Source: Sphingopyxis macrogoltabida
GTDB lineage: Bacteria > Pseudomonadota > Alphaproteobacteria > Sphingomonadales > Sphingomonadaceae
Direction of reading: 5' to 3'
Assembly (NCBI RefSeq): GCF_001307295.1
Contig: NZ_CP012700.1
Coordinates: 4,157,001 to 4,221,000 of the forward strand
DNA length: 64,000 nucleotides
Under the pieces are notes generated by a model, which was not told the DNA's origin, ran no database searches, and worked only from the letters and a program-made list of their open reading frames with translations. Below, in pieces: positions 1 to 64,000 of this stretch; position 1 is the first letter of the stretch, and every line of letters starts with the position of its first letter. Made by a program: the position numbers and the translations under genes.

Positions 1-204
1 GCACCGCTCGCGGGTGCGAGCGCCCGCCGCGACCAGATGGGCGCGCTTGCGCAGAGCGCGTTGATCAAGGAGGAATCGGCGGTGCGCCTTTACGAGCGCA
101 GCCGCAAGTCGGCCGAGCAAGAAGCCGAACGCCGCAACGACGCCAACCGTCCGCATCGCCGCCGCACGATGAGCCTGCGCCTGATCGAAGGCGGGATTTC
201 ATGA
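1..204 (+). CDS. fliJ: FliJ C-terminal end (partial)
   Basis: Only the last 67 codons are present; the reading frame is open from base 1 and stops with TGA at 202-204, overlapping the ATG of fliK (ATGA). The peptide is charged, helical and rich in Arg, Glu and Ala, as expected of FliJ, the small coiled-coil protein that couples the FliI ATPase to the flagellar export gate. Position immediately before fliK fits the usual fliI-fliJ-fliK order. The fragment has no diagnostic motif, so the name rests mainly on position and composition. Confidence 0.6.
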   Translation, partial: APLAGASARRDQMGALAQSALIKEESAVRLYERSRKSAEQEAERRNDANRPHRRRTMSLRLIEGGIS

Positions 205-1403
205 TGGCCGCGCTGACCCAAAGTCCGGCGCCCGCCAGCCTGCTGCCCGCATTTGCGGCGCTCGGCGCGCCCGGCTCGGCCGGGGGCGAAATGCCCGCGT
301 TCGACCAGCTCGTTGCTGCGGCGCCGGTGGCCGGGGCCGGCAAAGCCCCGCTCACCACCATCTTGCCGCCTGCGGCTGCGATGCCGTTGCAACCGGCCGA
401 CGGCAAAGCCGTCGCCATAGTGCCGGACGCCAAATCCGAAACCGTGACGGCGGCCGAAGCTCTCGCAGCACCCGATGACGCCGCCGCGAAGGCCGTAACG
501 CTGCTGCTCGCCGCGACCGGTCGCATCGCCGCGCCGGTGACGGATCAGGTCGCCGCGTCCCCCGCTTTGCCCAGCGCGATCATGGTCTCCAAGCCCGTCG
601 CAGCGATCCGGATCGAGGGCGAAGGCGATAGCGATGGCGGAACCGAAGCGGTCGAGACCGGCGACGCCGCCGCACCCGCCGCCGTGTGGATGCCGCCCGT
701 TCCTACCAGCACGGCGCCGGCCGACAAGCCGGAAAAAGCGGCGAACGCCGCGATTACCGCCGACAAGGGCGACGCCCCCGCGCTTCCCGCCGCTGCCAAG
801 CCGCGCGAAGCGGCGCAGCCAGCAGCGATGCCGGTCGATCCCTCGCTTCCCAAGGCAAAGATCGTCGATGCCGGCCCGTCGATGACCGTCGCCTTCACCC
901 AGCCTGCCGCGCCGGCAGCGGGCGCGATCGCCGAAGCCGCCCCGATGGCGCCGGTCGCCGAACGCGTGCTCGACCTGACCAGCGACGACGCATGGATCGA
1001 GCAGCTCGCGCGCGACATCGCCGCGACCAAGTCGCAAAGCGGCGACATCAGCTTTCGCCTGATGCCGCGCCACCTCGGCCGCCTCGACGTCGCGATGCGG
1101 CAGGACGAGGGCGGCGTGTCGCTGAAGCTCGACACCCAGCACGAAGCGACCGCGGCCGTCGTCCACGCCGCGCAGGGCCGCCTCGTCGAGGATCTCCGCC
1201 AGCAGGGCGTCCGCGTCGCGGGCGCCGAAGTAACCTGCACCCCGGGCGAAACCGGCCGCCAGTCGCAGTCCCAGCAGGGAACGCATCAGGGTCAGGGCCG
1301 CGGCGGCGCCCATGATGCCGCCCATCTCATCGAAACCGCCCCCGAGCGTGCCGAGGCGCGCGACGAAGAGCGCGCCGCGACACGCGGCGGCCGCTTTGCC
1401 TGA
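201..1403 (+). CDS. fliK: FliK, flagellar hook-length control protein
   Basis: 400 residues. FliK is secreted during hook assembly, measures hook length and switches export specificity through FlhB. The first ~260 residues are low-complexity Ala/Pro-rich sequence, typical of the ruler part. Residues ~264-345 form the conserved Flg_hook domain, with the characteristic stretch SFRLMPRHLGRLDVAM. The tail after ~350 is Gln/Gly-rich. It overlaps fliJ by 4 bases and lies 14 bases before fliL. The low-complexity half is weakly conserved in this family, so assignment depends on the C-terminal domain and context. Confidence 0.9.
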   Translation: MMAALTQSPAPASLLPAFAALGAPGSAGGEMPAFDQLVAAAPVAGAGKAPLTTILPPAAAMPLQPADGKAVAIVPDAKSETVTAAEALAAPDDAAAKAVTLLLAATGRIAAPVTDQVAASPALPSAIMVSKPVAAIRIEGEGDSDGGTEAVETGDAAAPAAVWMPPVPTSTAPADKPEKAANAAITADKGDAPALPAAAKPREAAQPAAMPVDPSLPKAKIVDAGPSMTVAFTQPAAPAAGAIAEAAPMAPVAERVLDLTSDDAWIEQLARDIAATKSQSGDISFRLMPRHLGRLDVAMRQDEGGVSLKLDTQHEATAAVVHAAQGRLVEDLRQQGVRVAGAEVTCTPGETGRQSQSQQGTHQGQGRGGAHDAAHLIETAPERAEARDEERAATRGGRFA

Positions 1404-1417
1404 TCAGGAGCCAAGCC

Positions 1418-2023
1418 ATGTCCAAGGATAAAGTCGAAACCGAAGCCAAGCCGAAGGGCAAGCTGAAGAAGCTGCTGATCATCGGCGTCGGGGCCCTTGC
1501 GCTGATCGGCGCGGGCGCGGGCGCGGGCATATATTTCGGCGCACTGTCGGCGCACGAGGCCAAGCCCGAGGATAATTTCCCGAAGCTCGTCCTGCGCAGC
1601 AAGGGTGAAGCCGAACCGGCCGCCGAAGGCGAAAGCGGCGAGGCCCCGCCCAAGGTCGGGACCGTATCGGTGCCCAACGACCGGTACAAGGTCGACCCGC
1701 GCAAATATGAAATCACCTATTATCCGATCACCGACGCGTTCACGACGAACCTCGCCGACGGATCGGGCTTCCTGCAGGTCGGTATCAGCCTTTCGACCTT
1801 CTACGACGGCAAGGTTATCAATAATATCAAACGACAGGCAGTGCCGATCCGTTCGGTCGTGCTTATGGTGCTCGCCGAACAGGACCCGGCGTTGCTCTCC
1901 ACATCACAGGGCAAACAGCGGCTGCAACGTCAGTTGACCGCCGCGATCAACGATGTGCTGCGCGACAAGGAAGGGTTCGGGGGGATCGATAATGTCTATT
2001 TCACGAGCCTGGTGATCCAGTGA
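1418..2023 (+). CDS. fliL: FliL, flagellar basal body-associated protein
   Basis: 201 residues. FliL is a single-span inner-membrane protein that surrounds the stator and supports torque. A short Lys-rich cytoplasmic start is followed by a Gly/Ala/Leu membrane helix at about residues 17-37 and a periplasmic domain from ~90 that contains the FliL pattern of strands (YYPITDAFTTNL, FLQVGISLSTF) and ends in YFTSLVIQ. An acidic, disordered linker (~50-80) is long. The stop codon overlaps the GTG start of fliM (GTGA), so the two are translationally coupled. Confidence 0.93.
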   Translation: MSKDKVETEAKPKGKLKKLLIIGVGALALIGAGAGAGIYFGALSAHEAKPEDNFPKLVLRSKGEAEPAAEGESGEAPPKVGTVSVPNDRYKVDPRKYEITYYPITDAFTTNLADGSGFLQVGISLSTFYDGKVINNIKRQAVPIRSVVLMVLAEQDPALLSTSQGKQRLQRQLTAAINDVLRDKEGFGGIDNVYFTSLVIQ

Positions 2024-2949
2024 CGCTCCAGGCTAAACCCGTCAAGGCGGTGCCGAAAGCCGCGGCCGCGGAGGCGTCCGACAGCAAGGCGTCGCTGCTG
2101 CTGCGCCGCGCCGAGGGCAATTATGCCTTCCCGGCGCTCGACGCCGTTGCGACGCAATTCGCACGTTCGCTGCGCGAACTCGTCCGCGCGCTCGGCGCGC
2201 CCCTGGTCCAGGTCGAACGCGCCGGCACCGAACAGGTGGCGTTCGCCGACTGGAGCGCCGGCGCGGCGCCCGCGATCTTCTGGCGCTATCATGCCCAGCC
2301 GCTCAAGGGACCGGTGCTGCTCGCCGCGCCGCGGCCGCTGATCCTCCAGTTCGTCGACATCTTTTATGGCGGCAAGGGACAGCTCGCGGCCGAACGCGAA
2401 GAACTGACCGATGCCGAGGAGCGCTTCGCCGCGCGCCTCGGCCGCGACATGGGGTTGCAGCTCGCCGCGGCGTGGGGCGACAAGCTGCCGATGGCGCCCG
2501 AACTCGACTGCGTCACCACCGACCCGGCCCGGCTCGCCGCGGTGCGCGCCGACGACGAGCTGCTCGTCCAGCGCTTCACGCTGCGCGGCGCGCCGTTCGA
2601 GGGTCAGACGATGGCCTGCGCCTATCCGCTCGCCGCGCTGCGCGGCATCGCCGGCGCCGAACCCGCGAACGATACGCGCGAACCCGCCGCCGACCCGGTG
2701 TGGGCGAGTGCGCTCAACAAGGCGCTGCGCGACGTGCGCCTGCCCGTCCGTTCGGTGCTCGCGCGGCCCGAGATCAGCCTCGTCAAGCTGCTCGCGCTCG
2801 AGGTCGGCGACATCATCCCGCTCGCGATGCCGCGCCATGTGCCGGTGACCGTCGCGGGCCGCAATTTTGCCTATGGCAGCATCGGCGAGGCCAATGGCAA
2901 CGCCGCCATCATGATCGAACAAATCGAGGAAGGACCGGACCATGACTGA
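2020..2949 (+). CDS. fliM: FliM, flagellar motor switch protein
   Basis: 309 residues with a GTG start that overlaps the fliL stop. FliM forms the middle of the C-ring and links FliG to FliN. The central CheC-like domain and the C-terminal SpoA domain (~230-305, LPVRSVLARPEISLVKLLALEVGDIIPL region) are recognisable. The N-terminus is Ala/Lys-rich and has no LSQxEIDALL-like CheY-P binding motif, which is unusual. Its 3' end overlaps fliN by 8 bases. Confidence 0.9.
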   Translation: MTLQAKPVKAVPKAAAAEASDSKASLLLRRAEGNYAFPALDAVATQFARSLRELVRALGAPLVQVERAGTEQVAFADWSAGAAPAIFWRYHAQPLKGPVLLAAPRPLILQFVDIFYGGKGQLAAEREELTDAEERFAARLGRDMGLQLAAAWGDKLPMAPELDCVTTDPARLAAVRADDELLVQRFTLRGAPFEGQTMACAYPLAALRGIAGAEPANDTREPAADPVWASALNKALRDVRLPVRSVLARPEISLVKLLALEVGDIIPLAMPRHVPVTVAGRNFAYGSIGEANGNAAIMIEQIEEGPDHD

Positions 2950-3274
2950 TGTGAGCGAGGCGCCCGCGCGCCGCGACCGCCGCGACAACAAGGATATCGC
3001 CGCCGCGCCCAATTTCGACCTGCTCGCCGGCGTTTCGCTGCGCGTCTCGGTCGAGGTCGGATCGACCTCGATGACGCTCGCCGAACTGCTCGCCCTGTCG
3101 GAGGGCAGCGTGATCGAACTCGACCGCGCTGCGACCGACCTGCTCGACATCTATGCCAACGGCACACTGATCGCGAAGGGCGAAATCGTCAGCGTCGACG
3201 GCCGCTATGGCATCCAGGTCGCCGAAGTCGTCGCGCCCGACCGGGGTATCGCGGGCTTCGAGCGGAGGGTCTGA
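2942..3274 (+). CDS. fliN: FliN, flagellar motor switch protein
   Basis: 110 residues. FliN forms the base of the C-ring and docks the FliH-FliI export complex. After a short charged tail of ~25 residues the whole protein is one SpoA domain (NFDLLAGVSLRVSVEVG through EVVAPDRG), the usual minimal FliN length. The ATG lies inside the end of fliM and the TGA overlaps the fliO ATG (TGATG), so the switch genes are tightly coupled. Confidence 0.95.
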   Translation: MTDVSEAPARRDRRDNKDIAAAPNFDLLAGVSLRVSVEVGSTSMTLAELLALSEGSVIELDRAATDLLDIYANGTLIAKGEIVSVDGRYGIQVAEVVAPDRGIAGFERRV

Positions 3275-3552
3275 TGCTCGAATATATCCTCCGCCTCCTC
3301 ATCCTGCTGCCGATGATCGGCGGCCTCGCATGGGGCAGCCTGTGGCTGTGGAAGCGCGTCCAGATGGGCGTGCCGCTTACCGGCGGAGCGAAGCAGCCGC
3401 GCCCGGTCGAACTGGTCGGCGTGCTGCCGCTCGGTCCCGGATCGAAGCTCGCGGTCGTCGAATTCGCCGGCCAGCAGATCCTCGTCGCGGTGTCGCGCAA
3501 CGGCATCACCCGGCTGGCCGATAACAGCGAGGGCGACTTCCATGCCGACTGA
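3274..3552 (+). CDS. fliO: FliO, flagellar export scaffold protein
   Basis: 92 residues. FliO is a small bitopic membrane protein that helps FliP form its pentamer during export-gate assembly. The sequence has an N-terminal hydrophobic helix (residues ~3-25, [18 protein letters not shown]) and a short cytoplasmic domain with the FliO-like stretch [20 protein letters not shown]. FliO is poorly conserved; position between fliN and fliP settles the call. It overlaps fliN by one base and fliP by 11 bases. Confidence 0.88.
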
Positions 3553-4312
3553 TCGCAAACGCTGGCTGCGCGGCGCCGCACTGATCGGCGGCCTCGCGCT
3601 GCTCTGTGCCGCGCCCGCCGCCTGGGCGCAGGCGTCCGGCGGTCTCGACCGCGCGGTCGCCGAGATCGGTGGCGACGGCCGGCCGCTGAGCCTGTCGCTG
3701 CAAATCCTCGTCCTGATGAGCCTGCTGACGGTGCTGCCGTCGCTGCTGCTCATGATGACCAGCTTCACCCGCATCATCATCGTGCTGTCGATCCTGCGCC
3801 ACGCACTGGGGCTCCAGCAGACGCCGCCGAACCAGGTGCTGGTGGGTCTCAGCCTGTTCCTGTCGCTGTTCATCATGCAGCCGGTGATCAGCGAAGTGAA
3901 CCGCGTCGCGATCGAACCCTATGGCCAGGAGCAAATCGACATCGGCGAAGCGGTTTCGCGCTCGGGCGTCGCGCTGCACGGTTTCATGATGAAACAGACG
4001 CGCAAGACCGACCTGATGATGTTCGCCAAGATCGCCAAGGCGCCGACCTATGCGAGCCCGAAGGACGTCCCCTTCTCGATCCTGCTCCCCGCCTTCGTCA
4101 CCAGCGAGCTCAAGACCGCGTTCCAGATCGGCTTCCTGATCTTTCTGCCCTTCCTCGTCATCGACCTGATCGTAGCGTCGGCGCTGATGTCGCTGGGTAT
4201 GATGATGCTGTCGCCGACGATCATCTCGATGCCGTTCAAGCTCTTGCTCTTCGTCCTCGTCGACGGCTGGGCACTGACGATGGGATCGCTCGCTTCCTCC
4301 TTCGTGGGTTAG
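3542..4312 (+). CDS. fliP: FliP, flagellar type III export gate protein
   Basis: 256 residues, the family's usual length. FliP is the main pore subunit of the FliPQR export gate. A cleavable signal peptide is visible (residues ~8-31, ending AWA-Q), followed by four membrane helices. Signature stretches include [21 protein letters not shown] and the C-terminal [15 protein letters not shown]. It overlaps fliO and precedes fliQ by 4 bases. Confidence 0.97.
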
Positions 4313-4316
4313 GGTA

Positions 4317-4586
4317 ATGGAAGCGGATTATTTCATCGGCGTGGCGCAGCAGGCGCTGTGGATCCTCGCGCTCGCTTCGGCGCCGCTGTTGATCCCGGTG
4401 CTGGTGATCGGTGTGCTGCTCGGTATGGTGCAGGCGGCGACCTCGATCAACGAACAGACGCTGACCTTCGTGCCGAAGCTGATCGTCGCGGCGATCTGCC
4501 TCGCGATCTTCGGCGGCAGCATCCTCGTGCTGCTCGCCGATTTCACGCGCGAAATCTTCGCGCAGATCCCGTCGCTCGTCCGTTAG
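4317..4586 (+). CDS. fliQ: FliQ, flagellar type III export gate protein
   Basis: 89 residues, the exact family size. FliQ contributes four copies to the FliPQR gate and has two membrane helices, seen here at ~15-40 and ~52-76 around the conserved LGMVQAATSINEQTLTFVPK stretch. The gene sits 4 bases after fliP and 7 bases before fliR in an uninterrupted export-gate run. Confidence 0.97.
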   Translation: MEADYFIGVAQQALWILALASAPLLIPVLVIGVLLGMVQAATSINEQTLTFVPKLIVAAICLAIFGGSILVLLADFTREIFAQIPSLVR

Positions 4587-4593
4587 GACATCA

Positions 4594-5376
4594 ATGAACC
4601 CCGCCGACGTCCCCAATATCGAGGCGATGCTCCAGCTCTGGATGCTGGGGATGATCCGGCCGGGCGCCGCGTTCATCGCGGCGCCGGTGTTCGGGGCGAC
4701 GAACGTGCCGGTCCAGCTTCGCCTCGTCATCGCGCTCGCGGTCGGCGTGCCGGCGGTCGCAGCGTCGGGGATGGTGCTGCCGCCCGAAGGGATCGTGTCC
4801 TTTCCCGGCTTCCTGCTGATCCTCGGCGAAGCGCTGATCGGCCTTTGCATCGGTTTCGTCCTCCAGATGGGCCTCGCCGCGGCGCTACTCGCGGGCGAAG
4901 CGATCAGCAACGCGATGGGCCTCGGCTTCGCATCGATGGTCGACCCCCTGAGCGGCGCGGCGAGTTCGGCGATCGGCCAGTTCCTGTCGATGCTGGCGAC
5001 CGCGCTCTTCCTTGCCGCCGACGGGCACCTGATCCTGATCGAGATCATCGTCGACAGCTATAGTGCGCTGCCGCCGGGCAATGCCTTTCCCTCGTTCGGG
5101 GCGATCGGCGGTCTGCTGCGTTTCGGCAGCCTGATGTTCGCCGCCGGGCTGACCATCGCGCTGCCGGTCGGTTTCGTGCTGATCCTCGTCCAGATGATCA
5201 TGGGCGTCATCGGCCGCTCGGCGCCCGCGCTCAACCTGTTCGCGGTCGGCATTCCCGCGACGCTGCTCGCCGGCGTCGTGTTGCTCGGCATGGCGACCCC
5301 GGTGATGGCCGAAGCGGTCGCGCGCATCCTGTCCGACGCGCTCGACGCCGCGCGCATGCTCGCATCGGGGGGCTGA
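4594..5376 (+). CDS. fliR: FliR, flagellar type III export gate protein
   Basis: 260 residues with six predicted membrane helices. FliR caps the FliPQR gate in one copy and contacts FlhB. Recognisable stretches are RPGAAFIAAPVFGATNVP near the start, the MGLGFASMVDP-type motif in the middle, and a hydrophobic C-terminal half containing FAVGIPATLLAG. It ends 4 bases before the GTG start of flhB. Confidence 0.96.
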   Translation: MNPADVPNIEAMLQLWMLGMIRPGAAFIAAPVFGATNVPVQLRLVIALAVGVPAVAASGMVLPPEGIVSFPGFLLILGEALIGLCIGFVLQMGLAAALLAGEAISNAMGLGFASMVDPLSGAASSAIGQFLSMLATALFLAADGHLILIEIIVDSYSALPPGNAFPSFGAIGGLLRFGSLMFAAGLTIALPVGFVLILVQMIMGVIGRSAPALNLFAVGIPATLLAGVVLLGMATPVMAEAVARILSDALDAARMLASGG

Positions 5377-5380
5377 CGGC

Positions 5381-6517
5381 GTGGCCGGCGAAACCGAAAA
5401 GGACCAGAAGACCGAAGCCCCGACGCCGAAGAAGCGCGCCGACGCGGCGAAAGAGGGCGATGTGCTGATGTCGCGCGAACTGGCGACCGCGCTGATGATG
5501 CTCGCCGCCGCCGGCTGGCTGATCGCCGCGGGCGGCTGGTTCGTCCAGTCGGCGGGCGAGCTCGTCCGCCGCGGGCTGACGCTGACCGCCGCCGACGTCG
5601 CCGATTTCGCGCCGGGCGAAGCGCTGCTCCGCAACGGGGTCGAAATCCTGCTGCCGCTCGCCAGCCTGTTCGCGCTCGCGCTCGTCGCCGCGATCGCGGG
5701 CCCCGCTCTGCTCGGTTCGTTCGGCTGGCGCGGCAAGGCGCTGGAGTTCAAGGGCAACCGTATCAACCCGATGAACGGGCTGAAGCGCATGTTCGGGCTG
5801 CACGGCGCGCTCGAACTCGGCAAGACGATCGCCAAGGTGCTGCTGCTCGGCACGATCGGATACTGGCTCGTCGCGGTGAACCTGCCCGCGATCATGACGA
5901 TGGCGGCAACCGACCTGGGCGCCGCGATCGGGCTGGCGGGCCAGGCGATCGGCCAGGCGATGGTGACGATGGCGGGCGGGCTGGTCGTCATCGCACTGAT
6001 CGACGTTCCGTCGGTCTGGTTCCAGCGCAACAAGCGGCTGATGATGAGCAAGCAGGAGATCAAGGAAGAGATGCGCCAGTCCGACGGCGCCCCCGAGCTC
6101 AAACAGGCGCAGCGCCAGCGCGCGCACGATATATTGAGCGGCTCGGCGCGCAAGGCGGTGTCGGAAGCGACGGTCGTGCTCACCAACCCGACGCATTTTT
6201 CGGTCGCGCTGCGTTACCGTCCCGGCATCGACGCCGCGCCGGTGGTCGTCGCGCGCGGGCGCGGCGACGTCGCGCTGTCGATCCGCGAACTGGCGCGCGG
6301 CGCCAATGTCCCGCTGCTCGAATATCCGCAGCTCACCCGCGCCATCTATTTCACCGCGCGCGCCGGGCGGGTGATCCCCGAGGAGCTGTTCGTCGCCGTC
6401 GCAACGATCCTCGCCTTCGTCTTCCAGCTCGAACGCGCGATGGCCGAAGGCCGGACACAGCCCGCGGTCGACGTGCCCGAATCGCATCATTTCGATCCCG
6501 ACGGACGGCGGCAGTAG
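5381..6517 (+). CDS. flhB: FlhB, export gate and specificity switch protein
   Basis: 378 residues from a GTG start. FlhB has four membrane helices and a cytoplasmic domain that autocleaves within an NPTH loop to switch export from hook to filament substrates. The N-terminal KTEAPTPKKRADA box and the autocleavage site N269-P-T-H272 (bases 6185-6196) are both present. The C-terminal tail after ~360 is short. It is the last gene of the fliK-flhB run and is followed by a palindromic intergenic repeat. Confidence 0.97.
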   Translation: MAGETEKDQKTEAPTPKKRADAAKEGDVLMSRELATALMMLAAAGWLIAAGGWFVQSAGELVRRGLTLTAADVADFAPGEALLRNGVEILLPLASLFALALVAAIAGPALLGSFGWRGKALEFKGNRINPMNGLKRMFGLHGALELGKTIAKVLLLGTIGYWLVAVNLPAIMTMAATDLGAAIGLAGQAIGQAMVTMAGGLVVIALIDVPSVWFQRNKRLMMSKQEIKEEMRQSDGAPELKQAQRQRAHDILSGSARKAVSEATVVLTNPTHFSVALRYRPGIDAAPVVVARGRGDVALSIRELARGANVPLLEYPQLTRAIYFTARAGRVIPEELFVAVATILAFVFQLERAMAEGRTQPAVDVPESHHFDPDGRRQ

Positions 6518-6540
6518 CCGCGCGGCCCGGACACCTCCTT

Positions 6541-6618
6541 CTTCGTCATCCCGGACTTGATCCGGGGTCCAGCAACGGCCGTCGTCATGGATCCCGGATC
6601 AAGTCCGGGATGACGAAG
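6541..6618. repeat. Palindromic intergenic repeat, copy 1
   Basis: Two perfect 25-base inverted arms (6541-6565 and 6594-6618) beginning CTTCGTCATCCCGGACTTGA are separated by a 28-base loop. The same element recurs at 20346 and 37561. It lies between flhB and fliD, and the transcript could fold into a long hairpin that would act as a barrier or stabiliser. It is a REP/BIME-like dispersed palindrome. Confidence 0.85.
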
Positions 6619-6663
6619 GTTGGCGAACCCCCGACGACTTCGCCCGGAAAGTCCATCCTCAAC

Positions 6664-6690
6664 TTAATATCCCGACCATCGGGCCGTTAA
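6664..6690 (+). promoter_or_regulatory. Sigma-28 (FliA) type promoter of fliD
   Basis: TTAA at 6664-6667, a 15-base spacer, then GCCGTTAA at 6683-6690. The enterobacterial FliA consensus is TAAA-N15-GCCGATAA. The -10 element ends 22 bases before the fliD ATG. Similar elements precede motA and flgM, and fliA itself is encoded at 24191. Confidence 0.72.
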
Positions 6691-6711
6691 GAGGTTCGAA
6701 GGATATCGAAC

Positions 6712-8088
6712 ATGGTCAGTTCCATCGCCAACAGCCTCGGTTTCGGATCGGGGATCGACACCAAACAATTGGTCACCGACCTTGCCGCGGCGTCGCGCGA
6801 ACCGAAGATCGAGCGCGTCACCCAGTTGACGCAGCAGAACCAGACCCGGATCAGCGCGCTGGCGCAGGCGCGCTCCAACCTCGACGGATTCGCCGATTCG
6901 CTGAGCCAGATGGTGTCCGACGGCACGCTGCGCAGCACGCCCACCGTATCGGACGACAGCATCCTCTCCGCCACGTCGCGCGCTGGCCTGTCGGCCGACA
7001 GCTTCGCCGCGACGATCGAGGTGACGCAGCTCGCGCGCGCCCAGACCGCCTATTCGGGCGTCGTCGCCGACAAGGCCGCGGCGATCGGCACCGGAACGAT
7101 GACGCTGACCGTCGGAGGGGTGAACAAGACGATCACCATCGACGCGACGAACAACAGCCTCGACGGCCTCGCCAAGGCGATCAACGCCAGCGGTGCCGGG
7201 GTTGCCGCGTCGATCGTCGCCGACGAGGGCGGCCACCGGATCATCCTGAAAGGCCCGACCGGCGAAGCCGGCGCTTTCACCCTCACCGTCGACAGCGGCG
7301 CCGACCCCGGCCTTGCGACCTTTTCCTATGGTTCGGGCGGCGCGATGACGCTCGGCCAGAGCGCCGCGAATGCCGAGTTCAAGATCGACGGCGTCGCGTT
7401 CAGCCGCGCCTCGAATATCGTCGACGATGTCGTCCCCGGCATGTCGCTGACGCTCAAGAAGGCGGCGCCGGGCCAACCGGTCGATATCGGCGCCAGCCGG
7501 CCGCTCGACATGATCAAGCAGACCGTCGGTGATTTCGTCGATGTCTATAACCAGCTCAAGAAAAGCCTACAGTCGGCGTCGGCGATGTCGGGCCCGACGA
7601 CGGGGCTGCGCGAACTCGAACGCGAATTGCAGGCGCTCGTCGGCAAGGTGCTGACCAGCCACGGCAGCATCAACAAGCTCAGCGACATCGGTATCGGTTC
7701 GACCAAGGACGGCCTCCTGTCGCTCGACAGCGCCAAGCTTGAAAAGGCGCTCGCCGCCGACGCCGGTGCGGTCGAGGCGCTGTTCAACCCGCGACGCGAC
7801 GCGACGCATACCGAAACGACCGATCCGGGCATCGCCTTCGCGCTCGACGCGATCCGCGACAAGGCCGTCGCCACCGACGGCGTGATCGACCGCGTGACCA
7901 AGTCGCTCGACGCCCGGAAGGAAGCCCTCGCCGAACAGCTCGGGAAGATCGAGGAGCGGGAGGATAGCTACCGCGCCCGGCTCGAGAAGCAGTTCGGCGG
8001 GCTCGACGCCAAGCTCGCGGCCTTCAAGGCGACGCAGACCTATCTCGAACAGCAGATCGAGATGTGGAACAACCAGAATAACAATTAG
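6712..8088 (+). CDS. fliD: FliD, flagellar filament cap protein
   Basis: 458 residues. FliD forms the distal cap under which flagellin polymerises. The N-terminal FliD_N domain (GFGSGIDTKQLVTDLAAASREPKIE, residues ~8-100) and the C-terminal FliD_C domain (~210-440) are clear, with a coiled-coil end (LEQQIEMWNNQNNN). A purine-rich ribosome site (GAAGGA) lies 10 bases upstream of the ATG. fliS follows 11 bases later, so cap and flagellin chaperone share a transcript. Confidence 0.95.
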   Translation: MVSSIANSLGFGSGIDTKQLVTDLAAASREPKIERVTQLTQQNQTRISALAQARSNLDGFADSLSQMVSDGTLRSTPTVSDDSILSATSRAGLSADSFAATIEVTQLARAQTAYSGVVADKAAAIGTGTMTLTVGGVNKTITIDATNNSLDGLAKAINASGAGVAASIVADEGGHRIILKGPTGEAGAFTLTVDSGADPGLATFSYGSGGAMTLGQSAANAEFKIDGVAFSRASNIVDDVVPGMSLTLKKAAPGQPVDIGASRPLDMIKQTVGDFVDVYNQLKKSLQSASAMSGPTTGLRELERELQALVGKVLTSHGSINKLSDIGIGSTKDGLLSLDSAKLEKALAADAGAVEALFNPRRDATHTETTDPGIAFALDAIRDKAVATDGVIDRVTKSLDARKEALAEQLGKIEEREDSYRARLEKQFGGLDAKLAAFKATQTYLEQQIEMWNNQNNN

Positions 8089-8099
8089 AGTCCGACCCG

Positions 8100-8489
8100 A
8101 TGACCGCCACCGCCTCGACCGTCCGCGCGACCGGGCTTTATCGCCGGTTGCAGCATGAAAGCCGCGCCGCCGCCGCCGATCCGGTCGAGCTGGTGACGAT
8201 GCTCTACGACGAGCTGGAGGTTGCGATCGGCGTGCTCGCCGCGATGGTGCGGCAGGGCCAGCGCGTGTCGGCGACCGAACCCGCGCACCGCGCCCGCGCG
8301 ATCCTCATCGGCCTCGATGCCGGGCTCGACCGCGAAGCAGGCGGCGACGTCGCCGAGGCGCTCTCGCGCGTCTACCGCAGCATGCGCCGCAAGCTCGACG
8401 AGGTTGTCGCGGCGAACGACGAAGCGGGGCTGAAGGATCTGCTCGACGGGATTTTGACGGTCAGCAACGCCTGGCGGCAATTGCGCTAG
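8100..8489 (+). CDS. fliS: FliS, flagellin export chaperone
   Basis: 129 residues. FliS binds the C-terminus of flagellin in the cytoplasm and prevents premature polymerisation. The protein is all-helical with the family stretch ADPVELVTMLYDELEVAIGVL (residues ~25-45) and a central LDREAGGDVAEALSRVYRSM segment matching the FliS core. No flagellin gene lies in the window, so its client must be encoded elsewhere. Confidence 0.9.
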   Translation: MTATASTVRATGLYRRLQHESRAAAADPVELVTMLYDELEVAIGVLAAMVRQGQRVSATEPAHRARAILIGLDAGLDREAGGDVAEALSRVYRSMRRKLDEVVAANDEAGLKDLLDGILTVSNAWRQLR

Positions 8490-8515
8490 TCGGCTTTGCT
8501 GCGTGGGAGAGGGAT

Positions 8516-8554
8516 GCACCCGGCCGTCCAAGGTGGGGACGGACGGCCGGGTGC
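8516..8554. terminator. GC-rich hairpin between fliS and the sigma-54 activator gene
   Basis: Perfect 14-base inverted repeat (GCACCCGGCCGTCC at 8516-8529, complement at 8541-8554) with an 11-base loop, between two convergent genes. No U-run follows on either side, so it would be an imperfect intrinsic terminator or a bidirectional transcript barrier. Confidence 0.55.
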
Positions 8555-8614
8555 TTGACAAGGGCGGACCAGAGCCCCCGTTTTCAGCCATGCTGAAATT
8601 CTGTCCGGCGCGGC

Positions 8615-9685
8615 TCAGGCCGCCTGCTGGACGCCATATTTGCGCATCTTCTCGATCAGCGTCGTGCGCTTGAGCGTGAGCAGGCGCGCCGCTTCGGAAA
8701 TGATGCCGTCGGCCAGGTCGAGCGCGACGTGGATCTGTTCGAGTTCGATCGTCTCGATCTCGCGCTTGAGGTCAATCGGGCGGCCCGGCGCCGGCGTCTT
8801 GGCGTGCGGCGCGGCCGGGGCGACCAGTTCTTCCGCGCTTGCTTGCACCGCGACGAAACCGCTGGGGACGGCCTGTCGCGGCGCAAGCGCTGCGGTGGGG
8901 TTCAAAAGCAGCGCGACGTCATGGGCGCCGAGCGTCTCGCCGCCGTGCAGAACGCTGGCGCGTTCGACGAAATTGCGGAGTTCGCGCACATTGCCCGGCC
9001 AGCGGTGCTGCATCAGCAGCATCATCGCCTCGTCGTCGAAGCGGCACTTGGCTTCGCCGGGCATCTTGCGCTGAAAGTGGCGGATCAGCGCCGGAATATC
9101 CTCGACGCGGCTGGCGAGGCTGGGGACCTGCAACACAACCACGCCGAGCCGGAAGAACAGGTCTTCGCGGAACTTGCCTTCGGCGATCGCGGCATCGAGA
9201 TCCTGATGCGTCGCCGAGATGACACGGACGTCGACATGGCGGACGTCGCTGCTGCCGACGCGGACGATCGTCCGGTCTTCGAGCACGCGGAGCAGTTTGA
9301 CCTGCATGTCGAAACGCATGTCGCCGATTTCGTCGAGAAAGACGGTGCCGCCCTCGCTCGCCTCGAAATGACCGAGGCGACGCGCGGTGGCGCCGGTGAA
9401 GCTGCCCTTTTCATGGCCGAACAGTTCGGATTCGATGAGCTCGCCGGGGATGGCGCCGCAGTTGATTGCGGCAAAGGGCTTGCCCGAACGGACGCCTTCG
9501 TTGTGAATGGCACGGGCGACGAGTTCCTTGCCCGAGCCCGACGGGCCGCAGAGCATGACCGATGCGTTCGACCGCGCCACGCGGCGGATCATTTCGCGCA
9601 GCCGCTGCGTCGCCGGGCTGGTCCCGATGATCAGCGTTTCCAGCGCGGCCTGGCCGCCGTTATTTTGCCCCACCTCGGTCATCAT
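8615..9685 (-). CDS. Sigma-54-dependent flagellar activator (FlbD/FleQ type)
   Basis: 356 residues from the ATG at 9685, chosen because GGTGGAG lies just upstream; an in-frame ATG is adjacent at 9682 and others further upstream. It is an AAA+ enhancer-binding protein that opens sigma-54 promoters. Visible motifs are Walker A GPSGSGKE (~47-54), the sigma-54 contact loop GSFTGA (~94-99, in place of GAFTGA), a Walker B region ([11 protein letters not shown]) and a C-terminal Fis-type HTH ([23 protein letters not shown]). No receiver domain precedes the AAA+ core, so control must come through another partner, as for FleQ-FleN or FlbD-FliX pairs. Three exact sigma-54 promoters in this window are its likely targets. 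Confidence 0.88.
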
Positions 9686-9755
9686 CGTCTCCACCGCGCC
9701 CCCCAAATCGGCGCCTTCGATGGATTTAGAGATTGAGGAAAATGGTAAACAAAAG

Positions 9756-9783
9756 ATTATCCATTTTAACCTAACCCTTTCAA
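9756..9783 (-). promoter_or_regulatory. Housekeeping-type promoter of the sigma-54 activator gene
   Basis: On the - strand, TTGAAA (9783-9778), 16 bases, then GATAAT (9761-9756), a good sigma-70 match in an unusually AT-rich stretch. Transcription would begin near 9749 and read into the activator start at 9685. No sigma-54 or FliA site is seen here, consistent with the activator being an early gene. Confidence 0.5.
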
Positions 9784-9796
9784 AACAAAGGGTTAT

Positions 9797-9809
9797 TGCC
9801 AAGTTGGCA
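9797..9809. promoter_or_regulatory. Palindrome TGCCAAgTTGGCA, proximal copy
   Basis: Perfect 13-base palindrome (TGCCAA-N-TTGGCA) centred about 54 bases upstream of the predicted start of the sigma-54 activator transcript. A near-identical copy lies 53 bases further upstream. The arrangement suggests a dimeric regulator controlling the flagellar master gene; the regulator is unknown. Confidence 0.5.
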
Positions 9810-9849
9810 GCAATGCCCACGCGATTGCGTCAGCAAGGATTCCCAATGC

Positions 9850-9862
9850 TGCCAGATTGGCA
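9850..9862. promoter_or_regulatory. Palindrome TGCCAGaTTGGCA, distal copy
   Basis: Second copy of the TGCCAR-N-TTGGCA motif, ending directly before the motB stop codon. Its centre is 53 bases (about five helical turns) from the proximal copy, so bound proteins would lie on the same DNA face. Confidence 0.5.
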
Positions 9863-10723
9863 CTAATTGTTGGGGGCACCGCCCCAGCCGAGCGTGATCG
9901 AGATGCGGCGGTTGCGCGGATCGAATCGGTCGGAGGGCAGATAAGGCTCGCGATCGGCCACCCCTTCGATGCGCGAGAAGCGCTCGGTGCCGATGCCGCG
10001 AAACTCGAGGAAGTGGCGCGTCACCTCGGCGCGGTCGACCGACAGGCGCCAGTTGTTCGTCCCCGATTTCGCCGACCAGGGCGCCGCGTCGGTGTGGCCG
10101 CGGATCATCAGCCGGTTCGGAACCTGCGCGATCGGCTCCGCAATCTCGCGGAACAGCCGCGCGCCGTCGGGGGTGAGCTGGCTGGTGCCCATGACGAACA
10201 TCGAAAAGTCGGCATCATCGACCACGTCGATCCGCAGCCCCTCGGTCGTCTCGGTAAAGCGCAGGTTGCGCGCGAGGCGTTTCAGGTCGCCTTTCTTCTG
10301 GACCCGATCGATCAGCGACTTTGCGACCTGCTGGAACTTCATCCGCTCGCTTTCGCGGCCCGACGCTTCCTTGGGTCCGCCGACGGCGTCCTTGGGGATG
10401 GTGATCGAGCGCGTTCCGGTCTGGCCGGCGGCGTGCGGATAGTCGTCGGCCGAAACGATCGAATCGCCGCCGAACATGCCGTTCGACCCGGCGCTTTCCT
10501 GTTTGGTCTTGACGATCGTCGGCGCGAAATAGTCGGCGAGCGCCTTGCGCTGCTTCTCGGTCGTCGCGCCGAGCAGCCACATCAGGAGGAAGAAGGCCAT
10601 CATCGCGGTGACGAAGTCGGCATAGGCGACCTTCCACGCCCCGCCATGATGTGCGGCGTGGCCGGCCTCGATCACCTTCTTGACGATGATCGGGCGCACC
10701 GGGCTGTTCGGACGCGCGGCCAT
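9863..10723 (-). CDS. motB: MotB, flagellar stator protein
   Basis: 286 residues. MotB anchors the MotA5B2 stator to peptidoglycan. The single membrane helix begins with YADFVTAMMAFFLLMWLLGA and carries the essential proton-binding Asp (D36). A plug/linker region follows, then an OmpA-like peptidoglycan-binding domain (~150-280) with the TDAAPW and NRRISI stretches. Its ATG overlaps the motA stop by one base. Confidence 0.94.
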   Translation of the reverse strand: MAARPNSPVRPIIVKKVIEAGHAAHHGGAWKVAYADFVTAMMAFFLLMWLLGATTEKQRKALADYFAPTIVKTKQESAGSNGMFGGDSIVSADDYPHAAGQTGTRSITIPKDAVGGPKEASGRESERMKFQQVAKSLIDRVQKKGDLKRLARNLRFTETTEGLRIDVVDDADFSMFVMGTSQLTPDGARLFREIAEPIAQVPNRLMIRGHTDAAPWSAKSGTNNWRLSVDRAEVTRHFLEFRGIGTERFSRIEGVADREPYLPSDRFDPRNRRISITLGWGGAPNN

Positions 10724-11586
10724 CAGCGACCGCGCATTCCGTCGAACACCTCGGCGAAGCTCGGCTGGTTGCTATGGTCGACGCCCGAGCGCGCCGCCTC
10801 GATCACCAGCGGCTGCGGGTGGCCGTGCAGCGACGCGATGATGAGCTGCTTCACCGTATGATAGATGGCGGCGTCGCTTTCGATCACCGTGCGCGCCCGC
10901 GTCGCGAACGGGCCGACAAGACCATAGGCGAGCAGCACGCCGAGGAAGGTCCCGACCAGCGCCGAACCGATCATCGCGCCGAGGATCTCGGGCGGCTTGT
11001 CGATCGAGCCCATCGTCTTCACGACGCCGAGCACCGCGGCGACGATACCGAGCGCGGGGAGCGCGTCGGCGAGGCTCTGCAATCCGTCGGCGGGCTTGAT
11101 CGCGTGATGGTGGTGGCTCTTCACCGCATTGTCCATCACCTCCTCGACCGCATGCGGGTCGAGCGTTCCCGACGACACGACGACGAGCCGCAGCGTGTCG
11201 CAGATCAGGTGGACGAGCGTCTCGTCCTTCAAAAGCTTGGGGTACTGCTGGAAGAGCGGCGAGTTCGCCGGGTCCTCGATATGCGGTTCGACCGCGACCG
11301 GGCCCTCGGTGCGCATCATCTTCATCAGCGTCGAGACGAGCAGGATGCAGTCGAGATAGTCGGCCTTCTGATAGGTCGGCCCCTTGAACACCTTCCCCAG
11401 CCCGCCGCCGAGCGCCTTCAGCTCCTTGCCCGAATTGCCGATGATCAGCGATCCGATGGCGGCGCCGCCGATGATCAGCATTTCGTGCGGCAGCGCGTGG
11501 AGCACGGGCTCGAGATTGCCGCCGGTCAGCGCGAAGCCCCCGAACACCAGCAGGATCAAGACGATGATGCCGACAACGGGGAACAT
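10723..11586 (-). CDS. motA: MotA, flagellar stator protein
   Basis: 287 residues, four membrane helices. MotA forms the pentamer around MotB and pushes on FliG. The first two helices (residues ~3-50), a large cytoplasmic loop containing HHHHAIKPADGLQSLADALPALG, and the last two helices (TMGSIDKPPEILGAMIGSALVGTFLGVLLAYGLVGP region) are all evident. GGAG lies upstream of the ATG. It is transcribed from its own FliA-type promoter just downstream of flgL. Confidence 0.95.
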   Translation of the reverse strand: MFPVVGIIVLILLVFGGFALTGGNLEPVLHALPHEMLIIGGAAIGSLIIGNSGKELKALGGGLGKVFKGPTYQKADYLDCILLVSTLMKMMRTEGPVAVEPHIEDPANSPLFQQYPKLLKDETLVHLICDTLRLVVVSSGTLDPHAVEEVMDNAVKSHHHHAIKPADGLQSLADALPALGIVAAVLGVVKTMGSIDKPPEILGAMIGSALVGTFLGVLLAYGLVGPFATRARTVIESDAAIYHTVKQLIIASLHGHPQPLVIEAARSGVDHSNQPSFAEVFDGMRGR

Positions 11587-11603
11587 GCAAACCTACTCCA
11601 GTC

Positions 11604-11620
11604 GGGGGGCCGGGCCCCCC
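11604..11620 (-). terminator. Short GC hairpin in the motA leader
   Basis: Seven-base stem GGGGGGC/GCCCCCC with a 3-base loop between flgL and motA. There is no U-run, and the hairpin lies inside the predicted motA 5' leader, so it may be an attenuating or stabilising structure rather than a true terminator. Confidence 0.3.
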
Positions 11621-11642
11621 GCAAAACGGGACGTCTTGATGA

Positions 11643-11669
11643 TTAACGGCAGCGCCGCCGAAACTTTGA
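11643..11669 (-). promoter_or_regulatory. Sigma-28 (FliA) type promoter of motAB
   Basis: Read on the - strand: TCAA (11669-11666), 15 bases, GCCGTTAA (11650-11643), the same -10 box and spacing as the fliD promoter. It begins 5 bases after the flgL stop codon and would give a leader of about 50 bases before the motA ATG. Confidence 0.7.
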
Positions 11670-11674
11670 GCGCC

Positions 11675-12505
11675 TCAGCTCAAAATATCGAACAGCGTCT
11701 GCCGGTTGATGCGTGCGAAGGCCGCCTGCGCGGCCTCGAGCGTCATATTCTGGGCGTTGAGCTGCGCGATCGCCACCGACAGGTCGGTATCCTCGAGCGA
11801 CGAGCGCTCGTCGGAGAGCGAGATGCTGCGGCTGGCGAGGCTGTCGCCGATGCGTTCGAGGCGCCCGGCCGCAAGCCCCAGCGTCGCGCGCTGGTCGGCG
11901 ACATGCGCGATGCCGGCCCCGAGCGTTTCGAGCGAGGCGCCGATCGCGCTGCTGTCGCCGCTGCCGACCGCCGCGGCCGCGTCGCGAAGCGCGGTCGAAA
12001 TCGGATTGCCGCCCACGACAAAGGCGCTCGCCGCCGACGGCACCGGGGCAAAGCTGGTGTCCGAATCGAAGCGCATCGTCCGGGCGTCGCCGGCCGCGAA
12101 CAGCGGCTCGCCATTGACGTCGCGCGTCGCGGCGAGGCTGTCGAGTTCTTCGGCGATCGCCGTCAGTTCGGCAGCGACGCTCGCGCGGTCGGCGGGGTTC
12201 ATCGATGCGCTCGCCGCCGACAGCGTCAGTTCGCGGGCGCGCGACAGGAGGTTGCCGGCCGTCCCCAGCGCGGTGTCGGCCTGCGCGACCTGCGCCTCGG
12301 CCGCCTTGACGTTGCGCGCCCAGGTGTTGGTGCTCGCCTGCGCGGTACCGATCGTCGCGATCCGCCGCGACGCGACGACATCGTCCGACGCCCGGAGCAG
12401 CTTTTTCTGGGTCGAGATTTGCGTCTGCGTTCGCTCGATCTGGTCGGCGACGCTGCGCTGGCGCGCGATTTCGCGCGTCATGCGATTGCCCACGGCGTTG
12501 ATCAT
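11675..12505 (-). CDS. flgL: FlgL, hook-filament junction protein (HAP3)
   Basis: 276 residues. FlgL joins the hook cap FlgK to the flagellin filament. The protein has flagellin-like terminal helices: the N-terminal stretch MTREIARQRSVADQIERTQTQIS and a C-terminal AQLNAQNMTLEAAQAAFARI ending TLFDILS. AGGAAAGGA lies upstream of the ATG. It is the last gene of the flgB-L operon, 28 bases after flgK. Confidence 0.9.
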   Translation of the reverse strand: MINAVGNRMTREIARQRSVADQIERTQTQISTQKKLLRASDDVVASRRIATIGTAQASTNTWARNVKAAEAQVAQADTALGTAGNLLSRARELTLSAASASMNPADRASVAAELTAIAEELDSLAATRDVNGEPLFAAGDARTMRFDSDTSFAPVPSAASAFVVGGNPISTALRDAAAAVGSGDSSAIGASLETLGAGIAHVADQRATLGLAAGRLERIGDSLASRSISLSDERSSLEDTDLSVAIAQLNAQNMTLEAAQAAFARINRQTLFDILS

Positions 12506-12533
12506 GACCTGATCCTTTCCTGAAATCTCTGGC

Positions 12534-13865
12534 CTAGATCGCGCTCAACAGCGCTTGCATCGTTTCGCGGGCGACCTGGATCGTGCGCGCCGCCGCCGAA
12601 TAGGCCTGCTGGAAGCGCATGAGGTCGGCCGCCTCGCGATCGAGATCGACTTCGCTGACCGTGCTGCGCGCGGCCGCAGCGGCATCGGCGCGCGTTGTCG
12701 CGGCGGCGTCCTGCGCGCGCGCCGAAGCGGTCGCCTGCGACTGCGACGCCATATGCCCCGCCCATTTCGATTCGGTGTCGTTCGCCCCGCGCATCGCGCC
12801 GAACGCCAGCATATTGCCGTTGGCACCGCTCGCGTCGGCGGCGGCGACCTGATCGGCGGTGAGTGGCGCGGCGGTCAGCGTCGCGGCGCTGCCCGTCCCG
12901 GTAAACAGCGCGGCGCCGGGATTGCCATCGGCGTCGGTTCCGGCCTGATGCGCGGCGTTGAGCTGGCCGGCGAAATCGCTCGCCATCGTGTCCAGCGCCG
13001 CGCGCTGGTCGGCGACATGGTTCGACGCTTCGGCAAGGCCGGCGAGCGACCCGGTCGCGGTGGTGAAGGGTGCGCCGCCGGCAAGCGAGAAAGAGACACG
13101 GCCGTCGGCGGCCGTGGTCGCGGTGACCGGCGTTACCGTGCCCCCGCCGACGAGGACATCGCCGCTCGCGGTCGCACGCAGCGTCGCCGCGCCGTGATCG
13201 TCGAAGCTGGCGGTCACCCCGCCCTGCGCCGAAAGCTGGTCGATCAGCCGGTCGCGCTCATCGAGCAAAGTCGCTTCGCCCGTCGAACCCGGCCGCGCCT
13301 TGCGCAGCCCGACATTGATCTGTTCGAGCGCATTCAGGTCGGCGTTGAACTGGTCAACCGCGCTGGTCGCGGCGTCCGAAATCCCGTCCGCCATGTCCGA
13401 AAGCTGCCCCGCGGCGGTGCGAAAGCCCGATGCGACATCGTCGACCGCCTGCAGGAACTGGCTGCGCAGCGTCCGGTTCGACGGATCGGCGGTCAGTTCG
13501 TCGGCGGTTGTGAAAACCTCCGTCAACCCCGTCTTGATGCCGTTCGTCTCGTCGCTGAGCGCGGTTTCGACGCGGTCGAGCCAGGCCAGTTTGGTCCCGG
13601 CGCGCTCGGCGTCGCCCGACGAGATGCGGGCATCGGCGGTCAGCCAGGCATCGACCGAGCGGCTGAGCCCCTTGATCGCCACGCCGCCGGGGCTGACATT
13701 GGCGCGCACGAACGGCGTATCGCCCGCCCCCAGCGCCTCGCCGAGCTGGAGCGTCCGCCGCGCATAGCCCGGCGTCTGCGCATTGGCGATATTGTCGCCG
13801 ACCGTCGTAAGCGCGCGCGAATAGGCGCGCAGCCCGCTCGCGCCAATGCCCAGCAGGTCGCTCAT
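12534..13865 (-). CDS. flgK: FlgK, hook-filament junction protein (HAP1)
   Basis: 443 residues. FlgK terminates the hook and is the first junction ring. The N-terminus has the rod/hook family motif (ALTTVGDNIANAQTPGYARR) and the C-terminus the matching helix (SEVDLDREAADLMRFQQAYSAAARTIQVARE), which pack together. The central variable region is shorter than in enterobacteria (E. coli FlgK is ~547 residues). It overlaps flgJ by 4 bases. Confidence 0.95.
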   Translation of the reverse strand: MSDLLGIGASGLRAYSRALTTVGDNIANAQTPGYARRTLQLGEALGAGDTPFVRANVSPGGVAIKGLSRSVDAWLTADARISSGDAERAGTKLAWLDRVETALSDETNGIKTGLTEVFTTADELTADPSNRTLRSQFLQAVDDVASGFRTAAGQLSDMADGISDAATSAVDQFNADLNALEQINVGLRKARPGSTGEATLLDERDRLIDQLSAQGGVTASFDDHGAATLRATASGDVLVGGGTVTPVTATTAADGRVSFSLAGGAPFTTATGSLAGLAEASNHVADQRAALDTMASDFAGQLNAAHQAGTDADGNPGAALFTGTGSAATLTAAPLTADQVAAADASGANGNMLAFGAMRGANDTESKWAGHMASQSQATASARAQDAAATTRADAAAAARSTVSEVDLDREAADLMRFQQAYSAAARTIQVARETMQALLSAI

Positions 13866-14167
13866 TGCACGGCTCCGGCCTGGCTCGCGGCGCGGCCGCG
13901 GAACTGCGCCTCGACCATATCGGCGATGCCGAACTGGCGCATCGCGGCGATGCTGTCGGCGGTCTTGGCGTCGGCCATCTCGCGGAAATTGTCGGTGGCG
14001 CTCGACCCGAAGATATCGTCGCCGAGCTTCGCCTGGCGCATCGACGCGAGGAGCTGACGCAGGATGACCGCTTCGAAGGCCTCGGCCGCCTTGCGCAGAC
14101 CGCCGTCGCCGCCGCCCGCAGCCGCGGGGGCCGGAGTGGCACGAACCGAAGAAATAGGCGTCGTCAT
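13862..14167 (-). CDS. flgJ: FlgJ-type rod-binding protein, single domain
   Basis: 101 residues, matching only the N-terminal rod-binding domain of FlgJ (LRKAAEAFEAVILRQLLASMRQA, FREMADAKTADSIA). FlgJ acts as scaffold for rod assembly in the periplasm. The muramidase half found in gammaproteobacterial FlgJ is absent, as is usual in alphaproteobacteria, where a separate lytic transglycosylase does the wall cutting; one is encoded here at 21260. It overlaps flgI and flgK by four bases each. Confidence 0.9.
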   Translation of the reverse strand: MTTPISSVRATPAPAAAGGGDGGLRKAAEAFEAVILRQLLASMRQAKLGDDIFGSSATDNFREMADAKTADSIAAMRQFGIADMVEAQFRGRAASQAGAVQ

Positions 14168-15273
14168 ATGATCACCAGTTCTGCAGTGAGCGCGCCGGCC
14201 TGGCTCAGCGCCTCGAGGATGGCGACAAGATCGCCGGGAGCAACGCCGAGGCGGTTGATCGCATCGACCAGTTCGGCGAGCGACGCCGACGGCTTCATCA
14301 GATACACCGGGCGCGCCTCTTCGGTGACCTCGATATCGCTCGATTCTTCGACCGCCGTCTGGCCGCGGCTGAACGGCGCCGGCTGGACGACCATCGGCGA
14401 TTCCTTGATCGACACGGTCATCTTGCCCTGCGTTACCGCAGCGGTGCCAACGCGCACTGCGCCGTTGATCACCACCGTGCCGGTGCGCGCGTTGACGATC
14501 ACCTTGGCGGGTGGATCGGCGCGCTCGACACCCAGATTCTCGATCTGCGACATCAGCCGCATCCGCTCGTCGCCATTGCCGACGGCGCGGATCGCGATGC
14601 TGGCGCCGTCGATCATCGACGCGCTGCCCGGGATCGCCGCGTTGATCGCGTCGGCGACGCGCTTGGCATTGGTCGCATCGAACTGGTGGAGGTTGAAGGT
14701 CAGCCAGTCGCCGGTCGCAAAGCCGGTGTCGACCGCGCGCTCGACCGTCGCGCCATTGGCGATCCGGCCGCTCGACGGGACATTGACCGTCAGCTTCGAC
14801 CCGTCGGCGGCATCGACGCCGAGCCCCCCGATGACAAGATTGCCCTGCACCATCGCATAGATCTGGCCGTCGGCGCCATAGAGCGGCGCGAGCACGAGCG
14901 TGCCGCCGCGCAGGCTCTTGGCCTTGCCGATCGCCGAGACGGTGACGTCAAGGCGCTGGCCGGGCTTGGCGAAGGGCGGCAGTTCGGCGGTAACCATCAC
15001 CGCCGCGGCATTCTTCAGCGCCGGGTTGAGCCCCGGCGGCAAGGTCAGCCCGAAGCGCGAAATCGCGCCCTTCATGCCGAGCGTCGAATAGTCGAGGCTG
15101 TCGTCGCCCGTCCCCGCGAGGCCGACGACGATACCGTAGCCGGTGAGCTGGTTGGCGCGCAGGCCCTGGAACTGCCCCATATCCTTGATCCGCTGCGCCG
15201 ATGCCGGTGCGGCGAAGGCAAAGCTGGCGAGGAGCAGCATCAGGAAGGCGATGAGGGCGGGACGCTGGGTCAC
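14164..15273 (-). CDS. flgI: FlgI, flagellar P-ring protein
   Basis: 369 residues with a signal peptide (hydrophobic ~7-20, cleavage near ASA-Q). FlgI polymerises into the peptidoglycan-level bushing with help from FlgA. Family stretches are QFQGLRANQLTGYGIVVGLAGTGD near the start and NRLGVAPGDLVAILEALSQAGAL at the end. It lies between flgH and flgJ and overlaps flgJ by 4 bases. Confidence 0.97.
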   Translation of the reverse strand: MTQRPALIAFLMLLLASFAFAAPASAQRIKDMGQFQGLRANQLTGYGIVVGLAGTGDDSLDYSTLGMKGAISRFGLTLPPGLNPALKNAAAVMVTAELPPFAKPGQRLDVTVSAIGKAKSLRGGTLVLAPLYGADGQIYAMVQGNLVIGGLGVDAADGSKLTVNVPSSGRIANGATVERAVDTGFATGDWLTFNLHQFDATNAKRVADAINAAIPGSASMIDGASIAIRAVGNGDERMRLMSQIENLGVERADPPAKVIVNARTGTVVINGAVRVGTAAVTQGKMTVSIKESPMVVQPAPFSRGQTAVEESSDIEVTEEARPVYLMKPSASLAELVDAINRLGVAPGDLVAILEALSQAGALTAELVII

Positions 15274-15284
15274 TTCACTATTCC

Positions 15285-15944
15285 TTAGAAGGGGCTGATG
15301 ATCGAGAAGAAGCGCTGCAGCCAGCCCTGCTGGCTGGCGCGGGCGATCTCGCCCTTGCCGACGTAACGGATGTTCGCATTGGCGACGCGGGTCGACAGGA
15401 TGCGGTTGTCGGGGCTGATGTCGATCGCGCGAACGATGCCGGCAATCTGGACGCGTTCGTCGCCGCGGTTGAGGGTGAGCAGTTTCTCGCCCTTCACCAG
15501 CATCGTGCCGTTCGGATAGACGGCGGCGACGGTCACGCTGACCTCGCCCGACAGCGCGTTCGACTGCGACGCGTCGCCTTTGCCCTTGAACTGCTGGCCG
15601 CCGCCCATCGCGACGTCGCTCGGGTTGAACAGCGACAGCGGGCCGGTCGACGGCGGCGTCAGGCCGATATTGCCGTCGCGCTGCGTCCCCGCCGCGTTGC
15701 TCTTCGTCGCCGCGGTGCGCTCGACGAGCTGGATGGTGATGATGTCGCCGACCTGCCCCGCGCGTCCGCCCGAGGTGAGCGGCACATAGGCGCCCTGAAA
15801 GATCGAACCGTTCGCCGGCGGCGCCGGCGGCGGCGCGGGCATGGTGACCGAAAAGGCGTCGGGCGCGAGCTTGTCCTTCGCCTGCGCCATGGCCGGCGCC
15901 AGCGCGAGGACGAGCAACAGGCCCTTAGAGAGTCTGCGTCGCAT
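15285..15944 (-). CDS. flgH: FlgH, flagellar L-ring protein lacking a lipobox
   Basis: 219 residues. FlgH forms the outer-membrane L-ring. The conserved body (VGDIITIQLVERTAATKSN, GTMLVKGEKLLTLN, GIVRAIDISPDN) is clear. The signal peptide ends LALAPAMAQA-K and there is no cysteine anywhere in the protein, so it cannot carry the N-terminal lipid typical of FlgH. No upstream in-frame start adds a lipobox. It overlaps flgG by 20 bases. Confidence 0.92.
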   Translation of the reverse strand: MRRRLSKGLLLVLALAPAMAQAKDKLAPDAFSVTMPAPPPAPPANGSIFQGAYVPLTSGGRAGQVGDIITIQLVERTAATKSNAAGTQRDGNIGLTPPSTGPLSLFNPSDVAMGGGQQFKGKGDASQSNALSGEVSVTVAAVYPNGTMLVKGEKLLTLNRGDERVQIAGIVRAIDISPDNRILSTRVANANIRYVGKGEIARASQQGWLQRFFSIISPF

Positions 15945-16713
15945 TTTTCATCATCTCGTCGGTGGCCTGGATCATCTTCGAATTGACCTCATAGGCACGC
16001 TGCGTCTCGATCATGTCGACGAGCTCCTCGACGACATTGACGTTCGATCCCTCGAGCATGCCGCCGCGCAGCGTGCCGCGCCCTTCCTCGCCGGCGGCAC
16101 CGACCTGCGGCGCGCCCGAAGCGGCGGTTTCGATCAGCATATTGTCGCCGATCGCCTGCAGCCCCGCGGGATTGGCGAAGCGCGCGATCTCGATCTTGCC
16201 GAGTTCGGTCGTTTCGGCATCGCCCTGCAGCTGCGCCGAGACGGTGCCGTCGGCGCCGATCGTGATGCCGGTCGCGCCGTCAGGGATCTGGATCGCCGGC
16301 TGGACGGGCTTGCCGTCCGAGGTAACGATCGTCCCTTCGGGCGACGTCGTGAAATTGCCGGCGCGGGTATAGCCGGTGCGCCCGTCGGGCATCAGCACCT
16401 GAAAGAAGCCGGCGCCGTCGATCGCGACGTCGAGCCCGTTGCCGGTCGTCGCAAAGCTGCCCTGCGTGTCGATGCGCGCGGTGCCGGCGAGCGAGACGCC
16501 GGTGCCGAGGTTGAGCCCGATCGCATAGCGGTTTTCTGCCGACGACGGCGCGCCCGGCTGGGTCATCATCTGATAGCTCAAGGTTTCGAAATTGGCGCGG
16601 TCGCGCTTGAAACCCGTCGTGTTGACGTTGGCGAGGTTGTTCGCGATCACCTGCATCCGGAAGCCCTGGGCATCCAGACCGGTCCGCGCGACGTGCAAGG
16701 CACCGAAGCTCAT
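15925..16713 (-). CDS. flgG: FlgG, distal rod protein
   Basis: 262 residues, the standard size. FlgG builds the distal rod. The N-terminal MSFGALHVARTGLDAQGFRMQVIANNLANVNTTGFKR-type start, the central DVAIDGAGFFQVLMPDGRTGYTR stretch and the C-terminal EELVDMIETQRAYEVNSKMIQ helix are diagnostic for FlgG. It lies 12 bases after flgF and overlaps flgH. Confidence 0.97.
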   Translation of the reverse strand: MSFGALHVARTGLDAQGFRMQVIANNLANVNTTGFKRDRANFETLSYQMMTQPGAPSSAENRYAIGLNLGTGVSLAGTARIDTQGSFATTGNGLDVAIDGAGFFQVLMPDGRTGYTRAGNFTTSPEGTIVTSDGKPVQPAIQIPDGATGITIGADGTVSAQLQGDAETTELGKIEIARFANPAGLQAIGDNMLIETAASGAPQVGAAGEEGRGTLRGGMLEGSNVNVVEELVDMIETQRAYEVNSKMIQATDEMMKNATQTL

Positions 16714-16725
16714 TTTCTTATCTCC

Positions 16726-17463
16726 TTAACGGGGTAGCTGCATCAGATTCGCCGTCGCGCTGTCCATTTCGCGCGCGTCGTCGATCAGCTTGAGTTGCGA
16801 ATCCCAGGCCTTGCTGGCCTCGATCATGTCGACGAGGGCGACCGTCGCGGTGACGTTCGAGCCTTCGATCGAGCGGGTGACGACCCGCGCTTCGGGGTCG
16901 TCGGGCAAGATGCCGCCGCCCTTGACGCGGAACAGATTGTCGAGCCCCTTGACGATCTCCGACCCCGTCGGCGTCGCCAGCCGCAGCCGGTCGACCTGCT
17001 GCGGATTTTGGGGATCGCCGCCGGCGGGGACGACAAAGACCCGGCCTTCGTCGTCGATCGTCACCGAATCGGCGGGCGGGATGGTGACCGGGCCCTGGGT
17101 GCCCTGCACCGGATGGCCGTCGCCGGTCGAAAGCAGCCCGCTCGGCGCGACCATCAGGTCGCCGCGCCGCGTATAGGCCTCTTCGCCGTCGGGCGCCTGC
17201 ACGACGAGCATCGCATCGCCCTGCATCGCGATGTCGAGGTCGCGCCCGGTGGCGGCGATGGTGCCGGCGCGCATGTCGGCGCCGATCACTTCCTCGGACG
17301 ACATCGCCCGGCCGCCCTTGCCGTTCAGCCACAGCGCCTGCGATTCGGCCATGTCGGCGCGAAAGCCCGGCGTCTGCGCGTTGGCGAGGTTGTTCGCAGT
17401 CGCCGTCTGCCGGGCCATGCTGCCCCGCATCGCGGTGAGGCTGGTATAGATGACGCGGTCCAT
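16726..17463 (-). CDS. flgF: FlgF, proximal rod protein
   Basis: 245 residues. FlgF is a rod subunit related to FlgG. It has the rod-protein N-terminus (TATANNLANAQTPGFRADMAE), the central GEEAYTRRGDL stretch and a C-terminal MIEASKAWDSQLKLIDDA helix. It lies 35 bases after flgE and before flgG, the usual order. Confidence 0.93.
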   Translation of the reverse strand: MDRVIYTSLTAMRGSMARQTATANNLANAQTPGFRADMAESQALWLNGKGGRAMSSEEVIGADMRAGTIAATGRDLDIAMQGDAMLVVQAPDGEEAYTRRGDLMVAPSGLLSTGDGHPVQGTQGPVTIPPADSVTIDDEGRVFVVPAGGDPQNPQQVDRLRLATPTGSEIVKGLDNLFRVKGGGILPDDPEARVVTRSIEGSNVTATVALVDMIEASKAWDSQLKLIDDAREMDSATANLMQLPR

Positions 17464-17498
17464 ATGGTTGCTCCCGGCAGACGGCGATTACAGCGTGA

Positions 17499-18326
17499 TC
17501 AGCGGAGGCCGATGATCGTCTGGGTCAGCGCGGACGCGCCCTCGATCGCCTTGGCATTCGCCTGGAAATTGCGCTGCGCGGCGATCAGCATCACCAATTC
17601 CTCGGTGATATCGACGTTCGAGCGTTCGAGCGCGCCCGACTGGATCGAGCCCATCGGGCCGTTGGTCGCGGCGTCGATCGTCGGCTGGCCGCTGTCGCCG
17701 GTCGACTGCCAGTGCGAATCGCCGATCGGTCGCAGCCCTTCCATCGCAGGGAAAGTCGCCATCGCGATCTTGCCCAGCGTCTGGTCCGAACCGTCGGCGA
17801 AGGTCGCCGTGGCGAGGCCGTCGAGGCCGATCGAGACGTTGACGAGCGCCGCGTCGGGGTTGCCCGGCGCGTGCTGCGGCACGATGAAATCCTGCGTCGA
17901 GGCGAGATCGCGGCTGGTGACGTTGCCGTCGGCGTCGACCGGCAGCAGTTGCAGCGTCGCACCGGTCGAATCGACGACCCGGCCGTCCTCGAGCGGCGAG
18001 AAGGAGCCGTTGCGGGTATAGGTGACCTGGTTGCGCGGCGCTTCGCCCTTCACGACGAACATGCCGTCGCCGATGACCGCCATGTCGAACGTCTTTTCGC
18101 TCGATTCATACGACCCTTGCGTGAACTGCTGGGTGATGCCGCTGAGGCGCGTGCCCTGCCCGGCCACCGTCTTGGTCGACTGGTTCGGCGACGCGGCGAA
18201 GATGTCGCCGAACTCGGCCTTGCTGCGCTTGAAGCCGATCGAGCCGGCGTTGGCGATGTTGTTCGAGACGACCGACATTTCGGTCTGGGCGCCCTTGAGG
18301 CCCGAAAGCGAGGTGTAGAAAGACAT
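17499..18326 (-). CDS. flgE: FlgE, hook protein (short form)
   Basis: 275 residues. FlgE builds the hook. Both terminal helices are present (MSFYTSLSGLKGAQTEMSVV start; EELVMLIAAQRNFQANAKAI end) along with QFTQGSYESSEKTFDMAVIGDGMF. It is much shorter than E. coli FlgE (~402), so the outer domains are reduced. Position after flgD and the FlgE-like central motif separate it from FlgF and FlgG. Confidence 0.9.
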   Translation of the reverse strand: MSFYTSLSGLKGAQTEMSVVSNNIANAGSIGFKRSKAEFGDIFAASPNQSTKTVAGQGTRLSGITQQFTQGSYESSEKTFDMAVIGDGMFVVKGEAPRNQVTYTRNGSFSPLEDGRVVDSTGATLQLLPVDADGNVTSRDLASTQDFIVPQHAPGNPDAALVNVSIGLDGLATATFADGSDQTLGKIAMATFPAMEGLRPIGDSHWQSTGDSGQPTIDAATNGPMGSIQSGALERSNVDITEELVMLIAAQRNFQANAKAIEGASALTQTIIGLR

Positions 18327-18336
18327 AAGCTTTTCC

Positions 18337-18657
18337 TTACTGCGTGCTGTTGGTGTCGGTGATGGTGTCGGTCTCAGGCGCTGGGGTGGCGGCCTTGATG
18401 TCCTGCAGCAGCGCGGTCTGCGCCTTGAGCTGGTCGGAGATCTGCTGGAGCGTCGTGTTTGTCTCGTTAATCCCGGCGAGGCTCGAAAATTGCGCCATCT
18501 GCGCGACCATCGCCTGGTTATCGACCGGGTTGAACGGGTCCTGCTGGCTCAGCTGCGCGGTCATCAGGCGCAGGAAATCGCTCTGCCCCATCTGCTGCCC
18601 GCTGCCCTTCGGCTGGAGCACGACATTGCTGTTGTTGGTGATGCTGTTCACGGCCAT
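18337..18657 (-). CDS. flgD: FlgD, hook cap protein, minimal form
   Basis: 106 residues. FlgD caps the growing hook. Only the conserved N-terminal part is present (DFLRLMTAQLSQQDPFNPVD, residues ~27-46, then QMAQFSSLAGI), followed by a helix and a Thr/Asp-rich tail. The C-terminal domains of the usual ~220-230-residue FlgD are missing with no sign of a frameshift. It lies 10 bases before flgE and one base after flgC. Confidence 0.9.
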   Translation of the reverse strand: MAVNSITNNSNVVLQPKGSGQQMGQSDFLRLMTAQLSQQDPFNPVDNQAMVAQMAQFSSLAGINETNTTLQQISDQLKAQTALLQDIKAATPAPETDTITDTNSTQ

Positions 18658-18658
18658 C

Positions 18659-19066
18659 TTACTGTCCCATCCTCAAGGTTTCGTTGATCAGGCCCTTCGC
18701 GGTTTCGAGGACCTGGACATTGTTCTGATACTGGCGCGCGGTTTCGACCATCTCGACCAGCTCGGCGGCGCTATCGACCGCGGCTTCCCAGACGTTGCCG
18801 TCCTTGTCGGCGAGCGGATTGCTGGGGTCGTGCCGTTTCGACGGTGCCATCTTGCCGACGGTGACCTGGTCGACCTGCACCGTCGCGCGGCCATGATCGT
18901 CCATCACGGTGCGGAACACCGGCTTCATCGAACGAAAGGCGCCCGCCTCGCTCCCCGCGACGGTCCCTGCATTGGCAAGGTTCGACGCGGTGGTGTTGAG
19001 GCGGACGAGCTGCGCCGACATCGCGCGGCCGCTGATGTCGAAGACCGAGAAATTGTTCATCGTCAT
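18659..19066 (-). CDS. flgC: FlgC, proximal rod protein
   Basis: 135 residues, the family length. FlgC is a proximal rod subunit. It carries the N-terminal rod motif (RLNTTASNLANAGTVAGSE) and the C-terminal AAELVEMVETARQYQNNVQVL helix. Its start overlaps the flgB stop by 4 bases. Confidence 0.96.
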   Translation of the reverse strand: MTMNNFSVFDISGRAMSAQLVRLNTTASNLANAGTVAGSEAGAFRSMKPVFRTVMDDHGRATVQVDQVTVGKMAPSKRHDPSNPLADKDGNVWEAAVDSAAELVEMVETARQYQNNVQVLETAKGLINETLRMGQ

Positions 19067-19413
19067 TCGCCCTTGATCGCGCGGGTCAGCGTGTTGACGC
19101 GGCCCGAGAGAAACGCGAGGCTCGACCGGTAGGCGAGCGCATTTTCGGCAAACGCCGTCTGCTCGGTCGCCATCTCGACGGTGTTGCCGTCGAGCGAGGA
19201 CTGGACCGGGACGCGATACGCAATCGCACCCTGCATCGCGTCGGCGGCCGAGCCGCCCTGCTGCGCCAGGTCGAGCGCTTTCGAGAAATCGAGGTCGCGC
19301 GCCTTGTAATTGGGCGTCGCGGCATTGGCGATGTTCGACGCGAGCAGCATCATGCGCTGGCTGCGCAGCTGGAGCGCCGTCGCGTGCAGGCCAAAAAGCT
19401 TTTCGGATGCCAT
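19063..19413 (-). CDS. flgB: FlgB, proximal rod protein
   Basis: 116 residues from the ATG at 19413. This start is chosen over an earlier in-frame ATG at 19500 because GAAGGA precedes it at good spacing, MASEKLFGLHATALQLRSQR is a normal FlgB start, and the sigma-54 promoter overlaps the longer start. FlgB is the first rod subunit above the export gate. It leads the flgBCDEFGHIJKL operon of eleven genes. Confidence 0.95.
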   Translation of the reverse strand: MASEKLFGLHATALQLRSQRMMLLASNIANAATPNYKARDLDFSKALDLAQQGGSAADAMQGAIAYRVPVQSSLDGNTVEMATEQTAFAENALAYRSSLAFLSGRVNTLTRAIKGE

Positions 19414-19492
19414 CGTACCATTCCTTCTTTTGCCGCGGGGCCCTCGGTCGGCGGTCGCCGGCGCGGGTGCGCGGAAAAACAGAAGGAACAAT

Positions 19493-19507
19493 GCAATCAC
19501 CGTGCCA
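19493..19507 (-). promoter_or_regulatory. Sigma-54 promoter of the flgB operon
   Basis: On the - strand TGGCACG-GTGA-TTGC, an exact match to the sigma-54 consensus TGGCACG-N4-TTGC, followed by A. The predicted start is near 19481, about 68 bases before the flgB ATG. It diverges from the flgA sigma-54 promoter at 19639. Confidence 0.9.
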
Positions 19508-19581
19508 AAAGATATTTTCCTATGTTTTTCATATATTTGAATGAATCCTCCGGCGCTCCGGCGACGGGCATTCCAGCGTCA

Positions 19582-19595
19582 GTCAAAAGTTTGAC
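19582..19595. promoter_or_regulatory. Candidate enhancer box GTCAAAAGTTTGAC
   Basis: Perfect 14-base palindrome of the form GTCA-N6-TGAC in the flgA/flgB intergenic region, centred roughly 107 bases upstream of the flgB start and 76 upstream of the flgA start. It resembles the FleQ box described in Pseudomonas. It would allow one bound activator to serve both divergent sigma-54 promoters. Confidence 0.55.
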
Positions 19596-19638
19596 GGCGC
19601 GCGCCGCGGCGCCGCGCAAAGCCGCGGCAAACCACGAC

Positions 19639-19653
19639 TGGCACGCTTCTTGC
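19639..19653 (+). promoter_or_regulatory. Sigma-54 promoter of flgA
   Basis: TGGCACG-CTTC-TTGC (19639-19653), an exact consensus match, followed by T. The predicted start near 19665 leaves a 30-base leader containing GAAGGAG before the flgA ATG. Confidence 0.9.
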
Positions 19654-19694
19654 TTTCATATCCGCGACCATTTTGGACCTGAAGGAGATGGATC

Positions 19695-20213
19695 ATGGTT
19701 CGCAAGACAAGCACCTGGCGCGTTGCCGGCATCGCCGCCTGCATGGCTGCCGCACCCGCCGCCCATGCCCAGCAAGCCAGCGAGGACTGGCAGACGATCG
19801 ACGTGCTTACCGCGATGGTGGCGAATGCGATGGGCCGCTCGGCGACCCCGATCGACCGCCGCATCAAGCTGGCGCGCTGCCCCGAACAGGCATCGGTCAC
19901 CGCGATCGACGCCCAGACGCTCGCGGTCCGCTGCCCTTCGCTGGGCTGGCGCCTCCGCGTGCCGATGACCGGCCCCGCCGTCGGCACCCCGACGCAGGCG
20001 AGCTACGCCCGCCCCGCGGCCGCCGCACCGGTGATCCGCCGCGGCGACAATGTCCGCGTGACGATCGACACCGAAAGTTTTTCGATCAGCTATGCCGCAA
20101 CCGCGTCCGAAGACGGCCGCGTCGGCGAAACGATCGCTCTCAGGGGCAGCGATGCCAAGAGCACACTCAGCGCCACCGTCACCGGCCCCGGCCGGGCCCG
20201 CCTCGCCGACTAG
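19695..20213 (+). CDS. flgA: FlgA, P-ring assembly chaperone
   Basis: 172 residues. FlgA is a periplasmic chaperone for P-ring (FlgI) polymerisation. There is a signal peptide (residues ~1-25, ending AHA-Q), a mid-region with two Cys (ARCPEQ and VRCPS), and a C-terminal SAF-like domain containing IRRGDNVRVTIDTESFSISYAATASEDG and GSDAK, typical of FlgA. It is monocistronic: a strong terminator follows at 20240. Confidence 0.92.
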   Translation: MVRKTSTWRVAGIAACMAAAPAAHAQQASEDWQTIDVLTAMVANAMGRSATPIDRRIKLARCPEQASVTAIDAQTLAVRCPSLGWRLRVPMTGPAVGTPTQASYARPAAAAPVIRRGDNVRVTIDTESFSISYAATASEDGRVGETIALRGSDAKSTLSATVTGPGRARLAD

Positions 20214-20239
20214 AATTTCACCCCTGCTGGTCGCATCGG

Positions 20240-20277
20240 CCCGGCGGCTGTCGATTTTCCGACGCCGCCGGGTTTTT
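20240..20277 (+). terminator. Intrinsic terminator of flgA
   Basis: Nine-base stem CCCGGCGGC (20240-20248) / GCCGCCGGG (20264-20272), extended inside by GTCG/CGAC, followed directly by TTTTT (20273-20277). It lies 27 bases after the flgA stop. Confidence 0.9.
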
Positions 20278-20345
20278 CTCGTTGGCATTGGGAATTTGTG
20301 GCCGGTGGCGGCCTTGGGGTGGTGAGGGGACGCTGCTTAAGCCAT

Positions 20346-20424
20346 CTTCGTCATCCCGGACTTGATCCGGGATCCATTGCGGCGCTGATGTCATGGACCC
20401 CGGATCAAGTCCGGGGTGACGAAG
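20346..20424. repeat. Palindromic intergenic repeat, copy 2
   Basis: Same dispersed palindrome as at 6541: left arm 20346-20370, right arm 20400-20424 with one mismatch (GGGGTGACGAAG for GGGATGACGAAG). It fills part of the 359-base gap between flgA and flgM, which otherwise holds the flgA terminator and the flgM promoter. Confidence 0.85.
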
Positions 20425-20493
20425 GATTGAAAGTCGCGTTTCGGCCGTAATGCGCCGATAATCGCGTCCGTGTCATTTTTCCGGCACCACCCC

Positions 20494-20520
20494 TTAATCC
20501 TCCCCGTCACCGTCCGTTAA
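20494..20520 (+). promoter_or_regulatory. Sigma-28 (FliA) type promoter of flgM
   Basis: TTAA (20494-20497), 15-base spacer, TCCGTTAA (20513-20520), one change from the GCCGTTAA box of fliD and motA. It ends 52 bases before the flgM ATG. FliA driving its own anti-sigma factor is the expected feedback. Confidence 0.65.
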
Positions 20521-20572
20521 AGCCTTCGATACGGCGCCGTCACTTTTCTGACGGACGGCCAAGGAGGCGAAC

Positions 20573-20875
20573 ATGTCGGGTGACAGCAAGATCGGGGTGC
20601 AAGCCGTCGGCGGCCTTGTCCGCACCGGCGCCACGCGCAGGATCGCAAGCGAAAGCGCTGCGGCGACACGGCCGCCGGTCCGCGTGGCGGCGCAGGACGC
20701 CCTGCCCGTTGCCCGGCTGATCACGATGGCCGGCGAACTCGCCGCACAGGGACCGTCGGTCGACGTGTCGCGCGTCGCGGCGCTGCGCACCGCCATCGCC
20801 GGCGGCAGCTATACCCCCGATGCGGCCGCCACCGCCAAGGCGATGCTGGCGTTCCAGAAAGGCAGCGGCGCCTGA
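20573..20875 (+). CDS. flgM: FlgM, anti-sigma-28 factor
   Basis: 100 residues. FlgM holds FliA inactive until it is exported through the finished hook. The first ~45 residues are disordered and the C-terminal part (VARLITMAGELAAQGPSVDVSRVAALRTAIAGGSYTPDAAATAKAML) is the FlgM helix set, with the typical VDVSRVAALRTAIAGGSY pattern. AAGGAGG precedes the ATG. Its stop overlaps the next gene by one base. Confidence 0.93.
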   Translation: MSGDSKIGVQAVGGLVRTGATRRIASESAAATRPPVRVAAQDALPVARLITMAGELAAQGPSVDVSRVAALRTAIAGGSYTPDAAATAKAMLAFQKGSGA

Positions 20876-21180
20876 TGCTGGCCGAGATGGACGAGGTGCA
20901 GGCGCGGCTCGACGCGCTGGTCGGCGCGCTGGACGGGCAGGACGCGGGCGCGATCATCGCCGCGACCGAGGCGCTCGCCACGTCGGTGATCCTGTTTCGC
21001 GGCGCGCGCGTCGCCGAAGGCAGCGAAGGCCGCGCGCGGGCGCTGATCGAGGCGGTGCTCGGCCAGCTCGAAGCCGCCGCGATCCGCGTCAACATCCTGA
21101 AGAACTGGACGCGTCAGAGGATTGACAACACCCATCAGCTACGCGGCGGCGCGACGCGGGGACCTGCCCTAACCTACTGA
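20875..21180 (+). CDS. flgN: FlgN-like export chaperone
   Basis: 101 residues, helical throughout. FlgN is the cytoplasmic chaperone for the junction proteins FlgK and FlgL. The call rests on position directly after flgM (TGATG overlap), size, and the C-terminal NILKNWTRQRIDNTHQLRGG stretch, which resembles the FlgN C-terminal region. Sequence conservation of the family is low. A candidate enhancer box for the next promoter lies within its coding end. Confidence 0.75.
   Translation: MLAEMDEVQARLDALVGALDGQDAGAIIAATEALATSVILFRGARVAEGSEGRARALIEAVLGQLEAAAIRVNILKNWTRQRIDNTHQLRGGATRGPALTY
21113..21126. promoter_or_regulatory. Candidate enhancer box GTCAGAGGATTGAC
   Basis: A second GTCA-N6-TGAC match, inside the 3' end of the flgN-like gene and about 119 bases upstream of the predicted sigma-54 start at 21239. 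The half-sites match those of the box between flgA and flgB while the centres differ. Confidence 0.45.
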
Positions 21181-21212
21181 TAAGACTTGCTTCCGAGGCC
21201 GTTTTCCCGAAA

Positions 21213-21227
21213 TGGCACGATGATTGC
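21213..21227 (+). promoter_or_regulatory. Sigma-54 promoter of the transglycosylase-flhA-fliA operon
   Basis: TGGCACG-ATGA-TTGC (21213-21227), an exact consensus match, followed by T. The predicted start near 21239 is about 21 bases before the ATG at 21260. It places flhA and the FliA sigma factor under the sigma-54 tier. Confidence 0.9.
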
Positions 21228-21259
21228 TTTTGGTCTGCTGAACCAGCGGAACCAAAGCC

Positions 21260-22081
21260 ATGAATGCGATCAATACCCCTCAAAGCCCGCGCATCGCCGC
21301 ACCCGTCATCGACGCGGTGCAGAGCGCATCGGCGCGGACGGGGATCGACTTCGACTATCTGTTCGACGTCGCGCGCGTCGAAAGCGGCTTCAATCCGACC
21401 GCCAAGGCACCGACCTCGTCGGCGCGCGGGCTGTACCAGTTCACCAAACAGACCTGGCTCGCCACCCTGCAGCGCCATGGCGCCGAGCACGGCCTCGGCT
21501 GGGCGGCGAACGCGATCGGACGCGACGCGTCGGGGCGCTTGTCGGTGACCGACCCCGCGCTGCGCCAGCAGATCTTCGACCTGCGCGACGATCCCGCCGC
21601 GGCGTCGAGCATGGCCGCCGAGCTGACCTCGGACAACCGCGACTATCTGGAAAGCCGCATCGGCCGCAGCGCCGAGCCGGTCGACCTTTATCTCGCCCAT
21701 TTCCTCGGTAGCGGCGGCGCCGCCAAATTCCTCGCGGCGTGGGAAGCCAACCCCGACCTGCCGGGCGCAACGATGATGCCCGACGCGGCCGCCGCCAACC
21801 GCTCGATCTTCTATGCCTCCGACGGCAGCATGCGCAGCCTCGGCGAAATCCGCGAACGCTTCCGCCTCAAGCTCGAAGACGGCAGCGCGCCGGCGACGCT
21901 GCCCGGCGGCGGTTCCGGCCTCGCGCCCGGATGGCGCATGCAGATGGCAAGCAGCAGCGGCGCCCCCGCCGGGCGGCCGCCGCTTCCGATGATGGATATT
22001 CAGCCGATGCCCAGGAAACTCTCGATGGGCTTCGCCGCCCAAGCCTATCAGCGGCTCGCGTCGCTCGGAGGCACGGCATGA
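21260..22081 (+). CDS. Flagellar lytic transglycosylase (SltF-like)
   Basis: 273 residues. An SLT-type lytic transglycosylase domain fills the first ~170 residues; the catalytic Glu is E41 in ARVESGFNP, with the partner motifs SSARGLYQFTKQTW and DLYLAHFLGSGGAAKFL. It would open peptidoglycan for the rod, the job done in Rhodobacter by SltF together with the single-domain FlgJ. No Sec signal peptide is visible at the N-terminus, so export may use the flagellar apparatus. The stop overlaps the flhA ATG (ATGA). Confidence 0.87.
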   Translation: MNAINTPQSPRIAAPVIDAVQSASARTGIDFDYLFDVARVESGFNPTAKAPTSSARGLYQFTKQTWLATLQRHGAEHGLGWAANAIGRDASGRLSVTDPALRQQIFDLRDDPAAASSMAAELTSDNRDYLESRIGRSAEPVDLYLAHFLGSGGAAKFLAAWEANPDLPGATMMPDAAAANRSIFYASDGSMRSLGEIRERFRLKLEDGSAPATLPGGGSGLAPGWRMQMASSSGAPAGRPPLPMMDIQPMPRKLSMGFAAQAYQRLASLGGTA

Positions 22082-24201
22082 CGCCGGGCCTGAACCTGCG
22101 CAACGCCGGCCGCTTCGCCGGTGCCGCCGCGCTGCCGGCGGGGATGCTGATCCTCGTCGCGCTGATGGTGATCCCGGTTTCGCCGCTGATCCTCGACATC
22201 AGCTTCGTCGCCAACATCATGATCAGCCTGCTGATCCTGATGGTCGCGCTGCAGGCGTCGAAACCGCTCGATTTCTCGGCCTTCCCGACCGTCCTGCTGC
22301 TCGCGACCCTGTTCCGCCTCGCGCTCAACGTCGCCTCGACGCGCGTCGTGCTCGTCCACGGGCACGAAGGCACCGCATCGGCGGGCCATGTCATCGAGGC
22401 GTTCGGCCAAGTGCTGATCGGCGGCGACTATGTCGTCGGCCTGTTCGTCTTCGTCGTGTTGATGATCATCAACCTCGTCGTCATCACCAAGGGCGCCGGA
22501 CGCGTCTCCGAAGTGTCGGCGCGCTTCACCCTCGACGCCTTGCCCGGCAAGCAGATGGCGATCGACGCCGACCTCAACGCCGGCCTGCTCACCCCCGACG
22601 AAGCCAAGGCCCGCCGTCAGGAAGTCGCGACCGAAGCCGATTTCTACGGCTCGATGGACGGTGCCTCGAAGTTCGTGAAGGGCGACGCGGTCGCCGGCCT
22701 GCTGATCCTGTTCGTCAACATCGTCGGCGGCCTGATCCTCGGCATCTTCAGCCATGGCCTCAGCTTCTCCGAAGCCGGCAGCACCTATGTCACACTGGCG
22801 ATCGGCGACGCGCTCGTCGCGCAGATCCCGGCGCTGCTGCTCTCGATCGCCGCCGCCGCCATCGTCACCCGCGTCAATTCGCCGCTCGACCTTTCGGGCC
22901 AGATCGGCAGCCAGTTCGCGTCGCCGACGATCTGGATGGCAGTCAGCGGCATATTGTTCATCCTCGGCGTGGTCCCGGCGATGCCGCAGATGCTGATCCT
23001 GCCCGCCAGCGCGATCGCCGGCGTCATCGGCTGGCAATTGCGGCGTGCCGCCGCCGATCAGGCCGCGGCGCCCGAACCCGCGGCGCCCGCTGCCGACCCG
23101 CATCATATCGACTGGGCCGACGTCAGCGACGCCAGCGCCTGCCAGCTCGAAATCGGCTATGCGCTCGTCGCGCTGGTCGACGACCGCAAGGGTGCGCCGC
23201 TGATGACGCGGATCACCGGCATCCGCCGCCAATTGTCGAAGGAACTCGGCTTCGTGGTCCCGCCGGTCAAGGTCAGCGACGACCTGTCGCTGCCCGGCAA
23301 CGTCTATCGCATCTCGGTCGCCGGGGTGATCGTCGGCGAGGATGAGGTTTTCCCGAACGAGATGCTCGCCCTCGATTCGGGCGATCTGGTCGCCAAGGTG
23401 ACCGGACGCCCGTGCAAGGATCCGACCTTCGGGCTCGACGCGCTGTGGATCCCGAAGGCGGCACAGAATGATGCGATCGCGGCGGGCTATACCGTCGTCG
23501 ATCCGGCCACCGTGGTCGCGACGCACCTCAACAACAGCATCATCGCTTCGGCCGCCGAACTGTTCGGCATCGACGACGCGCAGGCGCTGATCGACAATCT
23601 GAAGCTCCACTATCCACAGCTCGCCCAGAATCTGAGCCCGCAGGGCTATGCGCTGCCGCGCGTCGCGGCGCTGTGCAAGGCGCTGCTGATCGAGCGCGTG
23701 CCCTTGCGCGATTTCCGCAAGATCGCGGAGGCGATGGTCGCACTGGCGGCGCAGCAGCTCGGCGACGGCGACCTGATCGAGGCGGTGCGCCAGCGCATCG
23801 GCGCCCTGATCGTCCAGACGATCGTGCCGGGCCGCATGCCGCTCCCCGTCGTCACCTTCAGCCCCGAGATCGAGGTGCTGCTTAATCAGGCGGTGCGCGC
23901 CAATCCCGGCGCCGAATGGCCGTTCGAGCATGGCATGGCGATGAAGATCGTCGAGCAGATCGGACAAGCGGTCGAACCGCTGCTGCTGTCGACGCGCAGC
24001 TTCGCGCTGGTCGCCTCGCCGATCTGCCGCCCGGCGCTGTCGCGGCTGGTCCGCGCGACCTTCCCCGACGTCGCCGTCATTTCCTACCTGGAGATCCCGG
24101 CGAACAAGCAGACCGAAATCGTCGCCACCATCGGCGCGGAAGTTCCGCGCCTCGGCGCCGCCGAAGACGCCCAGACCAAGGACGAATATCATGAGAATTG
24201 A
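22078..24201 (+). CDS. flhA: FlhA, flagellar export gate protein
   Basis: 707 residues from the ATG at 22078, chosen by the ATGA overlap with the preceding gene although the frame is open further upstream. FlhA forms the nonameric export ring that receives chaperone-substrate complexes. About eight membrane helices occupy residues ~18-320, with the FHIPEP-family stretch KGAGRVSEVSARFTLDALPGKQMAIDADL; the cytoplasmic domain follows from ~350. The last ~3 codons overlap fliA. Confidence 0.97.
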   Translation: MTPGLNLRNAGRFAGAAALPAGMLILVALMVIPVSPLILDISFVANIMISLLILMVALQASKPLDFSAFPTVLLLATLFRLALNVASTRVVLVHGHEGTASAGHVIEAFGQVLIGGDYVVGLFVFVVLMIINLVVITKGAGRVSEVSARFTLDALPGKQMAIDADLNAGLLTPDEAKARRQEVATEADFYGSMDGASKFVKGDAVAGLLILFVNIVGGLILGIFSHGLSFSEAGSTYVTLAIGDALVAQIPALLLSIAAAAIVTRVNSPLDLSGQIGSQFASPTIWMAVSGILFILGVVPAMPQMLILPASAIAGVIGWQLRRAAADQAAAPEPAAPAADPHHIDWADVSDASACQLEIGYALVALVDDRKGAPLMTRITGIRRQLSKELGFVVPPVKVSDDLSLPGNVYRISVAGVIVGEDEVFPNEMLALDSGDLVAKVTGRPCKDPTFGLDALWIPKAAQNDAIAAGYTVVDPATVVATHLNNSIIASAAELFGIDDAQALIDNLKLHYPQLAQNLSPQGYALPRVAALCKALLIERVPLRDFRKIAEAMVALAAQQLGDGDLIEAVRQRIGALIVQTIVPGRMPLPVVTFSPEIEVLLNQAVRANPGAEWPFEHGMAMKIVEQIGQAVEPLLLSTRSFALVASPICRPALSRLVRATFPDVAVISYLEIPANKQTEIVATIGAEVPRLGAAEDAQTKDEYHEN

Positions 24202-24961
24202 GCCCGCGGGGCAGTTCGCCGGCGCCACCGGTCCGAGGGAATATGCCGCCGCCGGCGGGACGCTGCGCCCGCGCGGCTATCCCGACAGCGTCGAACGGCT
24301 GGTCGACGAATATGCGCCGCTGGTGCGCAAGATCGCCTGGCAGGTGTTTTCGCGCGTGTCGCGGACGAGCGAACTCGACGACCTCATCCAGATGGGACTG
24401 ATCGCGCTCATCGAGGCGAGTCGCCACTATGAAGAGCGCGGCTTTGCCTTTGCCACCTATGCCTCGACCCGCATTCGCGGCGCGATGATCGACCAGCTCC
24501 GCCGCGAAGCCGACGTCGGCCGCTCGGCGATGGTGGCGAACAAGCGGCTGAAGACGGTCCGGGCGACGCTCGAACAGCATCTGATGCGCGCGCCGACGGC
24601 CGCCGAGATGGCCGAGGCGTTCGAAATGTCAGCCGAAGAATATTTCGCGCTCGAACGCAGCGCAACGCAGGGCCGCTCGACCTCGCTCGACGAGTTGACC
24701 GAGAGCGGCAGCTTCCTGATCGCCGATGACCGGCCGGGCGCCGAAACATTATATGAGGAAGAGGATGTGCTGGATGCGCTGCGCCAGTGCATCGACCGGC
24801 TGTCCGAGCGCGAGCAGATGGTGCTCCAGCTCTATTTCTTCGAGGAACTGAATTTGCAGGAGATCGGCCTGACCCTCGACGTCAGCGCTGCCCGCATCTG
24901 CCAGATCAAGCGCGACGCAATGGCGAAGGTCAATGCGATGATGGTGGAAATGACCGAATAG
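24191..24961 (+). CDS. fliA: FliA, flagellar sigma-28 factor
   Basis: 256 residues. Sigma-70 family factor for late flagellar genes. Region 2 (LDDLIQMGLIALIEASRHYEERGFAFATYASTRIRGAMID), region 3 (RAPTAAEMAEAFEMS) and region 4 (LSEREQMVLQLYFFEELNLQEIGLTLDVSAARICQIKR) are all present, with the FliA-typical RIRGAMIDQLR. Its likely antagonist FlgM is encoded at 20573 and its predicted promoters precede fliD, motA and flgM. It ends the flagellar block. Confidence 0.95.
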   Translation: MRIEPAGQFAGATGPREYAAAGGTLRPRGYPDSVERLVDEYAPLVRKIAWQVFSRVSRTSELDDLIQMGLIALIEASRHYEERGFAFATYASTRIRGAMIDQLRREADVGRSAMVANKRLKTVRATLEQHLMRAPTAAEMAEAFEMSAEEYFALERSATQGRSTSLDELTESGSFLIADDRPGAETLYEEEDVLDALRQCIDRLSEREQMVLQLYFFEELNLQEIGLTLDVSAARICQIKRDAMAKVNAMMVEMTE

Positions 24962-24997
24962 GTAGCCGGGCGGCCCCACACCGTCCATGCCAGACCG

Positions 24998-25522
24998 TCA
25001 GGCAGCGATCTGGCGACTCTCCCAGGCGCTGCCGATCTTTTCGAAATAGCTTTCCATCCGCTCGCTGCCCTTGTCGGTGAGTTCGACTAGCGAACGGCGG
25101 CGGTCGTGCTGGTCGATGAAGCGCCGGACCAGCCCCTGCGCCTCGAGCGAGGCGATCATGCGCAGGCCCGACGACAGCGGCACCCCCGCCCCCGCCGCAA
25201 GATCGCTCGCGCTCAGTTCGCGGCCGTTGGTATCGGCCAGCATCAGGTCGAGCATCATGTCCCACACCGGACCCGACAGCTGGGCCTCACCGAAATGGCT
25301 CTTGCGCAGCCGGCGCATCTGGATGTTGAACGCCACCTGGTCGACCAGCACCGCTTTCGGCGCCTCGCTTCGCGTCAGCGAAACGGGGATCGCCATGACC
25401 GCCTGCTCATCGCCCCCCCGGGTCGTCAGCAGGTCGTGGATTTGATCGATACGCGACTTGAGTTCGGCAATTTCTTCGTTCGAAAATTGCTGCATGTAAC
25501 GGGACCCCCCGGGGCGTTCCAT
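24998..25522 (-). CDS. MarR-like winged-helix regulator
   Basis: 174 residues from 25522, or 165 from the in-frame ATG at 25495; the first start is 3 bases after the upstream gene, the second has a G-rich site before it. The C-terminal half is a winged helix (LSASDLAAGAGVPLSSGLRMIASLEAQGLVRRFIDQHDRRRSLVELTDKG) of the MarR type, while the first 60 residues include a helix and a basic stretch. The target is unknown. It is the last of four co-directional genes starting at 26898. Confidence 0.7.
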   Translation of the reverse strand: MERPGGSRYMQQFSNEEIAELKSRIDQIHDLLTTRGGDEQAVMAIPVSLTRSEAPKAVLVDQVAFNIQMRRLRKSHFGEAQLSGPVWDMMLDLMLADTNGRELSASDLAAGAGVPLSSGLRMIASLEAQGLVRRFIDQHDRRRSLVELTDKGSERMESYFEKIGSAWESRQIAA

Positions 25523-25525
25523 AGG

Positions 25526-25942
25526 TTACGCCCCAACTTCACCCCTCCGTCTGACCGAGCCCGATGCGTAAAGAATTACGAAGAGGATCGGGTAGGAAAT
25601 ATACATTGAAAGCAGCGCATAGGGCCCTGCCAATATCTCCGAAAACATCATTTTCTGGATATGCCCGAAAATCGTGATCAATTGCCATCCGGTGATCCAG
25701 TACGGCCAGAAACGCTTTGTTTTCAGGGAAATAGACCAGAAACTCGCCAGCACGGCGATGTCTACGACGAAGATATTGATTTCAATGTCGGTCCATTCCG
25801 GATTGGGTGCCAATACCGTTGTGGAGACCGAGGCGATCAGGGCGGTATACGCTGCCCATCTCTCCAGCGGCCCGCCGCGCAGCAGCGCGACGGTCACCGT
25901 GATGAGCAACACGCCATAATATAACGCCACGGTCCACAACAT
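25526..25942 (-). CDS. Small polytopic membrane protein of unknown function
   Basis: 138 residues with about four membrane helices: residues ~4-20, ~27-44, ~57-72 and ~98-126. Short charged loops and an Arg-rich C-terminus (SVRRRGEVGA) suggest a cytoplasmic tail. I do not recognise a family. AGGAAAGG precedes the ATG. It lies 26 bases after the upstream small gene and 3 before the MarR-like gene, so it is very likely part of that operon. Confidence 0.6.
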   Translation of the reverse strand: MLWTVALYYGVLLITVTVALLRGGPLERWAAYTALIASVSTTVLAPNPEWTDIEINIFVVDIAVLASFWSISLKTKRFWPYWITGWQLITIFGHIQKMMFSEILAGPYALLSMYISYPILFVILYASGSVRRRGEVGA

Positions 25943-25968
25943 GTGGCTCGTCGACCTTTCCTGTCGGC

Positions 25969-26346
25969 TTACGACGCCTTGGCGAGCGACTGAGCGGCAG
26001 CCTCGACTGCGAGCTGATCGTTGCTGCCCTGGTCGAGCGATGCAGCGGGCGGCTTGACGCCGGCACCGAACATCCGCGTGCCGAGCCCGACTTCCTTTTG
26101 CGTCACGGTCAGCGCCAGGTGCGCGTCGGTGAGGAGCTGGCGAACTTCGCCGGCGGCGGCCAGAGCGTGCGCGACTTTCGACATCGCTTCTTGGCCGACG
26201 ATCGCCGACATGTTGGTTTGGCGGCGCGCGGTCGGCAATGTCGCCGCAAGCTGGGCGATGCGGATCATCGCCTCGTCAATGGCATCTTCGGCCTGGTGCA
26301 GCTCGGTAGCGATCTTTTTCGCTGCGGAAACGCGTTCGTTCAGCAT
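25969..26346 (-). CDS. Small helical protein of unknown function
   Basis: 125 residues from the ATG at 26346. The sequence is Ala-rich and predicted helical, with an N-terminal amphipathic stretch (RVSAAKKIATELHQAEDAIDEAMIRIAQLAATLP) suited to a coiled coil. There is no signal peptide or Cys. No recognisable domain. It lies between the membrane-anchored LuxR-type gene and the small membrane protein gene, all on the - strand. Confidence 0.6.
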   Translation of the reverse strand: MLNERVSAAKKIATELHQAEDAIDEAMIRIAQLAATLPTARRQTNMSAIVGQEAMSKVAHALAAAGEVRQLLTDAHLALTVTQKEVGLGTRMFGAGVKPPAASLDQGSNDQLAVEAAAQSLAKAS

Positions 26347-26406
26347 ATGGTGGTCCCTTGAATAGGAGAATGCCACCGGTCCCCCCCGCAGCATTCCGTT
26401 CGAACA

Positions 26407-26898
26407 TCAGGTCATGACACGACCCAGTCCGACAAGGATCGAATAGAGGGCGGAAAAGGCCAAAATGGTCGCGAAGGCGATCAGGATCGGCCAGATTATC
26501 CTTTCCATCAACCCGTGCCGGTTGGACGGCTGGGACGCGGTAGGAAATGGCGAACCTATATCTAGAACCCGCCTCGTCGCACTACGCCCCGCATCGCCAT
26601 CGTCGGCGGGCGGAGAGGCGCCTAGGTCGATCAGTTGATATGTCAAAGGCTGATAAGTAGTAACATGGTCGAAGACACCGTTACGGGCGAGGATACGCGC
26701 AGCTTCTATCCTGTTGGAAACGTTAAGTTTTTTTAGCGATCTTCGCACCCGTTCGTCGACCGTATGCGGCGACACCCCCATCAGCCGCGCGATTTCCTTG
26801 GAATTTTTGTGCTCAAAAACGTGCCGCAACGTCTCGATTTGCGCGGCCGAAAGGAGACTGATGTAATTGTCCGGGTCACCTTGCACGCGCCCCCGCAT
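26407..26898 (-). CDS. LuxR-type HTH regulator with C-terminal membrane anchor
   Basis: 163 residues. The N-terminal ~70 residues are a GerE/LuxR DNA-binding domain (LSAAQIETLRHVFEHKNSKEIARLMGVSPHTVDERVRRSLKKLNVSNRIEAARIL). A disordered linker (~85-130) leads to one membrane helix at ~135-157 (IIWPILIAFATILAFSALYSIL). It has no receiver or ligand-binding domain, so it would act from the inner membrane or be released by proteolysis. It heads a four-gene operon and its promoter region holds several short palindromes. Confidence 0.8.
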   Translation of the reverse strand: MRGRVQGDPDNYISLLSAAQIETLRHVFEHKNSKEIARLMGVSPHTVDERVRRSLKKLNVSNRIEAARILARNGVFDHVTTYQPLTYQLIDLGASPPADDGDAGRSATRRVLDIGSPFPTASQPSNRHGLMERIIWPILIAFATILAFSALYSILVGLGRVMT

Positions 26899-26932
26899 AG
26901 AGCATCAGGAGTCGAAATCAAGTTGGGCAGAC

Positions 26933-26945
26933 AGGTGATTCACCT
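26933..26945. promoter_or_regulatory. Palindrome AGGTGAtTCACCT upstream of the anchored LuxR gene
   Basis: Perfect 13-base palindrome in the 125-base gap between the gntR end and the LuxR-type start, 35 bases upstream of that start. It could be an autoregulatory operator. Confidence 0.4.
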
Positions 26946-26949
26946 ATTC

Positions 26950-26971
26950 GTTACCCCTATCGTAACGTTAC
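26950..26971. promoter_or_regulatory. Nested palindromes GTTAC-N7-GTAAC and GTAACGTTAC
   Basis: GTTAC (26950-26954) is inverted as GTAAC (26962-26966), and that half-site begins a perfect 10-base palindrome GTAACGTTAC (26962-26971). Three GTTAC/GTAAC half-sites in 22 bases suggest a second operator in the same promoter. Confidence 0.35.
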
Positions 26972-27023
26972 ATCGGCACGGGAAAGCGCCGCGTTTCGAA
27001 TTATATGCGATCGTTCGCAGGGG

Positions 27024-27770
27024 TCATCCCGAAAATTTTTCGTCCGGGCCCGGCGGGCGCGCCGCGCCGGCCTCGAGCAAGGTCCGGTACCGCGCGATCG
27101 ATTTTTCGATATGCCGCCGGGCGGCACGCCGCGCCGCGGCGGCATCGCCCGCCTCGATCGCGGCATGGATCGCACGATGGTCGCGGTTGATCGTCCGGGC
27201 ATAGCGTTGGTGCTGCGCGGCGTCGCTGCCCTGCAGATATAATTGGCGCGACGGGACCAGCCGCACGCCGAGAAACTGGGTGAAACGGATGAAATAGGGA
27301 TTGCCGGTAGCGCGCGCGATTGCCGCGTGAAACGCCGTGTCGGCGGCGACCGACCCGTCGACGTCGGTGCTTTCGTCCATCGCCCGGAGCGCCGCGCCGA
27401 TTTCGGCAAGGTCCGCGACGGTTCGCCGTCGCGCCGCGAGCTCGGCCATTTCCGCCTCGAACCCCATACGCATTTCCAGGAGCTGCAACACATCCTCGAT
27501 CTTGCCGGTTTCGTCGGGCGTCACCTGAAAAGCGCGGTAATGTGCGCCGTCGGCGACATAGGCGCCCGATCCGCGCCGCGACACGAGCAGGCCGCGCGCG
27601 GCGAGGCGCGAATAGGCCTCGCGCACGACGGTGCGGCTGACCCCGAACGCCTCGGTGATCGCTTTCTCGGTGGGAAAGCGCGATCCCGGCGGCATATCGC
27701 CCGTTTCGATCTGTTCCTCGAAGCGCTGGACGAGATCGTCCGCCAGCGACGCCGCCTTGGTTACCGCCAT
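27024..27770 (-). CDS. GntR-family regulator, FCD subfamily (UxuR/ExuR-like)
   Basis: 248 residues. The N-terminal winged helix (residues ~8-75, FPTEKAITEAFGVSRTVVREAYSRLAARGLLVSRRGSGAYVAD) and the C-terminal all-helical FCD domain (~95-235; DTAFHAAIARATGNP, DHRAIHAAIEAGDAAAARRAARRHI) are both complete. FCD members of this type commonly sense uronates. It is 33 bases after the DUF4861 gene and co-directional with manD, so it probably regulates this locus through the GTTGTCtGACAAC palindrome at 29967. Confidence 0.88.
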   Translation of the reverse strand: MAVTKAASLADDLVQRFEEQIETGDMPPGSRFPTEKAITEAFGVSRTVVREAYSRLAARGLLVSRRGSGAYVADGAHYRAFQVTPDETGKIEDVLQLLEMRMGFEAEMAELAARRRTVADLAEIGAALRAMDESTDVDGSVAADTAFHAAIARATGNPYFIRFTQFLGVRLVPSRQLYLQGSDAAQHQRYARTINRDHRAIHAAIEAGDAAAARRAARRHIEKSIARYRTLLEAGAARPPGPDEKFSG

Positions 27771-27803
27771 GCCGCAAGCCCTATCATCGCCCCCCGGCGC
27801 TGG

Positions 27804-28730
27804 CTAGGGCCCTGCACCGGCCGGCCGGAAGTCGGGGGGCGGGCGGAAGTCGGGACGCTGGCGGTCGACATAGGCCTGCCACTCGCCGCGCGTCGCGAAA
27901 TCGCCGCCGCGATCCCACGCCGCGCCGGCATAATAGACGAACGGTCGCCCCGGCCGGACCCGGACGAGGATCAGAATATTGTCGGCATCCTCGGCAAAGC
28001 CCGCGAAGGCCGCGGGATCGACGATGACCGCCGCCGCCATCCGCCCCTTGTCGCCGTCGGCGGGGCCCCACCAGCTCAGTCGCGAAGCAGCGGCATCCCT
28101 GCTCACCTCGCCCGGCTGCCCGCCGCCCGTCGGCCGTTTCGAGATGCCGATGCCGACGACCAGCTCGGCCTCATCATCCGAACCGATCGTCGATACCATG
28201 CGCGTGAAATTGGTGCCCGCCGGCAAGGTGAAGCGCCGCGTCTCGCGCACCGTTCGTACCGTGTCGACCGGCCACGGGTCGTAATCGACCGTAAAGTCGG
28301 CAACCTCAGGCCCGGCGCCGATAATCTCCGGCCGCACATAGTTGCGCGAGGTCCACAGCTTGTTGTCGTACCAGATGCCGAGCCCCCCGACCCCGCGGCC
28401 GGTGCCGACGTTGTAGAAATCGAGCCCTTCGCCATGGTCGCTATGCTGGTCGCCGGTTCGTAGCTGGCGGTCCATATAGGGCCAGCGCACCCGCTTGCCC
28501 CACGCGTCGATCCCCGACGACGACGGCGGTTCGGCCGCCTCCAGCGCGCGGCCGTAAATGCGGTACGCGATGCGGTCGTTTTCCCACAAAAGATCGTCGT
28601 AGCGATAATCGGCGATCGTCACCGCAGCGCGTGCGGCGCGTTCCTCCGCCGTCGCCGGGCGGAGCGGCCGGTGATCCTGCGCGGTGGCCGTCACAGCAAG
28701 CAGCGCGCAGCCGAGCAACGGTCCGCGCAT
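27804..28730 (-). CDS. Exported DUF4861-family protein
   Basis: 308 residues from the ATG at 28730, which overlaps the manD stop (TGATG). A short signal sequence ([19 protein letters not shown]) precedes a body with DDLLWENDRIAYRIYG and GWGKRVRWP-like stretches (SSGIDAWGKRVRWPYM), as in DUF4861 proteins of polysaccharide utilisation loci for alginate, ulvan or pectin. The function is not established. The frame is open far upstream, but that part only overlaps manD. Confidence 0.75.
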   Translation of the reverse strand: MRGPLLGCALLAVTATAQDHRPLRPATAEERAARAAVTIADYRYDDLLWENDRIAYRIYGRALEAAEPPSSSGIDAWGKRVRWPYMDRQLRTGDQHSDHGEGLDFYNVGTGRGVGGLGIWYDNKLWTSRNYVRPEIIGAGPEVADFTVDYDPWPVDTVRTVRETRRFTLPAGTNFTRMVSTIGSDDEAELVVGIGISKRPTGGGQPGEVSRDAAASRLSWWGPADGDKGRMAAAVIVDPAAFAGFAEDADNILILVRVRPGRPFVYYAGAAWDRGGDFATRGEWQAYVDRQRPDFRPPPDFRPAGAGP

Positions 28731-29941
28731 CACCAGCTCCACATCGTCCCGTCCTCGAGCCGGTTCACCGGCAGATAGGCGCGGGCATAGGGAAAGGTTT
28801 CGGCCAGCGCTTCGTCGATGTAGACCCCCAGCCCGGGCGCATCGCCGGGGTGAAGCATGCCGTCGGCAAAGCGGTACGCGTGCGGAAACACCGCGTCGGT
28901 CTCCGCCGTGTGGCGCATATATTCCTGAATACCGAAATTGGGGATCGCCAGCCCGAGGTGCAGCGCCGCCGCCATCGTCACCGGCGACAGGTCGGTCGCA
29001 CCGTGGCAGCCGGTGCGGATCTGGTAGAGATCGGCGAGCGAGGCGATCCGGCGCATATGGGTGATCCCGCCGGCGTGCAGCACGGTGGCGCGGATATAGT
29101 CGATCAGCCGGTTCTCGATCAGCGCCTTGCAATCCCACACCGACGAAAAGATCTCGCCGACCGCCAGCGGCGTGGTGGTATGCTGGCGGATCAGCCGGAA
29201 CGCCTCCTGATCCTCGGCGGGGGTCGCATCCTCGATCCAGAAGGGACGATATGGCTCGAGGTCCTTGCCGAGCCGCGCCGCCTCGATCGGCGTCAGCCGG
29301 TGGTGGACGTCGTGGAGCAGATGCACGTCCCACCCCAACGCCTCGCGCGCCGCGGCGAAGAGTTCGGGAACGACGCGGAGATATTTCGCGGTCGACCAGA
29401 TATTTTCGGTCGGCAGGTCGTTATCGGCGGGTTCGTAGAAATAACGATCCTTGCTGACGCCATAGGTCGACGCCATGCCCGGTACGCCGCATTGCAGGCG
29501 GATCGCCTTGTAACCCTGCCGCCGGTAATCGAGCGCCGCCTCGATCGTCTCGGCGATCGTCGTGCCATTGGCGTGGCCATAGACCATACAGCCGTCGCGC
29601 GACGCGCCGCCGAGCAACTGATAGACGGGCAGCCCCGCGACTTTCCCCTTGATGTCCCACAGCGCCATGTCGACCGCGGCGATCGCCGCCATCGTCACCG
29701 GGCCGCGCCGCCAATAAGCGCCCTTGTAGAGATATTGCCAGATATCCTCGATCCGGTGCGCGTCGCGCCCGATCAGGCACGGGACGACATGGTCGGCCAG
29801 ATAGCTGGCCACCGCGAGCTCACGGCCGTTCAGCGTCGCATCGCCGACCCCGGTGGTGCCGTCGTCGCATGCGACCTTCAACGTCACGAAATTGCGCCCC
29901 GGGCTCGTCACGATGACGCGCCCTGACACGATCTTCGGCAT
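28730..29941 (-). CDS. manD: D-mannonate dehydratase, enolase superfamily (ManD/RspA type)
   Basis: 403 residues from the ATG at 29941, chosen because [23 protein letters not shown] is the standard ManD start; an earlier ATG at 29965 is in frame. ManD dehydrates D-mannonate to 2-keto-3-deoxygluconate in glucuronate catabolism. The metal ligands of the enolase fold are visible in VHLLHDVHH (Asp), [13 protein letters not shown] (Glu) and PLAVGEIF (Glu), and the N-terminal capping domain is intact. Some family members act on D-gluconate instead. It leads the manD-DUF4861-gntR operon. Confidence 0.88.
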
Positions 29942-29966
29942 GCTCTTCCTCTCGTCTATTCCCAAA

Positions 29967-29979
29967 GTTGTCTGACAAC
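29967..29979. promoter_or_regulatory. GntR-type operator GTTGTCtGACAAC
   Basis: Perfect 13-base palindrome between the divergent manD and GH105 genes. TTGTC-N-GACAA operators are typical of FCD-type GntR regulators. A TTGACA hexamer follows at 29984, so a bound repressor would block both promoters. The regulator is probably the gntR product at 27024. Confidence 0.65.
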
Positions 29980-30058
29980 CTTATTGACAGGGCGTGGCGG
30001 AAAGGGAAAGAGATATGTCGACGCCATCGGCCGTCCCGGCCCCCGCAAAGGATATGCC

Positions 30059-31213
30059 ATGCCGCTGCGCCTGCTTGCCCCGCTCGTGATGATCAGCGCC
30101 CCCGCGGCGGCGGCCCCGGCCGAGCCCGTCATGCCGAAACCCGCCGCGATCCTCGCCGAGACGCGCCGCGTCGCCGACTGGCAGCTCGCACACCGCGCGG
30201 CGTGGGACAGGATGCCCGCGGCGCGGCCGAGCGTGCGCAATCCGCGCGACTGGCAACAGGCGACCTTCTGGGTTGCGCTCACCGAGCTCGCCGAACGCGA
30301 TGCCCGGTACCGCGATCCGGTCGTCGAACTGGGCCGCGCCGAGCATTGGCAGCTCGGCAAGCTTCCTTTCCATGCCGACGACCAGTTGATCGCGCAGGCA
30401 TGGGAATGGGCGGCGCGGAACGGCGGCGGCGCCGAAGCGCTTGTCCCCGCGCGCGCCTATTTCGACAATGTGCTGACGAACCGCCGCACGAACGATCTCG
30501 CCTTCGTGCCCACCGAACCCGGCGGCGGCTATTCGCTGTGCACCGAACGCTGGTGCTGGTGCGACGCACTGTTCATGGCGCCGCCGACGATGCTGCGCAT
30601 CGGCCGCGCGACGGCGGACCCGCGCTACGCCGACTTCGTCCATGCCGAATGGAAGGCGACGACCGACTATCTCTTCGACCCCGCCGAAGACCTTTATTTC
30701 CGCGACAGCCGCTTCTTCGACCAGCGCGACGCCAAGGGGCGCAAACTGTTCTGGAGCCGCGGCAACGGCTGGGTGATGGGCGGGCTGGTCCGCGTGCTGC
30801 AAATGCTCGACGACGACGATCCGCAGCGCCCCTATTATGAGGGGCTGTTCCGGGAAATGGCGGCGAAGCTGGTAACGCTGCAAAAGGCCGACGGCTATTG
30901 GCCGGCGTCGTTGCTCGACAGCGACCCCGGCACCCCGCCCGAATCGAGCGGCACCGCCTTTTTCACCTATGCCTTTGCCTGGGGCGTCGACAACGGGCTG
31001 CTCGACCGGCGCGTTTACCAGCCCGCGGCGATCCGCGGCTGGCATGCGCTTGGCCGCGCGATCCAGTCCGACGGCATGCTCGGCTGGGTCCAGCAGGTCG
31101 GCGACCGTCCCGACAGCGTTTCGGCAGAGGAAACGCAATTCTACGGCACGGGCGCGTTCATCCTCGCAGGCACGGCGCTCTACGATCTGGCGCAAGCGCG
31201 AGCCGCACGCTGA
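30059..31213 (+). CDS. GH105/GH88-type unsaturated uronyl hydrolase
   Basis: 384 residues from the ATG at 30059 (AAAGGA upstream). A signal peptide (~1-19, ending AAA-A) is followed by an (alpha/alpha)6-barrel hydrolase. Such enzymes remove the unsaturated uronic acid left at the non-reducing end by polysaccharide lyases. The RWCWCDALFMAPP stretch contains the expected catalytic Asp; FWSRGNGWVMGGLVRVL and SSGTAFFTYAFAWGVDNG are family stretches. It would process oligosaccharides made by the lyase at 34293. Confidence 0.87.
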   Translation: MPLRLLAPLVMISAPAAAAPAEPVMPKPAAILAETRRVADWQLAHRAAWDRMPAARPSVRNPRDWQQATFWVALTELAERDARYRDPVVELGRAEHWQLGKLPFHADDQLIAQAWEWAARNGGGAEALVPARAYFDNVLTNRRTNDLAFVPTEPGGGYSLCTERWCWCDALFMAPPTMLRIGRATADPRYADFVHAEWKATTDYLFDPAEDLYFRDSRFFDQRDAKGRKLFWSRGNGWVMGGLVRVLQMLDDDDPQRPYYEGLFREMAAKLVTLQKADGYWPASLLDSDPGTPPESSGTAFFTYAFAWGVDNGLLDRRVYQPAAIRGWHALGRAIQSDGMLGWVQQVGDRPDSVSAEETQFYGTGAFILAGTALYDLAQARAAR

Positions 31214-31316
31214 GCACCCATTTCCGGCGCTCCCGGCCTGTCGCCGCCGGTCACGGAAGGGCCGCCGACCCCCGCCGCCACCGACAGGCCGATTGACGAC
31301 AAGGGCAAAGTTGTAC

Positions 31317-31352
31317 TGCATCGAAATTGACACCGGTATCAATTTCGATGCA
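31317..31352. promoter_or_regulatory. 36-base palindromic operator upstream of the TonB receptor
   Basis: Perfect 14-base arms TGCATCGAAATTGA and TCAATTTCGATGCA flank CACCGGTA, giving a near-perfect 36-base palindrome. Its core TGACACCGGTATCA (31328-31341), with a central CG, looks like a LacI-family operator. A TTGACA hexamer (31327-31332) lies inside it. Confidence 0.7.
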
Positions 31353-31358
31353 TGTGAA

Positions 31359-31372
31359 TGACACCGGTAGCA
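31359..31372. promoter_or_regulatory. Second LacI-type operator TGACACCGGTAGCA
   Basis: Repeats the core of the palindrome at 31317 with one change, 31 bases further downstream centre to centre (about three helical turns). It lies 46 bases before the TonB receptor ATG. Confidence 0.6.
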
Positions 31373-31417
31373 TTTTGCCGCGTCGGCGCGTAGACCGGCG
31401 ACACTGGGAGAGAGACA

Positions 31418-34282
31418 ATGACATCACGATCGGTCCTGATCGCCCGCACCTCGCTGCTCGCATCGGCGACGCTGCTCGCCGCCGCCCCCGTCTGGGGGCA
31501 GGACAGCGCCGCCGCACCGGCAGACGTTGCCGATACAGTGGCGGGCGACGAGATCATCGTCACCGGCGCGCGCGCGACGCAGCGCTCGTCGATCGAATAT
31601 AAGCGCGCCGCCGACGTCGTCGTCGACGGCCTCGTCAGCGACGAGATCGGCGCGACCCCCGACAATTCGATCGGCGATACGCTCGAACGGATCGTCGGCG
31701 TCTCGGCCGACCGCTTCAAGGGCAACGCCAACGAGCTGTCGGTCCGCGGCCTCGGACCGACGCTCAGCTTCTCGACCTTCAACGGGCGCGAGGTGTCAAC
31801 CGCCGGACCCGACCGGTCGGTGGCCTTCCAGCAATTTCCCTCCGAACTCGTCAACGGCGTCCTCGTCTACAAGACGCAGCGCGCCGACTTCCTTGAAGGC
31901 GGGGTCGGCGGGGTGATCGAACTCCGCTCGATGAAGCCGCTCGACTATGGCAGGCGCCGCATCCAGTTCGAACTGCGCGGCGATTTCCAGCCGCAGGACG
32001 ACGATGTCTATCAGCACGACGGCCTCGGCTATCGCGGCAATATCTCCTATGTCGACCAGTTCTCGACCGGCATCGGCGATATCGGCATCTCGATCGGCTA
32101 CCAGCGGCAGGACACCACCGCGCCCGAGGATTATTACAACGGCAATTCGACCTTCCAGCTCTGCAATACCGCGGCAACCAACGGCGCGACGAACAGCCTT
32201 AATTGCGCCTTCGCCGAAACGCCACGCAACGCCAACGAGACGATCGTCGATCCCTATTTCGCCAATTCGTCGCGCAGCTTCCGCACCCAGAAGACGTCCG
32301 AAGTGCGCGACGCGATCATCGGTGCCATCCAGTGGCGCCCCGCCCCCGATTTCGAGATCGCCATCGATGGCCAATATTCGAAGCGCAATAGCCGCGAGGA
32401 CCGTAACGTGCTCGGCATCACCGAAGGGCTGCGCGGCGTCGAACCGCTCGTCGTCGGCACCGGCGCCAACGGCTATTCGCCATATTCGCTGATCAGCTAT
32501 CGCGGCAATTCGAACCTCGAAAACCAGCTCGAAACGCGCCAGCGCAACGAGGAATATCTGGGCGGCGGGGTCAGCCTGATCTGGTCGCCCGAACGCTGGA
32601 ATATCGCGCTCGACGCCTCCTATTCGAACAGCCACCGCACCGAGACGCAGAAGCAGACACGCCTGCGGTCGAACCGCCGCGTCGGTTATACGCTGAGCTA
32701 TGAGGGCGCCAATGTCGTACCGGTCGTCGAATTCGACGACTTCGACATCGCCGACCCCGACCTGTTCGTCACCACCGCGCCCAATTCGGTCTATGCCCGC
32801 CGCCGCTTCGTCACCAATCGCGAAGACACGATCTGGGCCGCGAAGCTCGACATCGAACGCGAGCTCGACGGCTTCCTGACCAGCGTGAAGTTCGGCGGCC
32901 GCTTTTCCGACCATCACCGCACCAACGACAATGCGCGCAACAACGACCTCAACACGTTGGTGCCGGTCAACGGCGTCAGCCCGGCCGAGTTGATCGCGCA
33001 GGCCAACCGGCAATGCCGCGCGCCTTACACCACCACCTCCTATATGCAGGGCATGGGGACCAACGTCACACGCTGGGCGACCTTCGACAACGACTGCCTG
33101 TTCCGCACCTTCACCGGCAGCGACGACGCGCTGCCCACCCCGGCGGACGGCCGCGACCCCAGCGATATCGATGTCCGCGAACGCATCTATGCCGCCTATG
33201 CGATGGCCAATTTCGAAACCGAGATGGGCAGCGTGCCGGTCAGCGGCAATATCGGGCTGCGCTGGGTCAAGACCGACATCACCTCGAAGGGCTTTCGCCA
33301 GCCCTATATCCTGACCATCGAAAGCGCGGGCGACACCTATAGCGTCGACGTCGATCCGGATGGCGAACTCGTCTCGAATACCGCGAAGGGCAGCTATAAT
33401 TATTTTCTGCCCAGCGCGAATATCGCCTTCGACCTGTCGCAGCAGGTCAAGCTGCGCCTCGCCGCCTATCGCGCGATCGCGCGTTCGGGGATCGAAAGCT
33501 TCGGCGCCGGGATCAGCCTCAACCCGTCCGAGGGGACCGGCACGGGCAATATCATCTTCGACGCGACGACGGGCAACCCGAACCTCAAGCCGCTGCGCGC
33601 GTGGAACGTCGACGCCAGCCTCGAACTTTATGCGTCGGAGGATACGCTGGTCTCGCTCGCCGGCTATTATAAATGGGCGAAAGGCACGGTGATCAGCGCC
33701 GAGGAGTCGATCCCCACCGACATCACCGTGACGACGATCCGCGACAATGGCGCGCCGGTGACCGAAACGATCACCATCAACCCCGTCGCCCCCGCGAACG
33801 ACGGCGAAACGCGCCACCTCTACGGGCTCGAAGCGACCGCCAGCCACGCCTTCACCTGGCTGCCCGATCCGCTCGACGGGCTCGGCATCCAGGGCTCGGT
33901 CAACCGCGCCTTCGCCAATTTCGAATATCCCGACACCTCGCCGATCGCCGACTATGTCGACCCCGCGAACCTGATCGGACTGTCGAAATGGACCGCGAGC
34001 GGATCGGTGTGGTTCGAGAAATGGGGTCTCTCGCTGCGCGCCAACCTTCGCTACCGCTCGGGTTATTACAAGCCCAACGGCGGCACCAACCGCGAGATTC
34101 GCGGCGGCACCTATCTCAACCTCTCGGCGCAATATGATCTGACGAAGAACATCCAGCTCAAGCTGCAGGCGCTCAATGTCACCGGCACCAACGACATCAT
34201 GGTCAAGGGCGGCTACGACAGCATCGCCGAGGTGTCGCGCAGCGGGCCGCAATATTTCTTCGGCGTCCGCGTCCGCCTGTGA
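31418..34282 (+). CDS. TonB-dependent outer-membrane receptor (carbohydrate type)
   Basis: 954 residues. A signal peptide (~1-29, VWG-Q) is followed by a plug domain (EIIVTGARATQRSSIEYK, NELSVRGLGPTLSFSTFNGREV) and a 22-strand barrel ending in YFFGVRVRL with a terminal hydrophobic residue. It belongs to the long proteobacterial receptors that import oligosaccharides. The TonB-box-like region overlaps DEIIVTG. It has its own promoter with two LacI-type operators and is followed 10 bases later by a polysaccharide lyase, which indicates the substrate class. Confidence 0.93.
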   Translation: MTSRSVLIARTSLLASATLLAAAPVWGQDSAAAPADVADTVAGDEIIVTGARATQRSSIEYKRAADVVVDGLVSDEIGATPDNSIGDTLERIVGVSADRFKGNANELSVRGLGPTLSFSTFNGREVSTAGPDRSVAFQQFPSELVNGVLVYKTQRADFLEGGVGGVIELRSMKPLDYGRRRIQFELRGDFQPQDDDVYQHDGLGYRGNISYVDQFSTGIGDIGISIGYQRQDTTAPEDYYNGNSTFQLCNTAATNGATNSLNCAFAETPRNANETIVDPYFANSSRSFRTQKTSEVRDAIIGAIQWRPAPDFEIAIDGQYSKRNSREDRNVLGITEGLRGVEPLVVGTGANGYSPYSLISYRGNSNLENQLETRQRNEEYLGGGVSLIWSPERWNIALDASYSNSHRTETQKQTRLRSNRRVGYTLSYEGANVVPVVEFDDFDIADPDLFVTTAPNSVYARRRFVTNREDTIWAAKLDIERELDGFLTSVKFGGRFSDHHRTNDNARNNDLNTLVPVNGVSPAELIAQANRQCRAPYTTTSYMQGMGTNVTRWATFDNDCLFRTFTGSDDALPTPADGRDPSDIDVRERIYAAYAMANFETEMGSVPVSGNIGLRWVKTDITSKGFRQPYILTIESAGDTYSVDVDPDGELVSNTAKGSYNYFLPSANIAFDLSQQVKLRLAAYRAIARSGIESFGAGISLNPSEGTGTGNIIFDATTGNPNLKPLRAWNVDASLELYASEDTLVSLAGYYKWAKGTVISAEESIPTDITVTTIRDNGAPVTETITINPVAPANDGETRHLYGLEATASHAFTWLPDPLDGLGIQGSVNRAFANFEYPDTSPIADYVDPANLIGLSKWTASGSVWFEKWGLSLRANLRYRSGYYKPNGGTNREIRGGTYLNLSAQYDLTKNIQLKLQALNVTGTNDIMVKGGYDSIAEVSRSGPQYFFGVRVRL

Positions 34283-34292
34283 CGCCGGGCCG

Positions 34293-35474
34293 GTGATCGC
34301 CCGCCGCACCCTCCTCCTCGCCGCGCTCGCCGCGGGCCCGGCGGCGTTCGCGCGCGCCGGGGGCGCTCAGGTGACGCCCGACATCCGGGCGATCGAGCGT
34401 CGCCGGCTGCTGCCGCGGGCGGCCGCCCTGCTCGGCGCCGCGCCGCGCACCATCACCGCGATTGGCGCCCCGCGCAGCCCGGCGGGACCGCATGATTATT
34501 ATTCGGAGGGCGATTATTGGTGGCCCGACCCGGCGAACCCCGGCGGGCCCTATGTGCGCAGCGACGGCCGGTCGAACCCCGGCAAGTTCGACGGCCACCG
34601 CGACGCGCTGATCGCCTTCGGGCGCGACGTCCCGACGCTCGCGGCGGCGTGGGAGCTGACCGGCGACCGCCGCTTCGCCGCGGCGGCGATGCGCCACCTC
34701 GCCGCGTGGTTCGTCGACCCGGCGACGCGGATGACCCCCGCGCTCGACCATGCGCAGGCGATCATCGGGGTGAACCAGGGCCGCGCGATCGGGGTGATCG
34801 ACACGCTGCAGATCGTCGAAGTCGCGCGCGCGGCGGAGCTGTTCGCGCGCAAGGAGGCACCGGGCTATGCGGAGATCCGAAGCGGCGTCGAGCGCTGGTT
34901 CGCCGACTATCTCGACTGGCTCACCGCATCGCCTTTCGGCATCGAGGAGCGCGAGCAGCGGAACAACCATGGCAGTTGCTGGCTGTTGCAGGCGGCGGCC
35001 TTCGCGGCGCTGCTCGGCCGCGAAGAAACCCTCGCTGCCGCGCGCAAGCGGCTCAAGACCGTGATCGTCCCGACCCAGATCGAACCCGACGGCCGCCAGC
35101 CGCTCGAACTCGCGCGGACCAAGCCCTATGCCTATTCGCTGTTCAACCTCGATGTTCTCGCCGCGACGTCATGGCTGCTCGCGGGCGGCACCGGCGACCT
35201 CATCGCATGGCGGACGCCCGACGGCCGCTCGATCGGCGGCGCGATCGGCTGGATGGCGCCGTTCATCGCCGACAAGCAGGCGTGGCCGCTGGCCCCCGAC
35301 ATCGACTATCCGGGCGACTTTCCCATACGTCAGCCGAGCCTGCTGTTCGGCGGGCTGGCGCTGGACCGCGCCGACTGGCTCGCGCTCTGGCAGCGGCTCG
35401 ATCCCGATCCCGTAATCGGCGAGGTCGTGCGCAACTTCCCGGTCCGCCAGCCCTTGCTGTGGCTGCGCGCTTGA
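34293..35474 (+). CDS. Alginate-lyase-superfamily polysaccharide lyase (PL38-like)
   Basis: 393 residues from the GTG at 34293, 10 bases after the receptor. The start ARRTLLLAALAAGPAAFARA is a Tat-like signal with twin Arg. The body has the PF05426-type stretches YYSEGDYWWPDPANPGGPYVR and REQRNNHGSCWLL, whose Asn-His pair and later Tyr (KPYAYSLFNLD) match the catalytic set of this superfamily. Relatives include alginate and glucuronan lyases; with manD and GH105 nearby, a glucuronate-containing polymer is the better guess. The exact substrate cannot be read from sequence. Confidence 0.8.
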   Translation: MIARRTLLLAALAAGPAAFARAGGAQVTPDIRAIERRRLLPRAAALLGAAPRTITAIGAPRSPAGPHDYYSEGDYWWPDPANPGGPYVRSDGRSNPGKFDGHRDALIAFGRDVPTLAAAWELTGDRRFAAAAMRHLAAWFVDPATRMTPALDHAQAIIGVNQGRAIGVIDTLQIVEVARAAELFARKEAPGYAEIRSGVERWFADYLDWLTASPFGIEEREQRNNHGSCWLLQAAAFAALLGREETLAAARKRLKTVIVPTQIEPDGRQPLELARTKPYAYSLFNLDVLAATSWLLAGGTGDLIAWRTPDGRSIGGAIGWMAPFIADKQAWPLAPDIDYPGDFPIRQPSLLFGGLALDRADWLALWQRLDPDPVIGEVVRNFPVRQPLLWLRA

Positions 35475-35483
35475 CCCCTCCGC

Positions 35484-36104
35484 TCAGCCTTCGAGGCGGC
35501 GGATGCTTTCGAGGTCGGTGCGTTCGAGCGGTTCGGTGAGCCACAGCCCGCCGCGCCCGCCGCGCGACCAGCGGACGACCGCCTGACGGCGGATGCCGCC
35601 TTCGAGCGTCAGTTTGAGCACCATGCCCGCTTCGAAACGGCCGTCATGGACAAAGCCCGCGCCCGACTGCGACACGTCGACCAGCTCGATCGGCAGCGTC
35701 CAGTCGTCGGTCGCGGCCGTCGCCTTGACCCGCACCGGCAGGCGCGGCGCGCGATAGCCGCCCTCGCGCTGTTCGGCGGCAAGCTGCTTCAGCAGGCCGA
35801 CGCCGTCGACCTCTTCGTCGAAGGCGACGCCGCAGCGGCCCTTTTCGGCCCAGACGACGCGCCCGGTCAGGATGATGTTTTCGGAGAGCGCAATCTCCAG
35901 CCGTTCGCCCTTTTCGACCGGGATGTCGGCCGACAGCATCATGCCGCGGTCGGAAATATTGCGCACCCGCCACAGGCCGGCGTCATCCTGACGTTCGATC
36001 TTGGCGATGCGGCAGACGGTGCAGAAGCGATCGGCGGCGCGGCGATCGGTTTCGGTTTCGATATCCTGTGACGGATCTTCCATGGGGCTGGGAAAACTTC
36101 CCAT
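35484..36104 (-). CDS. Tandem PilZ-domain protein
   Basis: 206 residues from the ATG at 36104, which has GAGG nine bases upstream; a GTG at 36128 is in frame. Two PilZ domains, the c-di-GMP binding fold, fill the protein. The first has RRAADRF with RxxxR and NISDRG (the NxSxxG motif); the second has YRAPRLPVRVK and DVSQSG. Both binding signatures are largely kept. It has no output domain, so it would act by protein contact. It converges on the polysaccharide lyase gene with a 9-base gap. Confidence 0.85.
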   Translation of the reverse strand: MGSFPSPMEDPSQDIETETDRRAADRFCTVCRIAKIERQDDAGLWRVRNISDRGMMLSADIPVEKGERLEIALSENIILTGRVVWAEKGRCGVAFDEEVDGVGLLKQLAAEQREGGYRAPRLPVRVKATAATDDWTLPIELVDVSQSGAGFVHDGRFEAGMVLKLTLEGGIRRQAVVRWSRGGRGGLWLTEPLERTDLESIRRLEG

Positions 36105-36233
36105 ATCCTTCATCCTCGCTTGCAGCACCCGAGGTCAGCGGGCGAGTGATTCCTTTGACGGCACGCGGCCCATTGTTATGAAGGATGTCCCCACAGCATC
36201 CGCTCGATTGCTGCGCATTATCCCTTAGCAATG

Positions 36234-36250
36234 GTTAGGGTTTCCCTAAC
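36234..36250. promoter_or_regulatory. Inverted repeat GTTAGGG-TTT-CCCTAAC
   Basis: Perfect 7-base arms with a 3-base centre, in the gap between the divergent PilZ and alcohol dehydrogenase genes, 41 bases upstream of the TTG start of the latter. It may be an operator or a small hairpin. Confidence 0.35.
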
Positions 36251-36290
36251 GTCAATCAGGGGGCGCCCGATCGGCCGAGGAGATCGCCGC

Positions 36291-37457
36291 TTGAGTATCG
36301 CCAGCATCGCCCTGCCCCGCATCCTGCGCATCGGCGGCGGCGCGTCGCGTCAGTTGCCCGAGGTGCTGGCGACGCTCGGCCTGTCGCGGCCGCTGATCGT
36401 CACCGATAGCTGGCTGGAGGGCAGCGGCCGCGTCGCCGAGCTTGCCGACGCGCTGGCCGCGGCCGGGATCGCGGCGCGCATCTTTGCCGATACCGTCCCC
36501 GACCCGACAGTGGCGTCGATCGACGCCGGCGTGGCGTTTCTCAAGGACGGCGACCACGACTGCGTCGTCGGCTTCGGCGGCGGCAGCCCGCTCGACAGCG
36601 CAAAGGCGATCGCGCTGCTCGGCCTGCACGGCGGCGCAATGGCCGATTACAAGGCGCCGCATGTGCAGGACATCCCCGGCCTGCCGGTGATCGCGATCCC
36701 GACCACCGCGGGCACGGGGTCGGAAGCGACGCGCTTCACGATCGTCACCGACGAGGCGACCGACGAGAAGATGCTCTGCCCCGGCCTTGCCTATCTGCCG
36801 GTCGCCGCGCTCGTCGATTACGAGCTGACCTTCACCAAGCCCAGACGGCTGACCGCCGACACGGGGATCGATTCGCTGACGCACGCGATCGAGGCCTATG
36901 TATCGAAGCGCGCCAACCCGTTCAGCGACGGCATGGCGCTGCTCGCGATGCGCGCGATCGCGCCGAACCTGCGCCGCGTATGCATCGATCCGTCGGACGC
37001 CGCAGCGCGCGAAGCGATGATGCTCGGCGCGACGCAGGCCGGCATCGCCTTTTCGAACAGCTCGGTCGCGCTCGTCCACGGCATGAGCCGGCCGATCGGC
37101 GCGCATTTCCACGTCCCGCACGGGCTGTCGAACGCGATGCTGCTGCCCGCGGTGACCGCCTGGTCGGCGCCCGCCGCGCTCCAGCGCTATGCGACATGTG
37201 CACGCGCGATGGGCGTCGCCGACGACAGCGAGGGCGACCAGGCTGCGGTCGCGCGGCTGCTCGACGAACTGACGGCATTGAACCGCGAGCTCGAAGTACC
37301 GGGACCCGCCGCATGGGGCATCGACGCGGCGCGCTGGGATGCATTGGTCCCGACGATGTGCGCGCAGGCGGCGGCGTCGGGATCGCCCGCGAACAATCCT
37401 CGCGTGCCCGATGCCGACGAGATGGCGATGCTCTATGCGCAGGTCTGGGCGGGATAA
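36291..37457 (+). CDS. Iron-containing alcohol dehydrogenase
   Basis: 388 residues from a TTG at 36291, chosen because GAGGAG lies eight bases before it; an ATG at 36231 is in frame but has no such site. Group III alcohol dehydrogenase. The NAD-binding loop CVVGFGGGSPLDSAKAIALL and the iron-binding segments TGIDSLTHAIEAYVSKRANPF and ALVHGMSRPIGAHFHVPHGLSNA are intact. The substrate is not evident. It converges on the autotransporter gene with a palindromic repeat between them. Confidence 0.9.
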   Translation: MSIASIALPRILRIGGGASRQLPEVLATLGLSRPLIVTDSWLEGSGRVAELADALAAAGIAARIFADTVPDPTVASIDAGVAFLKDGDHDCVVGFGGGSPLDSAKAIALLGLHGGAMADYKAPHVQDIPGLPVIAIPTTAGTGSEATRFTIVTDEATDEKMLCPGLAYLPVAALVDYELTFTKPRRLTADTGIDSLTHAIEAYVSKRANPFSDGMALLAMRAIAPNLRRVCIDPSDAAAREAMMLGATQAGIAFSNSSVALVHGMSRPIGAHFHVPHGLSNAMLLPAVTAWSAPAALQRYATCARAMGVADDSEGDQAAVARLLDELTALNRELEVPGPAAWGIDAARWDALVPTMCAQAAASGSPANNPRVPDADEMAMLYAQVWAG

Positions 37458-37560
37458 CCGGCGCCGTTCATCATCCCGCAACCAATATCCTGCTTAAGCG
37501 CGCTCGCCCCGTCTCCCTCTCTCCTACGTCTCATCGAGGAGGCGGGGCATCCTCCCCAAT

Positions 37561-37646
37561 CTTCGTCATCCCCGACTTGATCCGGGATCCATGACCCCCA
37601 GGAGGCGTTTACCGGTGTGGACCCCGAATCAAGTCCGGGGTGACGA
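37561..37646. repeat. Palindromic intergenic repeat, copy 3
   Basis: Third copy of the dispersed palindrome (left arm 37561-37585, right arm 37624-37646, two to three mismatches and a longer loop). It lies in the 307-base convergent gap between the alcohol dehydrogenase and autotransporter genes, together with the terminator at 37698. Confidence 0.8.
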
Positions 37647-37697
37647 TCAAGTAACTCAGCCTCGCGCGAACTGGCCGAAGCGCCCAAAAAACGCGAA

Positions 37698-37729
37698 GGG
37701 GCCGGAACGAGGGTTGTCGTTCCGGCCCC
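37698..37729 (-). terminator. Intrinsic terminator of the autotransporter gene
   Basis: Perfect 13-base stem GGGGCCGGAACGA/TCGTTCCGGCCCC with a 6-base loop, 35 bases downstream of the autotransporter stop. On the - strand it is followed after six bases by TTTTTT. Confidence 0.85.
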
Positions 37730-37764
37730 ACTGCAGGACTCGCCCCTGATAGGGTCGCTTCTGG

Positions 37765-40700
37765 TCAGAAAGCGATTCGAGCAGTAACGCGTACCCCGTG
37801 GCTGTTGCGGTCCGACGCCAGCGTACCGGTGTAGGCAGCGCCGATGTTGAACGCCCCGGCGCTGTAGTCGAAGCCCGCCTCGACCTCGGCCGAATTCTTC
37901 GGGATCGGCGTGCCGATGATCCCGAACGGCGTGCCGCCGGCGGCGAAGCGCGAGATCATGATCGCGCCGCGGTCGTCGAACGCGCGGTTCCATGCCGCCG
38001 AGACATAAGGCTGGAAGCCTGCCTCCCCGGCATTGAAGCGCGCCCGCGCGCCGAGGCTGAGGAAGGTCGTCTTCTGGTCGACGTCGGCGACGACCAGCGC
38101 CGCGTTGCCGCCCGCTTCGGTGAAGCCTTCGCTGTCGGTCTTGACATGGGCGAAGCGGGCGAAGGGCGTGATCGCCGCCTTGCCCATCGTCACGTCGTAA
38201 CCGACTTCGCCGAAGATCTGCAGCGTGCTCGCGTCATATTTCGCGGTCAGCGTCTGCGCGAGCGGGGCGACGGTCACCGCCCGGCTATTGTCGAGGTCGT
38301 GCCACGCATAAGCGATACCGATCGTACCGCGGAAGCCGCCCTCGGGCCCGCCATAGGTCGCGTGCGCCGCCAGATATTTGCTTTCGACGTCGGCGCTGTC
38401 GCCCCGGCCCTTCGCCTTGAAGTCCGAGCCGCCGATCCCGGCCGAGATCGCCGCCGCAAAGCCGTTGCCGCCATAACCGATGCCGGCGACCAGCCCCTTG
38501 TGGTCGGTGCTCATGCCGAGCCCGCCGGGCTGGGCGTCGAACTTGCCCCAGCCGCCGAAGGCCGAGCCCCAGACGAACGCGCCGCTTTCCACCGGCGCCC
38601 GCATGCCGAACAAGGCGTTGCGGAGGTGGCGGCTGTCGTCGGTAAGGCCGCTCACCGCATTGGCGTGGATCTCGCCCGACAGGTCGCCGAAGCTTGCCTG
38701 CGCGGTCGCCGCATTCTGGACGAGCACCGCCTCGAACAGCGGATTGTCGATGCCGAGCGACTGGATTGCCGTCGCGACGCTCGCCTGGTTGAAGCCGATC
38801 GCGACGTCGGCGAAGTCGATGTCGTTGCGATAGAGCGACAGGGTGACGCTGTTCGCGCCGTAACGGAGCAGCGGGTCGAGGAAGGCGAGATCGGTGGTCA
38901 CCGATCCGAAGGTCCCGGTGACGCCGCCCGCGCCGGTCAGGATCACATAGTCGGTGCGCGGGTTGTAATCGCCTTCTTCGGCGAGCACCGCGACGCTCGC
39001 GGTGCTGGCGATCGTCACCGCACCCGTCGCGTCGAGCCGGTCGCCCTGCCCCGCCGCATTGACCTCGACCTCGTATACCGAGCCCGCCGCGAAGGCGAGG
39101 TCGCCGTTCACCGTGAGCTGGCCGATCGAGTTGCCCGGCGCGATCGTACCGCCCGCCGCGACCGTCGTCGAACCGACGGTACCGTTACCGCCCAGCGTGC
39201 CGCCGTTGTTGACGGTGACGTCGGAAACGATCGAGCCGTTGACCGCCAGCTTGCCGCCATTGACCGCCGTCGGACCGCTATAGTCGCTGTCGCCGGTCAG
39301 GTTGAGCGTGCCGTCGCCTTCCTTGGTGAACGACCCGCTGCCCGAGATGGTGCCGCCGAACTGGCTGTTGGCGTCCTGCGCGACGGTCAGGTTATTTTCG
39401 CCCATCTGGACGTTCGAGCCTTGCTCGCCCGCCAGGCCGCCGATCGTCTGGTCCTTGCCGCTGATGTCGAGGCTGCCGCCCTCGCCGAGGTTGAAGTCGG
39501 TCGTCGGGTCGATCGTGCCGCCGATGCGGACCGAGCCGCCGAGGATGTTGGTCACGCCCTCGAAGCTGTAATCGCCCATGAAGGTCAGGATGCTGTCGCC
39601 CATCTTGTCGAGCGTCCCGTTGCCCGAGAAGGCGCCGAGGAAGTCATAATCGTCCGAGCGGTTGAAGACGAAGCGGCCGTTGTTGACGATGTCGCCGGCG
39701 AAATCGCCCTCGGTCCCGCCGTTGCCGAGCTGGAAGAAACCGTCGCCTTCGGTCGTCACGTCGCCGAGCAGCGTGCCGGTCAGGATCAGCCCGCCGTTCG
39801 CGACGGTGGTGCCGCCGGTGTGCGCGAAGGACGCCGTATCGAGCGTGAAGACCCCCTCGCCGATCAGCTTGACGGCGCCGGTGCCGCTGACCGAGAGCTG
39901 ACCGAGCCCCGACACGACGTCGTCATGGTCGAAATTCGCGACGAGCAGGCCGTTGTTGGCGATCGTCGGGGTGAAGATCGGGGTCGAGAACAGCCCTTCG
40001 TCATATTCGATTTCGTTGACCTGCAGCGCGCCACCCTCGGCAATCGTCACTGCATTGAACTCGCCGACATAGCCCGTGGTCGACCAGTAACCCGCCGCAA
40101 CGGTCAGGTCCTCGAAGTCGAGCGCAGCGCCGACCTGCTGCGCCTCGGTCAGTTCGAGCACATCGCCGTCGAGGATCAGGCTATCATGGCCTTCGCCCGC
40201 CAGCATCGCGCCGTTGACGACGCTGCCGGTGTGGAGCGTCACCGTGTCGTCATAGCTATCGAGCACGATCGCGGCGCCGCTGCCGCCGGTGAGCGTTCCC
40301 GCATTGACAACATTCGCCTGGACATGCGCGATAATCGCCGCGCCGTCGGCGCTGGCAATCGTGCCGCTGTTGGTGAAATTGCCGATCAGGCCGGGCGTGT
40401 TGGCAAGGTCGCTCTGGATGAGCACGCCGGCAGCATTGCCGCTGATCGACCCCGCATTGACGACATCGCCGCCACCCGAAACGATGACGCCGAAACGGTC
40501 ACCGGTGATCGTACCGCCTTCGGCGTTCACGACGCTCGCGGCGAAGCTCGCGCTGTCCTGCCCTTCATAGGCATAGATCGAGATGCCGTCGGCGAGCTGG
40601 CTGCCCGTGCCGCTGATCGTGCCGCTGTTGGCGACGGTGCCGCCGCCGATCAGCCGGACGCCGTCGTTCGATTCGCCGGCGATCGTGCCGCTGTTCTCGA

Positions 40701-43419
40701 TCTCGGTACCGATCGCGATGCCGACGAGCGTCTGGCTTTCCTCGTCATATTGATAGGCGGTGGTGATGCCCGCCCCGGCGCCCGAGATAGTGCCGCTGTT
40801 CGTCACCGCCGACGCCGCGGTGGTGATCGTGATGCCGGCGTCGGGCGCCGCGTCGAAGCCGTCATAGCTGCCTTCGCCGCGGATCGTGCCGGCATTGTTC
40901 ACGACGAGCGAGCCGGTCGCGAAGGAATAGATGCCCGACGTCGCGCCGGTGATCGTGCCGCCTTCGGCATTGGTGATTGCCACGTCGGCGCGCGAGCCCT
41001 GCGACACGCCTGCGCCGAAATCGCTGACGATCGTACCGCTGTTGTCGAGGCTGGCGCTCGACATGTCGCTGCCGAAACCGACGCCGAAGCCGTCGCCGCC
41101 GCTGCCGCCGAGATCGCCGGTGCCGCGGATCGTTCCCGAATTGACGACGCTCGCGGTCAGGCCGCTGCGGTCCTCGCTGGCGTCAGTGTTGGTCGCCGTG
41201 CCCTGGATATAGACGCCGCCGTTGAAGCCGGTGATCTCGCCGGCGTTGGCGACGTCGCCGCCCGCCGAAAGGATGATGCCGAACCGCTGGCCGGCGATCG
41301 AACCGCCTTCCTCGTTGGTAACGCTGGCGCTGTAATCCTCGTTCGCCTGATCGGTGTGCGGGAACATCGAGATACCGTCGGCAAAGGGCGTGCCGCGCCC
41401 CTCGATCGTGCCGCTGTTGGTGACGCTGCCACCGCCGATCAGCCGCACGCCATCGTCATTGTTGCCGATGATCGTGCCGCTGTTCGTAACGCTGGTATTG
41501 ACCGCGCGGCCCTCGAAGACCCCGGGCGCGGTCTGGAAGGAATTGGTGGTGATGCCGAACTGCCCGCCCTCGATCGAACCACTGTTATCGATTACCGCAT
41601 CGGCGGTGAAGATAACGAGACCGCTCTGGTTCTGAGCACGAATCGTCCCCGCATTGTTGACCGTCAGCGTGCTGGTGTTCGAGACGATGGCGTTACCACC
41701 CGAAGCGATTTCGGCGCCTTCGGCATTGTTGATGACAAGCGCCCCCGTCGACTGGCCGACGATGCCGAGCGCCTGACCGTTGATGATGCCGTCATTGTTG
41801 ATCGTCGCGGTTTCGAGCGAACCGCCGGCGACGACGCCGAGGAAGCCCAGCACCACGCCATGGTCGTTGTTGAGTATCGCGCTTCGGCCCTGCTGCGCCT
41901 CGCTCGCCCCCATGACGATCCCGATCGGGGTGACCCCCGGGGTGGCAGGGTCGTATTGGCCGGTGCTGCGGATCGTACCGCTGTTATCGATGGTCCCGCC
42001 CCCCTGCAGCGCGACGCCGAATTGCTGGCCCTCGATCACGCCGTCTTCGCCGTTGACGATCGATCCGATCCCCGTTGCGTCGGGATCGGCCGCGCCCGCG
42101 AACTCGCTGATCGCGACGCCGATTCCCGGCGCACTGCCGTTGGCGCTCGTGAAGCCCTGAATCAGGCCGCTGTTCGTCACCGAGCCGCCGCCCGCGAGCG
42201 AAACCGCCGCGCCGCCATGGCCGACGATCGTCCCGGTGTTGACGACGGTCGTGTTCGCGGCGACGGGCTCGAGCACGCCCGGACTGACCTGCGCGAGGTT
42301 GGTGATGATACCCGATTGCGCGCCCTCGATCGTGCCGCTGTTCTCGATCACCGCATCGGCGGTCAGGATGTTGATCGCATTCTGATTCGCGCCGCGAATC
42401 GTCCCCGCATTGTTGACCGTCAGCGTGCTGGTGTTCGCGATGATCGCGGTGCCGCCCGAGGCGATTTCGGCGCCGTCGGCATTGTTCACGACAAGGTTGC
42501 CCGTCGACTGGCCTATGATGCCGGCGAACTGCCCGTTGATGATCCCGCCGTTATCGATCGTCGCATCGACCGGACCGCCGGCGAGGACGCCGATGAAACC
42601 GAGAACGACGCCATCATTATCGAGCGTCGCGACCCGGCCTTCCTGTTCCGGGGTCGCGCCCAGGACGATGCCGATCGGGGTACTGCCCGTCGCAGGATTG
42701 AACGCGCCGGTGCTGCGGATCAGGCCGTCATTCTCGATCGTGCCGCCGCCCGAGAGGACGATGCCGAAGGTCTGCCCCTCGATCGTGCCGTCCTCGTCGT
42801 TGATGATCGAGCCGATGCCGGTCGCGTCGGGGTCGATCGCGCCGGGGAATTCGGTGATCGCGACGCCGATGCCGTTCGCATTGGCGCCGCCGTTGACATT
42901 GTTATAGCCTTGGATCGTGCCGCTGTTGGTGACGCTGCCGCCGCCGACCAGCCCAACGCCCGAGCCGCCTTCGCCGACGATCGTGCCGCTGTTGACGACC
43001 ACCGTGTCGGCGACCAGCGCCCGCGGCGGCAGGTTTTCGCCGTTCTCGTCCTCGCTGAAGAATTGCGAGGTCGCGACGCCATGCGCGCCGCCCGAAATCG
43101 TGCCGCTATTGGTGACCGACGATCCCGGCTGGGCGATCACGATACCGCCGCTCGGCCGGCTGTCGACACTGCCGGTAAAGGTGCCGTTGCCGCGGATGTC
43201 GCCCAGATTGTCGACGATCACCGCGCCGTTGTCGGCATAGATGCCGATATCGTCGCCCACGACCTCTTCGTCCTCGGCCACCGTGATTTCCAGCGGCTCG
43301 GGCTGGTCGTTGTGGATGCCGAAGCTGTCTTGCGCCTGCGCGAGCGGCGCGAATTGCAGGATCGACAGGCCGGCGACCGCGCTGGTCGCGAGCAGGCGCG
43401 ATTTCGAAATCTTGGACAT
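37765..43419 (-). CDS. Giant autotransporter (type Va secretion) with repeated passenger
   Basis: 1884 residues from the ATG at 43419 (GGGGAG upstream). A signal peptide (~1-30, LAQA-Q) is followed by a passenger of about 1580 residues made of parallel beta-helix repeats (VxNSGTIxG pattern), then an autotransporter beta-barrel of ~280 residues ending RVTARIAF. Within the passenger a unit of about 250-260 residues recurs, so the gene shows a ~750-790-base period. A C-terminal AC-type linker (GGKLAVNGSIVSDVTVNNGGTLGGNGT) precedes the barrel. Likely an adhesin or surface protein. There are no enzyme motifs in the passenger. Confidence 0.92.
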   Translation of the reverse strand: MSKISKSRLLATSAVAGLSILQFAPLAQAQDSFGIHNDQPEPLEITVAEDEEVVGDDIGIYADNGAVIVDNLGDIRGNGTFTGSVDSRPSGGIVIAQPGSSVTNSGTISGGAHGVATSQFFSEDENGENLPPRALVADTVVVNSGTIVGEGGSGVGLVGGGSVTNSGTIQGYNNVNGGANANGIGVAITEFPGAIDPDATGIGSIINDEDGTIEGQTFGIVLSGGGTIENDGLIRSTGAFNPATGSTPIGIVLGATPEQEGRVATLDNDGVVLGFIGVLAGGPVDATIDNGGIINGQFAGIIGQSTGNLVVNNADGAEIASGGTAIIANTSTLTVNNAGTIRGANQNAINILTADAVIENSGTIEGAQSGIITNLAQVSPGVLEPVAANTTVVNTGTIVGHGGAAVSLAGGGSVTNSGLIQGFTSANGSAPGIGVAISEFAGAADPDATGIGSIVNGEDGVIEGQQFGVALQGGGTIDNSGTIRSTGQYDPATPGVTPIGIVMGASEAQQGRSAILNNDHGVVLGFLGVVAGGSLETATINNDGIINGQALGIVGQSTGALVINNAEGAEIASGGNAIVSNTSTLTVNNAGTIRAQNQSGLVIFTADAVIDNSGSIEGGQFGITTNSFQTAPGVFEGRAVNTSVTNSGTIIGNNDDGVRLIGGGSVTNSGTIEGRGTPFADGISMFPHTDQANEDYSASVTNEEGGSIAGQRFGIILSAGGDVANAGEITGFNGGVYIQGTATNTDASEDRSGLTASVVNSGTIRGTGDLGGSGGDGFGVGFGSDMSSASLDNSGTIVSDFGAGVSQGSRADVAITNAEGGTITGATSGIYSFATGSLVVNNAGTIRGEGSYDGFDAAPDAGITITTAASAVTNSGTISGAGAGITTAYQYDEESQTLVGIAIGTEIENSGTIAGESNDGVRLIGGGTVANSGTISGTGSQLADGISIYAYEGQDSASFAASVVNAEGGTITGDRFGVIVSGGGDVVNAGSISGNAAGVLIQSDLANTPGLIGNFTNSGTIASADGAAIIAHVQANVVNAGTLTGGSGAAIVLDSYDDTVTLHTGSVVNGAMLAGEGHDSLILDGDVLELTEAQQVGAALDFEDLTVAAGYWSTTGYVGEFNAVTIAEGGALQVNEIEYDEGLFSTPIFTPTIANNGLLVANFDHDDVVSGLGQLSVSGTGAVKLIGEGVFTLDTASFAHTGGTTVANGGLILTGTLLGDVTTEGDGFFQLGNGGTEGDFAGDIVNNGRFVFNRSDDYDFLGAFSGNGTLDKMGDSILTFMGDYSFEGVTNILGGSVRIGGTIDPTTDFNLGEGGSLDISGKDQTIGGLAGEQGSNVQMGENNLTVAQDANSQFGGTISGSGSFTKEGDGTLNLTGDSDYSGPTAVNGGKLAVNGSIVSDVTVNNGGTLGGNGTVGSTTVAAGGTIAPGNSIGQLTVNGDLAFAAGSVYEVEVNAAGQGDRLDATGAVTIASTASVAVLAEEGDYNPRTDYVILTGAGGVTGTFGSVTTDLAFLDPLLRYGANSVTLSLYRNDIDFADVAIGFNQASVATAIQSLGIDNPLFEAVLVQNAATAQASFGDLSGEIHANAVSGLTDDSRHLRNALFGMRAPVESGAFVWGSAFGGWGKFDAQPGGLGMSTDHKGLVAGIGYGGNGFAAAISAGIGGSDFKAKGRGDSADVESKYLAAHATYGGPEGGFRGTIGIAYAWHDLDNSRAVTVAPLAQTLTAKYDASTLQIFGEVGYDVTMGKAAITPFARFAHVKTDSEGFTEAGGNAALVVADVDQKTTFLSLGARARFNAGEAGFQPYVSAAWNRAFDDRGAIMISRFAAGGTPFGIIGTPIPKNSAEVEAGFDYSAGAFNIGAAYTGTLASDRNSHGVRVTARIAF
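40680..43000 (-). repeat. Macro-repeats inside the autotransporter gene
   Basis: The phrase encoding V-x-N-(S/T)-G-T-I-V/I/A-G recurs at the head of long similar blocks near 43000, 42248, 41491 and 40710, a spacing of about 752, 757 and 780 bases. The first two blocks share long runs such as GADIASGG-like and GIVGQSTG-like phrases at the same internal positions. This looks like duplication of a whole passenger module, prone to length variation by recombination. Confidence 0.7.
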
Positions 43420-43719
43420 TGGCTGGAAACTCCCCTTGAAAACTGCATGCACAGGCAGGGGAGCGCCGGACAGCCCAAAGGCCATCCGGCTGGTTCCCCC
43501 CACGCGAATTTGGCGTCCCGTCAAACTGTTCGGATGCCCCCCAGCATCTTCAGCTTTGTAACGGCAGGAATAATTGCCGACGCGCCGCACCGTCTACCCA
43601 ATGTTTTTTAGGGTAACGTCTCATTTGCCATATTTGGGACAGCCAGCGGCTTGCGGGGCGCGACATCGACGATTGACGTTGGCGCCCGGCTCGGCAAAGA
43701 AATCTGCGGGGCGGGCAAT

Positions 43720-45969
43720 ATGCGATATTGGGTTGCATTTCTGACATTTGTCGTCGCGGCGATGCTGTCGCCCGCGAGTGCGGTGCCGACCGTGCTACCG
43801 GCGTTCGAACTGCACGCCGGCGTCGACCCAGGCTCGGTCGCGCCCTTTATCCGCTACACGAAGGACGTCCCCGAGTTCGAGGGTCTCCGCCCCGCCGACA
43901 TAATCGCCAAGCCGCTCGAACGCATCGAGGGATCGTCGATCCATTTCGGCCCGCCGGGGGTAAAAACCGCACTGCTGCTGAAGGTCCGCAATGCCGGGTC
44001 GGCGCAGGGAAGCTGGATCCTCACCACGGGGCGCGGGTCGCTGAAATTCTTCCGGCTCTACGAAGCTTCGGGCGACCGGTTCGAGCTGCTCGTCGACGGC
44101 ACCGATCCCGAGGACGCGCGGCGCAATCTCGGGACCTATCAGGCCTTCAGCTCCGAACTGGTGCTCGACCCGGGGCAGGAGAAGCTAGTGCTGATCGAGT
44201 TCCTGTCCGAAAATTCAACCTATATGCCGCTGCGCATCAACACCTATGGCACCTTCTTCAAGGAGCGGCGGGCGAATATCTCGATGGTGTCGGGCGTCGT
44301 CATCGGCGCCTTCATCCTGCTCCTTTTGAACTTCCTCTTCTTCTCGATCACCGGGCATCGCGAATTTCTATGGCTTGCCGTCGCCGAGGGGTTCTTCGCG
44401 CTCAACACCGTGCACTCCGAAGGCTATATCACCATCTTCTTCCTCTACGACAAACCGCTGACGGGGGTCGCGGTCGAGGATTTCTTCAAATGCGGCTTTG
44501 CAGGAGCGATGGCGCAGTTCTGCCGCATCTTCGTCAATACGCCGGTCAATTTCCCGAAACGCGACGTGGCACTGAAGGCGCTCATCCTCGCCTCGCTCGC
44601 GGTGATGCTGCTCCAGCCGGGTCTGTCGCTCTATCCGCCCGGGCTGCGCTTTGCGCTGCACGCCGCCGCCTGGCTGGTCGCGATCGCGGTCGCGCTGTTC
44701 CTGCCCTTCGTCGGGTTCGCCGCGATGAAACAGCTCGGCAACCAGCTCTGGCCGCTGTTCGTCGGCTGGGCCAGCCTCGCGCTGTTCATCGTCTATGCGG
44801 CGATCGCATCGATGGGATTTTTCACCTGGCTGCCGATCAACTGGCATCTTTCGGGGCCGGTCGGATTGTTCGAGGCGGTCATGGTGACCCTTGCGCTCGG
44901 CCTCAATCTCAAGAAGATCCAGCGCGACAAGCTCGCCGCCGACTTCAACTATGCCCGGTCGCTGTCGGAGCGGCTGGAGATCAGCGAGCGCGCGACGCGG
45001 CTGGCCGAGGAGAAGGCGTTCGCGCTGGCGACCGTCAACAGCCAGAACGCGTTGCTCCACGCATCGGGCCACGACAGCAAGCAGGTCATCCTCGCGCTCA
45101 ACAGCGCCGTCGACGTGCTGCGGCGGAGCGAAACCCCGGCGGGCAATGGCGAGCTGATCGACATGCTGCAAAGTTCGGCCACCTATTTGAACGAGATTGT
45201 TTCGACGACGATGTCGGGCGCGAACATCGTCGGCAGCGACGCCGGATTTGTCGCGCTGAGCAGCTTCAGGGGGCAGGCGCTCGTCGAGCCGCTGATGATG
45301 ATGTTCCGGACCCCGTTCGCGCGCAAGAAGCTGACACTGGAAGCCGATGGCGACGACGATATCGTCATCGTTTCGGACAAACCGCTGCTGATGCGCGCGC
45401 TCGCGAACCTGCTCAGCAACAGCTATCAATATAGCGATGCCGGCGGCGCGCGGATTTCGCTGGCGCGCGATGGCGAGACGGCAACGATCACGATCACCGA
45501 TACCGGCCGCGGCATGTCCGACGCCGTCCGCAAGGCGCTGAACGCGAGCGAAACGACCCGGCTGCGCGCCGACGAGGCGAAGGAAGGCACGGGATCGGGA
45601 TTCCATTCGGCGCGGCGGCTGGTCGAAAGCCTCGCGGGCCGGCTGGAAATCCTGTCATCGACATCGGCGGGCACCATGGTACGCGTTACCCTGCCCTGCG
45701 CATTCGCCGCGACGACCCCGTGCCCGCCCGACGCGCTGCAGGCAGCGCTGCCCGGCTGGCTGATCGTCGATTTCGACCAGCGCGACGCCTTCGAGACGGC
45801 GCTCGCCACCGCGACGCTGCCCGCGAACCGGATCGTTGCGCTGACCTATGACGACACCACCGTCACGCGCGGACGGCTGAGCGAGATGGTCGGGATGATG
45901 ATGATCAAGCCGCCGTGCAGCGAGCTGATCGCCCATCCGTTGCTGCGCCGGGGATCAGAGCAGGTTTAG
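43720..45969 (+). CDS. 7TM-DISM sensor histidine kinase
   Basis: 749 residues from the ATG at 43720. A signal peptide (~1-21) and a periplasmic 7TMR-DISM extracellular domain (~30-190) precede seven membrane helices (~200-410). A coiled linker leads to the H-box LHASGHDSKQVILALNSAVDVL, and then to an ATPase domain with N-box (LANLLSNSYQYSD), G1 (ITDTGRGMSD) and G2 (GTGSGFHSARRLV). The last ~90 residues look like a degenerate receiver. The 300-base gap to the divergent autotransporter holds only the two promoters and a TACCC/GGGTA inverted pair near 43597. Its 3' end overlaps the response regulator gene by 15 bases. Confidence 0.87.
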   Translation: MRYWVAFLTFVVAAMLSPASAVPTVLPAFELHAGVDPGSVAPFIRYTKDVPEFEGLRPADIIAKPLERIEGSSIHFGPPGVKTALLLKVRNAGSAQGSWILTTGRGSLKFFRLYEASGDRFELLVDGTDPEDARRNLGTYQAFSSELVLDPGQEKLVLIEFLSENSTYMPLRINTYGTFFKERRANISMVSGVVIGAFILLLLNFLFFSITGHREFLWLAVAEGFFALNTVHSEGYITIFFLYDKPLTGVAVEDFFKCGFAGAMAQFCRIFVNTPVNFPKRDVALKALILASLAVMLLQPGLSLYPPGLRFALHAAAWLVAIAVALFLPFVGFAAMKQLGNQLWPLFVGWASLALFIVYAAIASMGFFTWLPINWHLSGPVGLFEAVMVTLALGLNLKKIQRDKLAADFNYARSLSERLEISERATRLAEEKAFALATVNSQNALLHASGHDSKQVILALNSAVDVLRRSETPAGNGELIDMLQSSATYLNEIVSTTMSGANIVGSDAGFVALSSFRGQALVEPLMMMFRTPFARKKLTLEADGDDDIVIVSDKPLLMRALANLLSNSYQYSDAGGARISLARDGETATITITDTGRGMSDAVRKALNASETTRLRADEAKEGTGSGFHSARRLVESLAGRLEILSSTSAGTMVRVTLPCAFAATTPCPPDALQAALPGWLIVDFDQRDAFETALATATLPANRIVALTYDDTTVTRGRLSEMVGMMMIKPPCSELIAHPLLRRGSEQV

Positions 45970-46572
45970 TTCCTGCGCCCGTTCGACGATCTTGCGGTTG
46001 TGGGTGACATCGAGCTTGCGCCGCAACTCGGCGATGTGGAACGACACCGTCGGCTGCGCGATCGACAGGCGGTAGGAGATTTCCTTGTTGCTCTCGCCCT
46101 GCGCCAGATAGTGCAGGATCGCCATCTGGCGCGACGACAGCGCGACCGGCGGCTGCTGATATTTGCCGAGCGCTTCGGCGATCAGCGGCGAGATATGGAT
46201 TTCGCCCGCCAGCGCCGCGTCGCACGCCGCGATGATCTGGTCGGACGGGTCGGCCTTGCTGACCACCGCGCGCGCGCCGAGCTTCAGCGCGTAATCGATC
46301 TCGCCGAGGTTCGTCTCGCCGGTCAGGATGATCACCGTCATGTCGCGCGACCCGACGATCTCAGCGAGGATATTGATGCCGCGCACGTCGGGCATGTTGA
46401 GATCGAGGATGACGAGATCGACCGGCTGCGACTGGACAAAGGCACCGACCGTCGCGCCGCGGTCGAGCGCCCCGACGACGGTGAAACGTTCGTACGAAGC
46501 GAACAGCAGCCGGAGGCCGTTCTGCGTGATCGGATGATCGTCGACGATCAGGATATTGTGCGTCAGACTCAT
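45955..46572 (-). CDS. NarL/FixJ-family response regulator
   Basis: 205 residues from the ATG at 46572. The receiver domain (residues ~5-120) has the acidic pair VDDH, the phospho-acceptor in LVILDLNMPDVRG and the switch Lys in VVSKADPS. The LuxR-type HTH (~140-200; LSSRQMAILHYLAQGESNKEISYRLSIAQPTVSFHIAELRRKL) is complete. It converges with the histidine kinase gene, which is the probable partner. Confidence 0.9.
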   Translation of the reverse strand: MSLTHNILIVDDHPITQNGLRLLFASYERFTVVGALDRGATVGAFVQSQPVDLVILDLNMPDVRGINILAEIVGSRDMTVIILTGETNLGEIDYALKLGARAVVSKADPSDQIIAACDAALAGEIHISPLIAEALGKYQQPPVALSSRQMAILHYLAQGESNKEISYRLSIAQPTVSFHIAELRRKLDVTHNRKIVERAQELNLL

Positions 46573-46701
46573 GTCGGCGTTCGCTCGCCCCCGTTTGCGA
46601 CCCGGTGGCAATGGATCAGCGACGACACGCTTTTACAACCCGAATAAATCTGGGGTTGGCGGATAGAAAAGGCCAAGAATCCGGCGCATAGCCAGATATT
46701 G

Positions 46702-47343
46702 TCAGCTCCGCCGGACGATCTGCGCCAGCGGGTTCGGCTCCGCCTCGGCGATCTTGGCGAGATGGTTGCGATCACGGTGGAGGAAGGGTTCGGGCTGCCC
46801 GTGCACCATCAACACCGTGTCCGAAACATAGCTCCACGAGCCGTCGTCGTGGAAATCGACCGTGATCGCATAGCTGTCGGTGCGAAAGGCCTGTTCGAGG
46901 AAGGTCGTCGAACAGATGCCATATTCGCTGCTCCCCCGCTCGGCCTTCAGCACCAGTTGTCTGGCGTCGGCGGTGGCATGTCCGGCGGCGATCGCCACCT
47001 GCCCGCGCGGGATGGCAAGCGTCTGCAGCACCAGCCCGGTCGCCGGTTCCCACAGCCAATATCCGACCTGATCGTGGAAGGCGATGTCCTCGTCGGGGGT
47101 GTTGATATGGACATGGTAGCGCAGCCCGTAGAAAAGCTGCGGCCCGTTCGCCTGCGGATCGATCGGCTGCATCTCGATCCGCTCGTAATAGTCGCGCTGC
47201 TCGGGGCCGTCGGCCTTGGGATTGATATCGACGCCGCGATGGCCTTCCCAGATGCCGGCGAGGCGGCGTAGCGGCCCGAGATTATCGAGCGTATCGGGCG
47301 CGACGTCGTCGGGCTCGGTGAAGATATCGTCCGGAATGTCCAT
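46702..47343 (-). CDS. Nitrobindin-like heme-binding beta-barrel protein
   Basis: 213 residues. The sequence LGPLRRLAGIWEGHRGVDINPK followed by YYERIEMQPIDPQANGPQLFYGLRYHV and GYWLWEPATGLVLQTLAIPRG matches the THAP4/nitrobindin FABP-like barrel, a small cytosolic heme protein linked to nitric oxide or peroxynitrite chemistry. No signal peptide. It is divergent from the D-aminoacylase-like gene. The family is recognised; the role here is not known. Confidence 0.75.
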   Translation of the reverse strand: MDIPDDIFTEPDDVAPDTLDNLGPLRRLAGIWEGHRGVDINPKADGPEQRDYYERIEMQPIDPQANGPQLFYGLRYHVHINTPDEDIAFHDQVGYWLWEPATGLVLQTLAIPRGQVAIAAGHATADARQLVLKAERGSSEYGICSTTFLEQAFRTDSYAITVDFHDDGSWSYVSDTVLMVHGQPEPFLHRDRNHLAKIAEAEPNPLAQIVRRS

Positions 47344-47460
47344 GGTGCCCCCCGTCCTTACAATGCCGCCCGCCGCGCCGCGGCGCAAGAAGCGCTTGTG
47401 ATTTTTTAGGAATTCGGATGAGGTTGCGGTAAGGTCAAGCGGCAATCGGGGAGATGGACG

Positions 47461-49149
47461 ATGGGCATGAAACGACAGTTGGCGCTTGGCGCCGCGCTTT
47501 TGCTTTCGACGTCGGGCATGGCGCTCGCGGCCGAAGGCGGTCATGACGTCGTGATCCGCGGCGGCACCATCTATGACGGGTCGGGCGCGCCGGGCGTCGT
47601 CGGCGATGTCGCGATCGATGGCGACCGCGTCGTCGCGGTCGGCAAGGTCGCGGGCAAGGGCCGCACCGAAATATCGGCCGCCGGGATGGCGGTCGCGCCC
47701 GGGTTCATCAACATGCTGAGCTGGGCGACCGAATCGCTGATCGCCGGCCCGAAAAGCCAGAGCGACATAAGGCAGGGCGTCACGCTGGAGGTGATGGGCG
47801 AGGGCTGGTCGATGGGGCCGCTGAACGCGGCGATGAAGGCCACCGAAACCGAGCGTCAGGGCGATATCAAATATCCGATCGAATGGACCAGCCTCGGCGA
47901 TTATCTGTCCTGGCTCGAAAAACACGGCATCGCGCCCAACGTCGCGAGCTTCGTCGGTGCCGCGACGGTGCGCGTCCACGAACTGGGCGAAGACGATGTC
48001 GATCCGACGCCCGAACAGCTGGACCGCATGCGCGCGCTCGTCCGGCAGGCGATGGACGAAGGCGCGCTCGGCGTTGGCAGTTCGCTCATCTATGCGCCCG
48101 GCTCCTATGCCGAAACCGACGAACTCGTCGCGCTGACCGGCGAGGCGGCGCAATGCGGCGGCATGTACATCAGCCATATGCGATCCGAAGGCGACCGGCT
48201 CGAGGAAGCGGTCGACGAGCTGATCGAGATATCGCGTCGCTCGGGCGCTCCGGCCGAAATCTATCACCTCAAGATGGCGGGCCGCGAAAACTGGGGCAAG
48301 CTTGCCCCCGTCGTCGCGAAGGTCGAGGCAGCGCGCGCTGCGGGACAGCGGATCACCGCCGACATGTACACCTATACCGCTGGCGCGACCGGGCTCGACG
48401 CGGCGATGCCGACCTGGGTACAGGCCGGCGGGCTCGAAAAATGGATCGAACGGCTGAAGGACCCGGCGATCCGCGCGCGTGTCGCGGCCGAAATGCAGAA
48501 GCCGGGCAACGACTGGGAAAATCTCTACTTCGGCGCCGGCGCCGACAAGATGATCCTGTCGGGTTTCAAGAAGGATGCGCTCAAGCCGCTGACCGGCAAG
48601 ACGCTCGCCGAGGTCGCGCAGATGCGCGGCAAATCGCCCGAGGAGACCGCGATGGACCTCGTCGTCGAGGACGGCTCGCGCGTCGGTACCGTCTATTTCC
48701 TGATGTCGGAGGATAATGTTCGCGCGCAGATCAAGTTGCCGTGGATGAGCTTCGGGTCCGATGCGGCATCGCAGGCGACCGAGGGCGTCTTCCTGAAATC
48801 GGGCGCCCATCCGCGCACCTACGGCAATTTCGCGCGCCTGCTCGGCCGCTATGTCCGCGACGAGAAGCTGATCCCGCTTGAACAGGCGGTGCACCGGCTG
48901 ACCACCCTGCCCGCGACCAACCTCGGGATCAAGGAACGCGGCGCGCTGAAGCCCGGCTATTTCGCCGACGTCGTGATCTTCGACCCGGCGGCGGTCGCCG
49001 ACCGCTCGACCTTCGAGGCGCCGCACCAATATTCGCTCGGCGTCCGCGATGTCTTCGTCAACGGCGCGGCAGTGCTCAAGGACGGCGAGCCGACCGGCGC
49101 CACCCCAGGCCGCGCGGTGCGCGGCGCCGGCTGGGAGAAATGCCGCTGA
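47461..49149 (+). CDS. Exported D-aminoacylase-like amidohydrolase
   Basis: 562 residues with a signal peptide (~1-23, LAA-E). Amidohydrolase_3 fold like N-acyl-D-amino-acid deacylases, which free D-amino acids from N-acylated forms. The N-terminal sandwich (VVIRGGTIYDGSGAPG) and MYISHMRSEG, IYHLKMAG and LGIKERGALKPGYFADVVIFD segments fit. The metal-binding HxH after VAPGF is replaced by INMLSWATES, which defines a divergent subgroup whose activity is uncertain. It is followed by two more exported hydrolases on the same strand. Confidence 0.8.
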   Translation: MGMKRQLALGAALLLSTSGMALAAEGGHDVVIRGGTIYDGSGAPGVVGDVAIDGDRVVAVGKVAGKGRTEISAAGMAVAPGFINMLSWATESLIAGPKSQSDIRQGVTLEVMGEGWSMGPLNAAMKATETERQGDIKYPIEWTSLGDYLSWLEKHGIAPNVASFVGAATVRVHELGEDDVDPTPEQLDRMRALVRQAMDEGALGVGSSLIYAPGSYAETDELVALTGEAAQCGGMYISHMRSEGDRLEEAVDELIEISRRSGAPAEIYHLKMAGRENWGKLAPVVAKVEAARAAGQRITADMYTYTAGATGLDAAMPTWVQAGGLEKWIERLKDPAIRARVAAEMQKPGNDWENLYFGAGADKMILSGFKKDALKPLTGKTLAEVAQMRGKSPEETAMDLVVEDGSRVGTVYFLMSEDNVRAQIKLPWMSFGSDAASQATEGVFLKSGAHPRTYGNFARLLGRYVRDEKLIPLEQAVHRLTTLPATNLGIKERGALKPGYFADVVIFDPAAVADRSTFEAPHQYSLGVRDVFVNGAAVLKDGEPTGATPGRAVRGAGWEKCR

Positions 49150-49253
49150 GCGCAAAGGCGTAATATTTCTGGGCCTTTGCCCCAGACATATCCGCGTTGC
49201 AACTTTCCCCGTACCGACCATTCTGGTCGCTCAGAACAGACATGGGGATGGAA

Positions 49254-51215
49254 ATGATCAAGAAGTCGCTCGCCGCGCTGACGCTGGTGCTGACGCTTTC
49301 GCCGCTGGTCGGGGCGCATGCCCAGCGCACGGTGACACCCGTCGTGCAGCCGGGTGGCGACATCCCCAAAAGCTATTCGCCCGAAAGCGAAGGCACCGAT
49401 TACGAACGGCGCGTCGTCATGGTGCCGATGCGCGACGGCGTGAAGCTGCAGACGATCATCATCGTGCCCAAGGGCGCGAAGAATGCGCCGATTCTGATGG
49501 ACCGCACGCCCTATAATGCGACGGCGCGCTCGACGCGGTCGACGAGCACGCGGATGGTCAACGCGCTGCCGTTCGAGAATGAGCAGTTCGTGAAGAACGG
49601 CTATATCATCGTTTGGCAGGACACCCGCGGCAAGTTCGGGTCCGAGGGCGACTATACGATGATCATGCCGGTCGCCGGGCCGCTCAACAAGACCGGGGTC
49701 GACCATTCGACCGACGCTTACGACACGATCGACTGGCTGGTGAACAAGGCGAATCTGCCCGAAAGCAATGGCCGCGTCGGGATGATCGGTTCGTCCTACG
49801 AGGGCTATACGACCGCGATGGCGCTGCTCAATCCGCACCCGGCACTGCGGGCGGCGGCACCCGAAAGCCCGATCATCGACGGCTGGATGGGCGACGACTG
49901 GTTCCATTACGGCGCCTTCCGCCAGCTCATGCTGGGCTTCGTCGCGATGCAGTCGGGCGAAAAGGGCTTCGCGAGCGCCCCCTCGCACGGAGGCGGCGAC
50001 GATTATGACGTGTTCCGCGAAGCAGGGTCGGCCGGTGACTGGGCCCGCGCCCGCGGCTTCGACCAGCTTCCGGCGTTCAAGCGGGTCGTCGCCAATCCCG
50101 AATATAACGCGACATGGTCGGGGCAGGCGGTCGACAAGCTGCTCGCCGCCAATCCGTCCAACGTGCCGACGCTGTGGGTCCAGCCGATCTGGGATCAGGA
50201 GGACAGCTATGGCGCGATCCACTCGTTCGAAGCGCTGCGCGCCGCGGGCAAGACCGGCAACAATCACCTGATCCTCGGCCCGTGGTTCCACAGCCAGGTC
50301 AACCGCGCCGCCGGCGGCCGCAGCGTCGGGCCGCTCAACTGGGACGGCGACACCGTCGAACATTATTGGAAGCGCATGGTGCTGCCCTTCTTCAACGAGC
50401 ATCTGAAGGACGGCCCGCCGTCGAACATGCCGGTCGCGACGGTCTATAACACCGGCGAGGACCGCTGGGAGAGACTGACGACGTGGCCGCTCGCCTGCGA
50501 GAAGGGCTGCCCCTCACCGCTGACCCCGCTCTATCTCGCCGCCGACGGCGGGCTCAGTTTCAAGGCGGGCGCCGCGGGCGGCGATAGCTATGTCTCCGAT
50601 CCCGCCAAGCCGGTGCCCTTCCTGCAACGCCCGTTCAGCATGCAGCGTTCGGTCTACACCCCCGAATGGCCGACCTGGCTGGTCAGCGACCAGCGCCATG
50701 TCGACGGGCGGCCCGACGTCATGACCTATCGCAGCGAGGTACTGACCGCGCCGGTCCGTGTGTCTGGCGCGCCGATCGCCGACATCATCGCGCGCACGAC
50801 CGGCACCGACGGCGATTTCGTGGTCAAGGTGATCGACGTCTTCCCGCAGGAAAATGCCAACAACCCCAATATGGGCGGTTATCAGCTCGCGATCGCGCTC
50901 GACATTTTCCGCGGCCGGTACCGGGAAAGCTTCTCCGACCCCTCGCCGATCCCGGCGGGCAAGGCGCAGCGCTACAAGTTCCGCCTGCCGACCGTGAACC
51001 ATGTGTTCCAGCCGGGGCACCGCATCATGATCCAGGTCCAGTCGAGCCTGTTCCCGCTCTACGACCGCAATCCACAGACCTATGTCCCCAATATCTTCAA
51101 CGCGAAGAAGGCGGACTATAAGGCGGCGACGATCACGCTCGAACGCGGCGCGAACGGCAGCCGCGTGTGGCTTCCCGTGGTGCCGGTCGACCAGTCGGCG
51201 GCGGCGGCACAATAA
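49254..51215 (+). CDS. CocE/NonD-type exported alpha/beta-hydrolase
   Basis: 653 residues from the ATG at 49254, which has GGGGATGG directly upstream; ATGs at 49242 and 49248 are in frame. A signal peptide ends AHA-Q. The X-Pro dipeptidyl-peptidase-like fold shows the nucleophile elbow GMIGSSYEGYTTAM, and the C-terminal jelly-roll domain (VSGAPIADIIARTTGTDGDF, VNHVFQPGHRIMIQV) is complete. Members are glutaryl-7-ACA acylases, cocaine esterases or peptide esterases. The substrate is not identifiable. Confidence 0.88.
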   Translation: MIKKSLAALTLVLTLSPLVGAHAQRTVTPVVQPGGDIPKSYSPESEGTDYERRVVMVPMRDGVKLQTIIIVPKGAKNAPILMDRTPYNATARSTRSTSTRMVNALPFENEQFVKNGYIIVWQDTRGKFGSEGDYTMIMPVAGPLNKTGVDHSTDAYDTIDWLVNKANLPESNGRVGMIGSSYEGYTTAMALLNPHPALRAAAPESPIIDGWMGDDWFHYGAFRQLMLGFVAMQSGEKGFASAPSHGGGDDYDVFREAGSAGDWARARGFDQLPAFKRVVANPEYNATWSGQAVDKLLAANPSNVPTLWVQPIWDQEDSYGAIHSFEALRAAGKTGNNHLILGPWFHSQVNRAAGGRSVGPLNWDGDTVEHYWKRMVLPFFNEHLKDGPPSNMPVATVYNTGEDRWERLTTWPLACEKGCPSPLTPLYLAADGGLSFKAGAAGGDSYVSDPAKPVPFLQRPFSMQRSVYTPEWPTWLVSDQRHVDGRPDVMTYRSEVLTAPVRVSGAPIADIIARTTGTDGDFVVKVIDVFPQENANNPNMGGYQLAIALDIFRGRYRESFSDPSPIPAGKAQRYKFRLPTVNHVFQPGHRIMIQVQSSLFPLYDRNPQTYVPNIFNAKKADYKAATITLERGANGSRVWLPVVPVDQSAAAAQ

Positions 51216-51229
51216 AAGCGGAGGGACAG

Positions 51230-53692
51230 TTGGCCGATCGACGCCACCGGCGGCCCGCCGCAGCCCGCTTCCTGTTCGCCGCACCGCTGTGCCTTTTTGC
51301 GGCGGCGCCGGTGCAGGGCGAATGGACCAGCCAATATCCGCACGTCGAAAATGCGGCGAAGAATGTCGGCCACCAGCTTTATCTGGAGGCCTATAATCTG
51401 CCAACCTTCGCGGCGAGCCCGACCGATCCGGCGCCGTCGCCCGACGGCCGCTCGGTCGCCTTTGCCGCGCGCGGGTGGCTGTGGACGATGGACGTCGCGA
51501 CAAGGCAGGCGCGGCGGCTGACGCGCGGACCCCGCATCGATTCGCGCCCGGCCTGGTCGCCCGATGGTCGCCAGATTGCCTTCGTCCGCGACAGCGGGCG
51601 CGACACCGACATCATGCTGGTCGACGTCGCGACGGGCAAGGAACGCCCGCTGGCCGCAAGCCCGGCGCTCGACCTCGACCCCGCCTTTGCGCCCGATGGC
51701 AAGTCGCTGTTCTACAGCTCGGCCGAGGCGGGCGATTTCGACCTGTGGCGGGTCGAGCTTGCCACCGGAACGAAAACCCGCCTCACCACCGATACCGGTC
51801 AGGAACTGAACCCACAGCCGATCGGCGGCGGCACCGGGCTCGCCTATGTCAACCGCGCCAAATATTTCAGCGACGCGGTTGCGACCCTCTCGCTCGCCGA
51901 TGGCGAGCGCCGGACGCTGCTGTCGACGGGCATGGCGCCGCAGCTCCGCGTCGCCGCATCGCCCGACGGGCGCTCGGTCGCGATCACCGAGCCCGATGGC
52001 GACCGGTTGAAACTGATCACCCTCGACGCGGGTGGCGGCGACACGATCCGCGTTGCGCCCGACGCGACCTATCCGCTCGCGCCGAGCTGGTCGCACGGCG
52101 GCGCGCTATGGTTCGTCCAGCCGAACCGCGACAAGCAATTCACCCTGTACCGCACCCCGGCCGACGGCGGCGCCAGCGAGGACATGTCGCCGCTCGACTG
52201 GGATTTCGGCGAGCGCACCGCGCGCGTCACCATCCGCACCCGGCAGGCCGGGAAGCTGACCCCCGCCCGGCTGGCGATCGTCGACGGCAGCGGCCATCCC
52301 GCGGTTCCCGCGACCGGCCTTGCCTATTTCGACTTCCAGCAAGGCCGCGTCTTCACCCATTCGCCCGGCGTGGTGACCGTTGAAGTCCCGGCAGGTGCGA
52401 TCGGGCTGAGCGCGACGCACGGGTTCGACGGGGTTGCCGAAGCAACGCGGCAGGTGCGCGCCGGCGACACGGTGACGATCGACCTCGATCTGCCCTCGAC
52501 CGGCTTCGACGCCGCCGCGCGCGGCTGGTATTCGGGCGACCTCCACAACCATCTCAATTACGGCGGCCCCTATCAGCTCGAACCCGGCGATCTGGTGACG
52601 ATGATGCGCGCCGAAGGGCTCGACGTCGCGACGCCGCAGCTCGCCAATCTCCAGACGCGGCAGGTCGACGCCAAATGGTGGGGCTGGCAGCGCACCGAAC
52701 TGCCGCTGATCCGCGTCTCGCAGGAGGTGCGTGCGCATTTCCTCGGCCATATCGGGGTGATCGGTACCGATGCGCCGTTCGACCCGTGGTTCTTCGGCCC
52801 GAGCTACCCGGTCCGCGCGCAGAGCGAGCTGACCAACGCCGATGTCCTCCGCTTCACCCGCGCGCACGGCGGGCTCAATATCTATGTCCATCCGGTGATC
52901 GGCAACGATCCCTTTCCGGCAGAGGGCAACCCCGGCGGTTTCCCGCTAGCGCTGGTGCCCGACGCGGTGCTCGGCGACGTCGACGCGATCGAGATCGCGT
53001 GCCTGTGGAGCGACGAGCTCGGGACCAGCGAGCTCTGGTATCGCCTCCTCAACCTCGGCCTGCCGGTCGCCCCGACCGCGGGCAGCGACACGATGCAGAA
53101 TATCCACCGCATGATGGCGATTGGCTCGACCCGCGTCTACGCCAAGCCCGAGGGGCCGGTCGGGATGACGAGCTTCCTCGACGCGCTGCGCAAGGGACGC
53201 AGCTTCGTCACCACCGGGCCGATGATCGATTTCACCGCGGCGGGCGCCGGGCCGGGCGAGGTCGTCGCGGGCGGCAGCACCTCGATCCCCTGGTCGCTCG
53301 ACCTGTTTTCGCCAACCGCGGTCGAGACGGTCGAAGTCCTCGTCAACGGGCGCGTGGTATGGAGCGGCAAGGGGCTCCCCGCCGCCGGGAAGCGCAGCTA
53401 CAGCGGCACGATCGAGGTACCCGCGGGCGGCTGGGTCGCCGCGCGCGTCCATGGCGGCCCGGCAGTCTGGCCGGTGCAGGACGGGGCGCCCTTTGCGCAC
53501 AGCGCGCCGGTCTGGATCGGCCGCGTCGGCAGCACCGACCCCGCTGCGGCGCGCAGTGCCGCCGCCGACCTGCTCCGCTGGATGCCGGTCGGCGAAGCGC
53601 GACTCGCAACCGGCTATCCGGGCGACAGCGGCGCGCGCCTCAAGGCCCGCTTTGCCGAAGCGCGCCAGCGGCTCGAAGCGTGGGCGAAATGA
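51230..53692 (+). CDS. CehA/McbA-type metallohydrolase with N-terminal TolB-like propeller
   Basis: 820 residues from a TTG at 51230, with GGAGGGA just upstream. After a signal sequence (~8-27) comes a region of PD40/TolB-like blades (SPDGRSVAFAARG, RPAWSPDGRQIAFV, DPAFAPDGKSLFYSS) to ~residue 300. The C-terminal part is a PHP-like metal hydrolase of the CehA/McbA family, with GDLHNHLNYGG, NIYVHPVIGNDPF and APTAGSDTM as ligand motifs. Two-domain proteins of this type are often exported in sphingomonads. It lies 14 bases after the CocE-like gene. Confidence 0.85.
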   Translation: MADRRHRRPAAARFLFAAPLCLFAAAPVQGEWTSQYPHVENAAKNVGHQLYLEAYNLPTFAASPTDPAPSPDGRSVAFAARGWLWTMDVATRQARRLTRGPRIDSRPAWSPDGRQIAFVRDSGRDTDIMLVDVATGKERPLAASPALDLDPAFAPDGKSLFYSSAEAGDFDLWRVELATGTKTRLTTDTGQELNPQPIGGGTGLAYVNRAKYFSDAVATLSLADGERRTLLSTGMAPQLRVAASPDGRSVAITEPDGDRLKLITLDAGGGDTIRVAPDATYPLAPSWSHGGALWFVQPNRDKQFTLYRTPADGGASEDMSPLDWDFGERTARVTIRTRQAGKLTPARLAIVDGSGHPAVPATGLAYFDFQQGRVFTHSPGVVTVEVPAGAIGLSATHGFDGVAEATRQVRAGDTVTIDLDLPSTGFDAAARGWYSGDLHNHLNYGGPYQLEPGDLVTMMRAEGLDVATPQLANLQTRQVDAKWWGWQRTELPLIRVSQEVRAHFLGHIGVIGTDAPFDPWFFGPSYPVRAQSELTNADVLRFTRAHGGLNIYVHPVIGNDPFPAEGNPGGFPLALVPDAVLGDVDAIEIACLWSDELGTSELWYRLLNLGLPVAPTAGSDTMQNIHRMMAIGSTRVYAKPEGPVGMTSFLDALRKGRSFVTTGPMIDFTAAGAGPGEVVAGGSTSIPWSLDLFSPTAVETVEVLVNGRVVWSGKGLPAAGKRSYSGTIEVPAGGWVAARVHGGPAVWPVQDGAPFAHSAPVWIGRVGSTDPAAARSAAADLLRWMPVGEARLATGYPGDSGARLKARFAEARQRLEAWAK

Positions 53693-53715
53693 TATCGGGA
53701 TAAGAGTGCCAAAAA

Positions 53716-53753
53716 GGGACCGAATCCGTCCCGTCCCGATACGGCTTTTTTTT
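53716..53753 (+). terminator. Probable terminator after the CehA-type gene
   Basis: A GGGAC/GTCCC stem (53716-53732) and a CCGT/ACGG stem precede a run of eight T (53746-53753). The stems are short, but the T-run is the strongest in the area. The rest of the 336-base gap (53754-54028) has no clear promoter; I see only a 6-base ACGCGC/GCGCGT hairpin near 53980. Confidence 0.6.
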
Positions 53754-54028
53754 CGTCGTCCTTTCCGCTCGACCGGCCGCCGATTGTCGTTTTGATCCAA
53801 TGATTGCGCGCACCCGGCGCGCATCCCGTAGCCACGGCCAGCGCAGGGACGCTTAGGCCGACAACAGATACGGCACAGGCTGGCCGGCGCCCGATCGATA
53901 GGGACGCCAGCGATCCGCGCCGCATCGTCGGCCGAATAACCGCTGTCCGCTACCCAAGCAAAACCCGCCGTCTGTCGACGCGCGCCCTTTGGCGCGTGGG
54001 CAAACCCCAATGCACAAGGAGAATGGAA

Positions 54029-54355
54029 ATGGCTGGAAAACATGATGCCGAAAAGCTCAAGACCCTGGCATCGGTCTCGACCGAACGCCGCAAGCTGATC
54101 GGCCAGGCGATTATCGACGGGTTGATCTCGCCCGGCGAAGCCGCCTTTTCGCCGGTAGCGGCCGACCCCGACTATAATCAGGGTCAGGGCGGCTACACTC
54201 AGAAGGGCGGCGACCACAAGCAGGGCGGCGGCGACTATAACCAGTCGCAGGCACTCACCAACATCCGCGATCTCGTCACCAACGTCATCCAGCCGGGCAA
54301 TGTCGTTCAGCCCGGCAATGTCGCAGGCGGCGTTACACGCGGCGGCGGCCGCTAA
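54029..54355 (+). CDS. RiPP precursor candidate with Tyr/His-X-Gln heptads
   Basis: 108 residues from the ATG at 54029, chosen because AAGGAG lies eight bases before it (an ATG at 54023 is too close to that site). Residues 1-47 look like a leader: a charged helix (DAEKLKTLASVSTERRKLIGQAIIDGLISPGEAAF region). Residues 48-75 are four exact heptads: DYNQGQG, GYTQKGG, DHKQGGG and DYNQSQA. Residues 86-97 repeat VIQPGN/VVQPGN, and a Gly/Arg tail follows. There is no Cys, Ser/Thr-rich ring pattern or signal peptide. The maturase gene starts 42 bases downstream. The reading as a precursor peptide is inference from context and repeat form. Confidence 0.78.
   Translation: MAGKHDAEKLKTLASVSTERRKLIGQAIIDGLISPGEAAFSPVAADPDYNQGQGGYTQKGGDHKQGGGDYNQSQALTNIRDLVTNVIQPGNVVQPGNVAGGVTRGGGR
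54170..54253 (+). repeat. Four tandem heptad codon repeats in the precursor
   Basis: Encodes four 7-residue units with the aromatic residue at precursor positions 49, 56, 63 and 70 and Gln two residues later in every unit. Consensus (D/G)-(Y/H)-X-Q-X-X-(G/A). The period is 21 bases exactly. Confidence 0.9.
54284..54319 (+). repeat. VxQPGN hexapeptide repeat in the precursor tail
   Basis: Two adjacent 18-base units encode VIQPGN and VVQPGN (residues 86-97), followed by a partial third (VAGG). It lies in the C-terminal follower region, after the aromatic heptads. Confidence 0.8.
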
Positions 54356-54397
54356 AAGCGGCAGCTTCATTTATCTCGAGACGATGAAGGATTGCTC

Positions 54398-55642
54398 GTG
54401 AACCAGCAACTCGGCATCGCTCCGGCGGCGGACACCCTTGTTCGTCGCCGCGAGTGGCGGGCCAGCCAGCCCGATTCGATCGACGCGCTTCAGGTCGTCT
54501 ACAAGGTGGCCGAGCGCTGCAACATCAACTGCAGCTATTGCTATTATTTCCACATGGGCGACGAAACGCCGCTCGAACGCCCCGCCTATGCGCCGCATGC
54601 GGTGACCGAGCGGCTGGCGCACTGGATGGCCGACGGCTGCGCGGAACTGCGCATCCCGCATGCCAAGCTCGCCTTTCACGGCGGCGAACCGGCGATGATC
54701 GGCGCCGACGCGTTCGGCAAGGCCTGCCGGACACTGCGCGACGTGATCGAACCCGTCGCAACGCTGTCGCTTGCGATCCAGACCAACGGCGTGCTGCTCG
54801 ACGAGCGCTGGACCGACCAGTTCATCGAACATGCGGTCGGCGTCGGGATCAGCATCGACGGCCCGCAGGCGGCCAACGACCGCTTCCGGCTCGACAAGCG
54901 CGGCCGGTCGACCTTCCAGCGCAGCGAGGATGCGATCCGCCGCCTCGTCGCCGCGCGCCCCTATGGCGCGCCGCTGCCCTCGACGATCAGCGTGCTGCAC
55001 AGCGCCAACGACTATCGCGACATCTATCATTATCTGCGCGATCTGGGGGTCGAGGAACTCAATTTCCTGCTCCCCGACCGCAATGTCGACGATACCGCCT
55101 TCCGCGCCTCGGACGAGGCGGCCGACTATGGCCGCTGCCTCTCGGAAATCTTCGACGCCTGGCTCGCCGAGGACAATCAGGCGGTGCGCATCAAGTTCAT
55201 CGACCAGACGATGGTCCATTTCCGCGCCAGCGTGACCCCCGGCGCGATCTTTCGCCGCGGGCGCAAGAGCAATCAGGTGGTGATCGCGCGCAGCGACGGC
55301 ACGGTGGCGATCGACGACAGCTATATCCCGGCGCTCGACTGGTACAGCCGCGCCCCGGTGCGGCCGATGGCAACGCATTCGCTGCGAGATTTCCTGGGCA
55401 ATCCGATCTTTCAGGAGATCGAGACGACGGCGAACAGCATCCCCACCGGCTGCCGGGACTGCCGCTGGCGCGACATGTGCCGCGGCGGCGACCTCGAAAA
55501 CCGTTTCTCGGCAGCGAGCGGCTTCGACAACCCCTCGGTCTATTGCGGCGCGTACAAGGGCCTGTACGCAACGGTTTGCCAGCGGCTCGTCGAAGGCGGT
55601 TATCCCGCTCATCTCGTCACAGAAAAATTCGGTGCCCTATGA
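54398..55642 (+). CDS. Radical SAM/SPASM peptide maturase (cyclophane-type candidate)
   Basis: 414 residues from a GTG at 54398 with AAGG seven bases before it; a TTG at 54392 is the alternative. The radical SAM cluster motif is C41-N-I-N-C45-S-Y-C48. A GGE-like AFHGGEPAMIG and a SPASM-type C-terminal Cys set (C352, C355, C361, C383 and C394) for auxiliary Fe-S clusters follow. Enzymes of this layout install C-C, C-O or C-S cross-links in RiPPs. Since the precursor lacks Cys, a carbon cross-link at the aromatic residues is the best guess. The stop overlaps the next ATG (ATGA). Confidence 0.88.
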   Translation: MNQQLGIAPAADTLVRRREWRASQPDSIDALQVVYKVAERCNINCSYCYYFHMGDETPLERPAYAPHAVTERLAHWMADGCAELRIPHAKLAFHGGEPAMIGADAFGKACRTLRDVIEPVATLSLAIQTNGVLLDERWTDQFIEHAVGVGISIDGPQAANDRFRLDKRGRSTFQRSEDAIRRLVAARPYGAPLPSTISVLHSANDYRDIYHYLRDLGVEELNFLLPDRNVDDTAFRASDEAADYGRCLSEIFDAWLAEDNQAVRIKFIDQTMVHFRASVTPGAIFRRGRKSNQVVIARSDGTVAIDDSYIPALDWYSRAPVRPMATHSLRDFLGNPIFQEIETTANSIPTGCRDCRWRDMCRGGDLENRFSAASGFDNPSVYCGAYKGLYATVCQRLVEGGYPAHLVTEKFGAL

Positions 55643-56829
55643 CTCACGACCAGACCGCGGCATGGCTGTTCCATCCGCTTTCCACCGACCGCTTCCTGTC
55701 CGACTTCTGGGCGAAGGAGCATCATCTCGTCCGCCGCAACGACCCTGGCTATTTCGCCGGCCTGTTCAGCGCCCGGGCGCTCGAGGAATTCCTCGAATAT
55801 GGCCGCCCCGACCCTGCCGGTGTCCGGCTGGTCAAGGGCAAGGAGAAAAAGGAGCTCGCCGCCTATCGCCTCGGCAACGGCGCGATCGACATGGTTGCGC
55901 TGCGCAACGATTTCGCGGCGGGCTTCACGATCATCCTCAACGGCCTCGAACGCTATGTCGGCGCGGTCGCGGCGCTGGCACGCTCGCTGGAGGTCGAGCT
56001 CAACTTCGAAACGCAGGTCAACGCCTATATCACCCCGCCCGGGTCGCAGGGGTTCCTGCCGCATTACGACGACCATGACGTCATCATCCTGCAGATTCAG
56101 GGTTCGAAGCGCTGGCACATCTATGAACAGGAAGGCGACGTGCCCGCCAGCGAGCTGCAGCAGCGCGAGCTGTTCGTCGGCGAAGACCTGTCGCCCGCGA
56201 CGCAATTGATCCTTCGCGCCGGCGACGTGCTCTACGTCCCGCGCGGCCGGGTCCACGCCGCCGAAACGCTCGACGAGACGTCGATCCACCTGACGCTCGG
56301 CATCCATCCGCCGAACATGCTCGAACTCGTCAAGGCGGCGCTCGACACGATGGCGATCCGCGACGACCGGGTGCTCGAACGGCTGCCGCCGCGCTACCTC
56401 AACGACCCGGCGCAGCGCGCTCGCCTCGCCGGGCTGGCGCGCGAGCTGGCGGCGATGATCGACGACCGCGCGATCGGCGATGCGGTCGGCGCGATCGAGG
56501 ACAGCCTGCTCCGCCGCGGGCGCTGTCCGCCCGCCGGCCGGCTCGTCGACGACGTGACCGGCAGCGGCCACATCACCGAGGCGAGCCGGCTCGCGCGCAA
56601 CCAGCCGCTCTATGCCCGCGTCATGGCGCTGCCCGGCGGGGTCGGGCTGCAATTCGCGCAGACGCTCGTCACCGCGGATAGCAACCACCGCGACGCGATG
56701 CTGTTCCTGTCGCGGCGAAAGGATCCGTTCCGCGTTGCCGAGATCCCGGGCATATCGGCGGGCGAGCAAACCGACCTCGCGCGCAAGCTGCTTGTCGACG
56801 GCTTCCTGGTCCAGGTGCCTGCGGCCTGA
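55639..56829 (+). CDS. JmjC/ribosomal-oxygenase-like Fe(II)/2-oxoglutarate dioxygenase
   Basis: 396 residues. The double-stranded beta-helix resembles the YcfD/MINA53 type that hydroxylates Arg, His or Asn in proteins. The Fe ligands are H142-x-D144 (FLPHYDDHDV) and H206 (VPRGRVHAAE), with ILQIQGSKRWHIY and the GDVLYVPRG stretch between them. A helical dimerisation segment and a winged-helix-like C-terminus (~250-396) follow, as in YcfD. It is coupled to the radical SAM gene by a 4-base overlap, so its substrate is probably the modified precursor. Confidence 0.87.
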   Translation: MTHDQTAAWLFHPLSTDRFLSDFWAKEHHLVRRNDPGYFAGLFSARALEEFLEYGRPDPAGVRLVKGKEKKELAAYRLGNGAIDMVALRNDFAAGFTIILNGLERYVGAVAALARSLEVELNFETQVNAYITPPGSQGFLPHYDDHDVIILQIQGSKRWHIYEQEGDVPASELQQRELFVGEDLSPATQLILRAGDVLYVPRGRVHAAETLDETSIHLTLGIHPPNMLELVKAALDTMAIRDDRVLERLPPRYLNDPAQRARLAGLARELAAMIDDRAIGDAVGAIEDSLLRRGRCPPAGRLVDDVTGSGHITEASRLARNQPLYARVMALPGGVGLQFAQTLVTADSNHRDAMLFLSRRKDPFRVAEIPGISAGEQTDLARKLLVDGFLVQVPAA

Positions 56830-56831
56830 CG

Positions 56832-58001
56832 ATGCAACGGCTCGCACCGCCACCCCGCGCCGCGATCAGTGATAGGGCGGCGATCGAAGTCGGCCTGTTT
56901 CTCACCGGCCTGGCCGGGGAGGCGGAGACGGCGGCGCGGCTCGGGATTTGCCCCGCCGAGCTGCGCGAACTGCTCGACAGTCTGGCGCTGTCGCGCTGCG
57001 CGATGGTCCCCGTCGGGGTCGGCGACAATCTCGATATCCGTTTCCTCGACATGGCGGGCGAGGCGTTCGATGCGCCGACCTTCGACGATAGCGTCGATCA
57101 CGCAAAGTCGCGGGCCGGGTCGCCCCGAACGTTCAGCCTGCCGGCCAACGCCATCGCTGCCGCCGAGCAGCCGCGCGCCGCCCCGGACGGCATCATCCTC
57201 CACGTCGGCCGCTGCGGCTCGACTCTCCTTTGCAACCTGCTCGCAAGCAACGGCGACTGGGCCGCGCTGCGCGAACCCGAATTTTTGAACGGCCTGTTCC
57301 TCGCCCGCGCCGCGACACGCGATCCGGCCGCGATCGATCGCATCGACACGCTGGCCGAGCAGCTGGCGGGCTGCCTCGCCCGCGCCGTGCGCCCACGCAA
57401 ATCGCTCGTGAAGCTCAGTTCGTGGACAACCCCGCTCGCCGCGCCGCTGCTGGCGCGCTTCCCCGGCACCCCGGTCATCGTCGTCGTCCGCGACCCTTGG
57501 CAAACGGTCGCCTCCTTCCTTGCCGAACCGCCGCATTGGTATGGCCCCGCCAGCGCGGAGCTCGCGGCAAACGAAAGGGCCGGCGCGGTCCGGTTCTTCG
57601 CCGAAGCCTGGCGAAGCACGGTCGCAGCCGCACGGTACCTGCCCGGCGAGCGCATCATGTTCGTCGATTATGAGGCTATCGTCGGCAACCCCGCCGCAAC
57701 CCTCGCCAAGCTCCGCCGTCATCTGGGCGACGAAGGCCCGCCGCCCGCCCCGGCGGCGCTGGAAGCGACGCTGGCGTCCTATTCCAAAGCAGCATCGACC
57801 GAGCCGTTCGACCCGTCGGGAAAGCACCGGCGCGCGGTTCTGCCCCCCGATCTCGCCGATATCGTCACCGCGGTCACTGCCGGCGAATGGTCTGGCTGTC
57901 GGCGCCGCGAAGCCGGCAAGGCGTTCGTCGAAGAAATGGCGCGCTCGGCCGCTTCCTCAAGCCGACGCCGATCCGGCGAAGAAGGCTCGCATTGGCAGTA
58001 A
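56832..58001 (+). CDS. Sulfotransferase-like protein in the RiPP operon
   Basis: 389 residues, starting two bases after the dioxygenase stop. The N-terminal ~115 residues are a separate domain with no recognised family, possibly a peptide-binding helix bundle (LSDRAAIEVGLFLTGLAGEAE region). From ~120 the sulfotransferase fold begins: the PAPS 5'-phosphate loop G126-R-C-G-S-T-L-L-C-N135 and the 3'-phosphate motif VVVRDPWQTVASF (R220, D221). The C-terminal tail is Ser/Arg-rich. It could transfer sulfate to Tyr or a hydroxylated residue; related folds also occur in non-sulfating proteins. Confidence 0.75.
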   Translation: MQRLAPPPRAAISDRAAIEVGLFLTGLAGEAETAARLGICPAELRELLDSLALSRCAMVPVGVGDNLDIRFLDMAGEAFDAPTFDDSVDHAKSRAGSPRTFSLPANAIAAAEQPRAAPDGIILHVGRCGSTLLCNLLASNGDWAALREPEFLNGLFLARAATRDPAAIDRIDTLAEQLAGCLARAVRPRKSLVKLSSWTTPLAAPLLARFPGTPVIVVVRDPWQTVASFLAEPPHWYGPASAELAANERAGAVRFFAEAWRSTVAAARYLPGERIMFVDYEAIVGNPAATLAKLRRHLGDEGPPPAPAALEATLASYSKAASTEPFDPSGKHRRAVLPPDLADIVTAVTAGEWSGCRRREAGKAFVEEMARSAASSSRRRSGEEGSHWQ

Positions 58002-58043
58002 AGATATCGACGGCTGCGAAGATAGACGCCGTTCCCCAGGCCC

Positions 58044-59405
58044 TTACATCGGAGAATGGTCGGCGGCGAGGTTGCCTTCCCCCTGCCGCGAGCGATAGCT
58101 TGTGGCGTCTGTCGTGAAGTGCGCCTTGCCATAGCCGGCAAGCTGTTTTTCGATTTTGGCGACCAGTCGTCGGTCGGCAATGTTGCGTAATCCCGGCAGC
58201 CGCGATGCCAGAGCGAAGAGCCCGATGCGCGCCGCCACGAAAGCCCCGGCAGCGCCGGCCACGATCAGGTCGCCGACGCCGATATCGACGCCGATCGCTG
58301 CGGCCTTCGCCCGGTCACCGCCCATGAAGCTCCGCAGGAAAAAGAGCTTCGCCATCGCCCGCTCGAAGAAGGCATGCACCGTTTCGGCGAAGCTATCGCT
58401 CGCCCGGAGGTCCGCGGCCATCGTCGCGCGCAGAAGCTCGCCGCAAATATTGTCGTCATAGTCCTGGCGCAGCGTCGCGGCACGGGTCGACATCAAATCG
58501 ACGATGCCCTGAGGGGTATCGGCAAGCAGTTCTTCGGGAAGGCCGAGCAGGAAGCAGCGATAGCGGGCAAGCTCGACGCGCGCGCGCTCTTCGCGGGTAA
58601 ATTCGGTGCGCCCCTCGGCAATCATCTTGTACGACAGCAGGAAAATGGGGATCAGTCCGGCGGGCATCTGGTCGACCTGCGGGATCGGGAAGCCGTAGAC
58701 GCGTTGGTCCCAGTCCCCGGGGCGCCGCAAGATGTTCGCCCGCACCATCGAATGCATCAGACGCACCATCGCGGCCGCCTTGAACCCCGGCCCGAAGCGC
58801 TCCAGCGCGCCCGGAAGCACCGATGTCGAGAAGAAGGTCGCCGTCTCCTTGACCCGCCGACCGGCGGTCTCGCTCGACAATGTGTTGGTGATTGCCATCG
58901 GCAGCGCCGAATATTTGTTCATGAACGTCGCAATGAAGGCGCCGCGAATGATGAAGGGCCCGAAATTGGCGGCGGAGTTCCGGTCAATCCGCGCACCCTC
59001 CTCCACCAGTGCCATGTCGACCCAGTCGGGTTTGCGCTCCATGTCGGCGATAAAGGCCGCGAGTTCGGGCGGTGCCCCGGCCACGCTTTCGATGCCGCTG
59101 TCGCAAGCCAGGACGAGCATGTCGACGAGCGCGCGAAAGCCATATTGGCGCATCAGCGCGGCATAGGCGTCGGCAACCAGGTCGCCCATCATCGAATAGG
59201 CACGGATCACCTCGACGCGCTCGCGATTCGACAGGATGGCCCGGCGCTGCTTCTCGGTCCCGTCGCCAAGCTGGGTGACGTCGCCCGGCTGGTCGGCGAA
59301 GCGCTCCGGCACGACGGTAAAATCGAAGGAGCCGTACATGCCGGGATTCGCGGCTTTCTGCGATTCCACTTTTGCCCAGAGGCTTTCCGTCGCAAGCTCG
59401 CTCAT
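58044..59405 (-). CDS. MpaB-family oxygenase (DUF2236)
   Basis: 453 residues from the ATG at 59405, chosen because GGAAGGA lies about nine bases before it. The helical MpaB/latex-clearing (Lcp-like) fold is indicated by the histidine-containing stretch VRLMHSMVRANILRRPGDWDQRVYGFPIPQVDQ, with a Gly/Ala-rich hydrophobic segment near the C-terminus. Family members are heme- or metal-dependent oxygenases; the substrate here is unknown. It is convergent with the RiPP operon and divergent from a TetR gene that probably controls it. Confidence 0.82.
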   Translation of the reverse strand: MSELATESLWAKVESQKAANPGMYGSFDFTVVPERFADQPGDVTQLGDGTEKQRRAILSNRERVEVIRAYSMMGDLVADAYAALMRQYGFRALVDMLVLACDSGIESVAGAPPELAAFIADMERKPDWVDMALVEEGARIDRNSAANFGPFIIRGAFIATFMNKYSALPMAITNTLSSETAGRRVKETATFFSTSVLPGALERFGPGFKAAAMVRLMHSMVRANILRRPGDWDQRVYGFPIPQVDQMPAGLIPIFLLSYKMIAEGRTEFTREERARVELARYRCFLLGLPEELLADTPQGIVDLMSTRAATLRQDYDDNICGELLRATMAADLRASDSFAETVHAFFERAMAKLFFLRSFMGGDRAKAAAIGVDIGVGDLIVAGAAGAFVAARIGLFALASRLPGLRNIADRRLVAKIEKQLAGYGKAHFTTDATSYRSRQGEGNLAADHSPM

Positions 59406-59434
59406 CGGGATTCGTCCTTCCATTCGGTTCCCGG

Positions 59435-59448
59435 ATGATATGTATCAT
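59435..59448. promoter_or_regulatory. TetR-type operator ATGATA-TG-TATCAT
   Basis: Perfect 6-base arms with a 2-base centre in the 70-base gap between the divergent oxygenase and TetR genes. Its place between the two starts suggests it is the regulator's own operator controlling both. Confidence 0.55.
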
Positions 59449-59475
59449 TTGATAGAAATTCAAGCAGGTTCAGCA

Positions 59476-60162
59476 ATGCCGCCCTCGAACGGAAAAAATG
59501 CCCAGAAAACTGTGCCCCTACGTTCGACCGACGGTGGCTATCGCAAGGGCGAGGAAACGCGGGTGCGCATTCTGAACGCGGCGCTCGCGGCGTTCGGCAG
59601 CAAGGGATTTGCGGCCGTGACGACGCGCCAGATTGCCGAATCGGCCGGTACCAACCTGCCCGGACTCACCTATTATTTCGGCAACAAACAAGGGCTCTAT
59701 CTCGCCTGCGCGCATGAAATCGTTGCCTCTTTCCGGCGCGGCATCGGCGCCGTGGGAGAGGCGGCGGGCGGCGCCTTGGCGCGGCCATTGGCGCGTGAGG
59801 ACGCGGCAGGGCATCTCAAACAACTCTTCGCGGCGCTCGCGCATTTCCTCTTGTCGGAAGCGGGAGCCGAGGACCGCGCGATGTTCGTCCAGCGCGAAAT
59901 GACCAGCCCCGGGCCGGCGTTCGAAATCCTCTACGCCGAGCTCTGGCAGCCGGGCATCGAACTCGCGGCGGCCCTTTTGGAGCGCGCGGCGGGAGGGCGC
60001 CTCTCGACCACCGACAGCAGGGTTCGCGCCGTGATGATGATTGCCAGCCTGACCGGTTTCCGCTCGGGACAGCGCGTCGTTGCCCGGACCGCGGGCGACG
60101 ATGATCACGTCGCGCAAATCACGGCCGCTCTCAACGAGCAGATCGACGCATTCTGCCATTAG
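59476..60162 (+). CDS. TetR-family regulator (CecR/YbiH-like)
   Basis: 228 residues from the ATG at 59476; the frame is open further upstream, where it only overlaps the divergent oxygenase. The N-terminal HTH (ETRVRILNAALAAFGSKGFAAVTTRQIAESAGTNLPGLTYYFGNKQGLYLAC, residues ~22-75) is typical, and the ligand domain (FVQREMTSPGPAFEILY) matches the CecR type with DUF1956. It probably represses the divergent oxygenase gene. Its 3' end abuts a decayed hlyD fragment. Confidence 0.86.
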   Translation: MPPSNGKNAQKTVPLRSTDGGYRKGEETRVRILNAALAAFGSKGFAAVTTRQIAESAGTNLPGLTYYFGNKQGLYLACAHEIVASFRRGIGAVGEAAGGALARPLAREDAAGHLKQLFAALAHFLLSEAGAEDRAMFVQREMTSPGPAFEILYAELWQPGIELAAALLERAAGGRLSTTDSRVRAVMMIASLTGFRSGQRVVARTAGDDDHVAQITAALNEQIDAFCH

Positions 60163-60665
60163 AACAGCGATTGGTGAGACGCCTGGGCGGCAAAATTCGA
60201 GCCCCCAAACTGTTCCTGGTTCGAGCGCATCTGATGGGCATAGCCGTTGATCTGCTCCGCATGCTGGCGCATCCGCTGGCCGAGCACCCCGCGCTCGGTC
60301 TGGAGCGAGCCCCGCCGCGCTTCGAACAACCGGCGCTGACCGCGCAAGGCCTCTGCAGCGAGCACGCGATCGGCGGGCGCAAAGGACGCGAACTCGGCGG
60401 GCTCGGCAACCCGCGGCAAGCCGTTCTGCTCGGCGACCAGCCGCGCGCGCTGCGCCAGCAGCGCGACGACCTCGCCGGTCATGCCGCGTTCGGTGGCGAT
60501 CAGTTCGGAGGCCGATATCTTGAGCAGCGGTTCGCCTTTGGTGACCGACTGTCCCTCGACGACATGCAGTGCGGTGACGACACCGCCGTCACGGTGCTGG
60601 ACCGCCTGGCGGTTGCCCGACACGGCGACAAAGCCTTGCGCCGATGCCGCGGCGTCGAGCGGCGA
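60163..60665 (-). pseudogene. HlyD-family membrane fusion protein remnant
   Basis: Type I secretion adaptors link an ABC exporter to TolC. Here only an internal ~150 residues remain: SPLDAAASAQGFVAVSGNRQ (beta-strand/lipoyl start), HRDGGVVTALHVVEGQSVTKGEPLLKI and the coiled-coil stretch LFEARRGSLQTERGVLGQRM ending near HQMRSNQEQ. The N-terminal membrane helix is missing at the 60665 junction, and the C-terminal half is missing before 60163. There is no start codon within the homologous part, so I take it as broken. Confidence 0.8.
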
Positions 60666-62280
60666 TTTTACCCGGCTCGACGGCGACGGCGTCGTCAATT
60701 TCGACTTCGACGCCGCATCGGTGACCCCTGCACGCCTCGCCTTCCTGCAGGCGGCGTTCAGCGGCGGCCCCGACACCAATTTGAACGACCGGGTGATGAA
60801 CCAGTCGGTCGCCTCGGGGCTGGTCGACAAGAATTGGGGCGTTTCGAGCACCGCCTCGCTCGACCTTGCCGGAGGATCCACGCTGCGACTGATCAACAGC
60901 TATCGCAAATGGACCAACGACCAGCTCGACGGCGACATCGTCTTCCTCCCCGTCCCGCTCGCGACGCGGCGCAGCCTGTTCGATTCGGGCAGCCAGAACC
61001 ACGAGCTGCAGTTCATCTCGCCCGAACGCGAATGGCTCGGCGGCCATTTCGATATGGTCGCGGGGCTCTATTATTTCGAAGAGAAATTCGCGCTAGGCGA
61101 ACAGCTCAACATGGACACGCAATATTGCAACGTCCTCGTCCCCGCCGGCCCCGGCCGCACCGCCTGCGCCGCCTATTATGCGAGCACCGGCGGCGTCGCG
61201 GCGACCGATCAGGACGTGTATCAGAAGGTTCGCAGCATCGCCGCCTATGCACAGGGCAATGTCTATATCTCCGACGCGCTGACGCTGACGCTCGGCGGCC
61301 GCTGGACCAACGACCGCAAGCGCGGCAGCTATTCGCAGGTTTCGAGCCCCTTCACCCAGACGATCCGTGCGCCCGAGGTGCTGACCTATCCGGGTCTTTC
61401 GGAAAGCCGCTTCACCTATCGCGTCAGCCTCAACTACAAGCCAGCCGATGACGTGATGCTCTTCGCCACCCATTCGACCGGCTACAAGTCGGGCGGCTAT
61501 AATTCGGGCGGCGGCGTGCCGTCGCTCTCGACCTTCGACCCGCAGGGCAATCTGATCTCGACGCGGCGCGTGTTCGACCGCGAGACGGTGAAGAATTACG
61601 AACTCGGCGTCAAATCGAGCTGGCTCGACCGCGCCCTGACCGCCAACCTCACCCTCTATCGCATGGACATTGCGGGCTTCCAGGATCGCGCCTTCGACGG
61701 GGTCAGCTTCGTCGTCCGCAACGCCGGCAACCTCCGCCAGCAGGGTTTCGAGCTCGATCTCGTGCTCGCACCGAGCGACCGCTTCTCGCTCTCGGGCTCG
61801 CTCGCCTATCTCGACTCCAAATTCACTGATTTTGCCAACGCTTCCGGCGTGCCCGGCATCGGCGGGAGGCAGGATCTGACCAGCAAACCGAACAGCTTCT
61901 CACCCGCCTGGCCCGGCAGCGTCGCGGTCGACTGGAACGGCGATATCGGATCGACCGGCCTCACCTGGGCCGCCAATGCGAACGTCGCCTTTGTGTCGGA
62001 CCAATATGTCGGCACGGTCAACGACGCCAATCCGCAATCGATTGCCGACGGCTATGCCGTTCTCGGAGCCCGTCTAGCACTGAACCGCCGCGATGACCGT
62101 TGGTCGCTCGCCGTCTTCGCGCGCAACCTCACCAACACCCACTATCGCCCGCTGGCTGTCTACCAGCCGCTCGGTGCCGTGCTCGGCCTGAATAACGGCG
62201 CCTTCCCCGGCAGCACGGCGAACCGCATCCAGGCCAACGAGCCGAGGACTTACGGAATCAGCGGAACCATCCGGTTCTGA
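60664..62280 (+). pseudogene. TonB-dependent receptor remnant lacking signal, plug and first strands
   Basis: The receptor-like frame begins abruptly near 60664 and runs to the end of the barrel at 62280, about 538 residues with TYGISGTIRF at the C-terminus. Long barrel stretches (NYKPADDVMLFATHSTGYKSGGYN, ELGVKSSWLDRALTANLTLYRMDIAGF) are intact, of the type used for large substrates. A full protein would need some 250-300 more residues at the N-terminus. The frame is open upstream only because it reads antisense through the hlyD fragment. Confidence 0.85.
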
Positions 62281-62393
62281 CAATAGCATGGCGACGGTGC
62301 ACGAACCGCTCCGCGGATTGGCGCTAGCCTCGATGTAAAGCGGTCCCGCGAGCGCCGCGCCTGATTGAACGCCGGCGGCCACAGGCAGACCCT

Positions 62394-62420
62394 TTCGACT
62401 CCTTTACCTGAGGAGTCGAA
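62394..62420 (+). promoter_or_regulatory. Hairpin covering the integrase ribosome site
   Basis: Perfect 10-base arms TTCGACTCCT (62394-62403) and AGGAGTCGAA (62411-62420) with a 7-base loop. The right arm contains AGGAG, the ribosome site of the integrase whose ATG is at 62423. The structure would hide that site in the mRNA; alternatively it is part of the element's terminal DNA. Confidence 0.65.
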
Positions 62421-62422
62421 CG

Positions 62423-63331
62423 ATGAACGAGCTTATCCAGATTGGCCCGATCAGCCCGCTACGCCAGCGGCTGATCGACGATATGACCATGCGCCGCTTC
62501 TCGAAGGAGACGCAGCGTAACTATCTGCGCGACGTCGGGCGGTTCGCGACCTGGCTCGGACGCTCGCCCCACACTGCGAGCGCCGAGGATATCCGGCAGT
62601 TCCAGATCGAGCAGCAGCAGGCAGGCGTCCCCGCGCCAACGATGAACAGCATCGTGGGCGCATTGCGGTTCTTCTTCACCCACACGCTCGATCGCCCCGA
62701 TCTCGCGCGCAAGCTGGTCCGCACCAGGCAGGTGCGCAAGATCCCGGTGGTGCTGACGATGGCCGAGGTGAAGCGGCTGCTCGATGCCACGCGCTCGCTC
62801 AAGCACCAGGCCGCGCTGTCGGTCGCCTATGGCGCGGGCTTGCGCGTTGCCGAGGTGTCGGCGCTGAAGGTGACCGATATCGACAGCAAGCGGATGCTGC
62901 TGCGGATCGAGCGCGGCAAGGGCGGCCGATACCGCAATGCCATGCTGCCCGAAGGCCTGCTCCTGCTCCTGCGCGACTGGTGGCGCGCTGGACGACAACA
63001 GGGCATCCTCGTTCCCGATGGCTGGCTTTTCCCCGGACAGAGCGCCGCGGCGCCGATCAGCACGCGCCAGCTCTACCGTGTCGTCGTCGAAGCCGCGGAG
63101 GCCGCCGATATCGACAAGCGCGTCGGACCGCATACGCTGCGCCACAGCTTCGCCACCCATCTGCTCGAGGACGGCGTCGATATCCGCGTCATCCAGGCGC
63201 TGCTCGGCCATGCCAAGCTAAACACCACCGCCTTCTATACGCAGGTCGCAACGAAGACCGTTCGGTCGATCGTCAGCCCGCTCGACAGGCTCGCGCTCGC
63301 ATCGCCGAGCGGGGAGGTTCCTGACGGCTAA
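62423..63331 (+). CDS. Tyrosine recombinase associated with an IS91-type element
   Basis: 302 residues. An N-terminal SAM-like domain (FSKETQRNYLRDVGRFATWLGR) precedes a catalytic domain with the conserved Arg in YGAGLRVAEVSAL, the HxxR box HTLRHSFATHLLEDG, the following His in LLGHAKLNTTAFY and the nucleophile Tyr in that segment. Such integrases accompany IS91-family transposases as accessory recombinases. The transposase starts six bases after its stop. Confidence 0.88.
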   Translation: MNELIQIGPISPLRQRLIDDMTMRRFSKETQRNYLRDVGRFATWLGRSPHTASAEDIRQFQIEQQQAGVPAPTMNSIVGALRFFFTHTLDRPDLARKLVRTRQVRKIPVVLTMAEVKRLLDATRSLKHQAALSVAYGAGLRVAEVSALKVTDIDSKRMLLRIERGKGGRYRNAMLPEGLLLLLRDWWRAGRQQGILVPDGWLFPGQSAAAPISTRQLYRVVVEAAEAADIDKRVGPHTLRHSFATHLLEDGVDIRVIQALLGHAKLNTTAFYTQVATKTVRSIVSPLDRLALASPSGEVPDG

Positions 63332-63336
63332 GGTCC

Positions 63337-64000
63337 GTGCGCGCCTCACTCGAGGTTGCCGACATCTTCCGTGCCGCAGGGCCTGCCTATCGCACCGGCC
63401 ATGCCGGCCACCTCAGCCTGCATCAGCTCAAGATCATGTCAGCGATCGAGCATTGCCGCACCGCCGCGCTCGGCGGACATGTCGAAGCCTGTACCGACTG
63501 CGGCCACTGGCGGATCGCGTACAACAGCTGCCGCAACCGGCACTGCCCGAGGTGCCAGGGCGCCGCCGCCCGCACATGGCTCGAAGCGCGCGAGGCCGAT
63601 CTCCTCCCGGTCGGCTATTTCCACGTCGTGTTCACCCTGCCTGCCGAGGTCGCCGCTATCGCCTATTACAACAAGGCGCTGGTCTATGACCTGCTGTTCA
63701 AGGCCGCGGCCGATACGATGCTGACCATCGCCGCTGATCCCAAGCACCTCGGCGCCCGGATCGGCATCACCGCTGTACTTCACACATGGGGCTCGGCGCT
63801 CACCCATCATCCGCACATCCACATGATCGTGCCGGGCGGCGGCATCTCGCGCGATGGAACGCGCTGGATATCCGCACGCCCCGCCTTCCTGCTGCCGGTC
63901 CGCGTCCTTGGGGCCCTGTTCCGACGCCTGTTCCTCACCCGGCTGCGCGCGCTGCACGACGCCGGCAAGCTCGCCTTCTTTGGCAGCCTCACGCATCTCG
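63337..64000 (+). CDS. IS91-family HUH transposase (partial, runs off the window)
   Basis: At least 221 residues from a GTG at 63337, cut by the window end. The N-terminal zinc-binding region (HCRTAALGGHVEACTDCGHWRIAYNSCRNRHCPRCQG) and the HUH motif in HHPHIHMIVPGGG identify a rolling-circle Y2 transposase of the IS91/IS801 group. The catalytic Tyr pair would lie beyond base 64000. It would mobilise this element by rolling circle and can carry flanking DNA along. Confidence 0.9.
   Translation, partial: MRASLEVADIFRAAGPAYRTGHAGHLSLHQLKIMSAIEHCRTAALGGHVEACTDCGHWRIAYNSCRNRHCPRCQGAAARTWLEAREADLLPVGYFHVVFTLPAEVAAIAYYNKALVYDLLFKAAADTMLTIAADPKHLGARIGITAVLHTWGSALTHHPHIHMIVPGGGISRDGTRWISARPAFLLPVRVLGALFRRLFLTRLRALHDAGKLAFFGSLTHL

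Follow-up and report, generated by a model that had tools for sequence, protein, structure and literature searches.

In the Vibrio YhhABC system, a precursor with Tyr/His motifs, a radical SAM/SPASM cyclophane maker (YhhB, NF041707), and a 2OG-Fe(II) oxygenase (YhhC, NF041706) are encoded in one operon, and the oxygenase next to yhhB carries the NCBI name "cyclophane-containing peptide 2OG-Fe(II) oxygenase YhhC." The work of Sugiyama et al. in 2022 on triceptides reportedly also describes a hydroxylase. In the sections available of a review (PMC11002830), YhhB is described as linking the Arg β-carbon to C3 of Tyr or C2 of His, YxdB as linking Tyr to Asp, and HaaB as linking His to Ala; Gln is not named there as an acceptor beside Arg, Asp, and Ala. 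A yhhA-yhhB pair is also found on pLA4 of Novosphingobium pentaromativorans (L095), where the neighboring Piwi gene and its Aga_REase-type partner probably form a short prokaryotic Argonaute system.

The operon examined here lies in a 64,000-nucleotide stretch of the Sphingopyxis macrogoltabida genome (NZ_CP012700.1, positions 4,157,001 to 4,221,000), referred to as the window. By analogy with the described cyclophane makers, it is rather likely that the product of this operon is a triceptide-like RiPP bearing Tyr/His-to-Gln rings, a hydroxylation, and probably Tyr sulfation. An earlier note had described four genes with overlapping or 2-base junctions between the enzymes, and the open reading frames agreed: all four are co-directional on the + strand and tightly packed, and their coordinates checked out. 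Gene A (54029..54355, 108 amino acids) starts at the ATG at 54029, with AAGGAG at 54016 to 54021, and is followed after 42 bases by B (54398..55642, 414 amino acids), which encodes a radical SAM/SPASM enzyme and starts with the GTG at 54398, AAGGA lying upstream at 54387 to 54391. B overlaps C (55639..56829, 396 amino acids), encoding a NO66/MINA53-like JmjC 2-oxoglutarate/Fe(II) oxygenase, by 4 bases (ATGA, 55639 to 55642), and a gap of 2 bases separates C from D (56832..58001, 389 amino acids), encoding a sulfotransferase (PF13469). There is no protease or exporter gene among the four. HlyD-like and MacB-like exporter genes lie divergent from the operon of S. flava (L028, 6 to 2110); none adjoins it in the window, and they were rejected as an exporter for the window operon. 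A hairpin at the A-B junction was considered as an attenuator and dropped, not being conserved in G035 or S. flava. Terminator-like sites numbered 7, against 3.7 expected. A phage-type integrase gene is located at 62423 to 63331 of the window, about 4.4 kb 3' of D, after a TonB receptor gene.

The translation of A is free of Cys, as had been claimed, and comprises a leader, a glycine-rich core with four [Y/H]xQ motifs, and a 36-residue tail with a QPGNV repeat. Each of its three Tyr residues and its only core His is followed by x-Gln, at a spacing of seven residues: Y49-N-Q51 (54173..54181), Y56-T-Q58 (54194..54202), H63-K-Q65 (54215..54223), and Y70-N-Q72 (54236..54244), all on the + strand. 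The number of [YH]xQ motifs in A and the related precursors exceeds chance: at least four were found in 27 of 200,000 shuffles of A, and the related precursors reached their own motif number in 0 (G724, from another genus of the family), 9 (G1290), and 2 (Pseudoalteromonas) of 200,000 shuffles each. The motifs are YDQ, YTQ, HRQ, and YNQ in S. flava; YDQ, YTQ, HNQ, and YNQ in G724, whose precursor is 45% identical to that of the window; HGQ, YRQ, YSQ, YSQ, and YTQ in G1290; and YAQ, YGQ, YDQ, YTQ, and YSQ in Pseudoalteromonas. Across the compared precursors, Gln at +2 was constant for every core Tyr and core His, with a variable middle residue. The leader motif KLIGQAIIDGL (A residues 22 to 32, 54092..54124, + strand) takes the form KMIGTAIIDGL in G724 and DFIGQSIIDGL in G1290 and G1401. 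The stretch IGxxIIDGL is thus common to Sphingopyxis, G724, G1290, and G1401; it is absent from the Pseudoalteromonas precursor, whose leader ends in ISGG. A is under purifying selection, with dN/dS values of 0.04 against G035 and 0.09 against S. flava. An adjacent precursor with a repeated aromatic-x-x motif, a feature of triceptides, is present in the form of A beside B, while the FxSxx motif found at the precursor C terminus in the FxSxx-COOH system is absent, A ending in VTRGGGR. A and B are very probably a RiPP precursor and its maturase.

In B, the C41xxxC45xxC48 motif reported earlier was confirmed, the radical SAM CxxxCxxC being invariant in all seven aligned enzymes. The claim of five C-terminal Cys held for C352, C355, C361, and C383, which are invariant in the same seven enzymes, and not for the fifth, which varies; against the seven Cys of a full SPASM pattern, the C-terminal SPASM region of B has four invariant Cys in this alignment. 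The earlier analogy to triceptides was supported by the closest curated families and by phylogeny, with B below all cutoffs. The top three NCBIfam scores of B were with cyclophane makers by name, YhhB (241.7 bits, cutoff 445), XyeB (234.5 bits, cutoff 450), and FxsB (226 bits, cutoff 370). B fell below the cutoff of every curated NCBIfam family, and the YhhB, XyeB, and FxsB cutoffs were also missed by the enzymes of G1290, G724, and Pseudoalteromonas. In a maximum-likelihood tree of 21 enzymes, in which some outgroup rows are long and their placement unsure, the seven YxQ enzymes grouped with a support of 90/97, below the strict mark of 95/80, and one change was found for this group in 88% of 200 bootstrap trees. 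Six of the seven grouped at 100/99, and the YxQ enzymes stood apart from the XyeB, YhhB, and FxsB examples. By analogy with these families, Tyr/His-Gln cyclophanes are likely formed.

Improbable, in our estimate, is a RiPP operon in which B modifies the [Y/H]xQ motifs in some other way, with an ether, C-N, or non-Gln C-C link or an epimerization; a thioether is unlikely because A contains no Cys. The position of B below every curated cutoff would fit such a modification, as would its lower scores with the DynA, DarE, and PapB models, whose members make other links: DarE is described as making an ether link and, in the available sections of PMC11002830, the dynobactin enzyme as making a C-N link. 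However, the three highest scores all belonged to cyclophane makers, and Gln at +2 is retained while the middle residue varies. It is far less probable still that B is an anaerobic sulfatase-maturase-like enzyme that does not act on A. Sulfatase maturases are, after ChlB, the nearest solved relatives of B, but the sulfatase-maturase score of B was 166.3 bits against a cutoff of 349.45, 75 bits below its YhhB score; no sulfatase was found among the six flanking genes scanned in the window, and the A-B pairing occurs in four lineages. This identity was rejected because the scores were too low.

For C, the residues H142-x-D144 and H206 pointed out in the earlier note proved invariant in five aligned proteins, that of the window included. 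C matched Pfam JmjC_2 with 103 bits (gathering cutoff, 22), with the HxD..H triad present; its nearest solved relatives are the NO66/MINA53 hydroxylases, and it matched no NCBIfam model up to an E value of 0.1. C was not classed as a YhhC-type oxygenase, since blastp did not match it to the Vibrio YhhC at E ≤ 10, and because of this, two separate recruitments of the oxygenase step seem to have taken place. C quite likely acts on the peptide, as a predicted hydroxylase. In the JmjC-bearing lineages, the central residue of motifs 1 and 4 is Asn or Asp, as it is in the Vibrio YhhA motifs (YDR, HNR, and HNR), whereas such a residue is central in only 1 of the 9 Tyr motifs of G1290 and Pseudoalteromonas (YDQ). 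On these grounds, Asn/Asp was ranked slightly above His as the target of C. Hydroxylation of the His of HxQ instead of the mid-motif Asn/Asp, following the nearest solved relatives, is a possibility of somewhat lesser weight: NO66 and MINA53 are His hydroxylases according to their structure titles, and HxQ is motif 3 in both JmjC-bearing lineages, but HGQ also occurs in G1290 and G1401, which have no nearby JmjC gene, and the oxygenase-bearing Vibrio operon has its Asp/Asn at mid-motif. HxQ as a strict marker of a JmjC gene is contradicted by the same HGQ motifs.

D contains the PAPS loop that had been noted, HVGRCGSTLL at residues 124 to 133, which is identical in G035 and S. flava and reads HAGRCGSTLV in an Azospirillum relative. 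D matched Pfam PF13469 with 52.2 bits (cutoff, 27), and R220 and S228 were invariant in all four aligned proteins; we take the loop to be the 5' PAPS loop and R220 and S228 to be the 3' phosphate Arg and Ser. The best fold matches of a low-confidence model of D were tyrosylprotein sulfotransferases (TPSTs), and the profile matches of D were with tick TPST (E value of 0.019), TPST1 (0.11), and TPST2 (1.3). Sulfation of a peptide is predicted, and action of D on the peptide made by A to C is mildly favored.

D is the fastest-evolving of the four genes. In the comparison of the window with G035, dN/dS was 0.02 to 0.08 for A, B, and C and 0.35 for D, the values for D spanning 0.31 to 0.38, and the S. 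flava D is 44 to 45% identical, versus 87% for B. The window and G035 are 95% alike over an alignment that begins at or before 45,789 (the edge of the fetched piece) and runs to 57,912, beyond which they diverge inside the 3' end of D. These values, together with the break, indicate that D is under different selection or looser constraint. The same dN/dS values, low identity, and end of the common sequence are what would be expected if A, B, and C were the RiPP pathway and D an unrelated or decaying hitch-hiker sulfating another acceptor, and D is unmatched beside the cassettes of G724, G1290, G1401, and Pseudoalteromonas. Such a status for D is nevertheless considered unlikely, as D directly adjoins C in the window, G035, and S. 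flava, and R127 of the PAPS loop, E148, K194, R220, and S228 are kept in the 30% identical Azospirillum protein, whose gene shares a lasso-like RiPP cluster with one for a JmjC_2 protein. In that cluster (Azospirillum sp. TSH100, L071), PqqD, HPr-kinase-like, and asparagine-synthase-like proteins are encoded with the D-type sulfotransferase, which is annotated as a beta-hydroxylase, and the JmjC_2 gene lies on the other strand; hence, the pairing of a D-type with a JmjC enzyme is seen in a second RiPP-like cluster. Putative sulfotransferase genes have been noted in Firmicutes lasso clusters (available part of a review, PMC8498205).

When 148 relatives were searched with B, the same four genes, suggested earlier as worth looking for in other sphingomonads, turned up in three: the own genome (G000), S. 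flava (G034), and G035. Some B match at E ≤ 0.001 was present in 23 of the 148. Matches to B were found in 5/398 phylum genomes (E ≤ 1e-45), 2/240 class genomes (1e-60), 2/114 genomes in the genus of G724 (1e-40), and 2/47 genomes in the order of G1290 (1e-70), and the Pseudoalteromonas enzyme was matched in 3/321 genomes of the class of G357 (1e-60). G357, G1290, and G1401 are members of a different class within the phylum, at a guess the Gammaproteobacteria. For A, 7/397 family genomes matched at E ≤ 0.01 in a sample that did not report G034, G035, or G724, the own genome being the only strong match; the other six were weak (E values of 0.001 to 0.008), and a motif screen of their short loci passed one 249-residue ORF (L076), which was judged a chance ORF. 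C was matched at 1e-15 in 22/296 order genomes, G724 included, and in the wider surroundings of five of the 21 besides the own genome (G724, G579, G096, G650, and G274), A and B were present only in G724. Among 72,556 plasmid records, B had matches in 165, all below 60% identity and the best two from Pseudoalteromonas, and A had none; another plasmid search, likewise made with a precursor, gave two Pseudoalteromonas records. From these genome and plasmid counts, the system is rare and scattered.

The gene sets differed among lineages. G1290 and G1401 have A-B, with no C or D match in the 16 kb around each, and Pseudoalteromonas has A-B, with none in 13 kb, the next genes encoding a protein without a Pfam match and then a glycosyltransferase. 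G724 has A-B-C (50.5% identity for B and 34% for C), with no D match in 30 kb. Sphingopyxis has A-B-C-D, and D was seen beside such cassettes in Sphingopyxis only. A small protein occurring without the enzymes had been named beforehand as evidence against a RiPP; instead, an A-type gene lay directly before a B-type gene in the three Sphingopyxis genomes, G724, G1290, G1401, and Pseudoalteromonas, a comparison that is a weak test because most precursors came to light in the neighborhoods of B or C. The sets A-B, A-B-C, and A-B-C-D form a natural series in which each tailoring step is separable by one enzyme. Tentatively, they may represent an undescribed triceptide branch with [Tyr/His]-x-Gln rings, in which the bare pair spread through the Proteobacteria, a NO66-like JmjC hydroxylase was gained in sphingomonads, and TPST-like sulfation of cyclophane Tyr was added in Sphingopyxis.

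Neighboring genes were scanned in the relatives with PADLOC and Pfam, which provides a lead and not an explanation. In G724 (L061, 2089 to 15943), the genes surrounding A-B-C on the same strand encode an ECF sigma factor, a TPR-containing Ser/Thr kinase, a TIR-TPR protein, and a protease of the trypsin-like type, a setting that recalls conflict systems with modified peptides beside TIR proteins (described in the available part of PMC7159879). A-B of G1290 (L088) is near genes for a type IIG restriction-methylation enzyme and a NERD protein; similar stretches occur in G1401 (L092), where A-B is near a PDC-S59-like ATPase. A-B is 96% alike in these two genomes, and the surroundings are rearranged. 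In G1492 (L093, 3172 to 3480, minus strand), a possible precursor of another type, with repeats containing GGNFVSAPAMSG three times, lies 5' of a related radical SAM gene.

From the observed gene order, motifs, conservation, and enzyme families, we infer the following reactions, sites, and order. B would bind the leader of A at its conserved IGxxIIDGL segment. Through radical SAM chemistry, it would link the aromatic rings of the three Tyr and the one core His to the β-carbon of the Gln at +2 in each motif, so that the glycine-rich chain carries as many as four three-residue rings. Hydroxylation by C, which uses oxygen and 2-oxoglutarate, would follow; its most likely site is the β-carbon of the mid-motif Asn/Asp in motifs 1 and 4, the alternative being the motif 3 His. 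With PAPS, D may yield sulfated Tyr phenols (or a sulfated new hydroxyl). With this system, cyclophane peptides would gain Gln as a ring acceptor, together with a JmjC hydroxylase and the sulfation of tyrosine. Should Tyr be the residue that D sulfates, D would be a peptide tyrosine sulfotransferase of bacterial origin with a ribosomal peptide as its substrate and a useful tool, and what purpose the peptide serves in a sphingomonad would become a question.

Among known systems, YhhABC differs in its [Y/H]xR motifs and short precursor, compared with [Y/H]xQ in A, and no sulfotransferase is annotated in the Vibrio stretch shown, whereas D is present here. XyeAB and FxsAB share the enzyme superfamily and gene pairing, but their precursors differ from A and B is far below the XyeB and FxsB cutoffs; the Xenorhabdus XyeB gene adjoins HlyD and peptidase-ABC exporter genes, unlike the window operon. 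The NO66/MINA53 ribosomal oxygenases and YcfD resemble C in the JmjC_2 domain and HxD..H triad, but C is encoded in a RiPP-type operon, its substrate presumably being A and not a ribosomal protein. BipG, the JmjC ornithine hydroxylase of biphenomycin, is likewise a JmjC enzyme tailoring a RiPP, a likeness drawn from its description and not from sequence, but its pathway has MNIO and B12-type radical SAM enzymes (available part of PMC12707348). Human TPST1/2 and tick TPST share a PAPS-type loop with D but are 15 to 18% identical to it in structure alignments, and D is bacterial, with about 110 extra N-terminal residues. The earlier note had regarded the combination as uncharacterized. As a whole this was upheld: among the matches listed from the portions available of the open-licence literature, which lacks the main triceptide papers, none described a triceptide with a JmjC or sulfotransferase gene. 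It did not hold for the parts, which have precedents in YhhABC, the biphenomycin JmjC enzyme, and the sulfotransferase genes near lasso clusters. The operon is therefore of a known kind, a triceptide-like RiPP system with an oxygenase, and what is new here lies in its core motif, in the family of its oxygenase, and in the presence of a sulfotransferase.
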